64,000 nucleotides of DNA. Origin: an uncultured Aequorivita sp. (GTDB lineage Bacteria > Bacteroidota > Bacteroidia > Flavobacteriales > Flavobacteriaceae). The DNA lies in NCBI GenBank assembly GCA_937125455.1, contig CAKZLK010000057.1, forward strand, positions 1 through 64,000, in the 5' to 3' direction. Shown here piece by piece: positions 1 through 64,000 of the stretch. The translations under genes were made by a program, and so were the position numbers. How positions within the stretch are numbered: the stretch's first letter is position 1; every line of letters begins with the position of its first letter. A model generated the notes under the pieces. It had not been told where the DNA came from. It saw only the letters and a program-made list of their open reading frames with translations, and did no database searches.

Positions 1-1016
1 GTTATGGCGGCGAGCGTGGTTCGTGTGTAAAAATCTGGGAAAGATTTAATTGGGAACCCATTACTTTGCAAGCGAAAGAAGGTTTGGCTTTGTTGAACGG
101 AACCCAGTTTATGAGTGCATATGGTGTGTACTGCCTATTAAAAAGCTACAAACTCTCTTATTTAGCAGATTTAATTAGTGCAGTTTCCATAGATTCCTTT
201 GATTGTAACATGAGTCCTTACAATGCCTTAGTGCATTTGGTTCGTCCGCATAGAGGACAAGTTAAAACTGCAGAACAGATTTTGGAATTTTTGGAAGGAA
301 GCGAATTGGGCCTTTCTGAAAAGAAAAGTGTACAAGACCCATATTCTTTTCGTTGTATTCCACAGGTTCACGGAGCTACAAAGGATACATTGCATTTTGT
401 GCATAAAACTTTTAAAACTGAAATAAACTCGGTAACCGACAATCCGAATATTTTTGTGAACGAGGATATAATTATTTCTGGTGGGAATTTTCATGGGCAA
501 CCGCTGGCGCTAGCATTGGATTATCTAGCAATTGCCATGGCAGAACTTGGTAGTATTTCGGAGCGAAGAACATACCAATTGGTTTCTGGACTTCGAGATC
601 TCCCAGCTTTTTTAGTAAACAACCCGGGTTTAAACAGTGGGTTTATGATTCCACAATACACTGCGGCCAGTATAGTTAGCCAAAACAAACAATTGGCTTC
701 TCCTGCTTCAGTAGATTCTATAGTTTCATCAAATGGACAGGAAGACCACGTGAGTATGGGGGCCAATGGTGCTACAAAATGTTTGCGCGTTATTGAAAAT
801 ATTGAAACAATACTTGCTATTGAACTAATGAATGCTTCCCAAGCACTAAGCTTCAGAAGTCCAAAAAAGTCTTCACCTTTTGTTGAATCATTTTTGAAAC
901 CTTATCGTTCAGTTGTACCATTTATAGAAAACGACAGATTATTAGCAGATGATATTCATGCAAGTGTTGCTTTTTTGCAATCTTTGGATGTTGACTCTGA
1001 TATATTATTTGGGTAA
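1..1016 (+). CDS. hutH: Histidine ammonia-lyase (3' part, truncated by window edge)
   Basis: This enzyme deaminates L-histidine to trans-urocanate, the first step of histidine degradation. The reading frame is open to base 3, so the ORF-track start (TTG at 66) is internal. The upstream residues read GGERGSCVKIWERFNWEPIT and run straight into QAKEGLALLNGTQ, a hallmark HutH block. Also visible are the conserved YSFRCIPQVHGA loop with its catalytic Tyr region, the SVTDNPNIF block and the GNFHGQPLA block. The Ala-Ser-Gly triad that forms the MIO cofactor lies outside the window. About 337 residues of a family of roughly 500 are present. A related aromatic amino acid lyase is possible, but the loop sequences favour HutH. 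No hairpin terminator follows the stop. Confidence 0.88.
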   Translation, partial: YGGERGSCVKIWERFNWEPITLQAKEGLALLNGTQFMSAYGVYCLLKSYKLSYLADLISAVSIDSFDCNMSPYNALVHLVRPHRGQVKTAEQILEFLEGSELGLSEKKSVQDPYSFRCIPQVHGATKDTLHFVHKTFKTEINSVTDNPNIFVNEDIIISGGNFHGQPLALALDYLAIAMAELGSISERRTYQLVSGLRDLPAFLVNNPGLNSGFMIPQYTAASIVSQNKQLASPASVDSIVSSNGQEDHVSMGANGATKCLRVIENIETILAIELMNASQALSFRSPKKSSPFVESFLKPYRSVVPFIENDRLLADDIHASVAFLQSLDVDSDILFG

Positions 1017-1042
1017 ATTTCGGTATTAAACACATATACTTT

Positions 1043-1927
1043 ATGAAAAAACTATTATTGATTTCATTTTTTTTCTTTTTTGGAATTTCAGTTTTTTCGC
1101 AAAACTACAAGCCTTTGCTTGACAATGTTAATGAATGGCATTTTACCTCTTGTTACTTTGGATGTCTTACAGATATATACTATACAAATGGGGATACTAT
1201 AGTGGATGGAAAAAATTATAAAATTTTGGATGGTTATCATTACATTTCGCGGACTTTTTTAATTCGTGAGGAGATAGCAAGTAAGAAAGTTTATTTAAAT
1301 ATTGTTTCACCAGGCTTTAATCAGGAGTTTTTATTGTATGATTTTTCACTAAACGAAGGAGATATTTTTAATATGAATAACCCTATTAGTCCTTTTCCTC
1401 AAGAAGGCGGTCCCTTTTTACTTGATTCTATTGTTGAAAAACCATTAGTAGATGGTAATGAGTATAAACATTTTTACTTTTCACCTACAGCTGGTAATAC
1501 TACAAGTACAGAAAACGCAGTTTGGATTGAGGGGGTGGGGTCTCTTTCATTAATAAATGCTCCTGGAGGTCATCCAGACATAAATAGTGCAGGGCATTTA
1601 AGCTGTTTTTTTAAAAACACCGAGCCTTTTTACACGAACCTTGATTCCATTAATGATTGTATGCCTATTGTGTTAGGAATTAAAGAAAATAGTTTAGACA
1701 ATATTATTGTCTCAAAACGAGCTAATAGCAACAATTTCATTTTGAGCAATTGTCAAGATGTAAAAAAAGTAACGGTCTTTGATCTTTATGGAAAAAAAGT
1801 AGAAGTAATAACAAATAATGGTAATAAATCGATAAATATTGATATATCAACTTATGAAAATGGCCTGTATATTCTATTGGCTAATGGTTTTGGATACACA
1901 AAGAAGTTTTTTAAAATTATAAAATAA
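1043..1927 (+). CDS. Secreted protein with T9SS type A sorting domain
   Basis: The 294-aa protein begins with a Sec signal peptide (MKKLLLISFFFFFGISVFSQ). It ends in a type IX secretion sorting tail of about 80 residues (VTVFDLYGKKVEV, then NGLYILLANG and the KKFFKIIK end), so it should cross the outer membrane and be surface-anchored or released. The middle part (residues 25-205) has no domain I can name. It contains a CYFGCLTD cysteine pair near residue 38. It follows hutH by 26 nt and converges on the next gene with only 8 nt between the stops. Its function is unknown. Confidence 0.8.
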   Translation: MKKLLLISFFFFFGISVFSQNYKPLLDNVNEWHFTSCYFGCLTDIYYTNGDTIVDGKNYKILDGYHYISRTFLIREEIASKKVYLNIVSPGFNQEFLLYDFSLNEGDIFNMNNPISPFPQEGGPFLLDSIVEKPLVDGNEYKHFYFSPTAGNTTSTENAVWIEGVGSLSLINAPGGHPDINSAGHLSCFFKNTEPFYTNLDSINDCMPIVLGIKENSLDNIIVSKRANSNNFILSNCQDVKKVTVFDLYGKKVEVITNNGNKSINIDISTYENGLYILLANGFGYTKKFFKIIK

Positions 1928-1935
1928 TTTACTTA

Positions 1936-2343
1936 TCAAGATTTAGGAGGCATATTTTTAATCAATTCATTGACCCAATCTTTTGCATCGTCCAAATTAT
2001 TAAAATGTTTAAAAGGTTTTTTTAAAAACCTTTTTTCCAATTCTAAATTGGCTGTCTTTAAGCCACCCGTAGAAACGACAGCAAAAGCAATTAGGTTTTC
2101 AATCTCCGAAGTTCTTATATAGATCATTGGATTTACAGCATAACTATTTTTACGATAGGTAATATATCCAAATGGTCTTTGCTTAAAGTATTTTTCTGAA
2201 ATGGCAATCAAGTCATCATTGTATTCAGGTTTAACTGTAATACCCTCATTCATTACCACCACCACAAAATTTTTAAAAACCCTGATTTCCCCAAATTCAT
2301 AATGCAATGTTTGTATCATATATCCATTGGTTGAAGTTTTCAT
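1936..2343 (-). CDS. Conserved hypothetical protein, 135 aa, possibly SpoIIAA/STAS-like fold
   Basis: This is a small soluble protein with no signal peptide or membrane segment. Alternating strands and a C-terminal helix ending in DDAKDWVNELIKN resemble the small STAS/SpoIIAA-like proteins common in Flavobacteria, but that is a fold-level guess. The start is ATG at 2343; a second ATG eight codons in (MIQTLHYEF) is equally plausible. It lies downstream of clpC on the same strand, separated by a strong terminator, so it probably has its own promoter. The codon tract for KRFLKKPFK forms a terminator-like A/T hairpin inside the gene (see findings). Confidence 0.55.
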   Translation of the reverse strand: MKTSTNGYMIQTLHYEFGEIRVFKNFVVVVMNEGITVKPEYNDDLIAISEKYFKQRPFGYITYRKNSYAVNPMIYIRTSEIENLIAFAVVSTGGLKTANLELEKRFLKKPFKHFNNLDDAKDWVNELIKNMPPKS

Positions 2344-2411
2344 TAGTAATTTACGGGTTTTTAATGTTTTAATGAAAAAAATGGTTAATAAAATTTAAAA
2401 TATGTAGTATT

Positions 2412-2447
2412 AAAAAAAAATCCCTAAGATATTCTTAGGGATTTTTT
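2412..2447 (-). terminator. Rho-independent terminator downstream of clpC
   Basis: A 9-bp stem TCCCTAAGA/TCTTAGGGA with a 3-nt loop is flanked by nine A on the left and six T on the right. It can therefore work in both directions. It sits 18 nt past the clpC stop. Confidence 0.85.
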
Positions 2448-2464
2448 ATACTTCAAATTAAAAA

Positions 2465-5017
2465 TTATGATTCAGTCTTTTTTTTCTGTTTTTTAATTTT
2501 TATAGTGAGCTCGTTCTTTTTTTCATCAAGGTCCATTGTTATTGTATCACCTTCATGCAAGCTACTATTGATTATTTCTTCTGCCAAAGCATCTTCAATA
2601 TATTTCTGAATAGCTCTATTTAAAGGTCTTGCACCATATTGTTTGTCAAAACCTTTATCGGCAATATAATCTTTTGCTTTTTCAGTAAGCTTAAGCTCGT
2701 AACCCAAATCTGCAATACGAAGAAACAATTTGTCCAATTCAATATCGATAATTTTGTGGATATCTTCTCTTTCAAGAGAATTGAAAACCATAACATCGTC
2801 AATACGATTCAAAAATTCTGGTGCAAAAGTTTTCTTTAGAGCATTTTCAATAACACTTTTGGTATGCGATTCTTCTTGGCTTTTTTTAGCAGCTGTTCCA
2901 AAGCCAACACCTTGGCCAAAGTCTTTTATTTGGCGTGCACCGATATTGGAGGTCATAATAATGATTGTATTTCTAAAATCAATCTTTCTTCCTAAGCTAT
3001 CAGTTAAATACCCATCATCCAAGACTTGTAGCAACATATTGAAAACATCTGGATGTGCTTTTTCAATCTCGTCCAAAAGAACAACAGCATATGGTTTTCT
3101 TCTAATTTTTTCGGTCAATTGGCCGCCTTCTTCATAGCCTACATATCCTGGAGGTGCACCAACTAAGCGAGAAATAGCGAATTTCTCCATATACTCACTC
3201 ATATCAATGCGTATTAAAGCATTGTCTGAATCAAAAAGCTCGCGCGCCAAAACTTTAGCAAGTTGAGTTTTACCTACCCCAGTTTGCCCTAAGAAAATAA
3301 ACGAACCTATTGGTTTGTTTGGATCTTTCAACCCTGCGCGATTTCGTTGAATGGCCTTCACTACTTTGGCAACCGCCTCGTCCTGACCAATTACTTTACC
3401 CTTGATTCGATCGGGTAAGGCGGCAAGTTTGGTGCTTTCGGTTTGTGCAATTCTATTTACGGGAATACCAGTCATCATTGAAACCACTTCGGCAACATTT
3501 TCATCGGAAACGGTTTCTTTATGGAGTTTTGAATCTGCTTCCCATTTTTCTTGTTCGGTGGCAAGCTCTTTTTCAAGATTCTTTTCATCATCGCGAAGCT
3601 TTGCGGCTTCTTCGTATTTCTGTTTTTTTACAACTGTATTTTTGAGCTCACGAACTTCTTCCAATTGCTTTTCAATTTCCAAAATTTTATCTGGAACGTG
3701 AATGTTTGTTATGTGTACACGAGAGCCTGCTTCATCTAAAGCATCAATAGCTTTGTCTGGAAGGAAGCGTTCGGTCATATATCTATTGGTAAGCGTTACA
3801 CAAGCTTTTATTGCTTCATCTGTATAAATAACATTGTGGTGTGCTTCGTATTTGTCTTTAATGTTGGTCAGTATTTCAATTGTTTCCTCCACAGTAGTAG
3901 GTTCAACCAATACCTTTTGGAAGCGTCTTTCCAATGCACCATCTTTTTCTATATATTGGCGATACTCATCCAAGGTTGTGGCGCCAATACATTGAATTTC
4001 GCCCCTTGCCAATGCAGGCTTGAACATATTTGATGCATCTAAGGAGCCAGTAGCGCCTCCAGCACCCACAATAGTGTGTATTTCATCAATAAAAAGAATA
4101 ATGTCGTCATTCTTTTCAAGTTCGTTCATCACAGCTTTCATGCGTTCCTCAAATTGACCGCGATATTTGGTTCCAGCAACAAGACTCGCTAAGTCCAAGG
4201 TCACGACTCTTTTATCATAAAGAATACGTGAAACTTTTCTCTGAATTATTCGCAAGGCCAAACCTTCAGCAATGGCAGATTTACCAACTCCAGGTTCTCC
4301 AATGAGTAATGGGTTGTTTTTCTTCCTTCTGCTTAATATTTGTGAAACACGCTGTATTTCGCTTTCACGACCTACAACTGGATCTAATTTTCCTTCCTCG
4401 GCAAGAGCTGTTAAATCTCTTCCGAAATTATCTAAAACGGGCGTTTTAGATTTTTTGTTCGTTTTTGAAGCAGTACCAGAAAATAAGTTTTCCTTACCGG
4501 CATCTTCCGCAGAAGTATCGTCATCATTTGGAAATGATTCCGCACTTGGGGTGTCAATATAATCGTCGTCGTTTGTAATCATAAGTTTAAATTGGTCTTT
4601 CACCACGTCATAATCCACTTTCATTTTGTTCAATAATTTTGTAGTGGGGTCATTTTCATTTCGAAGTATGCATAAAAGTAAATGTGCAGTGTTAATAGAG
4701 TTACTTTGAAATAACTTCGCTTCCAAAAATGTAGTCTTTAGAGCACGCTCTGCCTGACGGGTTAGGTGAAGGTTCTTTTTATCGTTTGTGTTTGTAGTAA
4801 CGCCCGGATTTGCAGGGCTTAAAATTTCAACCTTTCTTCTTAAATGATTTAGGTCGATTGCAAGTGCGTTCAATATTGTTACCGCTTTGCCATTACCGTC
4901 TCTTAAAAGGCCAAGCATTAAGTGCTCAGTTCCAATAAAATCATGACCTAGGCGTAGGGCTTCTTCTTTGCTATATGCAATTACATCTTTTACTCTTGGG
5001 GAAAAATTATCATCCAT
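2465..5017 (-). CDS. clpC: ATP-dependent Clp protease ATP-binding subunit ClpC
   Basis: ClpC is a Hsp100/AAA+ unfoldase that feeds damaged or tagged proteins to ClpP. Domains in order are: Clp N-terminal double repeat (residues 1-145), an acidic linker, the first AAA+ module with Walker A GEPGVGKS at 240-247 and Walker B IILFIDEIH, a middle region with a UVR-like stretch (KQKYEEAAKLRDDE), and the second AAA+ module with Walker A GQTGVGKT and VVLLDEIEKAHPDV. A C-terminal D2-small domain follows. The loop GQGVGFGT supplies a VGF tripeptide in the position of the ClpP-docking loop. The length of 850 aa is normal. It is divergent from gyrA across 256 nt. Confidence 0.96.
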   Translation of the reverse strand: MDDNFSPRVKDVIAYSKEEALRLGHDFIGTEHLMLGLLRDGNGKAVTILNALAIDLNHLRRKVEILSPANPGVTTNTNDKKNLHLTRQAERALKTTFLEAKLFQSNSINTAHLLLCILRNENDPTTKLLNKMKVDYDVVKDQFKLMITNDDDYIDTPSAESFPNDDDTSAEDAGKENLFSGTASKTNKKSKTPVLDNFGRDLTALAEEGKLDPVVGRESEIQRVSQILSRRKKNNPLLIGEPGVGKSAIAEGLALRIIQRKVSRILYDKRVVTLDLASLVAGTKYRGQFEERMKAVMNELEKNDDIILFIDEIHTIVGAGGATGSLDASNMFKPALARGEIQCIGATTLDEYRQYIEKDGALERRFQKVLVEPTTVEETIEILTNIKDKYEAHHNVIYTDEAIKACVTLTNRYMTERFLPDKAIDALDEAGSRVHITNIHVPDKILEIEKQLEEVRELKNTVVKKQKYEEAAKLRDDEKNLEKELATEQEKWEADSKLHKETVSDENVAEVVSMMTGIPVNRIAQTESTKLAALPDRIKGKVIGQDEAVAKVVKAIQRNRAGLKDPNKPIGSFIFLGQTGVGKTQLAKVLARELFDSDNALIRIDMSEYMEKFAISRLVGAPPGYVGYEEGGQLTEKIRRKPYAVVLLDEIEKAHPDVFNMLLQVLDDGYLTDSLGRKIDFRNTIIIMTSNIGARQIKDFGQGVGFGTAAKKSQEESHTKSVIENALKKTFAPEFLNRIDDVMVFNSLEREDIHKIIDIELDKLFLRIADLGYELKLTEKAKDYIADKGFDKQYGARPLNRAIQKYIEDALAEEIINSSLHEGDTITMDLDEKKNELTIKIKKQKKKTES

Positions 5018-5163
5018 ATTTTAAAATCCTTCTTCTATATAAGTACTAAATTAACCAAAATAGGACAAAAACTGTTCCTCTTTTAGATCATTTTAGTAAA
5101 AGGACAAAATATATAGTGTAAATCAAAGAATAATTAAGGATACTTATTAACGATTTTAACCCC

Positions 5164-5171
5164 TAAATTTG
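5164..5171 (+). promoter_or_regulatory. Candidate -7 element upstream of gyrA
   Basis: TAAATTTG exactly matches the Bacteroidota -7 consensus TAnnTTTG. It lies about 100 nt before the gyrA ATG in the clpC-gyrA divergent gap. No convincing -33 TTG/TTTG is seen about 20 nt upstream, so support is partial. Confidence 0.35.
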
Positions 5172-5273
5172 TTAATAAATTCGTGAATAACGAATGGCAA
5201 AAACCCCTGTTAAACCTACGAAAAAATGTATCTTGCTCCATTAGATTAACAATGATAAATAAACCTATTTTTT

Positions 5274-7799
5274 ATGGCTGAAGGTGAGAAAATAATCCCT
5301 ATAAACATTGAAGATGAAATGAAGTCTGCCTACATCGATTATTCGATGTCGGTCATAGTGTCACGTGCGCTGCCAGATGTTCGCGACGGAATGAAACCAG
5401 TACACAGAAGAGTTTTGTTCGGAATGCACGAACTGGGCATTAGAGCAACGGGCGCTCATAAAAAATCTGCGAGAATTGTGGGAGAGGTTCTTGGTAAATA
5501 TCACCCACACGGTGATACCTCTGTTTACGATGCTATGGTGCGTATGGCCCAGGAATGGAGTTTGCGTTACTTACTTGTTGATGGACAAGGTAACTTTGGT
5601 TCTGTTGATGGTGACAGTCCAGCGGCAATGCGTTATACTGAGGCAAGAATGCAAAAGATATCTGAAGATATGCTTGCAGATATTGATAAAGAAACTGTTG
5701 ACCACCAACTCAATTTTGATGATACTTTAAAGGAACCAACCGTTCTTCCAACTCGTGTGCCAGGGCTTTTAATCAATGGAGCTTCTGGTATTGCAGTAGG
5801 AATGGCAACGAATATGCCTCCACACAACCTTACTGAGGTTATAAATGGAACCATAGCTTATATCGATGACAATGATATCGATATTGATGGTTTGATGCAA
5901 CACATTAAAGCACCGGATTTTCCAACTGGTGGAATTATTTATGGATACGAAGGTGTTCGTGAAGCTTTTCACACGGGGCGTGGCCGTGTCGTTATGCGCG
6001 CCAAAGCAAGTATTGAGGAAGTACAAGGACGGGAGTGTATAATTGTTACAGAAATTCCATATCAAGTTAACAAAGCGGACATGATTAAAAAGACCGCTGA
6101 TATGGTAAACGATAAAAAAATTGAAGGCATTTCAAACATTCGCGATGAAAGTGATAGAAATGGTATGCGTATCGTTTATATTCTAAAACGTGACGCCGTT
6201 CCTAACATTGTCTTAAACACCTTATATAAATTTACAGCACTTCAGTCCAGTTTCAGCGTAAATAATATTGCGTTGGTAAAAGGAAGACCTCAAATGTTAA
6301 ATTTGAAGGAATTGATCCATTATTTTGTGGAACACCGTCACGAAGTTGTCGTTCGACGTACCCAATATTTGCTTCGCAAAGCTGAGGAACGCGCACATAT
6401 ATTGGAAGGTTTAATTATTGCTTCAGATAATATTGATGAAGTAATTAGGTTAATCCGCGCTTCTTCCAACGCTGATGAGGCAAGGGAGAAATTGATGGAA
6501 TCTTTCAAACTCACAGAAATCCAAGCGAAGGCCATTGTTGAAATGCGCTTGCGTCAGTTGACAGGCCTAGAGCAGGATAAACTTAGAAATGAGTATGATG
6601 AGTTGATGAAAACCATTGGCGACTACAAAGAAATCCTAGCAAGCAAAGAGCGCAGAATGCAGATTATTAAAGAAGAGCTTGAGGAAATCCGCACAAAATA
6701 TGGAGATGAGCGCCGCTCAACTATTGAGTATGCTGGTGGCGATGTTAGTATTACAGATTTGATTGCAGATGAACAAGTGGTACTAACTATATCACACGCA
6801 GGTTACATTAAACGTACTTCGCTTTCAGAATATAAAACACAACATAGGGGTGGAGTGGGCCAAAAAGCTTCGGCCACACGGAATGAAGATTTCTTGGAGC
6901 ATCTTTTTGTGGGAACCAATCACCAATACATGTTGTTTTTCACCCAAAAAGGAAAATGTTTCTGGATGCGTGTTTTCGAAATTCCTGAGGGAACAAGAAC
7001 TTCAAAAGGAAGAGCGATACAGAATTTGATAAATATTGAACCAGATGATAAAGTGAAAGCTTTCATCTGTACCCAGGACTTAAAGGACGAGGATTACATA
7101 AACAGTCATTTTGTAATTATGGCCACTAAAAAAGGCCAAGTGAAGAAAACTCCGTTAGAGCAATATTCTAGACCGAGAACAAACGGTATTAATGCTATCA
7201 CAATTCGTGAAGATGATGAACTACTTGAAGCAAAACTAACAACGGGCAATAGTCAAGTAATGTTAGCAGTGCGCTCGGGTAAAGCCATTCGGTTTGAAGA
7301 GGAAAAAACGAGATCGATGGGTAGAAATGCTTCCGGTGTTCGTGGTATTAGACTTGGGGATAAAAACGACGAGGTTATAGGGATGATTGCTGTGAATGAA
7401 AATGATTCGGACATACTTGTTGTATCTGAAAACGGTTATGGAAAACGTTCGTCTATTGAAGATTATCGAATTACTAACCGAGGTGGAAAAGGCGTAAAAA
7501 CCATTAACATTACCGAAAAAACCGGTAAATTAGTGTCCATTAAAAACGTAACCGATGATGATGATTTGATGATCATAAACAAATCTGGAATTGCCATCAG
7601 AATGGCAGTGTCGGATCTTCGTGTTATGGGGCGCGCAACACAAGGAGTACGCTTGATTAAAGTAAGAGAGGACGACGCCATTGCTGCAGTTGCCAAAGCA
7701 ATGAAAGATGAAGATGAAGATGTTATAGAAATGACAGACGAAAACAATGATGGCACTACTCTTGATAATAATGAAACTCAAACCGAAAATAACGAATAA
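5274..7799 (+). CDS. gyrA: DNA gyrase subunit A
   Basis: GyrA is the DNA breakage-reunion subunit of gyrase, which with GyrB introduces negative supercoils. The N-terminal motif [18 protein letters not shown], the quinolone-pocket stretch [17 protein letters not shown] and the active-site Tyr121 in AMRYTEARM are all present. Six beta-pinwheel repeats of the C-terminal domain follow, with a GyrA-box-like QHRGGVGQ, then an acidic tail. Residue 82 (E. coli Ser83) is Thr and residue 86 (E. coli Asp87) is Asp. The 841-aa length is normal. The TPR gene begins 10 nt after the stop, suggesting cotranscription. Confidence 0.97.
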
Positions 7800-7809
7800 A
7801 CTTTAACAC

Positions 7810-9069
7810 ATGAAAACACGAATTTTAATAACAGGACTGGCTTTTGTATCTGCTATTTCATTTGGACAAAAAAAGGAAATAAAAAAAGCTGAAAAGGCCA
7901 TTAAATCCAGCGAATACAGTGAGGCTTTAACCTATTTAGGCGAGGCAGAACCCATGCTCGGCGCAGCCGACAATAGCTTAAAAGCTCAATATTACGCAGC
8001 AAAAGGCGAAGCATTATTGGGCTCTGGCGGATCTGATTACAACAAATTAAAAGGAGCCGCTGATGCGTTTAGCAAAGCACTCGAAATTGATTCAAAAATG
8101 GATGCGCAGTTGTCCGTTCCTATGCAGAATCTCCGTGCTGCTTTGATTAATGGAGCCATAAAAGATCAAAATTCCGGTCAGTATAAAATGGCCACAGATA
8201 AATTATACACTAGTTACACAGTGAGTAAAGATCCTTCGGATTTATATTTTGCTGCTGGAAACGCCGTTAATGGCAATGATTATGACACTGCCCTAAAGTA
8301 TTATCAAATGCTATTGGATGAAGGCTATACAGGTGAAACAGAAGAATTTGTTGCCACTGATAAAGAAACAGGTGAAGTAGAGTCTTTTGAGAATGAGAAT
8401 TTGAGAAATATTGCTGTAAAAACAGGCCAATACATTAAGCCTGAAAAACGTGTTACTGAATCTAAAAAAGGCGAGATACTTCGTAACATGACACTTATTT
8501 ATATTCAAAACGGTGATAATGAAAAAGCCACCGCACTTATGACAGCAGCCCGTGCCGAAAACCCGACTGATGTATATCTTATGAGAGCTGATGCCGATAT
8601 GAGCTACAAAATGGGCAATGTTGAAAGATATAATGATCTGATGAATAAGATTGTGGAATCTGATCCAGAAAATCCTGAAATCTACTTTAACCTAGGTGTT
8701 GGTAGTGCTGAAATTGGAAATAATGAAAAGGCTATTGGATATTACGAAAAAGCCTTAGAGTTAAAGCCAGATTACGAAGCTGCACTTATAAATATTGCGG
8801 TTTTGAAACTTTCTGGGGAAGACAAATTGGTTGAGGAAATGAATAGTTTGGGAAATTCATCTGCCGATAATAAAAAATATGATCAATTAAAAGAACAGCG
8901 CAGAGGTATCTATCAAGAAACCATGCCATATTTGGAAAAAGCATTAAAGCTAAACCCTAATAATCCAGATGTTGTTAGAACTTTAATGAATATTTATGGA
9001 CAGCTTGCCGACGATGCAAAATATAAAGAAATGAAAGCAAAGCTTGAAACTTTAGAAAAGCAAGGATAA
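7810..9069 (+). CDS. Secreted/periplasmic tetratricopeptide repeat protein
   Basis: The 419-aa protein has an N-terminal signal peptide (MKTRILITGLAFVSAISFGQ). TPR helices follow, clearest at NPEIYFNLGVGSAEIGNNEKAIGYYEKALELKPDYEAA and in the final repeat (YLEKALKLNPNNPDVVRTL). TPRs are protein-interaction scaffolds, so a periplasmic partner is likely but unidentified. It is apparently cotranscribed with gyrA (10-nt gap) and ends at a perfect palindromic terminator. I do not recognise a specific function. Confidence 0.85.
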   Translation: MKTRILITGLAFVSAISFGQKKEIKKAEKAIKSSEYSEALTYLGEAEPMLGAADNSLKAQYYAAKGEALLGSGGSDYNKLKGAADAFSKALEIDSKMDAQLSVPMQNLRAALINGAIKDQNSGQYKMATDKLYTSYTVSKDPSDLYFAAGNAVNGNDYDTALKYYQMLLDEGYTGETEEFVATDKETGEVESFENENLRNIAVKTGQYIKPEKRVTESKKGEILRNMTLIYIQNGDNEKATALMTAARAENPTDVYLMRADADMSYKMGNVERYNDLMNKIVESDPENPEIYFNLGVGSAEIGNNEKAIGYYEKALELKPDYEAALINIAVLKLSGEDKLVEEMNSLGNSSADNKKYDQLKEQRRGIYQETMPYLEKALKLNPNNPDVVRTLMNIYGQLADDAKYKEMKAKLETLEKQG

Positions 9070-9092
9070 GAGATGTAATTATTAAAATAGGT

Positions 9093-9128
9093 AAAACAAA
9101 ACCCCTGAAATTTCAGGGGTTTTGTTTT
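9093..9128. terminator. Perfect 36-bp palindromic bidirectional terminator
   Basis: Two 18-nt arms (AAAACAAAACCCCTGAAA and its exact reverse complement) meet without a spacer between the convergent TPR and NlpC/P60 genes. The GC core CCCCTGAAA/TTTCAGGGG is bordered by A and T tracts on either side, as expected for termination of both transcripts. Confidence 0.9.
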
Positions 9129-9876
9129 ATATGATTCTTTTTATTACTCGGAGTTTATGGGTGTGGTTCCGCATTTCATAATTAAAAATACCACTGTGGT
9201 CCAGTCTGTCAATGCGCACTTTTCCGTGGGCGTGGATTATGTAATTATCGTTCATTATAATGCCGACGTGTGTAATTTTCCCTTCATCATTATCAAAAAA
9301 TGCCAAATCACCAGGCTCACTTTCTTCAATAAAGCTCAGCGCTTCGCCTTGGCTAGCTTGTTGGCTTGCATCCCGCAACAATTTATATCCGTTTAATTTA
9401 TAAACCATTTGAGTAAAACCACTACAATCAATCCCAAAAGGAGTTTTCCCTCCCCATAAATAAGGAGTGTTTAAGTAGAGTAGGGCGGTTTCAATTAAAT
9501 GTTCCTTTGGAAGAACACCAGAAATAAACTTCCCCTCAAAAAAATGGTTTAAAAATTTAGAGGATGAAATGTTGCTCCCCAAGCAAATGGAAAAAAGTTG
9601 ATTTTCAGAAGAAGTTACAAAATCTACCAAATCTGAGGAAAGGCTTAGTTCGTTCTTTTCAAAACTTGCATAATCTTCCTCTGAAATCTTAAAAAATTGT
9701 TTATTGTCAATCCAACCTTCATAATTATCAAAGGCCAGACGGATACGGCTCCATTTTTTTCGGGTTTCGAGTATTTTGAAATGTTCGCCATAAAGCACCT
9801 GCGTTACCATTTCGCTCACATCGGAAGCCTCGGCTCGAAGTGGGACAATACTTAAATTGCAGATACCGTAATCCAT
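9127..9876 (-). CDS. SH3-domain NlpC/P60 (C40) peptidoglycan hydrolase
   Basis: This is a predicted gamma-D-glutamyl-diamino-acid endopeptidase that cleaves peptide stems of cell-wall fragments. Residues 1-65 form a bacterial SH3-like domain (GWID signature near 55). The C-terminal NlpC/P60 domain has nucleophile Cys151 in GIDCSGFTQMVYKL, His203 in ITHVGII and a further His in IIHAHGKV. No signal peptide is apparent, so a cytoplasmic role in muropeptide recycling, like that of YkfC-type enzymes, is plausible. The thiolase gene lies 29 nt upstream on the same strand. The stop codon overlaps the edge of the shared terminator. Confidence 0.88.
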   Translation of the reverse strand: MDYGICNLSIVPLRAEASDVSEMVTQVLYGEHFKILETRKKWSRIRLAFDNYEGWIDNKQFFKISEEDYASFEKNELSLSSDLVDFVTSSENQLFSICLGSNISSSKFLNHFFEGKFISGVLPKEHLIETALLYLNTPYLWGGKTPFGIDCSGFTQMVYKLNGYKLLRDASQQASQGEALSFIEESEPGDLAFFDNDEGKITHVGIIMNDNYIIHAHGKVRIDRLDHSGIFNYEMRNHTHKLRVIKRII

Positions 9877-9905
9877 TCAGAGATTTATTGAAAATTTACG
9901 GATGC

Positions 9906-11084
9906 TTAGATTCTTTCAATAACCATTGCAGATGCGCCACCACCACCATTGCAAATTGCTGCAGCACCAATTTTGGCATCATTTTGTTTTAAAACATTCA
10001 GAAGTGTAATTAAAATACGAACACCGCTGCATCCAAGAGGATGCCCTAAGGAAACGGCACCACCGTTCACGTTAACGTTGCTGTCGTTCAATCCTAAAAT
10101 TTTCATATTGGCAAGACCCACAACAGAAAAAGCCTCGTTGAATTCAAAATAATCCACATCTTTGATGTTAATTCCTGCTTTTGCAATCGCTTTCGGAAGT
10201 GCTTTTGATGGAGCTGTGGTAAACCATTTTGGCTCCTGTGCGGCATCGGCATAGCTTTTAATATAAGCCAATGGGGTTAGTCCCAATTCTTTTGCTTTTG
10301 TTTCACTCATCAAAACCATTGCGCCTGCACCATCGTTGATTGTTGATGCGTTTGCGGCAGTAACAGTTCCATCTTTAGTAAATGCTGGACGCAAAGAAGA
10401 TATTTTGTCCATCTTCACGTTTTTGTATTCTTCGTCTTCAGAAACAATGACAGGTTCACCACGACGCTGTGGAACTTCAACTGAAATTACTTCTTCTTTA
10501 AATTTTCCGTCAGCCCAAGCTTTTGCAGAGCGCTCATAAGACTTTATAGCGAAAGAATCTTGGTCTTCGCGAGAGAAATTATATTCTGTAGCACAAAGAT
10601 CTGCACAAGTTCCCATTGCGTTATGATCATAAGCGTCTACCAAACCATCTTTTTGCATACCATCTATCAAGGTAGCAGGACCAAATTTGGTTCCGCTTCG
10701 CATATGTACATAATGCGGAATATTGCTCATACTTTCCATACCGCCGGCCACAATTACATCGGCATCACCAAGGGCAATAGCTTGGGCTGCGTGCATCACA
10801 GCTTTCATACCCGAAGCACAAACTTTGTTTACGGTTGTAGCAGGAACTGTATCAGGTATTCCGGCACCCATTGAAGCTTGGCGAGCCGGTGCTTGGCCCA
10901 CTCCAGCTTGAACGACATTGCCCATATAAACTTCCTGGACCAATGATGGATTGAGATTTATTTTTTCCATTGCACCTTTAATTGCTGCAGAACCCAATTG
11001 GGTTGCAGTAAGTGAGGAAAGGCTTCCCATAAAACTTCCAATAGGGGTTCTGGCTGCGGATACGATAACTACTTTAATGCTCAT
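9906..11084 (-). CDS. Acetyl-CoA C-acyltransferase (thiolase)
   Basis: A thiolase either condenses two acyl-CoA units or cleaves 3-ketoacyl-CoA. The acyl-accepting Cys89 lies in VNKVCASGMKA. The second-site blocks NEAFSV, GHPLGCSGVRI (His) and the C-terminal CNGGGGASAMV (Cys) are complete, so the enzyme should be active. At 392 aa it matches biosynthetic AtoB/PhaA-type thiolases, although a beta-oxidation FadA role cannot be excluded. No other beta-oxidation gene is in the window. It has a recognisable promoter upstream and lies just before the NlpC/P60 gene. Confidence 0.93.
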   Translation of the reverse strand: MSIKVVIVSAARTPIGSFMGSLSSLTATQLGSAAIKGAMEKINLNPSLVQEVYMGNVVQAGVGQAPARQASMGAGIPDTVPATTVNKVCASGMKAVMHAAQAIALGDADVIVAGGMESMSNIPHYVHMRSGTKFGPATLIDGMQKDGLVDAYDHNAMGTCADLCATEYNFSREDQDSFAIKSYERSAKAWADGKFKEEVISVEVPQRRGEPVIVSEDEEYKNVKMDKISSLRPAFTKDGTVTAANASTINDGAGAMVLMSETKAKELGLTPLAYIKSYADAAQEPKWFTTAPSKALPKAIAKAGINIKDVDYFEFNEAFSVVGLANMKILGLNDSNVNVNGGAVSLGHPLGCSGVRILITLLNVLKQNDAKIGAAAICNGGGGASAMVIERI

Positions 11085-11116
11085 GCTACTGTTTTTTTAA
11101 TTTGAAATAAGGACTG

Positions 11117-11147
11117 CGAAATTACGGATTTCCATCTTAAAAATCAA
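11117..11147 (-). promoter_or_regulatory. Candidate promoter of the thiolase gene
   Basis: Read on the minus strand this is TTG, a 20-nt spacer, then TAATTTCG, which matches seven of eight positions of TAnnTTTG at the expected spacing for Bacteroidota sigma-ABfr promoters. It is 33 nt from the start codon. Confidence 0.45.
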
Positions 11148-11164
11148 TCTTTGCAAGTATTGGT

Positions 11165-11197
11165 TTTGGGATAACTCGTTCCTTATTTATACCTTTA
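11165..11197 (+). promoter_or_regulatory. Candidate promoter of the PgpH-like gene
   Basis: TTTG, a 21-nt spacer and TACCTTTA (seven of eight to TAnnTTTG) end 17 nt before the ATG. It lies back-to-back with the thiolase promoter in the divergent gap. Confidence 0.45.
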
Positions 11198-11214
11198 CTT
11201 TAAGTTATCATTTT

Positions 11215-13260
11215 ATGAAGAACCTTTTTTCTTTATTCGCTAAAAATCAATCCTTTATTTATAAGGTTTTTCTTTTCATTATTTCCACGCTCTTAATAAT
11301 ATATCTTTTGCCGAAGGGTGGACAGTTTAAGTATAATTTCCAAAAAGGAAAGCCCTGGCAGTACGAAAACCTTTACGCACCTTTCAGTTTCACTATAAAG
11401 AAAAATGCAGATACATTAAAAAAAGAACGAGAAGAAATTCGAGCCAATGCCATTCCATTTTTTGAATATGATAGTAACGTGGAACAGGATGTGTCCGAAA
11501 AATTTCAGAATAATCTTGAAGCAAGGTATGTAGATAGCCTATACCAAACACCTAAAAAAACAGTTGAAAAATTAGGGATATCTTTTATTGATGATGTTTA
11601 TAAAAATGGTGTTACTGATGAAATTCATCCTTACGATGATGACAAACTCATTTACTTAAAGAAAGGGAATGAGATTGAAGAGCGCAATTATTCCCAGATT
11701 TTCAAAAAGGAAAATTTGAATAAGAAGGTTAGGGAACTGGTTGAAAAAAGTAAGACAGAAGATGTTCAAGCATTATTATATAATGTTTTGAACGAAGTTT
11801 TTCAACCCAATGTAAAACTAAATACAAAACTTACGGAAGGTGCAATAGCAGCAGAAATAAAAGCACTCAATCCCAATCGCGGTATAATTGAAAAAGGAGG
11901 ACGGATTATTGCAAAAGGCGAAGTAGTTGAAGGTGATAAGTTTCAAATTCTTGAATCGTTGAAAGCTGAGTTCCAAAGCCAAATTTGGAGTAAAAACAAC
12001 TATTTGTGGTTATTGGTGGGATACTCCATGCTTGTTTCACTAGTGTTTTTGATGCTTTTTCTTTTCTTGAAAAATTATAGGCCTTATATATACAACAATA
12101 ACACAAAGGTCACCTTTATATTTTTCAACATTTTTTTAATGGTTTTTTTGACCACGCTGGTGTTAAAGGTACATGCAGACTATGTTTACATTGTGCCCAT
12201 TTGTATTCTACCACTTATTCTGAAAGCATTTTTCGATCCGAGAGTAGGGCTTTTTGTGCACGTATTGACAATACTTTTACTTGGGTTTATTGTTCCAAAT
12301 AGTTTTGAATATATGTTTTTGCAGTTTATAGCAGGAATTGTTACGATTCTTACCGTTTCAGAATTGTATAAACGTGCAAATTTATTTATTTCCGTTGGAC
12401 AGATAACGTTAATATATATACTTGGCTATTTCGCTTTCTTCGTTATCCAAGAAGGAAACATACAAACTATGGAATGGCAGAATTTCCAGTATTTCATTCT
12501 TTGTGGTTTGGCAACCCTTTTCGCACATCCATTGATTTATTTTTATGAAAAAATCTTCGGATTGGTTTCAGATGTTTCACTGTTGGAGCTTAGTGACACG
12601 AACTCGAAGCTTTTAAAAGAATTATCAAACAAAGCACCGGGAACTTTTCACCATTCCTTAAACGTGGCGAATTTAGCTGAAGCTTCTGCAAATGAAATTG
12701 GAGCAAACAGTATGTTGGTGAGGGTGGGAGCACTTTATCACGATATTGGCAAAATGCTAAACCCAACCATGTTTACAGAAAACCAGGCCAATTCAATCAA
12801 CTCACACAATGAGTTGGACCCTAGGGAAAGTGCTCATATAATTATTGACCATGTAATAAAAGGAATAGAAATAGCACGAAAAAATAACCTACCGGATCGC
12901 GTTATTGATTTTATTCGTACCCATCACGGAACAAGTTTAGTCTATTATTTTTATAAAAAAGAAAAAGAACAGCAGGGTGAGGCCGACAAAAAAGATTTTA
13001 TGTATCCAGGCCCTATTCCCTTTTCAAAGGAAACTGCTATTTTAATGATGGCTGACAGTGTTGAGGCAGCCAGTAAAAGTTTGAAAGAGCCATCGTCATC
13101 AATTATTGATGAGTTTGTTGAAAAGATAATCAACAACCAAATGGCGCAGGGTCAGTTTTTAAATGCCAATATCACTTTCAAGGAAATAGAGATGATAAAG
13201 AAAGTTTTGAAAAAGAAACTGAACAATATTTATCACTTGAGAGTGGAATATCCAGAATAA
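11215..13260 (+). CDS. 7TM-HD domain phosphohydrolase, PgpH-like (probable c-di-AMP phosphodiesterase)
   Basis: The 681-aa membrane protein starts with one transmembrane helix (about 17-37). A large extracytoplasmic 7TMR-HDED region follows to about residue 260, then a block of roughly seven helices (265-460). The cytoplasmic HD domain contains FHHSLNVANLAEA, LYHDIGKM with His509-Asp510, a later HIIIDHV and a downstream RTHHGT. This is the architecture of PgpH, which hydrolyses the second messenger c-di-AMP in characterised Firmicutes; the substrate here is inferred by family. It ends at the tRNA-cluster terminator. Confidence 0.88.
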   Translation: MKNLFSLFAKNQSFIYKVFLFIISTLLIIYLLPKGGQFKYNFQKGKPWQYENLYAPFSFTIKKNADTLKKEREEIRANAIPFFEYDSNVEQDVSEKFQNNLEARYVDSLYQTPKKTVEKLGISFIDDVYKNGVTDEIHPYDDDKLIYLKKGNEIEERNYSQIFKKENLNKKVRELVEKSKTEDVQALLYNVLNEVFQPNVKLNTKLTEGAIAAEIKALNPNRGIIEKGGRIIAKGEVVEGDKFQILESLKAEFQSQIWSKNNYLWLLVGYSMLVSLVFLMLFLFLKNYRPYIYNNNTKVTFIFFNIFLMVFLTTLVLKVHADYVYIVPICILPLILKAFFDPRVGLFVHVLTILLLGFIVPNSFEYMFLQFIAGIVTILTVSELYKRANLFISVGQITLIYILGYFAFFVIQEGNIQTMEWQNFQYFILCGLATLFAHPLIYFYEKIFGLVSDVSLLELSDTNSKLLKELSNKAPGTFHHSLNVANLAEASANEIGANSMLVRVGALYHDIGKMLNPTMFTENQANSINSHNELDPRESAHIIIDHVIKGIEIARKNNLPDRVIDFIRTHHGTSLVYYFYKKEKEQQGEADKKDFMYPGPIPFSKETAILMMADSVEAASKSLKEPSSSIIDEFVEKIINNQMAQGQFLNANITFKEIEMIKKVLKKKLNNIYHLRVEYPE

Positions 13261-13277
13261 CATTCGTAAAAACAAAA

Positions 13278-13298
13278 AATCCCCTGAAGGAGGGGATT
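13278..13298. terminator. Terminator shared by the PgpH-like gene and the tRNA cluster
   Basis: An 8-bp stem AATCCCCT/AGGGGATT with loop GAAGG lies 17 nt past the PgpH-like stop and 5 nt past the tRNA-Arg 3' end. The A-run on its left gives a U-tract to the minus-strand tRNA transcript. The plus-strand T-tract is weak (TTTA). Confidence 0.75.
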
Positions 13299-13303
13299 TA
13301 AAG

Positions 13304-13377
13304 TGATCGCGCCAGGATTCGAACCTGGGACCGTCTGCTTAGAAGGCAGATGCTCTATCCAGCTGAGCTACGCGACC
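13304..13377 (-). tRNA. tRNA-Arg(TCT)
   Basis: The 74-nt cloverleaf has acceptor GGTCGCG/CGCGATC with one G-T pair and anticodon stem TCTGC/GCAGA. The 7-nt loop CTTCTAA places anticodon TCT, which reads AGA/AGG. The T-loop is GGTTCGAATCC. The 3' CCA is not encoded. Confidence 0.97.
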
Positions 13378-13389
13378 GGTTGTAAACAA

Positions 13390-13416
13390 AAAAACCGAAC
13401 TGTGTGTCCGGTTTTT
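13390..13416 (-). terminator. Weak A/T-rich hairpin between tRNA-Pro and tRNA-Arg
   Basis: AAAAACCG pairs with CGGTTTTT across an 11-nt loop. Only three GC pairs support it. It may act as a processing or attenuating structure inside the tRNA transcript rather than a full terminator. Confidence 0.35.
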
Positions 13417-13417
13417 G

Positions 13418-13492
13418 TCGGGGTGGCAGGATTCGAACCTGCGGCCTCCTGCTCCCAAAGCAGGCGCGATAACCGGGCTACGCTACACCCCG
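13418..13492 (-). tRNA. tRNA-Pro(TGG)
   Basis: The 75-nt cloverleaf has perfect acceptor CGGGGTG/CACCCCG. Anticodon stem CCTGC/GCAGG encloses loop TTTGGGA with anticodon TGG, reading CCN proline codons. The T-arm GCAGGTTCGAATCCTGC is intact. CCA is not encoded. Confidence 0.97.
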
Positions 13493-13546
13493 TGAACAGC
13501 AATTTCTATTGTTCACTGTAATTTTGAGTTTTTAAACTCTATAATG

Positions 13547-13630
13547 CGGAGAGACAGGGATTCGAACCCTGGCGACGGTTACCCGTCGACAGATTAGCAA
13601 TCTGCTCCGTTACCACTCCGGCACCTCTCC
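13547..13630 (-). tRNA. tRNA-Ser(GCT)
   Basis: The 84-nt class II tRNA has acceptor GGAGAGG/TCTCTCC (one G-T), anticodon loop TTGCTAA giving GCT (AGC/AGT serine codons), and a long variable arm GTCGACGGGTAACCGTCG. The discriminator base is G, as expected for tRNA-Ser. It is first in the minus-strand cluster Ser-Pro-Arg. Confidence 0.97.
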
Positions 13631-13783
13631 AGTTTTTTATGAACGTGTCATCCTAAAATGCGGTTGCAAATGTAAGTTTTCAAATGTAATAACGCAAACA
13701 AAAAATCGCCTTTTTTAAAGTTAATTTTTAAAGCGGTTTAAATCAAGTAAATGCTAACGAATTTAATTAAAAAAAAATAGGTT

Positions 13784-14953
13784 TTAAACCTTAGAACAAA
13801 TGATCATCTCTTTTTTACCCTCCAAATTCGTCACAAAAAACAAATAAACATCTCCACCATCAGTAATTTTCCATTTTTTGCGAAGCAATGCTACTGATTC
13901 AGGAAAATTTCTAATAGCTATATTCGCTTTTTTGAATGATAAGGCGGAGCGCATTGCAGATTTTGAATAGGGTATTACTTGTTCAACCATAAAAGATCTA
14001 CCTGGAAAATCAATTAGTATTTCGCTTGTGTAAAGATGTGTGTTTTTATGAAGCTTATTCAAGTTTAATTTTTCTGAAACTAATTCGAAGGCACCGCTTT
14101 TTAAGATCGCCGCGTTGGGTTCGTAAAGATATTTCTGAGGTAAGCTATATGCTGCTCTTGCAGTTTCGTTCCATTTAAAATCAAAAGTTTCGGTGTCAGG
14201 TTTGGTGAAATTAATTGTTTTGATTTTTGTTTCATCGGAAGCATCTTTTTTTAATAACCAAAGCAGTTCCTTCACTTCATTATCAACAGCTACAATATGA
14301 ATCTCTGAAACATTTTGCAATTCATTAAAGCCCACAGAAAGGTCCAACATTGGTGACGTTTTCAAAAGGAATTGATCACAATGATTTAGTAAATCAGAAA
14401 TATTCTCTGGAATGTTGGGTTGACAATCCTTTAGAAAAAAAACTTTTCCTTTACTGTCGTGACGGCGCGAAGGGTCAACATAAACCACATCATAAGTAGT
14501 CTTTAAAACAGCACTCAAACCGTCTTCAGAAAAACATTCAATATTAGTTTTTTCAAAAACTTTAAAATTATGGTTTGCAATTTCTGAAAGCTCAAGATTT
14601 ATTTCAAAATGATGTACTTTGGAAAAATTTGAAGAAAAGAAAAAACTGTCCACGCCAAAACCTCCAGTTATATCTGCAAGAGTTTTTCCATGGACCAAGG
14701 AAGCTTTGTATTTTGCAGTGATTTCAGAGGAAGTCTGTTCTAAGTTTAGTTTTGGCGGAAATAATATATTTGGAGTTTTAAACCATGTTGGCAGTTTTTT
14801 TTTAGTTTTTTCTCTGCTTTCAATTTGCTGTATCAGCTCTTGCATCGTAACTCTTTCAAACGGACTTTTGGAGAACACAAGTGCTGAAATATCGGCGTGA
14901 ATGGTTCTTATAAAATTCTGTACTTCTATATCTAAAAGAGCGGTGTTGATCAA
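13784..14953 (-). CDS. Class I SAM-dependent methyltransferase with THUMP-like domain
   Basis: The 389-aa protein has a Rossmann methyltransferase core. The SAM loop is LADITGGFGVDSFFFS (about 92-107), the acidic position is FEIN, and VYVDPSRRH is a DPPxR-like catalytic motif. The C-terminal part (about 310-389) matches the THUMP-like module paired with this family, implying an RNA substrate by inference. The start is TTG at 14953, directly preceded in frame by a TAA; the first ATG is residue 37, and using it would remove the conserved EVQNFI N-terminus. It lies 3 nt after the AI-2E-type permease gene. Confidence 0.78.
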   Translation of the reverse strand: MINTALLDIEVQNFIRTIHADISALVFSKSPFERVTMQELIQQIESREKTKKKLPTWFKTPNILFPPKLNLEQTSSEITAKYKASLVHGKTLADITGGFGVDSFFFSSNFSKVHHFEINLELSEIANHNFKVFEKTNIECFSEDGLSAVLKTTYDVVYVDPSRRHDSKGKVFFLKDCQPNIPENISDLLNHCDQFLLKTSPMLDLSVGFNELQNVSEIHIVAVDNEVKELLWLLKKDASDETKIKTINFTKPDTETFDFKWNETARAAYSLPQKYLYEPNAAILKSGAFELVSEKLNLNKLHKNTHLYTSEILIDFPGRSFMVEQVIPYSKSAMRSALSFKKANIAIRNFPESVALLRKKWKITDGGDVYLFFVTNLEGKKEMIICSKV

Positions 14954-14956
14954 TTA

Positions 14957-16069
14957 TTAGAGATTTCGGGTAAGACGTTTTACAACTTTATATTCAGAAA
15001 GAAATTCCTTAGCAATCACCTTTAAAGCAGTGTAAGTAGGAACGGCTAGTATCATTCCCGGAATATTAAAAACGAAACCTCCAATTAAGATAATTATAAA
15101 AATTTCAAGAGGATGAGAGCGAACACTATGGCCAAAAATTACAGGTTGTGAAATAAAATTATCGAAAACCTGAGCAATGCCATAGCCTACGGAGGCAATC
15201 ACTAATAATGGTAAAAGTCCAGTTGAAAAGTCAGCACCGAGGTTATTGGAAATGATAACAAGTAGCATTAGCCCCCAACCAATTATAGGGCCCAAATAGG
15301 GCACTATATTTAAAAAAGCACAGATTATGGCAACTGCAACAGCATCGCGAATATCTAGATACAGTAATAAAACTGAGTAAAAAAGAGCCAATATAGAAAT
15401 TTGCAATAGTAAGCCAATAAAGTATCGAGAAAGCAATTCATTAATCTTTATTAATATTCGTTTAAACCTCTCTTCATCTCCGTTTTTCGCAAAAACAAGA
15501 ACAGAGCGTGCAATCAGGTATTCATCTTTCAACAAAAAAAATGAAATGAATAATACAGAAAATATTCCAACAATGGTTCCTCCAATATTTCCGAAGAAAA
15601 TATCAATAAAACTAGGAATGATTTCCTTATCTAAATTTTGGACGTAGGTAGTTCGTTTTATGGCCTCAACTATTTGAAAGTGATCCACGCCAAGATAATC
15701 ACTCGCTTGAATGTTTAACTCATTCAAATCGCGCTTTACCTGCTCAAAATCTATTTGGGAAATATGTTTTCCCTGTTCTACTATTATTGGAACAAAAATA
15801 CTGAGCAACAAACTGAAGGTGCCTATAATCAAAAGAAGCGTAACGACAGAGGCAAAAGTGTTGCCGAACTTCAACCTTCTTTTCAAAAACATCACAACTG
15901 GCCTGCCAATCAAAGAAAGAACAAGAGCAAAGCCAATGAAGAGAATGAGTGCTTGAATTTCTGATAAAAACCAGAGCAATATTAAAATACCCACAACTAC
16001 GGCGAGGGCTTTTAATATGCCTGAGGTTATTGCTTTTGCGGTGGTCTTCACACCGTAAATATAATACAT
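14957..16069 (-). CDS. AI-2E family transporter / PerM-like permease
   Basis: This 370-aa integral membrane protein has paired N-terminal helices, a soluble middle segment (residues 90-150) and five or six C-terminal helices. It carries the family block FLNIVPYLGPIIGWG and the C-terminal VFNIPGMILAVPTYTALKV. Members export autoinducer-2, Na+/H+ or unidentified substrates, so the cargo is unknown here. ATG at 16069 was kept; a GTG seven codons in (VKTTAKAITSGI) would give a tidier family-like N-terminus. It sits 3 nt before the THUMP-like methyltransferase gene. Confidence 0.85.
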   Translation of the reverse strand: MYYIYGVKTTAKAITSGILKALAVVVGILILLWFLSEIQALILFIGFALVLSLIGRPVVMFLKRRLKFGNTFASVVTLLLIIGTFSLLLSIFVPIIVEQGKHISQIDFEQVKRDLNELNIQASDYLGVDHFQIVEAIKRTTYVQNLDKEIIPSFIDIFFGNIGGTIVGIFSVLFISFFLLKDEYLIARSVLVFAKNGDEERFKRILIKINELLSRYFIGLLLQISILALFYSVLLLYLDIRDAVAVAIICAFLNIVPYLGPIIGWGLMLLVIISNNLGADFSTGLLPLLVIASVGYGIAQVFDNFISQPVIFGHSVRSHPLEIFIIILIGGFVFNIPGMILAVPTYTALKVIAKEFLSEYKVVKRLTRNL

Positions 16070-16141
16070 TCAGAGGTACGAAAAATCAAAGTTTTGTTAA
16101 TGGATTTTAATAGCATAGGGAACGAAGAGGGCGCAGGAAAA

Positions 16142-16786
16142 TTAATTTTCAAATACATATTTAACAATGTTTGCACCCATTTGCAATGCTTTCAACCTAA
16201 CATCTTGAGGATCGTTGTGAACTTCAGGGTTCTCCCATCCATCGCCAAGATCTGTTTCAAAAGTGTAAAGCAAAACCAATCTATCTTCTACAAAAATTCC
16301 GAAAGCCTGTGGCCTGCCACCGTCGTGTTCATGAATTTTGGGCATTCCCTGAGGAAATTTGTAAACGTAATTAAAAATGGGAAAGTTAGTGGGAAGCTCT
16401 TTTAATTCTTTATTGGGGAAAATTTTCACTATTTCCTTTCGAATATATTGATCTATTCCATAATTGTCATCTATATGAAGAAACCCACCGCTTAATAAGT
16501 AATTTCTTAAATTATCGGCTTCTTCGGCAGAAAAGAAAACATTGCCATGTCCCGTCATATGTACAAATGGGTAATCAAAAATATCAACACTTCCGGGTTT
16601 AACGGTTCCGGGCTTTTGCTTTAAAGCGGTGTCAATATGTTCGTTGCAAAACTTTACCAAATTGGGAAGTGAAGTTGGGTTTGCGTACCAATCACCACCA
16701 CCGCCATATTGCATAAGTGCAATTTCCTGCGCAGAAATATTTCCAATTAAGCAGAAAAAGAAAAATGAAAAAAATAGTATTCGCAT
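16142..16786 (-). CDS. DUF4159 domain-containing exported protein
   Basis: The 214-aa protein has a signal peptide (MRILFFSFFFFCLIGNISAQ) and a single DUF4159 domain. Its blocks are QYGGGGDWYANPTSLPNL, YPFVHMTGHG, LLSGGFLHIDDNYG and the HEHDGGRPQAFGI region. The fold is related to class I glutamine amidotransferase-like proteins, but no catalytic Cys-His-Glu triad is evident and the role is unknown. In many genomes the family accompanies MoxR/DUF58 aerotolerance loci; such neighbours are absent here. It is in the tsaD-to-methyltransferase minus-strand run. Confidence 0.85.
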   Translation of the reverse strand: MRILFFSFFFFCLIGNISAQEIALMQYGGGGDWYANPTSLPNLVKFCNEHIDTALKQKPGTVKPGSVDIFDYPFVHMTGHGNVFFSAEEADNLRNYLLSGGFLHIDDNYGIDQYIRKEIVKIFPNKELKELPTNFPIFNYVYKFPQGMPKIHEHDGGRPQAFGIFVEDRLVLLYTFETDLGDGWENPEVHNDPQDVRLKALQMGANIVKYVFEN

Positions 16787-16850
16787 AACTTCAAAAGTAC
16801 AAATTCAGGAAGGATAAAATTTTTAAAATTAAAAGCATTTACATTTAAAG

Positions 16851-17564
16851 TTAAATTTCATTGATGAAAGCAACACTATGACAGGCCACAATAGCAGCAG
16901 TTTCTGTGCGTAAACGGCTTTCCCCCAAAGTAACGGGGATAAATCCGCCTTGTTTTGCAAGTTTAATTTCTTCGGAAGAAAAATCGCCCTCAGGGCCTAT
17001 TAAGAGGATTACTTTTTTATTTGGATGCAGGATTGATTTAAGTGTTTTTTTTTCGGTTTCCTCACAATGGGCAATACATTGTATACCTTCGGAAGTTCTT
17101 TCTGAATTTATAAAATCCCTGAAGGACACGGCCTCATTCAAAATTGGCAAATACGCTTTCAGTGATTGTTTCATAGCACTCTGTAGAATTTTCTCATAGC
17201 GTTCTGGCTTTATCACTTTTCGTTCACTGTGATCGCAGATAACTGGGGTTATTTCTGTAATTCCAATCTCAGTAGCTTTTTCTAAAAACCATTCATAACG
17301 ATCGTTCAGTTTTGTAGGTGCAACCGCTAAATGAAGTTGATAGGGCAGTGGTCGCTGAAATTCTTCCGATAAAATCTTCACCAAGCATCCCTTAGGGTTT
17401 GCATTTGTAATAACCGCAGAAAAAAATGACCCTTTGCCATTGGTTATCTTGAAAGTATCGCCTTCTTTCATACGTAAAACCTTTACAATATGGCGGCTTT
17501 CTTCTTTATCAAAAGTTACTTCCTTGGCGGATTCTGAAAGATTTGGGTTGTAAAAGAGCTGCAT
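16851..17564 (-). CDS. rsmE: 16S rRNA (uracil(1498)-N(3))-methyltransferase
   Basis: RsmE methylates N3 of U1498 in 16S rRNA near the decoding site. At 237 aa it has the N-terminal PUA-like RNA-binding part (EESRHIVKVLRMKEGD) and the SPOUT trefoil-knot core. The SAM-binding motifs are LLIGPEGDFSSEEI and VTLGESRLRTETAA. The start codon abuts the stop of the TfoX-like gene with no spacer, so translational coupling is likely. Confidence 0.95.
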   Translation of the reverse strand: MQLFYNPNLSESAKEVTFDKEESRHIVKVLRMKEGDTFKITNGKGSFFSAVITNANPKGCLVKILSEEFQRPLPYQLHLAVAPTKLNDRYEWFLEKATEIGITEITPVICDHSERKVIKPERYEKILQSAMKQSLKAYLPILNEAVSFRDFINSERTSEGIQCIAHCEETEKKTLKSILHPNKKVILLIGPEGDFSSEEIKLAKQGGFIPVTLGESRLRTETAAIVACHSVAFINEI

Positions 17565-17897
17565 CTATTTCAACTTTGTTTTTGCGTGTGCAATACCCAT
17601 TTCGGCCCATTGCTGTAGTTTTTCTTCGGCATCAAAACCTTGTGTTGTCACAAAAATGAATTCCTTCATCGGTTTGCCCGTAAAATCCATAGGGCCAACA
17701 AATGGATTGCTCAATAATTCCTCGATTCTTTCACGAGGCACGCGCACCATAAGCCGTTCCTTAGTTTCCCCAACGCACATTTTTCCCTTAAAAAGAAAAC
17801 AAGTGCCACCAAACATTCGTTTTTCCTCAATGTCCTTTTTCCAAGAATGGAGCGAGATTCTGATGCGCTTTACTATTTCTTCGGAATTGGGATTCAT
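17565..17897 (-). CDS. TfoX/Sxy N-terminal domain protein
   Basis: The 110-aa protein consists only of the TfoX N-terminal domain: EEKRMFGGTCFLFKGKMCVG, then LMVRVPRERIEELL and MDFTGKPMKEFIFV. In gamma-proteobacteria full-length TfoX/Sxy promotes competence gene expression through CRP. This short form lacks the C-terminal domain and its role in Bacteroidota is not established, so a competence function should not be assumed. It lies 10 nt after tsaD and directly abuts rsmE. Confidence 0.85.
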   Translation of the reverse strand: MNPNSEEIVKRIRISLHSWKKDIEEKRMFGGTCFLFKGKMCVGETKERLMVRVPRERIEELLSNPFVGPMDFTGKPMKEFIFVTTQGFDAEEKLQQWAEMGIAHAKTKLK

Positions 17898-17907
17898 TTA
17901 TATATTT

Positions 17908-18930
17908 TTAAAACTTCATCCTTGCCGAAGCTACAACATTATTTTCAGCAAAATTTTGTGTTTTGTATTTCAATTCGCCCACAATGGCAATCATAGCAGC
18001 GTTATCTGTACAAAATTCAAATTTGGGGATGTGTGTTTTCCAACCGTATTTTTTTTCAGCTTCTTTTAAAGCCTTTCGGATACCACTGTTCGCTGAAACT
18101 CCGCCGCCAATTGCAATTTCCTTTATACCTGTTTTTTTTACGGCATTTTTCAGCTTATCCATCAAATAATCAACGATGGTAAACTGAAGGCTTGCACAAA
18201 TATCCTCTATGTTTTCAGATATAAAATCTTGATTTTGTGCCACTTCTTTTTCTACAAAATATAATACTGAAGTTTTTAAACCGCTAAAACTAAAATCCAT
18301 TGGATTCACTTTTGGTTTAGGAAATTTGAAGGCTTTTGGGTTTCCTTTTTGTGCATATTTGTCAACCAGTGGGCCACCGGGATAGGGTAGTCCAAGTATT
18401 TTTGCACTTTTATCAAAAGCTTCACCAACGGCATCATCAATGGTTTGGCCAATTATTTCCATTTCAAAATAATCTGTCACTTTTACAATCTGTGTGTGAC
18501 CACCACTTATTGTCATTGCCAAAAAAGGAAAATTTGGAGCTGTTTGTTCTTCAGCTTTGATAAAATGTGCCAAAATGTGTGCCTGCATATGGTTTACATC
18601 TATCAGTGGGATATCCAAACCCATTGCCAAAGATTTTGAAAATGAGGTACCTACGAGTAGTGAACCCATCAAACCAGGTCCGCGTGTAAAAGCAATGGCA
18701 GATAACTGATTTTTGTCGATATTTGCCTTGCGCAACGCTTGATGAACAACAGGCACAATATTTTGTTGATGCGCACGAGAGGCAAGCTCGGGAACCACGC
18801 CGCCGTATTGTTCGTGAATTGCCTGTGTGGCAACAACATTGCTAAGTATTTCACCGTTGTTGATTATGGCTGCAGCAGTGTCGTCGCAAGAAGATTCAAT
18901 ACCGAGGATGTAGCAATTTTTTTGTTTCAA
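17908..18930 (-). CDS. tsaD: tRNA N6-adenosine threonylcarbamoyltransferase
   Basis: TsaD transfers the threonylcarbamoyl group to A37 of ANN-decoding tRNAs, working with TsaB and TsaE. The N-terminus reads LGIESSCDDTAAAI. The metal-binding HMQAH motif has His114 and His118, and AMTISGGHTQIV, AIGGGVSANSGIR and FCTDNAAMIA complete the ASKHA fold. The 340-aa length is normal. It heads a minus-strand run and is divergent from tamB across 97 nt, an arrangement common in Flavobacteria. Confidence 0.96.
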   Translation of the reverse strand: MKQKNCYILGIESSCDDTAAAIINNGEILSNVVATQAIHEQYGGVVPELASRAHQQNIVPVVHQALRKANIDKNQLSAIAFTRGPGLMGSLLVGTSFSKSLAMGLDIPLIDVNHMQAHILAHFIKAEEQTAPNFPFLAMTISGGHTQIVKVTDYFEMEIIGQTIDDAVGEAFDKSAKILGLPYPGGPLVDKYAQKGNPKAFKFPKPKVNPMDFSFSGLKTSVLYFVEKEVAQNQDFISENIEDICASLQFTIVDYLMDKLKNAVKKTGIKEIAIGGGVSANSGIRKALKEAEKKYGWKTHIPKFEFCTDNAAMIAIVGELKYKTQNFAENNVVASARMKF

Positions 18931-18973
18931 AGCAAAAGGGGTATATTAATTGGTTGTAAAATTAAAACATTAA

Positions 18974-21900
18974 AAGCGTATCAAAAAACTTCGGAAAATA
19001 ATAGTTCGCACCTTCGTAATCATTGTATTGCTGCTTGTGCTTATTATCATTATTTTTTCCATTCCTTCGGTGCAAACGTGGGTAGCACAAAAAGTAACTG
19101 CCAGCCTTAATGAAACCTACGGAACCGACATCAACATAAAACGGTTAGGTCTTAATTGGAAAGGCGAGGTGGACATTCGAGAGGTTTTTATAGCCGATCA
19201 CCACAAAGATACTTTGATTTACAGCAAAGAGGTACAGACCAATATCATCAATTTTCAAAATTTAATAAAAGGTGATCTCGGTTTTGGAAGTATTACCTTG
19301 GATCACGCGAAACTATATGTTAAAACCTATAAAGGCGAAGAAAACGACAATCTTTCCATTTTCGCAAAAAAGTTTGATACTGGCAAACCGAGTACTTCCC
19401 CGTTTTCGCTATTTAGCAATAATGTAAGCTTAACCAATAGCAAGATCAAGATTACGGACGAAAACCTTGAAGATCCTGATGTTTTCATTTTAGACAATGT
19501 AAATGTTGTTGCTGCTGATTTTAAAATCTACGGGACAGATGTTACGGCTAATATTAAGGAACTATCCCTGATTGCCGCTCGTGGAATTACAATTAAGGAT
19601 TTACAGGCTGATTTTTCCTATAGCGCTACCAATATAACTCTCAAGAAATTGAATCTTGAAACTACCGAATCTAAAATAGTAGGCGACATAGATCTGGATT
19701 ATTCCAAAAACGGAATGGCTGATTTTGTGAATGATGTTGTTATTACAGCAAACTTCAAAAAATCTAAAGTAGCAACAAACGATTTAAATAGCTTTTATAA
19801 TGAATTTGGCTCAGACCAATTGATTTCTCTAGATACTGAGCTTAAAGGAACTTTGAACAATTTTGCGGCAAGCAACCTTAAGTTTCAAACGGGCGATACA
19901 AATATTGAAGGGGATTATACTTTTCAAAATCTTCTGGATTCAGAAAAAGAATACGCTATTACCGCATCCAATCACAACATTTCTACCAATTATTTTGATC
20001 TCAGACGTTTTATGCCTCGTGTTTTGGGCGAAGTGGTTCCAGAAGAATTAAAAGAGTTGGGAACGTTTAATCTTAGTGGAAACACTTCAATAATTGGTAG
20101 TGAATTAAACACAAAAAGTAATTTGCAAAGTACAATAGGACAGGCGGTGGTAGATTTAAAAATGGGCAATATTAATAATATTGACAATGCCTACTACAAA
20201 GGAAATATTGTGTTGAAAAATTTCAACTTAGGTAAAATTGCAAATACTACTTCTTTAGGGAAAATGACTGCAAATTTAGATTTTGATGGTCGGGGTTTCA
20301 GTAAAAACACTGTAAATACAGAGATTTCTGGAACAGTGTCTTCTTTTAACTTTGAAAGTTATAATTATCAAAACATTGTGGTTTCCGGGAATCTTAAAAA
20401 CCCACTATTCAATGGCGAACTCTCCATTGACGATCCAAACTTAAAACTTCAGTTTAAAGGTTTGATAGATGCTTCAAAGGAAACCAACCAGCTTGACTTT
20501 GAGGCAGATGTTGAATATGCTGAATTAAACCAACTAAACCTGATAAAGCGAGATAGTATTTCTGTGTTTACAGGGAAAGTAGTGGTTGATATGGAAGGAA
20601 AAACCATTGATGACGTTGTTGGAACCATCAATTTCAATCAAACTTTTTACCAAAATGAACGGGATAACTTTTATTTTGATGATTTCACCATAACCTCATC
20701 ATTTGATGGCCCTAAACGAACCATTGAAATCAATTCGCCAGATATTATTAACGGAAATATCTCAGGAGAGTTTTTAATCGAAGATATCCCAAATCTTTTC
20801 CAAAATGGAATAGCCAGTATTTATGCCAATTATATCCCACAGGAAGTAACCACTAACCAGTATATTGATTATGAATTTGTAATCTATAATAAAATTGTGG
20901 ATGTATTTGTACCACAGTTAAAGCTTGGTGACAATACTCGCGTAAAAGGCTCGGTTTCTTCTGATGAATCTAAGTTTAAACTGGATTTCCGCTCACCAGA
21001 AATTATTGCTTTCGATAATTATATAAGTAAACTTAACATTCAGGTGGATAATGATAACCCACTGTATAACACATACATATCTGCTGATTCGGTTTATACT
21101 GGTTTTTATAATCTTAAAGATCTTAATATCATCAACAAAACCTTGAACGATACCATGTATGTGCGTTCAGAATTTAAAGGTGGAACGAAGAAAGAAGACC
21201 TTTTCAACCTTTCGTTATATCATACCATTAATCCTGCGGGGAAGTCGGTTATCGGGGTGAAAAAATCTGATATTACTTATAAGGGTAATGTTTGGTATTT
21301 AAATGAAAAAAACAATCGCCTTAACAAAGTTGTTTTTGATGATAATTTCAAGGAAGTTCGGATAGATTCCCTAGTGCTCAGTCATAACGAACAGTTAATC
21401 CAAATGGCTGGAATACTTCGCGATTCAACATATAAAGACTTAAAAGTACGTTTCAGGGATGTCAATATTGGAGACATAGCGCCAGATATTGATAGCCTTC
21501 GCCTAAAAGGTAATATGAATGGAAAATTTGACTTCCTTCAAAAAAATGGCGCTTTTTATCCAAATAGCGAAGTTACAATTGATGATGTGATCATCAACGA
21601 GATTCCGTTTGGAGATTTAGATTTGAAAATTGATGGAAATGAAGATCTTACCAAATACCGAATAAATACATCACTTACAAACAATAACGTAAAGTCCATA
21701 AACGCTATTGGCGAGATAGACGTTTCCGCAAAAAATCCGCAGATACAATTGAATGTCGATCTCAATCAATTCAATATGCAGGCATTCAGTCCGTTTGGTG
21801 GAGACGTCATAACAAACATTCGAGGGCTTATTTCAGGAAACGCAAAAGTGTCGGGGAATTATAAATCGCCTGATATTCTGGGGCGTTTCACCTTGGAAAA

Positions 21901-23416
21901 CAGCGGTTTGAAAATTCCTTTTTTAAATACAGATTTTGACATTGAAAACAATGCGCAGGTTATTGTTACAAAAAATAAGTTTGAAATTGGTCGCACAAAT
22001 ATAAAGGATACAAAATATGAAACTACTGGGGTGTTATATGGAAATGCCACACACAATAATTTTGGTAATTGGGCGCTAAACTTGCACATAGAGGGCCCGG
22101 AAAGATTATTGGTTTTAGACACACCACCTGAGGAAGATGCCTTGTACTACGGTACGGCATTTATAAGCGGCAAAGCAGATATTGAAGGCCCAATTGATGA
22201 GCTGGTTATAAATGTTGATGCAACCACTGAAAAAGGGACTACTTTTAAAATTCCAATTAGTGATACAGAATCTATTAGCGATGATTCGTTTGTGCATTTT
22301 CTTTCACCGGAGGAAAAAGAGGCTCGAATCAATGGGGAGACCTTTGTTTCTGAAGAAGCAAAAGGTTTATCGCTCAATTTTGATTTGAATATAAACAGAA
22401 ATGCGGAAGTGGAAGTAGTGGTGGACAAGGTGAACAATTCTACCTTGAAAGGACGTGGAGCGGGAATTTTGCTTATTGAGATTAATACCAATGGAAAATT
22501 CCAAATGTATGGTGATTTTCAAGTATATGAAGGACAATTTGACTTTAGATATGGCGGAATTATTCAACGAAATATAGAAGTTGTTCCCGGTGGAAACATA
22601 ACTTGGGATGGAGCCCCAGAAAAAGCAAACTTAAGCCTGAGTGCGGTTTATAAAACTCAGGCCAATCCATCTGTTCTTTTAGATAACCCTTCCATAAATA
22701 CTAAAATACCAGTGGAAGTTTATGTAGGGTTGGAAGGTGAGCTAGCAAAACCGGAACTGTCCTTTAGCATAGATTTTCCAAGGGTGAGTTCCACATTAAA
22801 AAGTGAGCTGCAATACAAACTTCAAAATCAGGAGCAGATGCAGAATCAGGCACTTTTCCTTTTAGCTTCAAACTCCTTTGTAAACGACAATTATGCCGGT
22901 TCCAACGCTTTTGCTGGAACAGTAGCCGATAGAGTTTCTTCGCTTGTGAACAATATATTTACAGACCAAGATAGCAAGTTCAATGTTGGTGTTGATTATT
23001 CTGTGGGGAACCGAACACCAAATCAAGAAACTGCTGATCGTATTGGCCTAACGCTTTCTACACAAATTAACGAACGTATTCTTATCAATGGAAAAGTGGG
23101 TGTGCCAGTTGGCGGTGCAAACGAAACTGCTGTTGCAGGAGATATTGAAGTGCAATGGCTAATAAATGAAGACGGAAGCCTGCGGATGAAATTCTTTAAC
23201 CGTCAAGCAGATTTACAGTTTATTGGTGAGGATCAAATTTTTGAGCAGGGTACGGGAATTTCCTATTCGGTTGATTTTAATACATTTCAGGAACTGATGC
23301 GAAAACTGTTCAATAAAAAATCTGAATCGGAATCTGAGTTGCCAGTTACGCCAGATGACAGTAACCCTGTTGACTTTAAGCCGAAGGCCACCAAGACAGA
23401 GGATGATGGGGAGTAA
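18974..23416 (+). CDS. tamB: TamB-like translocation and assembly module protein
   Basis: This giant inner-membrane-anchored periplasmic protein (about 1480 aa) belongs to the TamB/AsmA-like bridge family implicated in lipid and outer-membrane protein traffic. It has an N-terminal anchor helix (VIIVLLLVLIIIIFSIP), a very long beta-rich body and the C-terminal DUF490 region (FRYGGIIQRNIEVVPGGNITWDG, then the ADRIGLTLSTQINERI part). The track start is TTG at 19028, but the open frame continues to 18974 and encodes a basic stretch KRIKKLRKIIVRTF typical of the family's pre-anchor segment. No ATG, GTG or TTG occurs there, so the true start is uncertain. Confidence 0.85.
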   Translation, partial: KRIKKLRKIIVRTFVIIVLLLVLIIIIFSIPSVQTWVAQKVTASLNETYGTDINIKRLGLNWKGEVDIREVFIADHHKDTLIYSKEVQTNIINFQNLIKGDLGFGSITLDHAKLYVKTYKGEENDNLSIFAKKFDTGKPSTSPFSLFSNNVSLTNSKIKITDENLEDPDVFILDNVNVVAADFKIYGTDVTANIKELSLIAARGITIKDLQADFSYSATNITLKKLNLETTESKIVGDIDLDYSKNGMADFVNDVVITANFKKSKVATNDLNSFYNEFGSDQLISLDTELKGTLNNFAASNLKFQTGDTNIEGDYTFQNLLDSEKEYAITASNHNISTNYFDLRRFMPRVLGEVVPEELKELGTFNLSGNTSIIGSELNTKSNLQSTIGQAVVDLKMGNINNIDNAYYKGNIVLKNFNLGKIANTTSLGKMTANLDFDGRGFSKNTVNTEISGTVSSFNFESYNYQNIVVSGNLKNPLFNGELSIDDPNLKLQFKGLIDASKETNQLDFEADVEYAELNQLNLIKRDSISVFTGKVVVDMEGKTIDDVVGTINFNQTFYQNERDNFYFDDFTITSSFDGPKRTIEINSPDIINGNISGEFLIEDIPNLFQNGIASIYANYIPQEVTTNQYIDYEFVIYNKIVDVFVPQLKLGDNTRVKGSVSSDESKFKLDFRSPEIIAFDNYISKLNIQVDNDNPLYNTYISADSVYTGFYNLKDLNIINKTLNDTMYVRSEFKGGTKKEDLFNLSLYHTINPAGKSVIGVKKSDITYKGNVWYLNEKNNRLNKVVFDDNFKEVRIDSLVLSHNEQLIQMAGILRDSTYKDLKVRFRDVNIGDIAPDIDSLRLKGNMNGKFDFLQKNGAFYPNSEVTIDDVIINEIPFGDLDLKIDGNEDLTKYRINTSLTNNNVKSINAIGEIDVSAKNPQIQLNVDLNQFNMQAFSPFGGDVITNIRGLISGNAKVSGNYKSPDILGRFTLENSGLKIPFLNTDFDIENNAQVIVTKNKFEIGRTNIKDTKYETTGVLYGNATHNNFGNWALNLHIEGPERLLVLDTPPEEDALYYGTAFISGKADIEGPIDELVINVDATTEKGTTFKIPISDTESISDDSFVHFLSPEEKEARINGETFVSEEAKGLSLNFDLNINRNAEVEVVVDKVNNSTLKGRGAGILLIEINTNGKFQMYGDFQVYEGQFDFRYGGIIQRNIEVVPGGNITWDGAPEKANLSLSAVYKTQANPSVLLDNPSINTKIPVEVYVGLEGELAKPELSFSIDFPRVSSTLKSELQYKLQNQEQMQNQALFLLASNSFVNDNYAGSNAFAGTVADRVSSLVNNIFTDQDSKFNVGVDYSVGNRTPNQETADRIGLTLSTQINERILINGKVGVPVGGANETAVAGDIEVQWLINEDGSLRMKFFNRQADLQFIGEDQIFEQGTGISYSVDFNTFQELMRKLFNKKSESESELPVTPDDSNPVDFKPKATKTEDDGE

Positions 23417-23528
23417 ACGTGTTTTAATCGCTAATAAGCTTTTTCACCAAAAGAATAAACTTATTTAGTTATACACTGCATTTTTCATGAAATAAAAATT
23501 TTTTTATGAATAGAGCCAAACTCAAATT

Positions 23529-24530
23529 TTATTGTTGAAATGTACATTTCAATTCTATTTCAGGTTCTAGGTAGTAGGTGAAAATAATTGTATTATACTG
23601 AAGAGGATGTTCTAGTTTAATTCCCAGCGGTTGTGTTAATTGCGATTCATTTCTGTTAAGCCAGATATCATCATAAATATGAACTTGAGTATCTAATAAA
23701 ATAGTTTCATAATTTTTTATTTCCAATGTGCTTAAATCAATTTTTTCATCCGTTAAATTTGAAGGAGTTTGACGGACACCAGCATAAGATGCTACAGATT
23801 CACGAACATTTAAAATACTTCCAACGTTATATTCTGTCGAATCTTGATTGCTTTTGGTTTGCGTTGCCAAGGATAGGTTTATCAATACATTTTCAGGAAT
23901 CAATGTGATGTTTTCATTAAATTGTGGAAGCAAATTAAACAAAATAGGGACATAACATTCTCTATATAATAAAGCATCTAGGGTTTCGCTAATAAGGATG
24001 TGAAATGAGTCGGCATTTTGAACGTCAAAAATCACAGCATCTTCTAAATAGAATTCTTGAATATAGTCGTTAAGTCCTAAGGAATTGATTAATCTTTTTG
24101 AAGAATCAAGTGATTTTTTATTAATTTCCAATAAGGAAAATTGCACTTCTTCACAATGAAAGAGAGGAGCCACTAAAGTTATAAAGGGCGCATAGGGACC
24201 ACACCCTGCGTAAAACAAATTTATTACTTCTCCAGGCTGCTCTTTTTGCTTTGCTTTGATTGCTGCAACAATTGCCTGTAAAAACTTTACAGTCCTTTTA
24301 TGGTCTAATAAACATTGTGCTGCGTGGTTCAGGCCGAGTGCTTTTCCCTTTGCAGTAGGAACTGCAGCCAAGTGCTCAATTTTAGAGTCAAATCCAGTGA
24401 TGTCAGTAATTCTTTGAAAGTGAGCGTGAATCTCATTTAAACTTTTTTCAATCTCAGCTTGATTTAACGAATTCTCTAATAACGCAGAAGTGAATTTTTT
24501 AATAACACTAATTGTTTCTTTTTCAATCAT
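23529..24530 (-). CDS. Predicted SAM-dependent methyltransferase-like protein
   Basis: The 333-aa soluble protein has a helical N-terminal part (1-95), then a Rossmann-like core. VINLFYAGCGPYAPFITLV resembles a SAM-binding loop, with an acidic FSLLEIN at the second strand and an ILISETLDALLYRECYVPIL segment recalling the double-E region of protein arginine methyltransferases. A C-terminal beta-rich region follows. Substrate and exact family are unknown; the PRMT comparison is inference. It has no cotranscribed neighbour: tamB ends 112 nt away and a 336-nt gap precedes its start. Confidence 0.5.
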   Translation of the reverse strand: MIEKETISVIKKFTSALLENSLNQAEIEKSLNEIHAHFQRITDITGFDSKIEHLAAVPTAKGKALGLNHAAQCLLDHKRTVKFLQAIVAAIKAKQKEQPGEVINLFYAGCGPYAPFITLVAPLFHCEEVQFSLLEINKKSLDSSKRLINSLGLNDYIQEFYLEDAVIFDVQNADSFHILISETLDALLYRECYVPILFNLLPQFNENITLIPENVLINLSLATQTKSNQDSTEYNVGSILNVRESVASYAGVRQTPSNLTDEKIDLSTLEIKNYETILLDTQVHIYDDIWLNRNESQLTQPLGIKLEHPLQYNTIIFTYYLEPEIELKCTFQQ

Positions 24531-24866
24531 TAATTGTGTTTAGAATTTTTAGCTATTCGAAAGTTTTGGTTAATATGAAGATAACTACTCTAAAGTAATT
24601 ATTCCCATTTATAATATCAGATCGTTTAACTTCAAATATAGTATAAATGCCACTACTTTCATCTGTGTCTTTAGCTTGGTGGCCAGCAGTGCTTTTTTTA
24701 TCTCGAGTATGGCAAAATCACTTTAATCTTATCCCATATTATACTGCAAATTTCTCTATCAAAAACGAGTAGGTTAAATTCAAAAAATGAATAAAGCAAA
24801 AAGGTTTACGCGAATACGTAAACCTTACACTGGGGATAATGATGAGGAGTTTTAATTAATCCTCAT
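24531..24866. other. 336-nt intergenic region with two hairpins and a possible gene remnant
   Basis: The right end holds two hairpins downstream of the T9SS propeller gene. The middle contains a minus-strand open frame (24553-24717, 54 codons, no start codon) reading DKKSTAGHQAKDTDESSGIY and similar. Opposite it on the plus strand is a 41-codon ATG frame at 24647-24772. Neither can be assigned; the region may be a decayed gene or simply non-coding. Confidence 0.3.
24801..24826 (-). terminator. Terminator of the T9SS propeller gene
   Basis: A 10-bp perfect stem AAGGTTTACG/CGTAAACCTT with a 6-nt loop is followed on the minus strand by a T-rich tract. A second smaller hairpin (ATGAGGA/TCCTCAT, 24842-24866) sits directly after the stop codon. 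Confidence 0.7.
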
Positions 24867-26474
24867 TTAATTTTCTATAATTAACTTGTGTGTTACTTTT
24901 CCCCTTGATGTTTCAAGTGTAATTAAATAGACACTTCCTTTGGTAAGATTTTTAATCTCCCTGGAATAATTGTTTTTCCCTTGTTTTAAATTTTTCAAAA
25001 CAACGTTATCTACCAATGCTCCTTTAACATCGAAAACCGAAACCTTAACATCGTCCTTTTCAATTAAATTAAACTGTAGATTTAAAATCCCATCATTTGG
25101 ATTTGGATAAATTTTCAAATTAAGGGCATCTGTACTAGATGCGTTAAAATCATCAATGGTTAATGGAGAAGCGGTTTTTATAAATACTTTAAAGATTTGG
25201 TTGTTCGCCGTACTTTGAGTTCCATCATTAATGAAAAAGATGTTTGGTTGAGAACTACTTATTCCGCCAAAAATATAACCGATTAACGTGTTTTCATTTG
25301 TAATGTCATCTAGTTTAAAAACCATATTGTCAAAATGTGGAAAATTTAAATCTGGAATAAATTCTGCGCCAGATCCTAATAGTGCGGGCATTTCTATGGG
25401 TAATTTATGTTCAGACATTACACCATTGGCATCTCTTGTAACTCTTGCTATCGTATTCACAAAAGGTACATTGTCATCTTGAACTAACGTACCATTACTA
25501 TCATAAAATTGCGCAATGCCTCCAAAAAACACAGAATGCATTTCATTATTTATTGTTGAATACAATGGCAAAACGGGACAGTGGTAATGATTGTAATATT
25601 GCTGAAATACATTATTTACATTATAACCATTGGAATCTACGGTAACAGAATTTAAAAAAGGTAAGTCTATGGTTTGTTGAAAAACGCCTGAAAACATAGT
25701 GATACCTTCTGTTCCATCAGGTAGTATTTGAGCCTCTGCATTATAGTCTCTTCTGTGCAAATTTTCAGTATCTGTATAAGAAGGCAAATGACTGATTGTT
25801 ATAGAAGTTCCATTGTCTGCAATTGTAAATCTTCTAATTTGGTTGGTATATTCTTGTGTAAATGTAGGCATGTTATTTGGATTGTATCTTCCAATAAATT
25901 TTTGACCGCCAAGAAGATAGTAGGTATCATTAATTTTATTTAATCCACCACCCGTAACTTGAAGTTGCGGATCTGTAATTTGCCTAAAATAACTTGTAAA
26001 GCTTGAATTTGTGATAATGGCATTAATTACATCGGAAACTTTAATAGCAGTAAGATTTGCATATGTTGTATGGTCACCTGCTGTTGCGCTGTATCCGTAG
26101 CCTCCAATACAGTATAAATAATCTCCTTCTTGAAAAAACTCCATATTTGTGGAGCTTAATTGTTCTTGTACTGCTGTTGGTAATGAAGTAAGTGGTGCTG
26201 ACCATTTTTGTTCTGTAATCGGGTCCACAACAATTAATTGGTTGTTATTTCCTGCAACATCAAAAGTGGCCCAAGGCTGTCTTCGGTGCAATCCGTCTAA
26301 ACGTCCACCAACAATAAGCCATTTGCCGTTATCTTGCCCTACAGCATACGATTGAATGCCGCCCAAACCATTAATATTTATTGGCTCTAAACTAATTTCA
26401 AACGGAGCTGTTTGCGAAAAACTGAAATATGAAATTAATGTTAAGGCTACTAATACTATAATTTTCTGTATCAT
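24867..26474 (-). CDS. Secreted kelch-like beta-propeller protein with T9SS sorting domain
   Basis: The 535-aa protein has a signal peptide (MIQKIIVLVALTLISYFSFSQ). A propeller built of kelch-like blades follows (YAVGQDNGKWLIVGGRLDGLH, YLYCIGGYGYS, TYYLLGGQKFIGRYN, IGYIFGGISSSQ). The T9SS tail begins near residue 450 (LNLKIYPNPNDGILNLQFN) and ends in THKLIIEN. It should be exported and surface-attached, with a binding rather than obviously catalytic role. It is monocistronic by its terminator and the 153-nt gap to ridA. Confidence 0.82.
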   Translation of the reverse strand: MIQKIIVLVALTLISYFSFSQTAPFEISLEPININGLGGIQSYAVGQDNGKWLIVGGRLDGLHRRQPWATFDVAGNNNQLIVVDPITEQKWSAPLTSLPTAVQEQLSSTNMEFFQEGDYLYCIGGYGYSATAGDHTTYANLTAIKVSDVINAIITNSSFTSYFRQITDPQLQVTGGGLNKINDTYYLLGGQKFIGRYNPNNMPTFTQEYTNQIRRFTIADNGTSITISHLPSYTDTENLHRRDYNAEAQILPDGTEGITMFSGVFQQTIDLPFLNSVTVDSNGYNVNNVFQQYYNHYHCPVLPLYSTINNEMHSVFFGGIAQFYDSNGTLVQDDNVPFVNTIARVTRDANGVMSEHKLPIEMPALLGSGAEFIPDLNFPHFDNMVFKLDDITNENTLIGYIFGGISSSQPNIFFINDGTQSTANNQIFKVFIKTASPLTIDDFNASSTDALNLKIYPNPNDGILNLQFNLIEKDDVKVSVFDVKGALVDNVVLKNLKQGKNNYSREIKNLTKGSVYLITLETSRGKVTHKLIIEN

Positions 26475-26580
26475 CTTTAAATTTAAATTTTAATCAAAAC
26501 TAATTGATGAAAATGATTTGTTTTGTAGCTTTTGATACAGACGGTATTATTTTTTCTAATAAGCTATTAGATAATAAAAA

Positions 26581-26604
26581 ATCCCCAAGTCTAAACTTGG
26601 GGAT
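26581..26604 (-). terminator. Terminator downstream of ridA
   Basis: A 10-bp stem ATCCCCAAGT/ACTTGGGGAT with a 4-nt loop CTAA is flanked by AAAAA on the left and TT on the right. It lies 23 nt past the ridA stop, with the U-tract on the minus strand. Confidence 0.85.
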
Positions 26605-26627
26605 TTTACTAATTATATTAAACTCAC

Positions 26628-27008
26628 TTATAGTGAAGCAATTACTGAAATTTCCACATTTACAAACTTTGGTAGGTTTGCAACTTCCACGGTCTCGCGG
26701 GCTGGGGCAGTGGCTTCGTTAAAATAGGTAGCATATACTTCGTTAATAGCAGCAAAATTGTGCATGTCGCTGATAAAAATACTGGTTTTCAAAACGTTAT
26801 TAAACGTCATGCCGGCTTCGGTAAGGATAGCTTTCAGGTTTTCCATTACCAATTTGGTTTCGGTTTTAATATCGTCAATCACCAGATTGCCAGTTTTTGG
26901 GTCAATAGCAATCTGCCCAGAAGTATAGAGCATATTTCCATTAAGTATTGCTTGATTGTATGGACCAATAGGAGCTGGGGCATTGGGTGTCGTGATTATT
27001 TTTTTCAT
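26628..27008 (-). CDS. ridA: RidA family reactive enamine/imine deaminase
   Basis: RidA hydrolyses 2-aminoacrylate and related enamines released by PLP enzymes, protecting metabolism. At 126 aa it shows the family start (TPNAPAPIGPYNQAI), the GNMLYTSGQIAIDPKTG core, the TSIFISDM strand and the substrate-binding Arg in PARETVEVANLPK. It acts as a cytoplasmic trimer by family. It lies 43 nt downstream of lptD on the same strand but has its own strong terminator. Confidence 0.94.
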   Translation of the reverse strand: MKKIITTPNAPAPIGPYNQAILNGNMLYTSGQIAIDPKTGNLVIDDIKTETKLVMENLKAILTEAGMTFNNVLKTSIFISDMHNFAAINEVYATYFNEATAPARETVEVANLPKFVNVEISVIASL

Positions 27009-27051
27009 GGAAAGTTTAATTTATGTATCTATAAGTAAGCTAAATTAATTT

Positions 27052-29814
27052 TTAAAGTCTTTTATCGCTTTCTCGGCGCTTGTCATACTTAATGTCACTA
27101 AGTACCGAAGATTTTATTCCAACAAAGAAATACCAAGCAGTGTTGATACTTCCAATGGGGGTCCAATTGAAACTCATCTGCCAACTTTCCAAGTCACGTT
27201 GGAAGCGGAACTGCGTAAGTGTAACCCCCTTGTTTTTAAAATCATAACCAGAGGAAACGCCAACGGTCCATCGCGGAGCAAGTTCCATATTGGTACTCAT
27301 CATAAACGATTGACTGGAAATTTCATTCTGTCGCTGGTTATTGCCATAAGTAATGGTATAGGCAAAGCGCACATCCCAAGGTATTTTGTAATTATACCAT
27401 TCTACGTTGGTTTTGTCACGATCTTCTTCGTCGTTATTTTTATAAATCTGACCATCATAAATATTGGAAGCCTCCCCAAAAAGGTCGTCTGGCCGCCCAC
27501 CGTTGCGGAAGGTTTCGTTGTCTATTCGGTCTGTATCTTTGCTTTGCGTTTCAAAATCCTTGCTGGAGAAGGAATAGTTGATGCTAATATTGGCATTGGT
27601 AAGCCGAAACAGGCTTCCGCCATTGTTAATATTGAAAACATCTATTTTGTTATTGTTGTTATCCAATGCATACGGATCCAAAGTACCACTGAAGTTGAAA
27701 TCTAACTTTTTCACAATAGGAATACTTCCATTGAATTGCAAAGGGCTCCATTTTAATGAATCGCCAGCCAAATTATATGCCGTGGAAAAGTTTAGGTTGT
27801 TTAACAATGTAACTTTTTTAGGATCAACGGCTGTTGTATCGCTGTCGCGTAATTTAGCTTCAAAGGTATTGCTGAGGGACATTCCAATGCTGCTGGAGTA
27901 TGTTTTGCTTGGCGGACCATAGAGTGTGTTTTCAAAGCGAGAATATTGCACTACATGTGCAGCTTCATCGGCCGTTTCAGGCACTATGAACTCATCATAA
28001 TATCTATCAAAAGCCGGGTTAATATTATAGCTGATGGACGGACGCATCACATGGCGTATGGCTTGAATTTTTTTATCCTTGCCAAAGTTGAAAAGTCCGT
28101 ACAGTGTAGTTCCTAAACTGGTTGAAAAGTTATAAGTACGATAACTTTCAAAACCTGAAACAGTGTCTTGAACAATACCGCCAAGACCACTGTTTATGGT
28201 TTCGTCATAGCGTTTACGCGTACTTTTTAATACCCAGGTTTCTCGATAGTTTGTTCCTGCTGACGCACTTAAATATTTAAGTATTTTAAAGTTTGTGGTG
28301 ATTGGAATATTATGCTGCGCTCCAATCTGTGCACTGTTGAACATTTCTGGCTTAAAGAAAAGCGAATCGGTTGTTTGGATTCTATTCTCTGCAGAAAGAT
28401 CGTATTGGAAATTTATGTTTTCAATGATTCCTTTTTTGGTGCCATCCTTAGGAGCGAAAGGGTAAACTCTAGAAACACTTGCATTCAGGTTTGGCAAGGA
28501 CATGGATATTTGCTGCGTATTTGTGTTTTGTGAATGCGTAGCCGCCACAGACAAATTTACCTGTGGATCGCCTTCAAAACTTTTGGAATAGGAAATAGAT
28601 GAGCTCAGAGTGTTCACCAAAGCACTGGCATTATTGGTCTGATTTATCGATTGGTTAAAATATTTGCTACTTCCCAAGTTTACGGAAGCCGAAAATCGCG
28701 AACTCGGATTGCTCTTGGCATCCTGCGTATGCGTCCAACGAATATTATAGATGGCACTTTCCTGAAAATTAGGGAAACCACGTTCTTCTTGAATAAGTCT
28801 TTCATAGCGGGCACTAAAATTACCGCGGTAGTTATATTTAACCACATATGTAGATTCTCCGCGCAAGGCATAACTTCCATTGGTATAGTAATCGCCAAGC
28901 AAGCTAAAATCTAGATAATCATTAATTGCAAAATAATAGCCACCATTCTGAAAGAAAAATCCACGGCTATTATTCTCACCAAAAGAGGGAATTATAAACC
29001 CCGAAGTCCGATCTTCCGTCAACGGAAAATAGGCAAAAGGAAGTCCTATGGGCGTTGGTACATCTGCAATGTACATATTGGTGAGTCCTGTTACAATTTT
29101 TTTCTTAGGAACAAACTTCGCTTTTCGGGTGTAAAAATAATATTCGGGATCGTCAATATTTTTTGAAGTGGTAAATTTAACATTCCGTAGATATACCACA
29201 GAATCGTTTACTTTTTTAGTCACTTCAGCAATAACACGAAAACCATTTTGTTCGGTTCGACTGTTATAAACAAGTGCTTTTTCACTATTAAAATTATACC
29301 GAATGGAATCAGGTTCTACTTTATTGTTTGCCTGCACAAAAACTGGTCGTTGACTGTAAACGCCAGCGCTATCAATTCCTTTAGCGTATACTTCGTTTTT
29401 ATTATAATCAAGAATTATTAAGCCCGCATCAATGCGCATATCACCATAAATAATATAGGCTTTGTTGTACATATATACCTTGTTCTCCTTTCTGTTAAGA
29501 AGTACATAGTCTTCACCGTAGTAGTCTACTATGTCGGTCAAGGTTTCCTTAGGAGGCTTTACGGAATCCGTTTTTACAGTATCCTGGGCTTGCTCATTAA
29601 TTTCATCAACAATCGGCTTTAGATTTACTGAAACGGAATCTTCTTTTGTGGTTTTCGGAATGTTGGCTTCATTCTTCGCCGGAATGTCCTGTGCATGCAA
29701 AACTGTGCTGCAAAGAAGCAGGAATGTTAAGAAGATTGTTAAGTAATGCCTGTTGGTCTGCAATGCTCTGATGCTATTATTTTGTAGATTTGGCTCAGTA
29801 TTTGAAACGGTCAA
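27052..29814 (-). CDS. lptD: Putative LPS-assembly protein LptD (Bacteroidota type)
   Basis: LptD forms the outer-membrane pore that inserts lipopolysaccharide on the cell surface. The 920-aa protein has an unusually extended N-terminus before the signal-like segment (YLTIFLTFLLLCSTVLHAQ). An OstA/LptA-like periplasmic jellyroll follows (about 95-240: DYYGEDYVLLNRKENKVYMY, MRIDAGLIILDYNKNEVYAKG). A large beta-barrel with PTPIGLPFAYFPLTEDRTSGFIIPS occupies the rest. The start is TTG at 29814; an in-frame stop lies 11 codons upstream and no ATG intervenes. It is divergent from the amidase gene. Confidence 0.85.
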   Translation of the reverse strand: MTVSNTEPNLQNNSIRALQTNRHYLTIFLTFLLLCSTVLHAQDIPAKNEANIPKTTKEDSVSVNLKPIVDEINEQAQDTVKTDSVKPPKETLTDIVDYYGEDYVLLNRKENKVYMYNKAYIIYGDMRIDAGLIILDYNKNEVYAKGIDSAGVYSQRPVFVQANNKVEPDSIRYNFNSEKALVYNSRTEQNGFRVIAEVTKKVNDSVVYLRNVKFTTSKNIDDPEYYFYTRKAKFVPKKKIVTGLTNMYIADVPTPIGLPFAYFPLTEDRTSGFIIPSFGENNSRGFFFQNGGYYFAINDYLDFSLLGDYYTNGSYALRGESTYVVKYNYRGNFSARYERLIQEERGFPNFQESAIYNIRWTHTQDAKSNPSSRFSASVNLGSSKYFNQSINQTNNASALVNTLSSSISYSKSFEGDPQVNLSVAATHSQNTNTQQISMSLPNLNASVSRVYPFAPKDGTKKGIIENINFQYDLSAENRIQTTDSLFFKPEMFNSAQIGAQHNIPITTNFKILKYLSASAGTNYRETWVLKSTRKRYDETINSGLGGIVQDTVSGFESYRTYNFSTSLGTTLYGLFNFGKDKKIQAIRHVMRPSISYNINPAFDRYYDEFIVPETADEAAHVVQYSRFENTLYGPPSKTYSSSIGMSLSNTFEAKLRDSDTTAVDPKKVTLLNNLNFSTAYNLAGDSLKWSPLQFNGSIPIVKKLDFNFSGTLDPYALDNNNNKIDVFNINNGGSLFRLTNANISINYSFSSKDFETQSKDTDRIDNETFRNGGRPDDLFGEASNIYDGQIYKNNDEEDRDKTNVEWYNYKIPWDVRFAYTITYGNNQRQNEISSQSFMMSTNMELAPRWTVGVSSGYDFKNKGVTLTQFRFQRDLESWQMSFNWTPIGSINTAWYFFVGIKSSVLSDIKYDKRRESDKRL

Positions 29815-29893
29815 AAATAAACATATTTTTTCGGGTACGTTTTTTTAATTCATTTTTTTAAAATATCAATTTTTAATAATCGTTAACAGGTAT

Positions 29894-31015
29894 ATGAAAA
29901 CGAAAAACTTTTCTTCTTTCGTATTAATAATATTTTTTTCATTATTCACTTTAACTGCATCAGCGGTTGAAAAACCTATAAAACCATTTGTAGTAGTTTT
30001 GGATGCCGGCCATGGTGGGCACGACACAGGAAACATTGGCAATGGCTATAAAGAATCTAATATAGCATTAAGTATTGTACTAAAGGTTGGTGCCGAACTT
30101 GAAAAAATTCCCAACGTAAAAGTTATTTATACGCGTAAAACAAATGTTTTTATCGAGTTGCGTGAGCGTGCGGCAATAGCAAATAGGGCAGATGCTGATC
30201 TTTTTGTTTCCGTGCATTGCAATGCCCACAGCAGTCAAGCTTATGGAACCGAAACCTTCGTATTGGGACTTCACAAAAGCCAAGCCAACTTTGAGGTTGC
30301 AAAAAAAGAGAATGAAGTAATTTATCTTGAAGATAATTACAAAGAAAAATATGGCGGTTTCGATCCCAATGCACCCGAATCTTTGATAGGAATGGTGCTT
30401 ATGCAGGAAGAGTACCTAGATCAAAGTATTCTTTTGGCAAGTTTGGTACAGAATAATATTGTTAATAATCTTAAGCAGAACGACCGCAGTGTAAAACAGG
30501 CTGGTTTTTGGGTGCTTCACAATACCTATATGCCGAGTGTGTTAATTGAAACAGGTTTTTTGACAAATAAAAAGGAGGGTGCATATTTAAATTCTGAAAA
30601 AGGACAAACAGATATGGCACGGGAAATAGGTAATGCCATTAAAACCTATATACGCAGCCTGTCTGTTGCAAACGAAAAGATCAAAGATCCCGAAGTAAAG
30701 GAACTGGAGGTTGAAAAAGCCATCGAAACGACCAGGGAAGACATCTATGATGATGTAATCTTTAAAGTACAATTGGCTGCCAGTAGTAGAAAACTTGATC
30801 CCAAACCCAGTAACTTCAAGGGCCTTAAAGATGTAGCACGAGACAAGGAGGAAGGACTTTTTAAATATTATTACGGGGAAACATCAGATTACAATAAAAT
30901 TCAGTTAATGAAAACCTTTGTACAGCAAAAAGGTTTTCCTTCGGCCTATATTGTAGCTTTTAAAAAAGGAAAAAAAGTTAATGTAGCGGAAGTGTTAAAA
31001 TCGAAAGCCAATTAG
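29894..31015 (+). CDS. N-acetylmuramoyl-L-alanine amidase (amidase_3)
   Basis: This zinc amidase cleaves the MurNAc-L-Ala bond during cell separation and wall turnover. A signal peptide (LIIFFSLFTLTASAVE) precedes the amidase_3 domain (about 31-255). Zinc ligands are in VVLDAGHGGHDTG and SVHCNAH, a Glu in GYKESNIALS, and the catalytic Glu in SVLIETGFLTN. The C-terminal region (290-373) looks like a SPOR-type domain (VIFKVQLAASSRKLD, ending FPSAYIVAFKKGKKV). It is divergent from lptD and 54 nt before the MCE gene, as in many Flavobacteria. Confidence 0.93.
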   Translation: MKTKNFSSFVLIIFFSLFTLTASAVEKPIKPFVVVLDAGHGGHDTGNIGNGYKESNIALSIVLKVGAELEKIPNVKVIYTRKTNVFIELRERAAIANRADADLFVSVHCNAHSSQAYGTETFVLGLHKSQANFEVAKKENEVIYLEDNYKEKYGGFDPNAPESLIGMVLMQEEYLDQSILLASLVQNNIVNNLKQNDRSVKQAGFWVLHNTYMPSVLIETGFLTNKKEGAYLNSEKGQTDMAREIGNAIKTYIRSLSVANEKIKDPEVKELEVEKAIETTREDIYDDVIFKVQLAASSRKLDPKPSNFKGLKDVARDKEEGLFKYYYGETSDYNKIQLMKTFVQQKGFPSAYIVAFKKGKKVNVAEVLKSKAN

Positions 31016-31039
31016 AGCGCTTTCTTTATATTTATCACT

Positions 31040-31047
31040 TAAATTTG
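31040..31047 (+). promoter_or_regulatory. Candidate -7 element of the MCE gene
   Basis: TAAATTTG matches TAnnTTTG exactly and lies 22 nt before the TTG start of the MCE gene. No clear -33 box is seen, because that position falls at the end of the amidase gene. Confidence 0.4.
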
Positions 31048-31069
31048 TTCAAAATCTAAAATAATACTC

Positions 31070-32020
31070 TTGAAACTAACAAAAGAAGTTAAAACTGGAA
31101 TTCTTGCCATTGGAGCCATTTTATTATTAATATTTGGTTACAGTTTTTTGAAAGGAACTAACCTTCTTGATAAAAACCGTGAATTTTATGTGAAATATGA
31201 CAATGTAGAAGGTTTGGCTCAAGCTGCGCCTGTTACAATTAATGGGCTTACCGTAGGTAAGGTTCAGGATATTTCCTTTGCCAATTCCAAAGGTGGTTTG
31301 ATTGTTAAATTTACGGTAGAAAAAGATTTCGATTTTTCCAAAAATAGTGTTGTTAGAATTTATAGCTCTGGTCTTATTGGCGGAAAAAACCTTGGAATTT
31401 TCCCTGAATATGACATAAACAACATTGCCAAAAGTGGCGACACTCTTCGTGGCGATGTGGAAGATGGAATGCTAACAGCGGTTTCAAAAGCCCTTGGCCC
31501 TTTAGAGAAAAAAGTTAATAATACCCTGGCGACCATTGATACGCTCTTGCTAAACGTAAACGCCATTGTTGATGAAAAAACACGTCAAAACTTAAAAGAA
31601 GCAATTGAAAATCTAAACAATACACTGAATTCATTTTCCGGAGTTTCTGAAAATTTGAACCAAATTCTTTCTAACAATACTGGAAAACTTGACAATACCT
31701 TTACAAACCTCGATAAAACTGCAGGGAATCTTTCAAAGTTAACTGATTCACTAGCGCAATTGGATACAGGAAAGCTTGTTGGGGATTTACAAAATGTTGT
31801 GGATAAAATGGATAAGATTGTATCTGGTGTAAACAATGGGGAAGGATCTATAGGAAAACTATTAAAAGACGACAAGCTTTACGAAAATCTAGAAGGTGCT
31901 TCAAAACAACTTGAACAACTTCTTCAAGACGTAAAACTAAACCCGAAACGCTATGTACATATTTCGGTTTTCGGGAAAAAGAGCAAAGAATACGAACCGC
32001 CTGCCAACCCAGAAGAATAA
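31070..32020 (+). CDS. MCE domain protein, MlaD-like
   Basis: MlaD-type proteins form periplasmic hexamers that carry phospholipid between the membranes with an ABC transporter. The 316-aa protein has one N-terminal anchor helix (GILAIGAILLLIFGYSFLKG), then the MCE core (about 38-115: YVKYDNVEGLAQAAPVTINGLTVGKV). A long helical region with heptad-like repeats follows (150-270: NLKEAIENLNNTLNSFSG). The start is TTG; no upstream ATG keeps the frame. The ABC permease and ATPase partners are not adjacent. The next gene begins 3 nt after the stop, pointing to an operon. Confidence 0.88.
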   Translation: MKLTKEVKTGILAIGAILLLIFGYSFLKGTNLLDKNREFYVKYDNVEGLAQAAPVTINGLTVGKVQDISFANSKGGLIVKFTVEKDFDFSKNSVVRIYSSGLIGGKNLGIFPEYDINNIAKSGDTLRGDVEDGMLTAVSKALGPLEKKVNNTLATIDTLLLNVNAIVDEKTRQNLKEAIENLNNTLNSFSGVSENLNQILSNNTGKLDNTFTNLDKTAGNLSKLTDSLAQLDTGKLVGDLQNVVDKMDKIVSGVNNGEGSIGKLLKDDKLYENLEGASKQLEQLLQDVKLNPKRYVHISVFGKKSKEYEPPANPEE

Positions 32021-32023
32021 ATC

Positions 32024-33355
32024 ATGCAGTACATTTCGAATATACTTTTCACAATTGCCCTTGCAGCGGGTATTGGCTATTTTACTATCAACATTCGTAA
32101 AATAATCCGAAACATAAAATTAGGACACGAAGTTGACGCTTCAGATAATACAGCCCAAAGATGGAGCAATGTAGTTCGCATTGCGCTCGGGCAATCAAAA
32201 ATGGTTGTTCGCCCCATTCCTGGGTTGCTTCACATCTTTGTTTACGTTGGTTTTGTTATTATCAATATTGAAGTGCTTGAAATTATCATAGACGGCATTT
32301 TCGGAACACACAGAGTTCTTTTTTCAATTCTTCCTGCTGGTTTATACAACTTTTTGATTGCTTCTTTTGAAATATTGGCACTACTGGTTTTGGTTGGTGT
32401 TATTCTTTTTTGGACACGAAGAAATATTCAAAAACTGCAACGCTTTTGGAAACCGGAAATGAAAGGCTGGCCAAAAAACGACGGGAACTATATCCTATAT
32501 TTTGAAATGGTACTCATGGTGCTTTTTCTTACTATGAATGCCGCCGATCAATCGCTTCAATCATTAGGCGTAGCGCATTATGTTGAGGCAGGATCATTTC
32601 CAATAAGCCAGTTTATTGCACCACTTTTTAACGGACTTTCCGAAGGAACACTAATCATCATAGAACGAGGAGCTTGGTGGCTGCATATTTTGGGAATACT
32701 TGTGTTTTTGAATTATCTATACTTTTCAAAGCATCTTCATATCATCTTGGCGTTTCCAAATGTTTATTTTGGAAAAGTGGTTCCAAAAGGAAAATTTAAA
32801 AACCTGGATTCGGTTACCAACGAAGTGAAAATGATGATGGATCCAAATGTAGATCCATTTGCCGCACCTGCGGAAGGAGCAGCAGACGCCCCTGCAAAAT
32901 TCGGCGCCAGCGATGTGATGGATTTAAGTCGAATCCAATTACTGAATGCTTACACGTGTACAGAATGTGGACGATGCACTAGTGAATGTCCCGCAAATAT
33001 TACAGGAAAAAAACTTTCGCCTCGAAAAATAATGATGGACACTCGTGACCGTTTGGAAGAAATAGGGGAGAACATCAATAAAAATGGTGAGTTTAAACCC
33101 GATGGAAAACAGCTTTTGGATGATTACATAACCAGAGAAGAACTTTGGGCTTGTACCACTTGTAATGCTTGTGTTGAAGCTTGCCCCGTAAGCATAGATC
33201 CTTTGAGTATTATTATGGATATGCGCCAGTATTTGGTAATGGAGCAATCTGCGGCGCCATCAGAGTTGAACGTTTCAATGACCAATATTGAAAACAATGG
33301 GGCGCCTTGGCCATACAATCAAATGGATAGATTAAACTGGGAAAATGAGAATTAG
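32024..33355 (+). CDS. Membrane (Fe-S)-binding oxidoreductase subunit, HdrE/NarI plus 4Fe-4S type
   Basis: The 443-aa protein combines about five N-terminal membrane helices (within residues 5-245, histidine-containing, reminiscent of haem b subunits such as NarI/HdrE) with a cytoplasmic dicluster ferredoxin domain. The clusters are CTECGRCTSECPANITGKK (about 312-330) and CTTCNACVEACPVS (about 377-390). It probably passes electrons between the quinone pool and a soluble partner; the CCG protein two genes downstream is the obvious candidate. Donor and acceptor are unknown. Confidence 0.82.
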   Translation: MQYISNILFTIALAAGIGYFTINIRKIIRNIKLGHEVDASDNTAQRWSNVVRIALGQSKMVVRPIPGLLHIFVYVGFVIINIEVLEIIIDGIFGTHRVLFSILPAGLYNFLIASFEILALLVLVGVILFWTRRNIQKLQRFWKPEMKGWPKNDGNYILYFEMVLMVLFLTMNAADQSLQSLGVAHYVEAGSFPISQFIAPLFNGLSEGTLIIIERGAWWLHILGILVFLNYLYFSKHLHIILAFPNVYFGKVVPKGKFKNLDSVTNEVKMMMDPNVDPFAAPAEGAADAPAKFGASDVMDLSRIQLLNAYTCTECGRCTSECPANITGKKLSPRKIMMDTRDRLEEIGENINKNGEFKPDGKQLLDDYITREELWACTTCNACVEACPVSIDPLSIIMDMRQYLVMEQSAAPSELNVSMTNIENNGAPWPYNQMDRLNWENEN

Positions 33356-33393
33356 TAATTAATTCATTTTTTTTGAATTAAAAACGAAATACA

Positions 33394-33828
33394 ATGAAGA
33401 AAGAAAAGGTAGAAAAAATGCTGCACGAGAAAGTAGAAAAGGGAAAACATGTTAGTCCAATTCTTCCTGAAGGAACAAAAAACTACTTAATCGATATCGA
33501 CGGAACAATCACCGATGACATTCCTAATGAGGAACCTGAGCGCATGGCAACTTGTAAACCATTTCCAGACGCTTTGAAAACACTGAATAAATGGTATGAT
33601 GAAGGTCACATAATCTGTTTTTTCACCTCTCGTACAGAAGCCCATCGCGAAGTAACCGAAAATTGGCTTAACAAACACGGTTTTAAATATCACAGTATGT
33701 TGATGGGAAAACCACGCGGTGGAAACTATCATTGGGTGGATAACCATTTGGTAAAAGCAACCCGTTACAAAGGAAAATTCACCGATTTGGTGGAAAAAGA
33801 AGTAACCATAGAAGTATTTGAAGATTAA
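33394..33828 (+). CDS. HAD-superfamily protein (small phosphatase-like)
   Basis: The 144-aa cytoplasmic protein has HAD motif I YLIDIDGTITDD (the two catalytic Asp) and motif II IICFFTSRTEAH. A late acidic/basic region (GNYHWVDNHLVKATRYKG) is where motifs III/IV would fall. Homologues in this phylum often carry the label phosphoheptose isomerase, but no SIS domain is present. It is placed between the two Fe-S redox genes, which suggests shared expression rather than a known biochemical link. Confidence 0.75.
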   Translation: MKKEKVEKMLHEKVEKGKHVSPILPEGTKNYLIDIDGTITDDIPNEEPERMATCKPFPDALKTLNKWYDEGHIICFFTSRTEAHREVTENWLNKHGFKYHSMLMGKPRGGNYHWVDNHLVKATRYKGKFTDLVEKEVTIEVFED

Positions 33829-33839
33829 AAATTTCATAG

Positions 33840-34631
33840 ATGAGTGAACAAATAAAAGTCCCAACAATGGCCGAATATATGGCCCAAGGCAAAAAGCCTG
33901 AAGTTTTATTTTGGGTAGGTTGTGCAGGGAGCTTTGACGACCGTGCAAAAAAAATAACCAAAGCCTTTGTGAGATTACTCAACAAAGCAAATATAGACTT
34001 CGCCGTTCTGGGAACTGAAGAAAGTTGTACAGGTGATCCCGCAAAAAGGGCAGGGAATGAGTTCCTGTTTCAAATGCAGGCAATGACAAATATTGAAGTG
34101 CTGAACGGTTATGAAATAAAAAAAATTGTAACTGCTTGTCCGCATTGCTTTAATACCATTAAAAACGAATATCCTGGACTTGGCGGTACGTATGAAGTTA
34201 TGCACCACACCCAATTTCTAAAATCCTTGATGGAAGAAGGGCGATTGAAAGTGGAAGGCGGAAAATTTAAAGGAAAACGAATTACTTTTCACGACCCCTG
34301 CTATTTGGGCAGAGCAAATGGTGAATATGAAGCTCCGCGACAACTGCTTCAAAAACTTGAAGTGGAATTGGTTGAAATGAAACGCTGCAAATCCCGTGGA
34401 CTTTGTTGCGGCGCTGGTGGCGCCCAAATGTTTAAGGAACCAGAAGCTGGAAATAAAGATATTAACGTGGAACGTACCGAAGAAGCTTTAGAGACTGCAC
34501 CTAAAATTATTGCTGCGGCTTGCCCGTTCTGCAATACTATGATGACCGATGGCGTTAAGGCTAAACACGCCGAAGATGATGTTCAAGTTTTGGACGTTGC
34601 AGAGATGATTGCAAATGCTGAAGATTTATAA
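33840..34631 (+). CDS. (Fe-S)-binding protein with CCG domains, HdrD/LldE-like
   Basis: The 263-aa soluble protein carries two cysteine-rich CCG-type modules. The first is around WVGCAGSFDDRA and ESCTGDPAKR, with TACPHCFNTIKNEY. The second has HDPCYLGRANGEYEAPR, CKSRGLCCGAGGAQMF and AACPFCNTMM. Such domains bind a noncubane [4Fe-4S] cluster in heterodisulfide reductase HdrB/HdrD and occur in lactate and glycolate oxidase subunits. With the membrane Fe-S protein upstream it forms an HdrE/HdrD-like split pair. The substrate is unknown. Confidence 0.83.
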   Translation: MSEQIKVPTMAEYMAQGKKPEVLFWVGCAGSFDDRAKKITKAFVRLLNKANIDFAVLGTEESCTGDPAKRAGNEFLFQMQAMTNIEVLNGYEIKKIVTACPHCFNTIKNEYPGLGGTYEVMHHTQFLKSLMEEGRLKVEGGKFKGKRITFHDPCYLGRANGEYEAPRQLLQKLEVELVEMKRCKSRGLCCGAGGAQMFKEPEAGNKDINVERTEEALETAPKIIAAACPFCNTMMTDGVKAKHAEDDVQVLDVAEMIANAEDL

Positions 34632-34634
34632 ATA

Positions 34635-35120
34635 ATGTTGATAGATTTTAAAAACCTGCCGGATGATTCCAGAGTATGGATATATCAGGCCAATAGAAAA
34701 TTAAGCGATGATGAAGTTGCTAAAATCACTGAATTATCAGAAGACTTCTTAACAAAATGGACAGCTCACGGCGCAGAGCTTGAAGCTGGTTTAGAGATTA
34801 AATATAACCGTTTTATCGTTATCGGACTCAATCAAGCCAATGCTTCGGCTTCTGGGTGTAGTATTGATGCTTCAGTGCATTTTATTCAATCACTTCAAGA
34901 AAAATTTGATGTGGATTTACTCGATAAAATGAATGTTACTTTCTATTCGGGTGAATATATTGCATACAAACCTTTGGCAGATTTCAGAAAAATGGCAAAG
35001 GATAAATCCGTTTCAAAAAATACCATTGTTTTTAATAACCTTATAAATACAAAAGCAGAATATCTTGAAAATTGGGAAGTTCCCGCCACGGAAAGTTGGC
35101 ACAATCGCTTTTTATCCTAA
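34635..35120 (+). CDS. Conserved hypothetical protein, 161 aa
   Basis: This is a soluble protein of a family widespread in Bacteroidota, beginning FKNLPDDSRVWIYQANRKLS and containing the signature ASASGCSIDASVHFIQSL. Homologues are sometimes labelled ABC transporter ATPase, yet no Walker A, Walker B or signature motif is present here, so that name is not supported. It starts 3 nt after the CCG gene and is probably part of its operon. The function is unknown. Confidence 0.7.
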   Translation: MLIDFKNLPDDSRVWIYQANRKLSDDEVAKITELSEDFLTKWTAHGAELEAGLEIKYNRFIVIGLNQANASASGCSIDASVHFIQSLQEKFDVDLLDKMNVTFYSGEYIAYKPLADFRKMAKDKSVSKNTIVFNNLINTKAEYLENWEVPATESWHNRFLS

Positions 35121-35136
35121 TACAATTTTCATTGTT

Positions 35137-38055
35137 ATGAAGAATTTTTTGCTCGTTTGTATTATCCTATTCATGTATTTCCCTGCAATTGCTCAGGAAA
35201 ATAATCCATTAATTGTTAAGAACGACTTTCAAAACCAAAAAAAATGGGTTGACAGTATTTACGACAATATGTCTTTGGAAGAAAAAATGGGCCAACTTTT
35301 TATGGCGGATATTTTTTCTAGCGACCCCAAAGAGAAAACAGATAAAATAAAGGATTTAATCTCCAATTATCATTTGGGCGGTGTTATTTTTTCAAAAGGA
35401 GGTCCTGTGCGCCAAGCCAAACTAAACAACGAATTTCAATCACTGGCCAAAGTGCCTTTAATGGTTGGTATGGATGCTGAATGGGGTCTGGCTATGCGTC
35501 TAGACTCAACGTACGCTTTTCCTTGGAATATGACCTTGGGAGCCATTACCGATAACAAAATAATTGAAAAAATAGGGCAACGCATTGGCGAGCAATCAAA
35601 ACGCTTGGGTGTGCATATAAACTTTGCACCTGTAGTGGATATTAATACAAATCCAAAAAATCCTATAATTGGCAACCGCTCTTTTGGAGAGGATAGAGAC
35701 AACGTTACGGAAAAAGCGCTCGCTTTTATGAAAGGAATGCAGAGTGCAGGAGTTATGGGGAGTGCAAAACATTTTCCAGGTCATGGTGATACGGAAGTGG
35801 ACAGCCACAAAACCTTGCCCACAGTCGATTTTTCAAGAGAACGACTGGATACTATTGAATTATATCCATATAAAAAACTTATAAGCCAAGGACTAAATAG
35901 CATCATGGTGGCACATTTAAATGTTCCTGCTTTAGAACCCCAAATGAATTACCCATCCTCGCTATCATCAAAAGTAGTTACTGATCTGTTGAAAAAAGAA
36001 TTGGGTTTTAATGGTCTTATTTTTACGGATGCATTAAATATGAAAGGTGCTTCCGATTTTAAAAAGCCCGGTGAGATTGAACTAGCGGCCTTCTTGGCTG
36101 GAAATGACGTCTTGTTAATTCCTGAAGATATACCCAAAGCGATGGAGTTTCTTATCAATTCATATACTGAAAATGTTATTACTGAAAAACGCTTGGCATA
36201 TTCGGTCAAGAAAATTCTTTATGCAAAATACAAAGTTGGCCTAAATCATTATAAACCAGTAAACCTACATTATTTGGTTGAAGATTTAAACTCTGTAAAC
36301 GATGATGCACTTTATGAAGAAGCAATGGATAACGCGCTTACGGTAATTAAAAATGACCGCGCCATTCTTCCTATAAAAGACCTGCAGAAGAAAAAGATTG
36401 CATATATAAACTTCGGAGATGATTCCGGTGAAGAATTTTTGAATGAACTAAAAAAATATGGGAACGTAGATTGGGTAAAGGGCAAAAGCCTTGATGATTA
36501 TGTGGAAAAATTGAAGGAATACAATTACGTCATCATCGGTTTTCACAAGTCGAACGATAATCCGTGGAAAAAATTTGAATTTTCGGAAAATGAACTGGTT
36601 TGGCTTTATGAAATTGCGCGAACAAATACAGTGATCCTTGATGTATTTGCTAGACCGTATGCTATGCTGGACTTAAAAACGACTACAAATTTTGAAGGTA
36701 TCGTGATGTCCTATCAAAACAGTAAAGTTTCACAACAGCTTTCTGCCCAGTTAATTTTTGGAGCACGAGAAGCAAAAGGTAAATTGCCCGTTTCATTGGG
36801 CGAAGATTTTCCTTTGAATACTTTTTTACAAACAAAATCCTTAAGACGGTTACAATATGGAACTCCCGAAAGTGTAGGCGTTAACAGTTATAAACTTCGA
36901 AAAATTGATTCCCTAGCCAATTTAGGCATTCGCGAAGGAATGTTTCCTGGAGCTCAAATACTGGTTGCACGAAAAGGGAAAGTTATTTATCAGAAAAATT
37001 TTGGCTACCACGAATACAACAAGAATCTTGAAGTGCGTGACACGAATGTTTACGACCTAGCTTCAATGACAAAGATATTGGCTGCTCTGCCACTAGTGAT
37101 GCAGTTGGTAGATAAAGGAGAATTAAGCCTAGATACCAAATTATCAGAAATGCTTCCTGAGTATAAAAACTCGAACAAAGCAAATATAAGTTTAAAGCAG
37201 ATGCTCTCACATTATGCCCGTTTCAAGGCATGGATTCCTTTTTATAGACACACTTTTAACGATGAAAAAACTGGAGTTTCCTCAAAATACTATTCAGATG
37301 TTCCTGGAAAGGATTTTAATGTAGAAGTTGCCAAAAATCTCTATATGCGAAGGGATTATATGGATACCATATTCAAGGACATTCGTGAGAGCGATCTCAA
37401 CCCAAAATTGGAATATAAGTACAGCGATCTACCGTATTATATTTTGAAAAAATATTTGGAGCAGAAATTCGGTAAACCCTTGGAAATGATTGTTCAAGAA
37501 AATTTATATGAGTCTTTGGGAGCCAATTATACGATGTATCATCCCTTAGATAAATTCTCAACAGATAATATTCCGCCTACGGAACAGGACGATCTTTTTA
37601 GAAAACAGAAAGTTCAGGGTTATGTGAACGACCAAGGCGCAGCAATGTTAGGGGGCGTGAGTGGTCACGCTGGATTGTTTAGCAATTCTAACGATGTAGC
37701 CAAAATGATGCAAATGTATCTTTGGAAGGGTTTTTATGGAGGCGTACGTTATTTTAAACCCGAAACAATGGATCTTTTCAACACTTGCTATTATTGCGAT
37801 AAAAACGTAAGGCGTGGTGTTGGTTTTGACAAACCGCAATTGGGAACTTCGGGTCCAACCTGTGGATGTGTCTCTATGACCAGTTATGGACATAGTGGTT
37901 TTACTGGAACATTTGGGTGGGCAGATCCAGAACAGGAAATCGTTTATATATTTTTGTCTAACCGAACCTTTCCTGATCCGGAAAACCGAAAGTTGATAAA
38001 AAGTGATTTGCGAAGCAGAATCCAAGAGGCTATTTATGACGCAATTGATTATTAA
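35137..38055 (+). CDS. Glycoside hydrolase family 3 / serine beta-lactamase-fold fusion protein
   Basis: The 972-aa exported protein has its start at ATG 35137, which gives a signal peptide (MKNFLLVCIILFMYFPAIAQ); the longer track ORF overlaps the previous gene. Residues 30-590 are a GH3 beta-N-acetylglucosaminidase-like enzyme with the NagZ motif KHFPGHGDTEVDSH (211-224) and nucleophile Asp in FTDALNMKGA. Residues 600-972 are a class C beta-lactamase/DD-peptidase fold with SMTK (Ser643, Lys646), YSD in the YxN position and HSG as third motif. A role in peptidoglycan fragment processing is inferred. Confidence 0.88.
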   Translation: MKNFLLVCIILFMYFPAIAQENNPLIVKNDFQNQKKWVDSIYDNMSLEEKMGQLFMADIFSSDPKEKTDKIKDLISNYHLGGVIFSKGGPVRQAKLNNEFQSLAKVPLMVGMDAEWGLAMRLDSTYAFPWNMTLGAITDNKIIEKIGQRIGEQSKRLGVHINFAPVVDINTNPKNPIIGNRSFGEDRDNVTEKALAFMKGMQSAGVMGSAKHFPGHGDTEVDSHKTLPTVDFSRERLDTIELYPYKKLISQGLNSIMVAHLNVPALEPQMNYPSSLSSKVVTDLLKKELGFNGLIFTDALNMKGASDFKKPGEIELAAFLAGNDVLLIPEDIPKAMEFLINSYTENVITEKRLAYSVKKILYAKYKVGLNHYKPVNLHYLVEDLNSVNDDALYEEAMDNALTVIKNDRAILPIKDLQKKKIAYINFGDDSGEEFLNELKKYGNVDWVKGKSLDDYVEKLKEYNYVIIGFHKSNDNPWKKFEFSENELVWLYEIARTNTVILDVFARPYAMLDLKTTTNFEGIVMSYQNSKVSQQLSAQLIFGAREAKGKLPVSLGEDFPLNTFLQTKSLRRLQYGTPESVGVNSYKLRKIDSLANLGIREGMFPGAQILVARKGKVIYQKNFGYHEYNKNLEVRDTNVYDLASMTKILAALPLVMQLVDKGELSLDTKLSEMLPEYKNSNKANISLKQMLSHYARFKAWIPFYRHTFNDEKTGVSSKYYSDVPGKDFNVEVAKNLYMRRDYMDTIFKDIRESDLNPKLEYKYSDLPYYILKKYLEQKFGKPLEMIVQENLYESLGANYTMYHPLDKFSTDNIPPTEQDDLFRKQKVQGYVNDQGAAMLGGVSGHAGLFSNSNDVAKMMQMYLWKGFYGGVRYFKPETMDLFNTCYYCDKNVRRGVGFDKPQLGTSGPTCGCVSMTSYGHSGFTGTFGWADPEQEIVYIFLSNRTFPDPENRKLIKSDLRSRIQEAIYDAIDY

Positions 38056-38168
38056 AGGAAACAATGAAAAATACTGCTTCACTGAAGCCCCAAGGCAAAA
38101 ACCTAATGTAGCTTAAGCTTTAGACTGTACTATTTACCTTCAGTCTTGGATCTTATTAAAAAAAAAGT

Positions 38169-39305
38169 ATGAAAATAGCAATAGTATGTTACCCAACCTT
38201 CGGAGGAAGTGGAGTAGTTGCCACAGAACTGGGTTTAGCACTTGCCGAGCATGGGCACGAGGTTCATTTTATTACCTATAAGCAACCAGTTAGACTAGAA
38301 CTGCTCTCTAAGAATATTCATTTTCATGAGGTTTCCGTGCCTGTTTATCCGCTATTTCACTATCAACCCTATGAACTTGCACTTTCCAGCAAATTGGTAG
38401 ATATGGTAAAGCTTCATAAAATAGAAGTATTGCATGTGCATTATGCCATTCCGCATGCATATGCGGGCTATATGGCGAAAAAAATGCTAGAAGAAGAAAA
38501 TATCTATATTCCTATGGTAACAACACTCCACGGAACAGATATTACTTTGGTTGGAAACCATCCATTTTATAAACCAGCAGTAACATTCAGTATTAATAAT
38601 AGTGATGTTGTCACTTCTGTGTCAAAAAGTTTAAAGGAAGATACTTTAAGTCTTTTTGATATTAGAAAGGAAATTCATGTAGTCCCCAATTTTATTGATA
38701 TTCCAAACAAAATCAATCCTTTCACGGATTGCCAGCGTGATATGATGGCCAATAGAGACGAGCGGATAATATCACACGTTAGTAATTTTCGAAAAGTGAA
38801 ACGTGTAATAGATGTAATTGAAATCTTTGATCGCATTCAGAAAAAAATTCCATCAAAATTGATAATGGTAGGTGAAGGGCCTGAACGTGAGGCTTGCGAA
38901 TTGCTTTGTGAAAAGAAAGGTATCGAAGAAAAAGTATTGTTTGTAGGTAATAGTAATGAAGTTGATAAAATTTTATGTTTTACAGATTTATTCATTCTTC
39001 CTTCTGAAAAAGAAAGTTTCGGTCTCGCGGCTTTGGAAGCAATGGCCTGTGGCGTGCCGGTAATTTCTAGCAATACTGGTGGAGTACCTGAAGTTAACAT
39101 CGATGGAGTCAGTGGGTTTTTAAGTGATGTTGGAAATGTTGATGAAATGGCTGAAAATGCTTTGAAGATTTTAGCTACTGACGAATCATTAAATAAATTT
39201 AAAAAAGGGGCTATCGAGTCAGCAATGGTTTATGATACCAAGAAAATAGTGCCTTTGTATGAAAAACTTTATGAAGAGGCCATTCTTCAAATGAAAAGCT
39301 ATTAA
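38169..39305 (+). CDS. bshA: N-acetyl-alpha-D-glucosaminyl L-malate synthase
   Basis: BshA joins UDP-GlcNAc to L-malate, the first step of bacillithiol synthesis. The GT4 enzyme of 378 aa has the N-terminal block CYPTFGGSGVVATELG, the HVHYAIPHA and VTTLHGTDIT segments, and the donor-site EKESFGLAALEAMACGVPVISSNTGG with its E(x)7E pair. It lies 113 nt after the GH3 fusion, so it may have its own promoter. BshB and BshC are not in the window. Confidence 0.93.
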   Translation: MKIAIVCYPTFGGSGVVATELGLALAEHGHEVHFITYKQPVRLELLSKNIHFHEVSVPVYPLFHYQPYELALSSKLVDMVKLHKIEVLHVHYAIPHAYAGYMAKKMLEEENIYIPMVTTLHGTDITLVGNHPFYKPAVTFSINNSDVVTSVSKSLKEDTLSLFDIRKEIHVVPNFIDIPNKINPFTDCQRDMMANRDERIISHVSNFRKVKRVIDVIEIFDRIQKKIPSKLIMVGEGPEREACELLCEKKGIEEKVLFVGNSNEVDKILCFTDLFILPSEKESFGLAALEAMACGVPVISSNTGGVPEVNIDGVSGFLSDVGNVDEMAENALKILATDESLNKFKKGAIESAMVYDTKKIVPLYEKLYEEAILQMKSY

Positions 39306-39479
39306 TCTTTAATTTTCTTTTTAATAAATGCCGTTGAATTTTGTTTTTGTAGACTGGTATTTAAAGCTTTTGCTGTAAGGTTTTAGAGAGGGGTGGCAAT
39401 GTATATCTACATAATACTTTTCCATGATGCGCAAATTTTAATGAATTTTATAAAAAATGCAATAAAACATGATATTTTG

Positions 39480-39503
39480 AAACAGGATTTCCCCTGTTTT
39501 TTT
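39480..39503 (+). terminator. Likely terminator of bshA
   Basis: A 7-bp stem AAACAGG/CCTGTTT with a 6-nt loop is followed by further T residues on the plus strand, 175 nt past the bshA stop. Confidence 0.55.
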
Positions 39504-39510
39504 AAAAGGA

Positions 39511-39537
39511 AAATGCCCCTTTTTATGTGGGGCATTT
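39511..39537 (-). terminator. Terminator of the outer-membrane barrel gene
   Basis: A 9-bp stem AAATGCCCC/GGGGCATTT with a 9-nt loop has an A-run at its left edge that supplies the minus-strand U-tract. It lies 19 nt past the stop and may also serve the plus strand. Confidence 0.75.
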
Positions 39538-39555
39538 CTTTAAAAATATTTTTTT

Positions 39556-40056
39556 TTAAAACTGATAACGTGCACTTAAACCTACATCAAAGCTTACGTC
39601 ATCCCTATAGCCCAAATTCGCTTGTGGTCTAAAATCAAAAGAAATAAGCAATGGGAAATCAAAGTTGTATTCTATCCCAACATCTCCCGTTAAAAAAGCA
39701 AATGCTTCAGAATCATTATACCTATCGTCATAAGGGTAATCCTTATTCTTTCGATCATAACTTACAACACCTGCACCCAAACCAGGACCAGCATACCAAT
39801 TGAAACCACCGTCAATATTCCAAACCCATTGATAGATTCCAGTAAGCTTTACAGCATCCCAATAAGGCTTACTGTGGAAAGCCAACCCAAGTTCCAATCG
39901 GTTATTGTCACCAACAGCACGCTGATAGTTTACTTCTGGGCCAAAGCCATCACTTTCGCTTAGGCGAATCCCTATTGCATTTTTTGAAATTTCTTGAGCA
40001 CTAGCCTGCCATCCAAATGCAGTAACCATAAACATTAAAAAAATTGCTTTTTTCAT
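39556..40056 (-). CDS. Small outer-membrane beta-barrel protein
   Basis: The 166-aa protein has a signal peptide (MKKAIFLMFMVTAFGWQASAQ) and alternating amphipathic strands. It ends in an aromatic C-terminal residue (VGLSARYQF), the usual beta-barrel insertion signal. Segments such as NWYAGPGLGAGVVSYD and FLTGDVGIEYNF are typical of eight-stranded OmpW/OmpX-like barrels. Its ligand or partner is unknown. Confidence 0.8.
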   Translation of the reverse strand: MKKAIFLMFMVTAFGWQASAQEISKNAIGIRLSESDGFGPEVNYQRAVGDNNRLELGLAFHSKPYWDAVKLTGIYQWVWNIDGGFNWYAGPGLGAGVVSYDRKNKDYPYDDRYNDSEAFAFLTGDVGIEYNFDFPLLISFDFRPQANLGYRDDVSFDVGLSARYQF

Positions 40057-40186
40057 AATTCTTCTTTTAGTTAATAAGCTGTAAAAGTAAGTCTATTACT
40101 AAGTAGCAATAGTTAATAGCGTGCCAATCCTTAATTAAAAATCTACAAAGTTTTGTTAAGGATTTTTCTACATTTACAGTACGAAT

Positions 40187-43120
40187 ATGAAAAAACAATT
40201 TCACGATTTTGAAAGGATATTTAAAGGTGAATTTTTCACGGACTCCTTACATACTGCACTATATGCAACAGATGCTTCCGTTTATCGAAAAGTCCCATTA
40301 GCTGTAGCCTACCCAAAAAATGAAGAAGCAATTAAACAACTAATTGCGTTTGCTTCAGAAACTGGTACATCGCTTATTCCACGCACTGCCGGAACTTCAC
40401 TTGCTGGTCAATGTGTGGGAGACGGAATTGTGGTAGATGTTTCAAAATATTTTACTAAAATTCTTTCGATAGATAAGGAAAAACGAACCGTTACACTCCA
40501 ACCAGGTATTATCAGGGATGAACTGAATGCCTATTTAAAACCATTCGGACTTTTTTTCGGACCAAATACTTCTACAAGCAATCGTTGTATGATTGGAGGA
40601 ATGGTGGGAAATAACAGTAGCGGCACAACTTCAATTCAATATGGAGTAACGCGTGATAAAGTTTTAAAGCTTAAAACAATTCTTTCCGATGGGAGTGAAG
40701 CCATTTTTGAAACACTTTCTGAAGAAGCATTTTTTGAAAAAAAGGAATTGAATTCTTTGGAAGGAAAAATATACAAGACCCTTTACAATGAATTAATTTC
40801 AGAAGTAACGCAAAAAGAAATTATAAAAGAGTTTCCTAAGCCTGAAATACACCGAAGAAACACAGGATATGCTGTTGATAGCCTATTGAATACTTCCGTT
40901 TTTAGTGAACATACTGAAGAAATCAACTTGTGTAAACTACTTTGCGGTAGTGAAGGAACACTTGCTTTTACAACAGAAATCACACTCCAATTAGATCTGT
41001 TACCGCCACAATTAACAGTTATGGTTGCAACGCATTACGAAACACTGGAAGCTTGTTTAAATGATGTGATTGTAGCTATGCAACACAACCTGTTCACTTG
41101 CGAAATGATGGACAATGTAATTCTGGATTGCACCAAGCAAAACAAAACGTATGAACCCTATCGTTTTTTTGTAAAAGGCAATCCAAAAGCAATTCTTTTG
41201 CTTGAATTAAAAAGCCATTCAGAACAAGATTTAAATAGACAGACAGAAGCTTTGCTGGAGTCATTAAAAATTTCAACGCAAAGTTACCATAGCCCCATTT
41301 TGAGAGGTGAAGAAATTGATATGGCACTCGAACTCCGAAAAGCTGGCCTAGGTCTTTTGGGAAATATGGTTGGAGACCGGAAAGCAGTTGCCTGCATTGA
41401 AGATACCGCAGTGGCTTTGGAAGATTTGCCCGCATATATTAGTGAATTTTCAGCTCTAATGAAAAAGTATGGTCAACATGCAGTTTACTATGCACATGCT
41501 GGTGCAGGGGAGCTCCATCTGCGGCCTATTCTCAATTTGAAGAAAAAAGAGGATGTGGCATATTTCAGAAAAATAACAACAGATGTAGCTTTGCTTTGCA
41601 AAAAGTACAAAGGCTCCTTTTCTGGCGAGCATGGTGATGGTATTGTACGGGCAGAGTTTATCCCATTAATGATTGGTGAAAACAATTATCATCTTTTAAA
41701 ACGAATTAAAACTGCTTTTGATAGGCAAAACATTTTCAATCCCGGGAAAATTGTAGATGCATATAAAATGGATGAATCCCTTCGATATGAAATAGACAGG
41801 GGAGAGCCCAACATTGAGACACTAATGGATTTCAGTGATTCCGGAGGCATTCTGCGTTTAGCTGAAAAATGCAATGGTAGCGGTGATTGTAGAAAAAGCG
41901 CTGAAGCTCCTGGAGCAATGTGCCCAAGCTATCATGCCACAAAAAACGAGAAAGATACCACACGTGCACGAGCAAATGCATTGCGAGAAATATTGACAAA
42001 TAATCAAGCGGTCAATAAATTTGATTCTAAGGAATTAAAAAATGTTTTTGATCTATGTATAAGTTGTAAGGCTTGCGCTAGCGAATGTCCAAGTAATGTT
42101 GATATTAGCACTACTAAGGCTGAGTTTTTATATCAATACAACAAACTAAATGGTGTTTCTGTTTCGAATAAATTATTTGGGAAAAGTTCCAAACTAAATA
42201 AAATAGCTTCGAGCGCTCCGAAGCTTTCAAATTGGTTTTTTGGTAATAAATTGACTTCAAAAATCATAAAAAACGTAGGAGGTATCCACCAAAATCGCTC
42301 CTTGCCAAAAGTTTCAATTAAAAGTTTTAGTAGGGATTTTAAAAATATTGAAAATCAAATATTTAATGAATTTTCAGTAAAATCTAAAAGTGATAAAAAT
42401 GTACTACTATTCGTTGATGAATTCAGTAACTATTTGGATTCAGAAATTGCGATGGATTCGTTCTTACTTCTGAAAGGTTTAGGTTATAATGTAACTGTAA
42501 TTGATAAATTGGACAGCGGTCGAGCTCTTATTTCAAAAGGCTTTTTGGAAGAGGCAAAAAAAGAAGCTAATACTAACATTGCTTTTTTAAAAGAAATGGT
42601 CTCTGGAGATATCCCGCTTATAGGCATTGAACCTTCTGCTATACTTTCATTTCGAGATGAATATCTTCGGATGGCAAACGATAAAATATCCGCTGAACAT
42701 ATTTCTAAAAATACTTTCTTGATTGAGGAGTTTTTGGCTGCTGAATTAAAAAAAGGAAACATATCCTCAGCACAGTTCACTTCTGAAGAAAAGGAAATTA
42801 AGATCCATGTGCATTGCCATCAAAAATCACTCAGTAACCAAAAAGTGACTTTTGATATTTTAAATCTTCCTCAAAATTATAGACCAATTATTATTCCTTC
42901 GGGTTGTTGTGGAATGGCTGGAAGCTTTGGATATGAAAAGGAACATTACGAAGTGAGCATGAAAATTGGTGAACTAAAACTTTTTCCTACGATTAGAAAA
43001 TCTTCGGAAGATTTTGTTATTGCTGCCAACGGCACCAGCTGTAGGCATCAAATTTTGGATGGTACTGGAAGATCTGCGCTTCATCCAATAACCATTTTGA
43101 AAAATGCTTTAAAAAAATAA
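40187..43120 (+). CDS. FAD-linked oxidase/(Fe-S) fusion, D-2-hydroxyacid dehydrogenase type
   Basis: The 977-aa protein fuses three modules. The first is a PCMH-type FAD domain (LIPRTAGTSLAGQCVGDG, about 65-80) with its FAD-oxidase C-terminal domain (HAGAGELHLRPIL, FSGEHGDGIVRAEF). The second is a dicluster ferredoxin (CNGSGDCRKSAEAPGAMCPS and CISCKACASECPSN). The third is a C-terminal CCG-like domain ending in SGCCGMAGSFGYEKEHYEVS. This matches YdiJ-type D-lactate/D-2-hydroxyglutarate dehydrogenases that feed electrons to the respiratory chain. The precise substrate cannot be read from sequence. It converges on the LpxH-like gene with 1 nt between. Confidence 0.88.
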   Translation: MKKQFHDFERIFKGEFFTDSLHTALYATDASVYRKVPLAVAYPKNEEAIKQLIAFASETGTSLIPRTAGTSLAGQCVGDGIVVDVSKYFTKILSIDKEKRTVTLQPGIIRDELNAYLKPFGLFFGPNTSTSNRCMIGGMVGNNSSGTTSIQYGVTRDKVLKLKTILSDGSEAIFETLSEEAFFEKKELNSLEGKIYKTLYNELISEVTQKEIIKEFPKPEIHRRNTGYAVDSLLNTSVFSEHTEEINLCKLLCGSEGTLAFTTEITLQLDLLPPQLTVMVATHYETLEACLNDVIVAMQHNLFTCEMMDNVILDCTKQNKTYEPYRFFVKGNPKAILLLELKSHSEQDLNRQTEALLESLKISTQSYHSPILRGEEIDMALELRKAGLGLLGNMVGDRKAVACIEDTAVALEDLPAYISEFSALMKKYGQHAVYYAHAGAGELHLRPILNLKKKEDVAYFRKITTDVALLCKKYKGSFSGEHGDGIVRAEFIPLMIGENNYHLLKRIKTAFDRQNIFNPGKIVDAYKMDESLRYEIDRGEPNIETLMDFSDSGGILRLAEKCNGSGDCRKSAEAPGAMCPSYHATKNEKDTTRARANALREILTNNQAVNKFDSKELKNVFDLCISCKACASECPSNVDISTTKAEFLYQYNKLNGVSVSNKLFGKSSKLNKIASSAPKLSNWFFGNKLTSKIIKNVGGIHQNRSLPKVSIKSFSRDFKNIENQIFNEFSVKSKSDKNVLLFVDEFSNYLDSEIAMDSFLLLKGLGYNVTVIDKLDSGRALISKGFLEEAKKEANTNIAFLKEMVSGDIPLIGIEPSAILSFRDEYLRMANDKISAEHISKNTFLIEEFLAAELKKGNISSAQFTSEEKEIKIHVHCHQKSLSNQKVTFDILNLPQNYRPIIIPSGCCGMAGSFGYEKEHYEVSMKIGELKLFPTIRKSSEDFVIAANGTSCRHQILDGTGRSALHPITILKNALKK

Positions 43121-43121
43121 T

Positions 43122-43958
43122 TCACAACATCGTTTTAAACGCTTTCATTGCAGCTACCATATTTTCAAAACCATCATTTTCTTCTTCAAGTAGCGCATCT
43201 TCCGGAATTAAAACATGTTGCCGATCGTGATAGGAATATAAATTCCAGCGTTCGTTATTATATTCCAAAGCTGTTAGATTTTCTACCCAATCGCCACTGT
43301 TTAGATATTCACAACTCCCTTTTGGAGTAAAAATTTCCTTCATACAGGGTTGATGGATATGGCCACAAACCACATAATCAAACTCATTGTCAATTGCCAA
43401 ATCGGTCGCAGTGGTTTCAAAGTCATCAATAAATTTAACAGCACTCTTTACACTGTTCTTTATTTTTTTTGATAACGAATATTTTTCGCGTCCAGCCTTT
43501 TCTAGAAAATAATTTATAAGCCTGTTTAAAAGGATTAAAAGATCATAGCCCCAACCGCCTAGTTTCGCAATCCATTTGGCATGTTGTATTGAAGCATCAA
43601 AAACATCACCGTGAAAAAACCAAGCCTTTTTTCCATCAAGATTGAGCAATAACTTATCAATTATTTGAATATTGCCCATTTTGGTATTGCTAAACCTACG
43701 TAGTTTTTCGTCGTGATTTCCAGTTATATAATATACTTTGGTGCCTTTTGTTGCAAACGATAATAGCTTTTTGATTATCAAAAGATGTGCCTTGGGGAAA
43801 TAGCGTTTTCGAAATTGCCAGATATCAATTATATCACCATTTAAAATAATTTTTTTTGGCTTTATGGAGTTCAAGTAATGCAGAAGTTCTTTAGCGTGGC
43901 AGCCATACGTCCCTAAATGGACATCAGATATTACGACAATTTCAACCTTCCTTTTCAA
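43122..43958 (-). CDS. UDP-2,3-diacylglucosamine diphosphatase-like metallophosphoesterase
   Basis: The 278-aa calcineurin-like phosphoesterase has the dimetal motifs SDVHLGTYGCH, LNGDIIDIW, YITGNHDEKLR, FFHGDVFD and VCGHIHQP. The family acts in lipid A synthesis as LpxH, releasing UMP from UDP-diacylglucosamine. Bacteroidota commonly carry two paralogues, so this copy may be the true LpxH or its relative. It is divergent from aroC. Confidence 0.82.
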   Translation of the reverse strand: MKRKVEIVVISDVHLGTYGCHAKELLHYLNSIKPKKIILNGDIIDIWQFRKRYFPKAHLLIIKKLLSFATKGTKVYYITGNHDEKLRRFSNTKMGNIQIIDKLLLNLDGKKAWFFHGDVFDASIQHAKWIAKLGGWGYDLLILLNRLINYFLEKAGREKYSLSKKIKNSVKSAVKFIDDFETTATDLAIDNEFDYVVCGHIHQPCMKEIFTPKGSCEYLNSGDWVENLTALEYNNERWNLYSYHDRQHVLIPEDALLEEENDGFENMVAAMKAFKTML

Positions 43959-44106
43959 ATACGAATAATTTATTCAAATTTCTAAATTTTAAGAAGCAAA
44001 CGTTTTACTACAATGTTACGATTGTTTGGCTTTATGGTTATTTGATTTGCTGAATGTTTCCGAAATATTAAGAACAGTGTTATTTTCATTATTCATCCCT
44101 ATCAAT

Positions 44107-44114
44107 TACATTTG
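44107..44114 (+). promoter_or_regulatory. Candidate aroC promoter -7 element
   Basis: TACATTTG is an exact TAnnTTTG match, preceded by TTTT about 20 nt upstream in the -33 position. The ATG of aroC lies 14 nt downstream, so the leader would be very short. Confidence 0.45.
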
Positions 44115-44128
44115 TTGAAAAGCAAAAT

Positions 44129-45193
44129 ATGGCGGGCAATTCCTTCGGAAAAATCTTTAAACTTAGCTCCTTTGGCGAATCGCACGGACTAGCCATTGGA
44201 GGAATTATAGATGGTTGTCCAGCGGGTCTTTTACTTGACTTTAATGCGATTGCCATTGAGATGCAACGCAGAAAACCAGGCCAATCTAGCATAGTTACAC
44301 AACGAAAAGAAGAGGATGAAGTGAAATTTCTTTCAGGAATATTTGAAGGAAAAACAACTGGGGCTCCTATTGGTTTCTTTATTGAAAATACCGATCAAAA
44401 AAGCAAGGATTATAGTCATATTAAAGATATTTATCGCCCTTCACATGCCGATTATACCTATGATAAAAAATATGGAATCCGTGATTATCTCGGTGGTGGC
44501 CGTTCTTCAGCACGTGAAACAGCATGCAGAGTTGTGGCAGGCGCGATAGCAAAGCAACTGCTAAAGGATATAAAAATCACCGCCTATGTCTCTGCTGTGG
44601 GTGAAATGGAACTGAAAAAACACTATTCCGAACTTGACTTTTCTGAAATCGAAAAAAACCCTGTTAGGTGTGCTGATGGAGAAATGGCTTCAAAAATGGA
44701 AGATTATATAAAGTCCATTCGAAAGGAAGGTGATACTGTTGGAGGAATTATAACTTGTGTCATCCAAAATGTGCCTATTGGTTTAGGCGAACCTGTTTTT
44801 GATAAACTTCACGCAGAGTTGGGAAAAGCAATGCTCTCCATAAACGCTGTAAAGGGTTTTGAGTATGGTAGCGGTTTTGCGGGAACCCAAATGAAAGGGA
44901 GTAAACATAATGATGCTTTTAATAAAGATGGAAGTACAAAAAGCAATCACAGTGGTGGAATTCAAGGTGGAATAAGCAATGGCGAAGACATTTATTTTAA
45001 AGTTGCTTTTAAACCCGTGGCCACCATTATGCAAAAACAGGAAACAATTGATAACAAAGGGGAGAAAGCTATAGCTGAAGGGAAAGGGCGTCACGACCCA
45101 TGTGTTGTACCTCGAGCCGTACCCATTGTTGAAGCAATGACGGCATTAGTTTTGGCAGATTTTCACCTATTGAATAAAATTTCAAGGCTTTAA
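44129..45193 (+). CDS. aroC: Chorismate synthase
   Basis: AroC converts 5-enolpyruvylshikimate-3-phosphate to chorismate using reduced FMN, the last step of the common aromatic pathway. Signatures are [39 protein letters not shown], the [20 protein letters not shown] block and the [15 protein letters not shown] region with [17 protein letters not shown]. The 354-aa length is normal. The symporter gene starts 15 nt after the stop. Confidence 0.97.
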
Positions 45194-45208
45194 AAAATTA
45201 CAATTTAT

Positions 45209-46654
45209 ATGAAAAAACTCGCGCTACACTGGAAAATCATAATCGGACTCGTTTTAGGTATAATTTGGGCATTGCTTTCCAGCCAATTGGGATGGAGTGA
45301 ATTTACCATTAATTGGATAGCGCCGTTTGGTAAAATTTTTATCAACCTTTTAAAGTTGATTGCGGTTCCTTTGGTTTTGGTCTCAATTATTAGTGGAGTA
45401 GCCAACATTGGAGATCCATCTAGTTTGGGAAGAATGGGAGGAAAAACCCTTTTGGCATATTTAATTACTACGTTGTTTGCTGTAAGCTTAGGCCTTTTGC
45501 TGGTAAACGTTATACAACCTGGAAAGTTGATTGATGAACAAAGCCGAATTGATAATCGCATAAGTTATGAACTCTGGGCGGCTTCAGAAGGCCATCAAAT
45601 AAAGGATGGGGTTAATTATTTGCAAGACCCTGCATTTTTTGAACGAGCACAAAAAATCACTGATCTTTCAAAAGGAGAACTAAAGGATGCTTCTGTGACC
45701 GAAAAGATGCAGACCGCTGAAAAAACTAAAGAATCCACACCATTACAGCCTTTAGTTGATTTAGTTCCAGAAAACTTTTTCTTCTCATTGACAAATAATG
45801 GCTTGATGCTCCAAATTATTTTCTTTGGAATATTTTTTGGAGTTTGTCTTTTGCTTATCCCGAATGAAAAATCACATCCGGTAACTGCCTTTATGGATAG
45901 TGCCATGGAGGTTTTCCTAAAAATGGTTGATTTGGTGATGCAGGCAGCGCCTTTCTTCGTTTTTGCACTTTTGGCAGGTGTTGTAAGCAAAATGGCTGGC
46001 GACGATATTGGAAAAGTGTATGAAATATTTAAAGGCTTGAGTTGGTATTCGCTCACGGTATTTTTAGGGTTAATGTTGATGATTTTTATTGTCTACCCTT
46101 TATTAATGAAACTTTTCGTAAAAAAAATACCTTACAAAGGATTTTTTAAAGCAATGGCACCAGCCCAAACTTTGGCCTTTTCAACTTCAAGTAGTGCCGC
46201 CACACTGCCCGTGACCATGGAATGTGTTGAAGAAAATCTAGGAGTGGATAAAAAAATAACCAGTTTTGTCCTGCCTATTGGTGCTACTGTAAATATGGAT
46301 GGAACTTGTCTTTATCAAGCTATTGCAGTTGTATTTCTTGCGCAGTTGCACATGATAGACCTAACATTTGGACAACAATTAACAATTGTACTTACAGCTA
46401 CTTTAGCCTCCATCGGCTCCGCTGCGGTGCCAAGTGCTGGTTTGGTGATGCTTATTATTGTTTTGGAATCTGTTGGACTGAACCCAGCTTGGATAGCAAT
46501 TATCTTTCCAGTGGATAGAATTTTGGATATGTTCCGAACAGTTGTTAATGTTACCGGTGATGCCACAGTATGTACCATTATTGCCAAAGGCGAAGGAATG
46601 CTCAATTATGATCCACAGGAAAACCCTTCCGAAACCTTCGATTTGGACTCATAA
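45209..46654 (+). CDS. Dicarboxylate/amino acid:cation symporter (DAACS family)
   Basis: The 481-aa protein has eight membrane helices and two re-entrant hairpins. The serine-rich HP1 tip (AFSTSSSAATLPVTMECVEE) and the cation/substrate motif LPIGATVNMDGTCLYQAIAVVFLAQ are typical of GltP/GltT glutamate-aspartate symporters, as is the HP2 GSAAVPSAGLVML. An extended soluble loop (about residues 105-180) precedes helix 4. It takes up acidic amino acids or C4-dicarboxylates with Na+ or H+. It is probably cotranscribed with aroC. Confidence 0.92.
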   Translation: MKKLALHWKIIIGLVLGIIWALLSSQLGWSEFTINWIAPFGKIFINLLKLIAVPLVLVSIISGVANIGDPSSLGRMGGKTLLAYLITTLFAVSLGLLLVNVIQPGKLIDEQSRIDNRISYELWAASEGHQIKDGVNYLQDPAFFERAQKITDLSKGELKDASVTEKMQTAEKTKESTPLQPLVDLVPENFFFSLTNNGLMLQIIFFGIFFGVCLLLIPNEKSHPVTAFMDSAMEVFLKMVDLVMQAAPFFVFALLAGVVSKMAGDDIGKVYEIFKGLSWYSLTVFLGLMLMIFIVYPLLMKLFVKKIPYKGFFKAMAPAQTLAFSTSSSAATLPVTMECVEENLGVDKKITSFVLPIGATVNMDGTCLYQAIAVVFLAQLHMIDLTFGQQLTIVLTATLASIGSAAVPSAGLVMLIIVLESVGLNPAWIAIIFPVDRILDMFRTVVNVTGDATVCTIIAKGEGMLNYDPQENPSETFDLDS

Positions 46655-46731
46655 TACATATAAAATTTGATTATCGTTTTTTGATTATTTAATGTTTTTC
46701 AAAAATAAAATATGTGCAAACTAAACTTGTA

Positions 46732-46747
46732 AATCACTTAAGTGATT
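46732..46747. promoter_or_regulatory. 16-bp perfect palindrome AATCACTTAAGTGATT
   Basis: The palindrome has no spacer and lies in the 229-nt gap before the lamin-tail protein gene. The half-site AATCACTT could bind a dimeric regulator. It has no T-tract, so a terminator is unlikely. Confidence 0.3.
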
Positions 46748-46883
46748 AAAATTTAACACTTTAACTTTTTGAAAAAAGAATATTTTTTATTAGTTTAGAT
46801 TATCACTTCTCCCCGGGAACAAATGCCCGATCTAATATTTTTTTTTGAATTTACCTTCTTAGCTGTGACTAAATATCATAGTT

Positions 46884-47672
46884 ATGAAAACAATTGTCTT
46901 AGTTTTTTGTGCTGGCTTTACAATCTGGAATGTATTTGGCCAGGTGGGGATTGGAACAGTAAACCCCAGTAGTTCTTCAATGCTTGAAGTTAGTAGTACC
47001 TCTGATGGCGGTGTTACTTATAAAGGTATAATGCCGCCGCGGGTGGAAGTTGCTGCAGAACGTGATTTAATAAATCCTTCCACTAACGATATTGGTTTAA
47101 TGATTTTTGTAGAGTCTATTGGATGTCTGCAAATTTGGAACGGCACAAATTGGGAAAATATTTATTGCTTAGATAAAATAGCCGTTGAACCTTGGATCAA
47201 TGAATTCCATTATGACAATGTTGGTGGAGACGTTGGCGAGTTTGTTGAGATTGCAGGACCAACAGGTTTAGATTTGAGCAATTATCGATTATTATTTTAT
47301 AATGGAGCAAATGGAACTGTTTATTACGGGCTCACTTTATCAGGAATAATTGACAATGAATCTAATAACTTTGGCGCAGTGAGTTTTCTATATAACAATA
47401 TCCAAAATGGCCCTGATGGTATTGCTTTGATTAAAATTTCCAACAGTGAAGTTCTTCAATTTATAAGTTATGAAGGTTCTTTTCTTGCCACTGCAAATGT
47501 TGCAGATGGTTTAATGTCAATAGATATTGGCGTTCAAGAATCTGATGCCACAACACCAATTGGTTATTCATTGCAACTCACGGGAACGGGTAATTCATAT
47601 GGTGACTTTAACTGGAATGCTCCAGCAGATGATTCACCGGGAGATTTGAATGTTGGGCAAATAATCAATTAA
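46884..47672 (+). CDS. Exported protein with lamin-tail-like domain
   Basis: The 262-aa protein has a signal peptide (MKTIVLVFCAGFTIWNVFGQ). A 90-residue Bacteroidota surface-protein module follows (VGIGTVNPSSSSMLEVSS, then IMPPRVEVAAERD and CLQIWNGTNWENIYC). Its C-terminal half (about 105-262) resembles a lamin-tail domain (PWINEFHYDNVGGDVGEFVEIAGPTGLDLSNY). Unlike the full-length LTD proteins there is no nuclease domain and no evident T9SS tail. It is probably a periplasmic or surface adhesin-like protein. A very strong terminator follows. Confidence 0.72.
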   Translation: MKTIVLVFCAGFTIWNVFGQVGIGTVNPSSSSMLEVSSTSDGGVTYKGIMPPRVEVAAERDLINPSTNDIGLMIFVESIGCLQIWNGTNWENIYCLDKIAVEPWINEFHYDNVGGDVGEFVEIAGPTGLDLSNYRLLFYNGANGTVYYGLTLSGIIDNESNNFGAVSFLYNNIQNGPDGIALIKISNSEVLQFISYEGSFLATANVADGLMSIDIGVQESDATTPIGYSLQLTGTGNSYGDFNWNAPADDSPGDLNVGQIIN

Positions 47673-47675
47673 AAG

Positions 47676-47705
47676 AAGCGGCGATGCATTGATGCATCGC
47701 CGCTT
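47676..47705. terminator. Strong bidirectional terminator
   Basis: A 14-bp perfect stem AAGCGGCGATGCAT/ATGCATCGCCGCTT with a 2-nt loop is flanked by A-rich and TTTT edges. It lies between the convergent lamin-tail and MuiA-like genes. Confidence 0.92.
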
Positions 47706-47711
47706 TTAAAT

Positions 47712-49817
47712 TTACAAATAAACCTTTTTAAACTTTGGATATTTCACAGTATAGGTAAACTCCTTTTTCTCTGAAGCATTCGCTTGAAGCTCAATTTTCC
47801 AACGCATAATCCCTGTTTTATCATTGTATTCGGAAGAACCTGTTTCAATATCTTCCACTTTAATTTCCTTGTTTTCAGAAATTGGAATTCTATCTTCTAC
47901 AACCAAGTTTATCGGCGTGTTTTTATTATTTTTCACTTCCAGTTTATATCCTTTATCAACAATTCTCGTTGCACCCAAAAAGGACTTGCTCTTAAAATTT
48001 TCCAGTTTTTCACGTTTCACTATTATATTTGGATCAATTCCCAAGGAAAGGTTCAAACTATCTGTTGTTGCTTGCGGATTGATAATTGATTTTCCTGCAT
48101 AACTTCCTTCAAAATAGATATTTGCTTCGCCGGTTAAAAGGTCAAATTTTTCCCAGTTTTTAATGGTTGCCGTAAGAAACACATTTTCGTTCAACTCTGG
48201 TGCTGCATAATATTGATAGTTTGCTGCAAGTTCGAAATTATCTACCTCTATCACGGTAATTTCTGCGTTGGATTTGATTGTGTATTTTTCTCTTATTTCG
48301 AAACGTGTATTGGTTATTCCAGTTTCTTTAATTGAAGTAGAAATTTCCTCAGGATTCTTTGTGGTAATTAAAACAACCCCATTTGCTCCACGAGAACCGT
48401 ATATTGCAGTTGCTGAAGCGTCTTTTAAAACTCTTATATCTGCAATTGAATTATCGTCTAAATACTGGACATCGCTTTCTGAAACTGGTTGGCCATCCAA
48501 AATATAGAGCGGGGAAGAACCCGATTTAATTGAGCCAATTCCTCTTATACGCACAAAAGTTCCTTGCCCAGGTCTTCCATTAGCGCCTGTTACTTGAACG
48601 CCCGCAGATTTTCCAGAAAGGGCTTTATCAAGCGAATTATTTGTTTTTCCATAACCAGTAACAACAACTTCCTCTAAAACAGCTCCGGGTTTTAAATTAA
48701 CATTTATTGCGCTTGCATAAATGGGAAACGTTTCAGTTTCAAAACCTACATAACTATAAGCAAGTTCACGGGAACCTTGAATATCCAAAGTATAATGTCC
48801 ATCAAAATCTGTTTGCGTACCGTTTGATGTTCCAACCTCTATCACATTTACTCCCGGCAACGGCAAACCCGTATCGTCGATAACAGTTCCGGTAACACGG
48901 CGGATCGTGGGGTTATATTTGTATTTGCTATTGCGAACGGGAGTTGTGCTTGCATAGCTTTTATTGTTGAAATTTAAATACTTCGGAAAAATTGAGGGCT
49001 TAATATTATTGGTATTTGGATCGCCCGTTGACAATATCACATTTACGTTTTCCCAATCCGTCCCGCTTTGTTGATATACATTGGCTTTATAAGAAAATTC
49101 AATAGGTGAGGAGGTATTTATCGCGCGAATATCATACAACGGAAACCAGCCCGCATTTTTAATATTGTACTTAATGTTCAAAACAAGGTTTGTGGGTTTT
49201 GGGGAATTAAGCTTCAAAGTTATTTCGCCACGCTGTTCTTTTTTGGAATCGTCCAACTTCAGTAGTTCGTTTTGATGGTCGGTGATTTTATTTTTTAAAT
49301 CGGTTATCAATTGATACTGTTTGTAAATAGCGTTTTTAATTTCTGTTGTTCGGTTTCTGCAATAAACTGACATTTCCTTAACTTTTTCAAGGGAAAGGTC
49401 CGTTGCGTCGCTATTGATTTTTTGGTTTTGCTGCAATAATTGCAATTCTTGCTTAAAACCGTCAATAACATTTTCCACCTCATTTTTTTGGGTTTCCAGA
49501 TTTTCCAAAGCATTTTTTAAAGTTTTGTATTCTTCTGAGACCTCTTTCTTTTCGAGATAATCTATATTGAATACTATTGAAAGAATGGAAGTATTTCCAA
49601 GACCCGAAATCTGAATACTATTCTCATCAATATCTGGAGAAAGGTTATTGAAAACAAAAATGTTTTCGCCTGAAATAAGGTTTACGGAAGAATTCCGCTC
49701 TATGGAAGCACCTTCCAAATAAACGGTAACTTTTTCAATTTTTGAAGTTGTAGGTTTTTCCGAATTCGCAAACAAAACGAAAGGAATTAAAACGAAGAAC
49801 AATGTAAGATTTTTCAT
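47712..49817 (-). CDS. MuiA/DUF4139 family protein with inserted carboxypeptidase-regulatory and TonB-plug domains
   Basis: The 701-aa exported protein (signal MKNLTLFFVLIPFVLFANS) has a DUF4140-type N-terminal domain (25-90), a coiled coil (95-190) and the first part of a DUF4139 beta domain (200-280, WFPLYDIRA). An inserted module at 307-487 consists of a carboxypeptidase-regulatory-like domain (VTGTVIDDTGLPLPGVNVIE) plus a SusC-like plug (LEEVVVTGYGK through GSRGANGVVLITTK). DUF4139 then resumes to the end, with no barrel. MuiA homologues are poorly understood; the plug suggests contact with TonB-dependent machinery, by inference. Confidence 0.82.
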   Translation of the reverse strand: MKNLTLFFVLIPFVLFANSEKPTTSKIEKVTVYLEGASIERNSSVNLISGENIFVFNNLSPDIDENSIQISGLGNTSILSIVFNIDYLEKKEVSEEYKTLKNALENLETQKNEVENVIDGFKQELQLLQQNQKINSDATDLSLEKVKEMSVYCRNRTTEIKNAIYKQYQLITDLKNKITDHQNELLKLDDSKKEQRGEITLKLNSPKPTNLVLNIKYNIKNAGWFPLYDIRAINTSSPIEFSYKANVYQQSGTDWENVNVILSTGDPNTNNIKPSIFPKYLNFNNKSYASTTPVRNSKYKYNPTIRRVTGTVIDDTGLPLPGVNVIEVGTSNGTQTDFDGHYTLDIQGSRELAYSYVGFETETFPIYASAINVNLKPGAVLEEVVVTGYGKTNNSLDKALSGKSAGVQVTGANGRPGQGTFVRIRGIGSIKSGSSPLYILDGQPVSESDVQYLDDNSIADIRVLKDASATAIYGSRGANGVVLITTKNPEEISTSIKETGITNTRFEIREKYTIKSNAEITVIEVDNFELAANYQYYAAPELNENVFLTATIKNWEKFDLLTGEANIYFEGSYAGKSIINPQATTDSLNLSLGIDPNIIVKREKLENFKSKSFLGATRIVDKGYKLEVKNNKNTPINLVVEDRIPISENKEIKVEDIETGSSEYNDKTGIMRWKIELQANASEKKEFTYTVKYPKFKKVYL

Positions 49818-49955
49818 GGTAATGGTTTTTATTTGTTATGGAACCAAAACTATCACCACGCTTTTAAAATAAATAATCCCTTTGAGCAAAATAGACTTTT
49901 GAAGTAGGGAACTGGTATTACTGGTTATTTGGGGAATTAATCTTATAAAAAGAAA

Positions 49956-49980
49956 GCAGGCCCCAAAACAAAAGGCCTGC
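49956..49980 (-). terminator. Terminator of the T9SS propeller/PPC gene
   Basis: A 7-bp GC-rich stem GCAGGCC/GGCCTGC with an 11-nt loop is followed on the minus strand by CTTTCTTTTT. It lies 27 nt past the stop codon of the 962-aa protein gene. Confidence 0.8.
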
Positions 49981-50007
49981 TCTACTATCTAAATCTAATT
50001 ATGAAAA

Positions 50008-52896
50008 TTAGTCCTTAATCACTTTATAGGTTCCAATTTCTCCGCCAATGGAAACCTTCATAATGTAGGTTCCTTTAGCAAGGTTTGAAACATTTAATTC
50101 CATTCTATTGGCAACATTATTCATTTCAATAACTCTTTGTCCCAAAAGATTGTAAATAGTTACATTATGTATTGTTGAAGTGGCTTTCAAATTTACCACA
50201 TCACTTGTTGGGTTTGGATAAAAACTAAAACCATCAAGCGTGTTGTCTTCAACACCAAGCACGGTAGCATTAATAAGAATATCGGTTATTCCACCTGTAT
50301 TCATTACAAAAACATAATAGGTCTGGTTTGCCAAAGTGAATATTGTAGATGAAGTACCTAGTGCACATTGATTTGACTGTTGGTCAACCAAAGTCAAATC
50401 TGTTTCCGTAGCGTTTTCATCAGCAGCGGTATAAAAAGTTACCGAACTTGCGCCTGCTGGAGTAACGATTGTAGCATCTGCATTTCCGTCAACGTTTGTT
50501 GTGAATTTATACCAAACGCCATTAGCTCCCGTTAGATCGCAATTGTTAGGGTTTCCGTTTTCAGTAGTCGCTGCAGGCATTGCAACCGCAGCATCGGTGT
50601 AAGGGAATCCTATTTGGTCAACATCAATTGCATTAGCAATCATATCGTTCGGTGGCGGCACTGGAGTACAGTCAACATTCAAAGTAAAGTTTCCAGTAGC
50701 ATTCAAGAAACCGTGAACCAAAATGTAATAAGTTGTATTTCCATCGCTTTGGAAAGAAACTTCAGATTGAAGGCCGCAAGCGTCATCATTGGCAGTTTCG
50801 CACATCAACGCTCCGCAAGTACCTGAATAAACAGTTAATTTACTGTCGTAATCCGTTCCATTACAAAGTGAAATGGTGTAATCTGTAACCAAACCACTGT
50901 TATCCGTGAATTCATACCAAACGCCAGGGCCTGTAATGTCAACGCCGCCACAGGCTGGGGCAGAAGCGTCAAAAGTTGCATTGGCAGTAGTTCCGGTAAC
51001 TGTTTCGCCACAAGCTATTGGTAAAGCATTTTCACATTCATCGTTCACTGCCGTATCTACGCAAGATATTTCCATTGTAAAGTTTCCAGCACTTGTCCCG
51101 AAACCTTCTATCATAATAAAATAGGTTGTGGTTCCGTCTGAATAGAAAGTAGCTTCAGACTGCAAGCCACAATTATCATCATTATAACCTACTTGGTTAG
51201 CAAGGTCACAGTTATCATAAATTCTAATTGCAGAATCGTAATCAGTTCCGTTACAAAGTGAAACAGTTATTATTTGTGGAGTACCGTTTCCTGTATAGCT
51301 GTAAAATTCATCGTTAGCCTCATTTCCTCCAGAATCTGTGTCATTAATAGTTTCTCCAGTAACAATGTCTCCACAGGCAACTGCAATGGCTCCACCACAA
51401 TTGTCGTTTCCGTTGTTGTAAAGGTTGTAGTGTGAAAAATAGCCATCATAAAAACCTACAACATTAATAATGTCTTCACCCGCAAAAGGATCAAAATCTA
51501 CGGAAGTACTTCTGAACGAGCCCATTGTTAAAATGTGGTTATCGTCATTAAAATACACTTGTGGAAAATCCTCAGAATTGTTGCCACCTGTAGTCCAATG
51601 GTTAACATATTCACCTGAAGTTGTCATTTCCATAAGGAAATTATCCGTTTTTCCATTTGAAGTTGTAAGTGCTTCCGCAGCGCTATTGTCAAAATCTGTT
51701 GTGCCATTAAAGGATCCGGTAGCAAAAAGGTTTCCGTTGAAGCCTTCGGTTATATCGTAAAAATGCTCAAGATCTGTAGTTTCGCCACCAAGAACGTAAC
51801 TGAAGTCATAATTTCCATTGGTATCAAATTTGCTTAAAAAAGCATCATAAGGGCCGTTGGAAACTTGGGTATTAGTGCCAGCAGTTGGGTCTAAATCAAC
51901 AGTGCCGGAGAACATTCCTTCCACATAAACCCCAGAAGGTAGGTCATTAATCGATTTAAAAACATCTAAGCCAGTACCACCAAACGCCTGACCCCAAATA
52001 TAATCACCATCGGAAGAAAGTTTTGTCATAAAAAGATCATCGCCTCCGTTTGAGGTAAAGGTTGAAGTTCCTGCATTTGGATCAAGATCTACCGTATTTC
52101 TGAATCTTCCTCCAATCAAAATGTCTTCATTCGCATCAAACTCCATATCCACTATTTCAACAATACCAGTTGATCCCAAAGTTTTTACCCAAATAAAATT
52201 CCCATCGGTATCCAGTTTCAAAAGAAATCCATCAGGCGAAGAGCCACCATTGGTTGAAAATAACTCAAACGAAGTGTTTGGGTCTGGATCAAAATCAGCA
52301 TACACAAAGCTTCCGCCAATATATACGTTTCCAGCACTGTCAACTTCTATGGACTTGGAATCTTCGTTAACATTTGCACCCGCTGGGTTACTTACTTGCT
52401 TTGCCCAAACAAAATCACCGTTGCTATCCAATTTTATAATAAAACAATCACGGCTCAAAAAAGGTGAAGGCTGGCTCAATTGGTACACGCCCGGACCCGG
52501 ATCTGCATCGAAAGATTGAGAACCAGCGCCTTGAAAGTAACCAGTTATATAAAGATTGTCATTAGCGTCCACAGCAACATCAGTTGCCACATCGTCAAAT
52601 CCGCCACCAAAACCTTTCACCCAAACTGGGTTTCCATCGTTATCATATTTCGCCAAAAAACCATCGGCATTTCCTCCTGCCCAGGTTATAGAGTTACCAA
52701 TGGTAATGGTTCCTGAGTAAATACCTGCTGCATAAACATTACCTTGGCTGTCCATAGCCGAACGATATGCAAAGTCAATGGAGCCATCGCCAAAAGTGGT
52801 AGTTCCATAATACTCTTGGGCCGAGGCAATAGCTCCCAACAGGAAGATCGCAGCCACGAGTACTGTTTTTGTAATTGTTTTCATTTTCACTTTCAC
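50008..52896 (-). CDS. Large T9SS-exported protein with SBBP-like propeller and pre-peptidase-type domains
   Basis: The 962-aa protein has a signal peptide, best from Met5 (MKTITKTVLVAAIFLLGAIASAQ). Residues 30-490 form SBBP-type beta-propeller repeats (SQGNVYAAGIYSG, ANDNLYITGYFQGAGSQ, NLFATGSFNG). Three pre-peptidase-like beta domains follow (around 505-620, 625-745, 750-880), two sharing VSLCNGTDYDS/ISLCNGTDYDS blocks. A T9SS tail ends it (FSFYPNPTSDVVNLKATS, GTYKVIKD). It starts only 23 nt after the response-regulator stop, so cotranscription with the two-component system is likely. Confidence 0.85.
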   Translation of the reverse strand: MKVKMKTITKTVLVAAIFLLGAIASAQEYYGTTTFGDGSIDFAYRSAMDSQGNVYAAGIYSGTITIGNSITWAGGNADGFLAKYDNDGNPVWVKGFGGGFDDVATDVAVDANDNLYITGYFQGAGSQSFDADPGPGVYQLSQPSPFLSRDCFIIKLDSNGDFVWAKQVSNPAGANVNEDSKSIEVDSAGNVYIGGSFVYADFDPDPNTSFELFSTNGGSSPDGFLLKLDTDGNFIWVKTLGSTGIVEIVDMEFDANEDILIGGRFRNTVDLDPNAGTSTFTSNGGDDLFMTKLSSDGDYIWGQAFGGTGLDVFKSINDLPSGVYVEGMFSGTVDLDPTAGTNTQVSNGPYDAFLSKFDTNGNYDFSYVLGGETTDLEHFYDITEGFNGNLFATGSFNGTTDFDNSAAEALTTSNGKTDNFLMEMTTSGEYVNHWTTGGNNSEDFPQVYFNDDNHILTMGSFRSTSVDFDPFAGEDIINVVGFYDGYFSHYNLYNNGNDNCGGAIAVACGDIVTGETINDTDSGGNEANDEFYSYTGNGTPQIITVSLCNGTDYDSAIRIYDNCDLANQVGYNDDNCGLQSEATFYSDGTTTYFIMIEGFGTSAGNFTMEISCVDTAVNDECENALPIACGETVTGTTANATFDASAPACGGVDITGPGVWYEFTDNSGLVTDYTISLCNGTDYDSKLTVYSGTCGALMCETANDDACGLQSEVSFQSDGNTTYYILVHGFLNATGNFTLNVDCTPVPPPNDMIANAIDVDQIGFPYTDAAVAMPAATTENGNPNNCDLTGANGVWYKFTTNVDGNADATIVTPAGASSVTFYTAADENATETDLTLVDQQSNQCALGTSSTIFTLANQTYYVFVMNTGGITDILINATVLGVEDNTLDGFSFYPNPTSDVVNLKATSTIHNVTIYNLLGQRVIEMNNVANRMELNVSNLAKGTYIMKVSIGGEIGTYKVIKD

Positions 52897-52919
52897 TTTG
52901 TTTTAATTAATAATTGGAT

Positions 52920-53618
52920 TTAATTTTTAATATTGAATTCCAGACCTATTCCGCGAACACTGTCAATACTGATGTTGGGATCGTCCTGAAGCCTTTTGCG
53001 GAGACGTGTAATGAATACATCCATACTTCTTCCTGAGAAAAAATCTGTTTTATTCCACACGTGCAGAAGAATATCGTCACGTTTTATCAATTGGTTTCTG
53101 TTTGAATAGAGATAAAAAAGCAAACGTGCTTCCTTTTCGGTGATTTTCTGGGTTTTGTCGTTAATTTTCAATTCCAGATTGGTAGCGTCGAAGGCGTATT
53201 TACCAATGGAAATGATTTCATTTTGGGGAAGTTCGGCGCGAACGGTTCGCTGTTGTTCCGCACGGTTCATAATATTTTTTATGCGAAGGATCAATTCCTC
53301 CGCCTCAAAAGGTTTTACCACATAATCATCCGCGCCAAGTTTCAAACCTTTTATTCTGTCTTCCTTTGTTTTGCGGGCTGTAAGGAATAGAAAAGGAATT
53401 TCCGGATTCACTTCAATTATTTTTTCCGCAAGTGAAAAACCGTCCATAATAGGCATCATTACATCCAGAATACAGATGTCAAAATCACCATTCTTAAAAA
53501 TTTCAAAACCTTCATTGCCATCCTTTGCCCAAGAAACAGAGAATTTATTAAGCTCCAAATATTGTTTCAGCATGGTTCCGAAATCCAAATCATCTTCTGC
53601 TAAGAGTATGTTTTTCAT
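52920..53618 (-). CDS. OmpR/PhoB-family response regulator
   Basis: The 232-aa regulator has a receiver domain (1-120) with AEDD acidic pocket and phospho-acceptor Asp52 in ICILDVMMPIMDG. The switch residues are FLTA, with Lys in DDYVVKPFEAEEL. A C-terminal winged helix follows (about 135-232: TEKEARLLFYLYSN, SGRSMDVFITRLRKRLQDD, GIGLEFN). It probably binds tandem direct repeats such as the TTAAC sites found upstream of its own operon. Its start overlaps the kinase stop by 4 nt (ATGA), a coupled pair similar in type to RprXY. Confidence 0.94.
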   Translation of the reverse strand: MKNILLAEDDLDFGTMLKQYLELNKFSVSWAKDGNEGFEIFKNGDFDICILDVMMPIMDGFSLAEKIIEVNPEIPFLFLTARKTKEDRIKGLKLGADDYVVKPFEAEELILRIKNIMNRAEQQRTVRAELPQNEIISIGKYAFDATNLELKINDKTQKITEKEARLLFYLYSNRNQLIKRDDILLHVWNKTDFFSGRSMDVFITRLRKRLQDDPNISIDSVRGIGLEFNIKN

Positions 53619-55000
53619 ATTATTGGAATTTTAATGGTGAATATTGAGCCTTTGTTGGCTTCGCTTTCCACAGAAATGCTTCCGCCATGGGCTTTTATTA
53701 TTTGCTTTGTGTAATAAAGTCCCAGCCCCAAACCTTTGTAATTATGGGTGTCTTTTTCGCTCACGCGATAAAATTTCTCAAAAATGAAGCGTTGGTATTT
53801 TGGGGAAATGCCAATTCCGTTATCCTTTATGCTGATGTAATGTGTGGAATCAGTTTTGTCAATTCCGTAGCTTACCGTCAATTCAGTACCGCCGTATTTT
53901 ATTGCATTGTTCAGCAGATTTATTATTGCCGTGCTTAAATAGAATTTGTCGGCTTCAAGCGCAATTCCAGTACTGTCAATGTTTCTGTGAAGTTTTATTT
54001 CTGAAGAATTTACGGAGAGCAAATAATCGTCCAGCAATTCATTCATAAAAATGCTGCCATTAAAGGTTTCCTTTGAAAGCTGGATTTCCTGATAGCCCAA
54101 ACTACTTTGCAGTACTTGGTCTATCAGCTTTTGGAGTCTGGTATTTTGTCTGTCAATTATTTGTACCGCACCATCGGCAATTTCCTTATTTCCATTGGCG
54201 TGTTCGCTAGTCAAGGTTTTGGTTGCAAGTGAAAGCGTAGAAAGGGGAGTTTTAAGTTCGTGGGTAATGTTGTTGATGAAATCTGTCTTTATTTCAGCCA
54301 CACGTTTCTGTTTCATCAAATTTTGAATGGAATAATAGAGTAGCCCAACTACAAATAAAAACAACAAGCAGGAAGCAACAAATAAAACTGAAAGTTCCTT
54401 TGTTAAAACGGAATTCCAGTTTAAAACATTCATAAAAATGCTGGTCTTAAAATTAAGCTTAAAAAAATCTGGATTGCCGTTATTTACGAAATCATGATCC
54501 TCTTGCCAGTTACTATAAGTAATTAGTGCGGCATTCTGAGAGTCAAAATTTTCACCGAGCAACATGATTTTATCCGGATCATCTTCTTTGTATAACGTAT
54601 CTGTATTTCCCAAACTGTCACTAACTGAGATTGAGCTTACAGACTTTTTAAATTGAATATCAACTCCGGGCATTTCAGCCTCCATTCCTTTTTTATAAAC
54701 CGCCAAAAAGCCAGGATTTATTTCCTCGGTTTTTTGTTTTAAACGTTGAAGAGCATCCTTTTTAGAAATTTCTCCTTTTTTTAATGCCTCCAATTGTGTA
54801 AAGAAATCGTTGCGGTATAACCACATTATGGAATCTACTTCTTTTGTATAATATACTTTTGAAATAGCCATCCTAGCATCAATGCTGAACGTTTTTTTCT
54901 TTAGTTCGTAGGTATTGTAAATAAGATATCCCTGAATGCCGATAAGCGCGATCAGGGTAAAAATTGAAATGGCGACTAAGCCTTTAAACTTCAGTTGCAT
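53615..55000 (-). CDS. Membrane sensor histidine kinase
   Basis: The 461-aa kinase has two membrane helices (about 8-28 and 203-224) enclosing a 175-residue periplasmic sensor domain. HisKA follows, with phospho-acceptor His247 in NNITHELKTPLSTLS. The HATPase_c domain contains INLLNNAIKYGG (N box), IKDNGIGISPKYQ (G1) and GLGLGLYYTKQII (G2). No HAMP domain is evident. The sensor part has no domain I recognise. It heads an operon with the response regulator and probably the T9SS propeller gene. Confidence 0.93.
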   Translation of the reverse strand: MQLKFKGLVAISIFTLIALIGIQGYLIYNTYELKKKTFSIDARMAISKVYYTKEVDSIMWLYRNDFFTQLEALKKGEISKKDALQRLKQKTEEINPGFLAVYKKGMEAEMPGVDIQFKKSVSSISVSDSLGNTDTLYKEDDPDKIMLLGENFDSQNAALITYSNWQEDHDFVNNGNPDFFKLNFKTSIFMNVLNWNSVLTKELSVLFVASCLLFLFVVGLLYYSIQNLMKQKRVAEIKTDFINNITHELKTPLSTLSLATKTLTSEHANGNKEIADGAVQIIDRQNTRLQKLIDQVLQSSLGYQEIQLSKETFNGSIFMNELLDDYLLSVNSSEIKLHRNIDSTGIALEADKFYLSTAIINLLNNAIKYGGTELTVSYGIDKTDSTHYISIKDNGIGISPKYQRFIFEKFYRVSEKDTHNYKGLGLGLYYTKQIIKAHGGSISVESEANKGSIFTIKIPII

Positions 55001-55046
55001 GACGTAAATGTATTGTTTAGGTGAAAAGTTAAGGAAATAACGCGAG

Positions 55047-55065
55047 TCGTTAACTTATCGTTAAC
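55047..55065 (-). promoter_or_regulatory. TCGTTAAC direct repeat upstream of the kinase-regulator operon
   Basis: TCGTTAAC-TTA-TCGTTAAC is a perfect 8-bp direct repeat with an 11-bp period, 47-65 nt before the kinase start. An 11-bp period is typical of OmpR-family regulator sites. On the coding strand it reads TTAACGA-N4-TTAACGA. Confidence 0.5.
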
Positions 55066-55134
55066 CTAACATATTCTTTGAACTTATGATTTTCATGACC
55101 GATTTTGTGTCTTGAATAGTAAGTAAACAATAAA

Positions 55135-55166
55135 AAGCCCCTTTCCAAAAAGATGAAAAGAGGCTT
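55135..55166 (-). terminator. Terminator of the repeat-rich T9SS gene
   Basis: On the minus strand AAGCCTCTTT pairs with AAAGGGGCTT (10 bp, one G-U) and is followed by TTTTTATTG. It lies 29 nt past the stop codon. Confidence 0.75.
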
Positions 55167-55194
55167 AAAAAAAAACAATTTAAAGGGAGTAAAT

Positions 55195-58100
55195 TTATTG
55201 TTTTATAATTTTAAAGGTTTCCACAGAATTGTAGCCTAAAACCTTCACAAGATAAATTCCACTTGAAAGTCCAGAAACATTAAGTTCTTCCTTAGTGCTG
55301 TTTACTGCTTTATCAATAATAAGTTGTCCATTAATATTGAAAAGCATAATGCGTTCAAAAGAATCCGGGGATTTTATATGAAGTACATCCTGTACCGGGT
55401 TAGGGTAGTAAGTGTACTCTTGTACAGTGGAATGGTCTTCAACTCCCAAAATGGTTGGTTCTAATTTTAAAATGAAACCAACGCGTTGGTTGTTGGCATC
55501 CCTTCCTGCACCAACAATGGTAGTTCCATCTGCAGAAATATTTAAAGGAAGCGACATAACAATACCTTGGGTATCAATTCCTAAAGAAGTTGCATACGTA
55601 TTTAAATCTGTTACGCCTAGTGCTTCCGTCCAAATGAAACCACTTCCAAACAAGGCGGGGCCTTGCGGACGGTAATAACCAACCATAATGCTTCCATCTG
55701 CAGAAACTCCTGTTGTATTGCCTCTCCATCCTGCTTGTAATGGCGGACCAATATTGATTAGACCAGTTGCTTCACTCCATCTATAGGCTTGGTAGCTATT
55801 TGTAGAGCTTCCTTCGCCACCTACCCATACGCCATCATCAGAAATTGCTGCTGCGGCCAAGGCTCTTTCACCCGTTGGGAAATAAATAAGCTGTTGCACT
55901 CCGTTGGTCCAAATAGCTGCTTGACGAAAACCAGTTTCGCTATCCTGCCATCCAACAATTACGGAACCGTCTTCACTTACGGCATCGGCCCTTGTGCTTC
56001 TATCAGTTACTGTAGAGCCTAAATCAATTACACCTGTAGTCTCTGTCCAAGAAATTGCGTGGGCACCACCGGCAGATAGCCATCCTAAACCAACAACTGT
56101 CTCGCCATCACCTGAGATTCCCCAAGAAGAGCTAATTTGGTCTCCGCTTTGTCCTCCAATCCCGCCGAGGGGATTCCAAGTTTGTGTTGGCACGTCATAA
56201 ATTGACATTTCTTTTGCGTTACTCGCAGGGTTCAAATATGGGCCGACAATTTTAGTGCCGTCGTTAGACATTTCTACATCGCCTCCGGTTCCATTTCCGG
56301 GAGGAAGGCCACCAATACTTTGAACGCCAGTGCTTTCAACCCACATAAAGTTTTCAGAAGTATTATAACCGGCAGCTGCAGAACCATTTGCGTTTACACC
56401 AGTTATGGTTGAATTTGGCACAAGTATCAACTCGCCGCCCGAAGGAATAACGTTTACTGAAACATTCATATCAAACAACAAAAACCCTCCGGCTACACTA
56501 CCGCCCATTGCGTGAACAGAAACATAATACTCTCCTGAAGTTGTGGGGGTAAATGTTTCCGAAGCAGTGTATGCTAGGGTTTTTAGGTCGTTTCCGTCAT
56601 TTTGACCAGGAAAAGTACCTTGTTGAAGAATATCATTGTAAGTCCCTAAAACAGTTTGGAATGCTGCAGATGAATTAGGTTCGTCCGTAATCACCAATTC
56701 AAAGTTTTCTGAGGCTGTACCGTTTCCTAAGTTAAGGGCGTTATAATCTGTTTCAATAAGATATTCAGTTCCAGCTACCAGTTCTATTTTTTGGGTAAAT
56801 GCCCAATCGTCTTTGGCTGTCATTACTGCGTTTTGCGGAAGCATTATTAAAACTGGATCGTTATTTCCGTCACCGGTAATATCGGTTTGGTCGTTGTATG
56901 CCCATACAGGCAACATATTGTCAGTATCCTCATACTCCCAACACTCTGGGGTTCCATTACTCATGTCTTCAGTATATGGCACGGTTGCAGCTGTACAAAG
57001 AGGTACTATTGGGTCTGTGTTCACGGTTACCTCAAAAAGCGCGAATCCGCCAGCCTCGTTACCTGTAGCACCAGTAGCGTGTATGGCAACATAATATTCA
57101 CCAGAAACACTTGGCGTAAAAGCTTCTTCTGAACGATACGCTTGTGATTTTACGTCATTTCCATTGTTTTGCCCTGGAAAAACGCCTTGTTGCGAAATAT
57201 CGGTATAAGTTCCCAATACTTCACTGAAAATTGCTGTTGAGTTTTGGGCATCGGTAATTACTAATTCAAAACTTTCAAAAGCAGTTGTATTTCCTAAATT
57301 AAGCGCGTTGTAAAGTGCTGAAACATAATATTGTGTTCCGGCCTCCATTTGTATTTTCTTTGAAAACGCCCAATCGTCCTTTTCTACAAACTGTACGGCT
57401 TGGGGAATCAATCCGTAAAAAGGATCGTCCGTTCCATCGCCATCTAAATCAATGGCATTCAAATAGGTCCATTCCGGTGAAATTTCATCTGTATCTTCAT
57501 ATAACCAGCAATCAGGATCGCCGTTGCTGAAATCTTCTAGATAGGGAACGGTTGCCGCTGTAGAACAATCAATCGGCGCTTCTTCCACAGAGGTATTGAA
57601 CACCAAGAAAACGCCAGAATCCGTTCCTGAAGCACCAAGCGCGTGGATGGCTACATAATATTCACCAGAAGTTGTTGGTGTGAAATTTTCCAAAGCATTG
57701 TAAGCATTTGTTTTAATATCGTTACCGCTTCCATTACCTGGAAAAGTACCTTGTTGCAAAATATTATTATAGGTGCCAATAACCTCGCTAAAAGTTGCCG
57801 TTGAATTTGGAGCGTCAGTAATAACAAGTTCAAAATTCTCGTCGGCAACTGCATTTCCGAGGCCTAAGGAATTATAGTCAATCGAAATTTGGTATGCTGT
57901 TCCCGCATCCATCTGGATTTTTCTGGTAAAGGCCCAATCGTCTTTTTCCCTGTTCGAAACATTTTGTGGAATAAGCCCAACAAATGGATCGTTGGTTCCA
58001 TTTCCGGTAAGGTCGATGCTGTTGTTATAAGCCCAAATTGGATTTGCATTGTCTGTGTTCTCATACGTCCAACAAACTGGAGCTCCTGCACTAAAATCTT

Positions 58101-58755
58101 CAAAATATGGAACTGCAATCGCAACAGAACAATCTATTGGCGCTTCTTCCACAGAAGTATTAAATACCAAAAAAACACCAGAATCCGTTCCTGAAGCTCC
58201 AAGGGCATGGATGGCTACATAATATTCGCCAGAAGTTGTTGGTGTGAAATTTTCCAAAGCATTATATGCATTAGTTTTAATGTCGTTACCGCTTCCATTA
58301 CCTGGAAATGTACCTTGTTGTAAAATATTGTTATAGGTGCCAATAACCTCACTAAAAGTTGCTGTTGAGTTTGGAGCGTCAGTAATAACAAGTTCAAAAT
58401 TCTCGTCGGCAACTGCATTTCCAAGGCCTAAGGAATTATAATCAACTGAAATTTGGTACTCTGTGCCAGCTTCCATTTGGATTTTTCTGGTAAAGGCCCA
58501 ATCGTCTTTTTCCCTGTTCGAAACATTTTGAGGAATAAGCCCAACAAATGGATCGTTGGTTCCGTTTCCGGTAAGGTCAATGCTGTTGTTATAAACCCAA
58601 ACTGGATTTGCATTGTCTGTATTTTCATACGTCCAGCAAGCGGGAGCACCCGCGCTAAAATCTTCGTTGTAAGGCACAGTGGCTGCGACCGTACAATCCT
58701 GTGCAAAACCCACGGTGGAAAATGCAAGGAAAATTATTAGTAAAAAATTTTTCAT
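55195..58755 (-). CDS. Large T9SS-exported protein with four ~190-aa repeats and HAF-like propeller
   Basis: The 1186-aa protein has a signal peptide (MKNFLLIIFLAFSTVGFAQ). Four tandem beta-sandwich repeats follow (20-207, 208-395, 396-585, 586-766), each with a CxxAxxVPYxEDxS start, KDDWAF and FELVITD blocks and a GEYYVxxHA end. A HAF-type repeat region (about 785-1095: ISGDGETVVGLGW, SEDGSVIVGWQDSE, SADGSIMVGYYR) and a T9SS tail (YTYYPNPVQDVLHIKS, ETFKIIKQ) complete it. It is probably a surface adhesin or matrix protein; the ligand is unknown. Repeats 1 and 2 are nearly identical even in DNA. Confidence 0.85.
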   Translation of the reverse strand: MKNFLLIIFLAFSTVGFAQDCTVAATVPYNEDFSAGAPACWTYENTDNANPVWVYNNSIDLTGNGTNDPFVGLIPQNVSNREKDDWAFTRKIQMEAGTEYQISVDYNSLGLGNAVADENFELVITDAPNSTATFSEVIGTYNNILQQGTFPGNGSGNDIKTNAYNALENFTPTTSGEYYVAIHALGASGTDSGVFLVFNTSVEEAPIDCSVAIAVPYFEDFSAGAPVCWTYENTDNANPIWAYNNSIDLTGNGTNDPFVGLIPQNVSNREKDDWAFTRKIQMDAGTAYQISIDYNSLGLGNAVADENFELVITDAPNSTATFSEVIGTYNNILQQGTFPGNGSGNDIKTNAYNALENFTPTTSGEYYVAIHALGASGTDSGVFLVFNTSVEEAPIDCSTAATVPYLEDFSNGDPDCWLYEDTDEISPEWTYLNAIDLDGDGTDDPFYGLIPQAVQFVEKDDWAFSKKIQMEAGTQYYVSALYNALNLGNTTAFESFELVITDAQNSTAIFSEVLGTYTDISQQGVFPGQNNGNDVKSQAYRSEEAFTPSVSGEYYVAIHATGATGNEAGGFALFEVTVNTDPIVPLCTAATVPYTEDMSNGTPECWEYEDTDNMLPVWAYNDQTDITGDGNNDPVLIMLPQNAVMTAKDDWAFTQKIELVAGTEYLIETDYNALNLGNGTASENFELVITDEPNSSAAFQTVLGTYNDILQQGTFPGQNDGNDLKTLAYTASETFTPTTSGEYYVSVHAMGGSVAGGFLLFDMNVSVNVIPSGGELILVPNSTITGVNANGSAAAGYNTSENFMWVESTGVQSIGGLPPGNGTGGDVEMSNDGTKIVGPYLNPASNAKEMSIYDVPTQTWNPLGGIGGQSGDQISSSWGISGDGETVVGLGWLSAGGAHAISWTETTGVIDLGSTVTDRSTRADAVSEDGSVIVGWQDSETGFRQAAIWTNGVQQLIYFPTGERALAAAAISDDGVWVGGEGSSTNSYQAYRWSEATGLINIGPPLQAGWRGNTTGVSADGSIMVGYYRPQGPALFGSGFIWTEALGVTDLNTYATSLGIDTQGIVMSLPLNISADGTTIVGAGRDANNQRVGFILKLEPTILGVEDHSTVQEYTYYPNPVQDVLHIKSPDSFERIMLFNINGQLIIDKAVNSTKEELNVSGLSSGIYLVKVLGYNSVETFKIIKQ
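57571..58134 (-). repeat. Coding repeat unit 2 of the T9SS protein (564 bp)
   Basis: This encodes residues 208-395. It aligns without gaps to unit 1 (58135-58698), differing at scattered, mostly third-codon positions. It shares exact runs of about 50 nt around the codons for KIRKIQ/KDDWAFTRK. Confidence 0.9.
58135..58698 (-). repeat. Coding repeat unit 1 of the T9SS protein (564 bp)
   Basis: This encodes residues 20-207 and has the same length as unit 2. Units 3 (57001-57570) and 4 (about 56458-57000) are related at protein level but clearly diverged in DNA, so the 1/2 pair reflects a recent duplication or gene conversion. Confidence 0.9.
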
Positions 58756-58808
58756 TGTGAATTGTTTTTTTGATTCGGGGCTAATGTAAAAAGATATGTT
58801 GCTCGCTT

Positions 58809-58833
58809 CGGTTAATGAACGGTTAACGGTTAA
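58809..58833 (-). promoter_or_regulatory. CGGTTAA repeats upstream of the repeat-rich T9SS gene
   Basis: CGGTTAA occurs three times, at 58809, 58820 and 58827 (periods 11 and 7), 54-78 nt before the start codon. On the coding strand the spaced pair reads TTAACCG-N4-TTAACCG, resembling the repeat before the kinase operon. Confidence 0.5.
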
Positions 58834-58951
58834 AATATTAATATAGAGTATTTTATGAATTGAGCAATAAAGTATACCAACAATAGGTTGGATTTATATT
58901 GCTAGCTTTTATTGGAAGAGAAATAAGAATTTTACGAATTATTTGGAAGCG

Positions 58952-59353
58952 CTAAAGAAATTTAGATTTCAACTCTGCAGTCGGAATCATACAGCTTTCC
59001 TTTTTGCCGAACCACTTATAGCGGTTTTTGGCAATGTAATCATAGACTGAATTTCTGATGAATTTTGGTACAACTATAAATCCGAAAAGTAGGGGATAAG
59101 CGCCCGAAAGCTGTTTGGCAATATGAAGTGCAGCAGTAGATTTTTCATAATGGGTATCGCCATCAATCAAAATAATGGAATCTACTTTTGAAGTATCTAT
59201 GTTGAATTTTGAAATCAATTGTTGACCAATTTCACTTTGAAGCGCCGCAAATTTGAAAACGTTCTTTTTATCGCGTTTAATGATATAAGTAACCGCGCCG
59301 TTACAGAGATTGCAAACGCCGTCGAACAATATTGTTTTCTGTTTTTCATTCAT
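58952..59353 (-). CDS. DCC family thiol-disulfide oxidoreductase-like protein (DUF393)
   Basis: The 133-aa thioredoxin-related protein begins with the hallmark FDGVCNLCNGAVTYIIKRD, placing Cys14 and Cys17 as a CxxC pair after Asp-Gly. FAALQSE and the C-terminal YDYIAKNRYKWFGK block are also typical. Members are predicted cytoplasmic oxidoreductases; the substrate is unknown. A palindromic repeat-like element lies in the short leader between it and the mutS2-like gene. Confidence 0.9.
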   Translation of the reverse strand: MNEKQKTILFDGVCNLCNGAVTYIIKRDKKNVFKFAALQSEIGQQLISKFNIDTSKVDSIILIDGDTHYEKSTAALHIAKQLSGAYPLLFGFIVVPKFIRNSVYDYIAKNRYKWFGKKESCMIPTAELKSKFL

Positions 59354-59358
59354 AATAA

Positions 59359-59380
59359 CCTCTCGACTGCGCTCGAGGAG
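59359..59380. repeat. REP-like palindromic element
   Basis: CTCGA/TCGAG arms enclose CTGCGC, within CCTCTCGACTGCGCTCGAGG. Similar CGAGCGCAGTCGAG hairpins are dispersed intergenically in many flavobacterial genomes. Only this copy is evident in the window. Confidence 0.45.
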
Positions 59381-59413
59381 ACAAATGTCTGATCGAGCCC
59401 AACAGAAACCTAA

Positions 59414-61612
59414 TTAAACTTTTTCCAACTCCTCCAGACTTACATTGGTTGTAAACATTCCGTAATTCACAATTGCCTTATTTTTTTCAATAGTATCAAT
59501 TGTTCCAATGGCCTTTCCGTCAATCATTCGCACTCTGTCGCCAATTTTTAGGGCAACTTTCGGTTTTGGTGGCGGAAGTTTTTTTGCTTTTTCCTTTTCC
59601 TCTTTTTTGCGTTCGCGAATCACTTCAACTTTCTTTTCAACTTCTTTAATGACCTCTCGCTCTTTAGCTTTTACTACCTTTTTTACTTTTGGCGCAAGCT
59701 TTTTTCGTTTGCTGTTTTCAATCATTACCAGTTTCATCAACTCGTCAATCAACTGTTTTTTCTTTTTATTGTTGAAATATTTTTCTGAAAGAACATCTAC
59801 CTTTTTCCCTAAACTGATGAGTTTTTGGTTGGCATCAAACAATTCCTGATAGCTTTCAAGTTTTTCCTGAACGCGAGCATTCACTTCTTCCAATTGTTTG
59901 CCTTCAATCCGAGCTTTTTGCTCTTCATTTTTTAAGGACTCTGAAGTTTTCCGAAGATTGGAGCGCTCTTTTTGCAGATTAGCAATTGTTCTATCAAAAC
60001 GTACTTTGCCACGTTCAATTTTTTTCTTTGCCCTATTTATAAGACTATAAGGAATTCCATTTTTCTGAGCAACTTCAAACGTATAGCTGCTTCCAGCTTC
60101 GCCTAAATGCAAATGATACAATGGCTCCAACGATTTATTATCGAACTGCATATTAGCGTTGATGGCATGTGGCAATTCATTGGCTAATAATTTCAAATTG
60201 GTGTAATGTGTTGTAATGATTCCAAAAGCTTCCCGTTCGTAAAAAACCTCCAAAAATGTTTCTGCCAAAGCGCCGCCAAGCTCGGGATCACTTCCAGTTC
60301 CAAATTCATCAATTAAAAAAAGTGTTTTATTGTTACATTTTTTCAGAAATTGATTCATCTTTTTTAAACGATAACTATAGGTGCTTAGATGGTTTTCGAT
60401 GGATTGATTGTCTCCAATATCAGTTAAAATCCTTTTAAAAAAACACATTTCGCTTTGTGGTTCAGCAGAAATTAATAAACCGCTTTGAAGCATAACCTGT
60501 AAAAGTCCGACGGTTTTCAGCGTTATACTTTTCCCGCCAGCGTTTGGTCCTGAGATTACAATAATCCGCTTGTCGGGAACCAATTCAATGCTTTGCGGAA
60601 AGGTTTTTTCTTTCCTTTTATTGTTTGAAACCAGCAATAGTGGATGAAAAGCTTTCTGAAGTGAAATCTTTTTTTCCGAAGTGAGGATCGGCAAAACGCC
60701 ATTTATTTTCAGGGCGTATTTTGCTTTCGCGTATAGCACGTCCATTGTTATCAAATATTCCTGATAGCTCGCCAAAAGGGGAGCGTGCGGACGAACATAC
60801 TCCGTCATCGCTTTTAGTATGCGTTTTACTTCTTCATCTTCTTCATATAGAAGATTACTTAGTTCGTTAGCATATTCAAGGGTTTCCTGTGGTTCAATAT
60901 AAACGATGCTTCCCGTTTTTGAACTTCCCAAAACAGCGCCTTTCACCTTTTTTCGGTGCATCGCTTTTACGGCAAGTACACGTCTGTTCTCCACAACAGA
61001 CTCACGTATTTCGTCCAAATAATCGTTTTGAATGTATTGCGAAAGTGCTTTTGTAAAAGAGGAATTAATTTTCCCTTTTACCACATTCAATCTTCTGCGA
61101 ATCGTACCGAGCTCAGAAGAAGCTTCGTCTTTTATTTCGCCGTATTTGTCAACACGTTTGTTTATTTCTTCGGAAATGATTGTTGTATAGCTTACTTCTT
61201 CCGAAAAGGAGTTTAAATGAATATAGAACTCTTCAAATTTTTTAAAGAATTTTAAAAGAATACGGGTTGTTTCAGAAATGGAAAGAATTTTTCGAAAACC
61301 TGAAATTTCCAGGGAGCTATTTTCAATTTCCAACATGCGAAGTTCCCGAAAAATTGGATCAAAACCGTGATTGGGGATTCTGTTGTCTCCATCGAACGAA
61401 GCCATAAATTCCTTTACGCGTTTAAGTTCGGGCTCAATTTCATCAAAATCCTGAAAGGGCATTATTTCAAGTACCTGCTCACGCCCCGGTTCAGTTACAC
61501 AAAATTCCGAGACTTGACGCAATACCGAAGGAAATTCCAGGTCTTCTAAAGTTTTACTGTCTATACGGAGTTTCCGTTTTATTTCCATTAATTTTACTTT
61601 TTCAGCAATCAT
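59414..61612 (-). CDS. MutS2-like DNA mismatch-repair ATPase lacking the Smr domain
   Basis: The 732-aa protein has the MutS core/clamp helices and an ABC-type ATPase: Walker A VISGPNAGGKSITLKT (about 355-370), signature STYSYRLKKM and Walker B TLFLIDEFGTGSDPELGGA. A long coiled coil (500-640) and a highly basic segment follow. The C-terminus is a small KOW-like domain (LKIGDRVRMIDGKAIGTIDTI) instead of the Smr endonuclease domain of Bacillus MutS2. Its role could be recombination suppression or ribosome rescue. Met9 is an alternative start. It is divergent from ung with 15 nt between starts. Confidence 0.87.
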   Translation of the reverse strand: MIAEKVKLMEIKRKLRIDSKTLEDLEFPSVLRQVSEFCVTEPGREQVLEIMPFQDFDEIEPELKRVKEFMASFDGDNRIPNHGFDPIFRELRMLEIENSSLEISGFRKILSISETTRILLKFFKKFEEFYIHLNSFSEEVSYTTIISEEINKRVDKYGEIKDEASSELGTIRRRLNVVKGKINSSFTKALSQYIQNDYLDEIRESVVENRRVLAVKAMHRKKVKGAVLGSSKTGSIVYIEPQETLEYANELSNLLYEEDEEVKRILKAMTEYVRPHAPLLASYQEYLITMDVLYAKAKYALKINGVLPILTSEKKISLQKAFHPLLLVSNNKRKEKTFPQSIELVPDKRIIVISGPNAGGKSITLKTVGLLQVMLQSGLLISAEPQSEMCFFKRILTDIGDNQSIENHLSTYSYRLKKMNQFLKKCNNKTLFLIDEFGTGSDPELGGALAETFLEVFYEREAFGIITTHYTNLKLLANELPHAINANMQFDNKSLEPLYHLHLGEAGSSYTFEVAQKNGIPYSLINRAKKKIERGKVRFDRTIANLQKERSNLRKTSESLKNEEQKARIEGKQLEEVNARVQEKLESYQELFDANQKLISLGKKVDVLSEKYFNNKKKKQLIDELMKLVMIENSKRKKLAPKVKKVVKAKEREVIKEVEKKVEVIRERKKEEKEKAKKLPPPKPKVALKIGDRVRMIDGKAIGTIDTIEKNKAIVNYGMFTTNVSLEELEKV

Positions 61613-61627
61613 ACAAAAGTAAGAATA

Positions 61628-62293
61628 ATGCAGGTAACAATTGAGCCAGGATGGAAGGCGATTTTAAAGGATGAATTTGAGAAACCCTATTTTAAAGATT
61701 TAGCGGAATTTGTAAAAAATGAGTATGCTTCCACAAAATGTTTTCCACCTGGGAGGCAGGTTTTTTCAGCATTCAATCATACACCCTTTGACGAAGTTAA
61801 AGTTGTAATAATAGGGCAGGACCCATATCACGGCCCGGGACAGGCACATGGCCTTTGTTTTTCTGTTGCTGAAAATGTTGCTATTCCGCCTTCGCTAAAA
61901 AATATTTTTGAAGAAATAAAAACTGATATTGGTACGCCATTGCCACAAAATGGAAATTTGGAACGTTGGGCGGATCAAGGTGTTCTACTTCTAAATGCAA
62001 CACTAACGGTTCGCGCCCATCAAGCTGGAAGCCATCAAAATAAAGGTTGGGAAAAATTCACGGACGCTGTTATTGAAAAACTTTCTACAGAAAGGGATGG
62101 ATTGGTTTTTATACTCTGGGGAGGACCCGCAAAAAAGAAAGGCGCAAAGGTAGATACTTCAAAACATCTGGTATTAACAAGTGGCCATCCTTCGCCATTG
62201 GCAGCAAATAGAGGCTATTGGTTTGGAAACAAACACTTCAGTAAAACGAATGAGTATTTAAAAATAAATGGTAAGAAGCCAATTGATTGGTAA
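61628..62293 (+). CDS. ung: Uracil-DNA glycosylase (family 1)
   Basis: UNG removes uracil from DNA to start base-excision repair. The water-activating loop VIIGQDPYHGPGQAHGLCFSV (Asp65) is complete, as are LLLNATLTVRAHQAGSH and the minor-groove loop SGHPSPLAANRGYWFG with its catalytic His. The 221-aa length is normal. The ATG lies 15 nt from the oppositely oriented mutS2-like start, so the promoter must sit inside that gene's 5' coding region. Confidence 0.96.
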   Translation: MQVTIEPGWKAILKDEFEKPYFKDLAEFVKNEYASTKCFPPGRQVFSAFNHTPFDEVKVVIIGQDPYHGPGQAHGLCFSVAENVAIPPSLKNIFEEIKTDIGTPLPQNGNLERWADQGVLLLNATLTVRAHQAGSHQNKGWEKFTDAVIEKLSTERDGLVFILWGGPAKKKGAKVDTSKHLVLTSGHPSPLAANRGYWFGNKHFSKTNEYLKINGKKPIDW

Positions 62294-62329
62294 ATGCTTT
62301 TTAAAAGAAAAGAAACGGGGAGAATTTTC

Positions 62330-62437
62330 TTATTCTTCTTCTGGTACTTCGGGCTCTGTTGCGTCATTGCAGCTAAATTGCAATAACAAGAAATTTGTGA
62401 CTAACAACGCCCCCAAAACGATTAAAAAAGTAGTCAT
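62330..62437 (-). CDS. Small membrane peptide, 35 aa (not in ORF track)
   Basis: ATG at 62437 opens a 35-codon frame: MTTFLIVLGALLVTNFLLLQ, then FSCND and an acidic tail ending PEVPEEE before TAA. It has one strongly hydrophobic helix, a single Cys just after it, no basic residue and seven acidic residues. The charge pattern predicts the tail outside the cytoplasm. Cys23 is preceded by QFS, a poor lipobox. It lies 67 nt downstream of the substrate-binding-like gene and converges on ung. Composition supports a real small protein; no homologue can be named. Confidence 0.55.
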   Translation of the reverse strand: MTTFLIVLGALLVTNFLLLQFSCNDATEPEVPEEE

Positions 62438-62504
62438 AATATTTGATTTTATATCAATAAGATGCACGTTACACTTTCGGGTTGCGTAAATATTAAGATT
62501 TTTT

Positions 62505-63359
62505 TTAGATATTTTTTAAAATGCTGTTTTTCTGAACTTTAGCTTCAATCAAATTAAGTTCCAATAGTTTTTGTTGAATATTTTCGAGCTCTTCTGAGGT
62601 TAATTGACGGTCGCTCCATTCGGTTAAAGAAAGCCACTCGCGTACATCTTCAATTTTTTGACCATAGCGTTCTGCAATCATTTCATCAATACCTGGAAGT
62701 GTATTGAAATTTTCAGTAACGGAGTTTATAACTTCCAAAATAGCTTGTACACTTTCGGTTTCGTTGTCCAAAACATCGTTCCGAACAGCAATTACAAAAC
62801 TGGGCCATGGAGTAGGGGATTCGCCAATTAACCGAAAAGTACCATTGTCCACATGTGGTTTTGTCATAAATTTTTCCCACATAAAATAGTCTCCGTTTCC
62901 TTTGGGAAGTCCTTCCAAAGCACCATCCAAATCTTTTATTACCTTAAAACTCAAATCACTTTTAAGATCCCATTCAAGATTTTCAGCATTAACGAATGCC
63001 ATCAAATGTGAACCGGAACCAAAACGGCTTATGGCGGCTTCGGTTCCTTTTAAATCTGAAACGGTCTCGTAATCTGAATTTGCTGCTACGTGAATTCCCC
63101 AAAGCAAGGGCGATTTTACAAAAACTTGAACAATCTTGCTCTCGTTGCCATTAATAATATCGCGTACCATGCCTTCGGTAAGGATTACGGCCATATCAAT
63201 TTCCTTTTCCCTTAGAGCACTGCTCATTTGGCCAGTTCCACCTGGATAATCTTTCCAACGCAGGTTTATTCCCTTTTCATTAAATTTTTTGTCGCGAAGA
63301 GCGATGTACCAAGGCAGGTTAAAGTGTTCCGGCACGCCGCCGATTAAAAAATTTTTCAT
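62505..63359 (-). CDS. Cytosolic periplasmic-binding-protein-like (type II) protein
   Basis: The 284-aa protein has the type II solute-binding fold of NMT1/SsuA-like families (GGVPEHFNLPWYIALRDKKFNEKGINLRW, DMAVILTEGMVRDII, TVSDLKGTEAAISRFGSGSH). It has no signal peptide or lipobox, so it should stay in the cytoplasm. No ABC permease or ATPase gene is near. Its start overlaps the stop of the nucleoside phosphorylase by 4 nt (ATGA), suggesting a shared role in nucleoside/base metabolism or sensing. The ligand is unknown. Confidence 0.72.
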   Translation of the reverse strand: MKNFLIGGVPEHFNLPWYIALRDKKFNEKGINLRWKDYPGGTGQMSSALREKEIDMAVILTEGMVRDIINGNESKIVQVFVKSPLLWGIHVAANSDYETVSDLKGTEAAISRFGSGSHLMAFVNAENLEWDLKSDLSFKVIKDLDGALEGLPKGNGDYFMWEKFMTKPHVDNGTFRLIGESPTPWPSFVIAVRNDVLDNETESVQAILEVINSVTENFNTLPGIDEMIAERYGQKIEDVREWLSLTEWSDRQLTSEELENIQQKLLELNLIEAKVQKNSILKNI

Positions 63360-64000
63360 TCTGTGATTTTTCCCAATGTATATTGAATAAGTGCCTCAAT
63401 GGTTTTTGATGCATCTTTGCTGAAACTTCCAGTTGCCCGATTTGCGATAATAGCGTTCATTGAAATAGCGCGATGGCCAAGCAGTTTAGCCATTCCGTAC
63501 ATTGTGGCGGTTTCCATTTCTAAGTTGGTGATTTTTTTCTTTTTATAGCGAAAGGATTTCAACTTTTCATTGAGGTTCGCATCTTTAAGTTTTGCGCGAA
63601 GCACGCGACCCTGTGGCCCATAAAACCCCACGTTAGTTATCGTTATGCCAGAACTGGTCTTTTCCGAAGCGAATTTTTTCAATAAAGTTTTATCTGCTTC
63701 CACAACGTAGGGAACTGAATTATCAGGATTCCATTGGGTGTGATCAATAAAAGCTTTAGCAAAATCACGATTAAAAATTTTATCGGTTTTATCATAATAA
63801 TGCATTACGTTATCTAGTCCAATTCCTAAAGTGCTTATCAAAAAGGTATCAACGTCTATCTCTGGGGTCAAACCGCCAGATGTTCCAATTCTGATTATAT
63901 CAAGGGATGAAAGCTTTTTTTTGACTTGGCGTTTTTCAAAATCTATATTTATCAAAGCATCCAGCTCATTAAAAACAATATCTATATTATCGGGGCCAAT
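63356..64000 (-). CDS. Nucleoside phosphorylase, uridine phosphorylase-like (5' end beyond window)
   Basis: The enzyme cleaves nucleosides with phosphate. The frame is open to the right edge: the residues upstream of the track's TTG start read IGPDNIDIVFNELDAL, which continues the family N-terminus, so the gene is truncated by the window. Visible motifs are IIRIGTSGGLTPEIDV (phosphate/ribose site) and NLEMETATMYGMAKLLGH, the purine/uridine phosphorylase signature with its ribose-binding Glu-Met-Glu. Base specificity cannot be fixed, but uridine phosphorylase-type is most likely. It is translationally coupled to the downstream substrate-binding-like gene. Confidence 0.85.
   Translation of the reverse strand: MGPDNIDIVFNELDALINIDFEKRQVKKKLSSLDIIRIGTSGGLTPEIDVDTFLISTLGIGLDNVMHYYDKTDKIFNRDFAKAFIDHTQWNPDNSVPYVVEADKTLLKKFASEKTSSGITITNVGFYGPQGRVLRAKLKDANLNEKLKSFRYKKKKITNLEMETATMYGMAKLLGHRAISMNAIIANRATGSFSKDASKTIEALIQYTLGKITE

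Follow-up and report, generated by a model that had tools for sequence, protein, structure and literature searches.

In S. aureus, SaeR-P binds GTTAAN6GTTAA, of which the TTAA appears essential (PMC5083920). The two-component system described here resembles SaeRS in several respects. The half-site word is identical, the period is 11 bp and the regulator belongs to the OmpR family. The targets, putative in our case, are secreted or surface proteins, and several GTTAA repeats are found at some promoters. Conversely, the phylum and the promoter type differ, with the system described here using a −7 box of the form TAnnTTTG. SaeS is not known to have a periplasmic domain. The kinase described here departs from this pattern; it has a large extracytoplasmic domain, predicted to be periplasmic and of ~180 aa. 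The similarity to the SaeR word may be convergent.

Other OmpR-family regulators also use half-sites with a TTAA core. Thus, CtrA recognises TTAA-N7-TTAA (PMC11264516), HP1043 recognises TTTAAG-N5-TTTAAG (PMC8345958) and PmrA recognises a YTTAAK repeat (PMC10927774). The 11 bp period is present for CtrA and HP1043, whereas flanking bases, phyla, targets and promoter elements set all three apart from our system. Closer in sequence is RprX/RprY, the nearest named regulator family. RprY of P. gingivalis binds its own promoter (PMC3646045).

The T9SS-exported proteins encoded at the locus invite a comparison with PorX. This regulator controls secretion-machine genes and has a PglZ-type output domain. 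Conversely, the regulator described here has a Trans_reg_C output domain, and its putative targets are cargo proteins. PorX and PorY constitute the known T9SS-linked two-component system of the Bacteroidota (PMC8050853). No OmpR-family operator of the present kind in Flavobacteriia was found in the literature searched, the scope of which did not extend to most subscription journals. Operator sequences for this family appear largely unmapped in Flavobacteriia. It is now possible to specify exactly a putative 19 bp operator, the geometry of its promoter and a few candidate targets.

A probable two-component operon and two tandem repeats

The window is the whole 64,000-nucleotide stretch of DNA that was analysed. 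Features of interest are listed in Table 1.

Table 1. Coordinates of genes and predicted regulatory elements in the window.
Feature	Position	Strand	Description
T9SS-secreted SBBP-repeat protein	50008..52896	-	962 aa as listed; third gene of the probable operon, 23 nt after RR
OmpR/PhoB-family response regulator (RR)	52920..53618	-	232 aa; start lies within HK, with a 4 nt overlap at the HK stop
Sensor histidine kinase (HK)	53615..55000	-	461 aa; HisKA and HATPase_c; predicted periplasmic domain at about residues 28–206
Predicted −7 box of the HK promoter, TACATTTA	55005..55012	-	one mismatch to TAnnTTTG; 12 nt before the ATG
Putative operator 1, GGTTAACG-ATA-AGTTAACG	55048..55066	-	two half-sites, 11 bp period; upstream of the HK, RR and 962-aa genes
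1186-aa T9SS protein	55195..58755	-	signal peptide, four ~190-aa jelly-roll-like repeats, HAF-type repeats, Por_Secre_tail
Predicted −7 box of the 1186-aa gene, TACATTAG	58781..58788	-	27 nt after the proximal TTAAC
Putative operator 2, GGTTAATG-AAC-GGTTAACG	58810..58828	+	strand opposite to the T9SS gene downstream of the site
Third copy of the initial annotation, CGGTTAA	58827..58833	+	7 bp offset; not conserved beyond two congeners

Because the HK and RR genes overlap, and the 962-aa gene starts shortly after RR, the three genes are probably one operon. Orthologues of the 962-aa protein start at MKTITK. The regulator contains Response_reg (97.2 bits) and Trans_reg_C (58.3 bits) domains, both above the Pfam cut-offs; the domain search gave only these two, and no PglZ output domain was found. 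The phospho-acceptor, D52, is invariant among six orthologues. The nearest named family is RprY (NCBIfam NF051850), but the score of 234.2 bits falls below the curated equivalog cut-off of 370. HK is predicted to have two membrane helices, with a folded domain of ~180 aa between them. The model of this sensor domain is confident (pLDDT 93), and a fold search with it found no resemblance to any solved structure (E > 0.1).

The initial annotation described a TTAACGA-N4-TTAACGA repeat 47–65 nt before the kinase start, and the sequence there is as described. Minus strand positions 55066–55047 read GGTTAACGATAAGTTAACGA and lie 47–66 nt before the HK ATG at 55000. Upstream of the 1186-aa gene, the gene-sense sequence is TTTTAACCGTTAACCGTTCATTAACCG, 54–78 nt before the ATG at 58755. 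Here, TTAACCG-N4-TTAACCG and a third copy had been reported, with an 11 bp period at both loci. The sequence is present and the period holds for the pair at each operator. However, the third copy is offset by 7 bp, and we rejected it as a conserved part of the site; it is common only to congener G012 and absent in four other genera. We also rejected a simple parallel arrangement for the T9SS site, because agreement with the consensus is closer on the opposite strand, which is also the one that matches the congener and four other genera. The best register common to both operators is GGTTAAYG-N3-RGTTAAYG, which is on the non-gene strand at the T9SS gene. Hence, the two operators are oriented differently relative to their own genes. 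Both contain an exact match to the SaeR-type word GTTAA-N6-GTTAA (55048–55066 and 58810–58828).

Promoter geometry and putative mode of action

The −7 box of Bacteroidota promoters is TAnnTTTG (PMC2483708, PMC7366714). Since the predicted box of the HK promoter is so close to the ATG, the transcript would be nearly leaderless. The second half-site of operator 1 is 42 nt from this box. Among 51 HK loci, which are not fully independent because they include several related Flavobacterium species, the second GTTAA lies 41–43 nt from an exact TAnnTTTG in 31 cases, and in 43 if TAnnTTTA is allowed. The expectation is about 0.04 per position. Flavobacterium HK loci have a third half-site 11 bp nearer the box (30 nt). 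For the 1186-aa gene, the distance between site and box is 27 nt in all six of six genomes.

These sequences are best read as part of an OmpR-family system that regulates itself and has a small, conserved regulon of surface proteins. Thus, both repeats are very probably operators of RR that control its own operon and the 1186-aa gene, and we have high confidence that the tandem sites would be bound by the regulator. Given binding, activation is the likely outcome. In this scheme, HK would sense an envelope signal and phosphorylate RR. Phosphorylated RR dimers would bind two GGTTAAYG half-sites (two to four in relatives), one helical turn apart, and dock on one face of the DNA, immediately before the −33 region. 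At operator 1, RR would raise expression of its own operon, encoding the kinase, the regulator and the 962-aa secreted protein. At operator 2, RR would switch the 1186-aa T9SS-exported surface protein. We infer the identity of RR as the binder, the need for phosphorylation and activation as the usual effect.

The sign of regulation could differ because the T9SS site and the gene behind it point in opposite directions. RR might repress, or might activate one promoter and repress the other; this is a variant of the best explanation and does not exclude it. The different arrangements, reverse at 27 nt for the 1186-aa gene and forward at 41–43 nt for HK, are consistent with such behaviour. However, neither operator overlaps a predicted −7 box or start, and a location just upstream of −33 is usual for activators. 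Furthermore, the genome to which the window belongs has other inverted sites at a distance of 27 nt from TAnnTTTG (L017 and L020). Repression at either promoter is unlikely, though it keeps some weight.

Conservation at the kinase locus

Autoregulation by RR, as part of the preferred reading, had also been proposed by the initial annotation. Our sample comprised 251 genomes of the family, Flavobacteriaceae as judged from the named relatives, of which 25 hold the kinase (E <= 1e-55). Besides the window's own locus, 25 HK loci were examined, one genome having two. A tandem was found within 400 nt upstream of 22 of the 25 HK orthologues, compared to 7 of 1019 (0.7%) ordinary genes of the window's genome. 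One of the three loci without a tandem (G228) is a partial match with the promoter not covered. In four congeners (G003, G019, G022 and G024), GGTTAACGnTAAGTTAACG is retained before the orthologue, roughly between −66 and −48, despite a different upstream neighbour; G012 retains it with one change. Distant orthologues, from Formosa, Cellulophaga, Psychroserpens, Kordia, Dokdonia, Flavobacterium, Moheibacter, a Saprospiraceae MAG and Mucilaginibacter, have two or three half-sites in exact 11 bp register. These are usually the sole such sites in 15 kb. The gene order of DCC, HK, RR and 962-aa homologue, with MutS2 upstream, is kept in nine further genomes of several genera. Taken together, the tandems upstream of HK, their mostly fixed distance from the −7 box and their unrelated flanks argue for autoregulation.

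In G024, a 97% alignment with G000 stops at the operator, in keeping with retention of the site beside a changed neighbour. G022 speaks against the preferred reading, as its regulator gene contains an in-frame stop while the operator is intact.

The 1186-aa gene as a putative target in trans

Of the 25 genomes that hold the system, 20 contain the pattern RGTTAAYGN3RGTTAAYG, compared to 3 of the 226 that do not hold it (Fisher 5e-22), a co-occurrence that is partly built in because many sites sit at the kinase itself. Full-length homologues of the 1186-aa protein are present in only 5 of the 251 genomes, and all five have both the two-component system and the site. In four genomes, each from another genus (G088, G104, G113 and G123), the homologues are 56–66% identical. 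The site is 60–77 nt before these genes and is inverted, as it is in the window; G123 has four half-sites. Each of these four genes is unlinked to the system, being on another contig or about 460 kb away. Within the genus, the 1186-aa gene is confined to G000 and G012, where it is located between a DCC-family gene and HK. Conversely, congeners G003, G019, G022 and G024 have the system and lack the gene, which counts against the preferred reading.

Since a conserved site precedes unlinked homologues, all in genomes holding the system, the 1186-aa gene appears to belong to a conserved regulon and not to be a bystander. Control of the surface protein, suggested initially from the window's repeats, is thus favoured by recurrence of the sites before the same genes in other genera. 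These observations, which span five genera, link the two-component system with specific surface proteins exported by the T9SS.

A paralogous system with the same core word

RprX-like kinases are near universal among relatives, and in the window's genome an RprX-like system coexists with the window's own. TGTTAAY-N5-GTTAA lies upstream of RprX-like kinases in many genera and of the copy in the window's genome (C33). In all 18 RprX-like loci with a tandem, TGTTAA-N6-GTTAA is 32–33 nt from the −7 box (33 nt for the window genome's copy). Conversely, the distance is 41–43 nt at kinase loci of the window's kind. Hence, judged by sequence, the core word is common to both systems, and −7 spacing and flanks tell them apart.

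Because the core is shared, another regulator could bind. The repeats might be occupied mainly by a different OmpR-family protein, for instance an RprY-like paralogue, placing the kinase operon and the T9SS gene in a wider envelope regulon. The tandems at RprX-like loci, binding of RprY to its own promoter in P. gingivalis and the relatedness of RprY to RR, albeit below the cut-off, all point this way. However, the extended pattern is rare in genomes without the window's system despite the near universal RprX-like kinases, and the paralogue's sites differ in flanks and spacing. Furthermore, full-length 1186-aa homologues occur only alongside the window's system. We consider primary control by a paralogue to be quite unlikely.

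With RR retained as the preferred regulator, a broader proposal can be made tentatively, and we rate it as slightly short of probable. GTTAA-N6-GTTAA may be a general OmpR-family promoter code across the Bacteroidota, with systems distinguished by flanks, orientation and a rigid −7 distance (41–43, 32–33 or inverted 27 nt). The window's system would then be a compact module of sensor and surface proteins, with the kinase input domain exchanged between strains by recombination.

Half-site pairs are enriched at a spacing of 11 bp

In the window, RGTTAAYGN3RGTTAAYG has exactly two matches, which are the two operators, and there were none in 100 shuffles. Exact TTAAC-N6-TTAAC gives three strand-matches, at the two operator loci only (0.31 expected), and a count of three was reached in none of 100 shuffled windows. 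The loose word, with one mismatch allowed, was not enriched in the window (8 versus 10.9). A loose pattern with three mismatches was dropped; it was swamped by chance matches.

The genome statistics draw on about a third of the genome, supplemented by pattern searches. The raw count of TTAAC-N6-TTAAC was 37, against 37 for the reversed word. This looks negative yet is uninformative, because CAATT, the half-site of the reversed word, outnumbers GTTAA 2.7-fold. Hence, spacing controls replaced the reversed word. Same-strand GTTAA pairs were counted for each spacing in 1.204 Mb. Seventeen pairs were found at 11 bp, of which 15 are intergenic; the other 39 spacings (5–44 bp) have a mean of 1.2 intergenic pairs and a maximum of 3. 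GTTAAYG pairs occur at the 11 bp spacing only, and only at the two operators. We examined 30 TTAAC-N6-TTAAC sites; about 25 lie between genes, most of them 40–110 nt before a start. The triple-copy pattern has few matches, all intergenic, and ten are at a kinase of the window's kind. A scan of the kind suggested by the initial annotation, made on this 1.204 Mb sample, thus reveals strong enrichment of 11 bp pairs over the spacing controls, and the motif is more frequent upstream of genes than expected.

It is highly improbable that the repeats arose by chance or are merely a general property of AT-rich promoters to which no specific regulator belongs; TTAA words are common between genes and the raw count equals that of the reversed word, but 11 bp specificity, deep conservation, the fixed −7 distance and tracking of the two-component system contradict it. 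The finding of the initial annotation has strong computational support; it is right in substance and the case is somewhat stronger than was claimed. The same spacing analysis should make other OmpR-family operators in the phylum readable from sequence.

Nature of the 1186-aa protein

The model of the 1186-aa repeat domain is weak (pLDDT 63) and matches jelly-roll domains, gingipain cleaved-adhesin domains and carbohydrate-binding modules (CBM). These matches are no more than a hint, and that the protein is an adhesin is a reasonable guess but nothing firmer. Por_Secre_tail (TIGR04183 / PF18962), the C-terminal sorting domain of T9SS type A cargo, is present at the end of both the 1186-aa and the 962-aa protein, with scores of 50.0 and 51.1 bits, respectively, against a cut-off of 23.

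A sequence boundary at the predicted kinase operator

Alignment of the window with a congener (G024, locus L246) gave 97% identity ending exactly at the predicted kinase operator, and the gene for the 1186-aa T9SS protein sits at this junction. The operator therefore marks the boundary of an insertion, deletion or recombination. Past the operator, MutS2 is ~90% identical between the same sequences.

The predicted −7 box of the kinase ends 4 nt upstream of the ATG. Hence, the kinase transcript probably has no leader, or almost none. The paralogous RprX-like kinase of the same genome has its own GTTAAC-N5-GTTAA tandem (locus L016), 33 nt from TACTTTTG.

Coordinates of features in the window and on contig C33 of the same genome.
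Feature	Position	Strand
Segment aligned with G024	47000-55068	
701-aa DUF4139/DUF4140 protein	47712-49817	
Kinase periplasmic domain	~54400-54850	
Predicted kinase −7 box through ATG	55000-55012	
Kinase operator	55048-55066	−
RprX-like kinase locus with its tandem	C33:31854	

Variation among related loci

Compared with a second congener (G012), nucleotide identity is only 54-55% within the kinase periplasmic domain, versus 74-95% on both flanks. This suggests exchange of the input domain, the sensor allele being mosaic between the two genomes. The response regulators are 98% identical in amino acid sequence.

In congener G022 (locus L034, around 3221), an in-frame stop follows ...EDRIKGL in the response regulator gene, whereas the operator, the kinase and the 962-aa gene are all intact.

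An exact copy of the window's kinase operator, the 19-mer GGTTAACGATAAGTTAACG, occurs in four relatives (L305, L307, L314 and L315, from G137, G078, G147 and G141), flanked by two divergent secreted-protein genes ~4 kb past the kinase. Additional predicted operators lie upstream of the gene after the response regulator, or near a divergent gene (L108-L113, L128 and, in G009, L245); in Cellulophaga, for example, the divergent gene encodes DUF5916. Neighbours in the predicted regulon thus vary from clade to clade.

The DUF4139/DUF4140 protein has an unusual domain combination: it contains both a carboxypeptidase-regulatory-like insert and a TonB-receptor plug domain.
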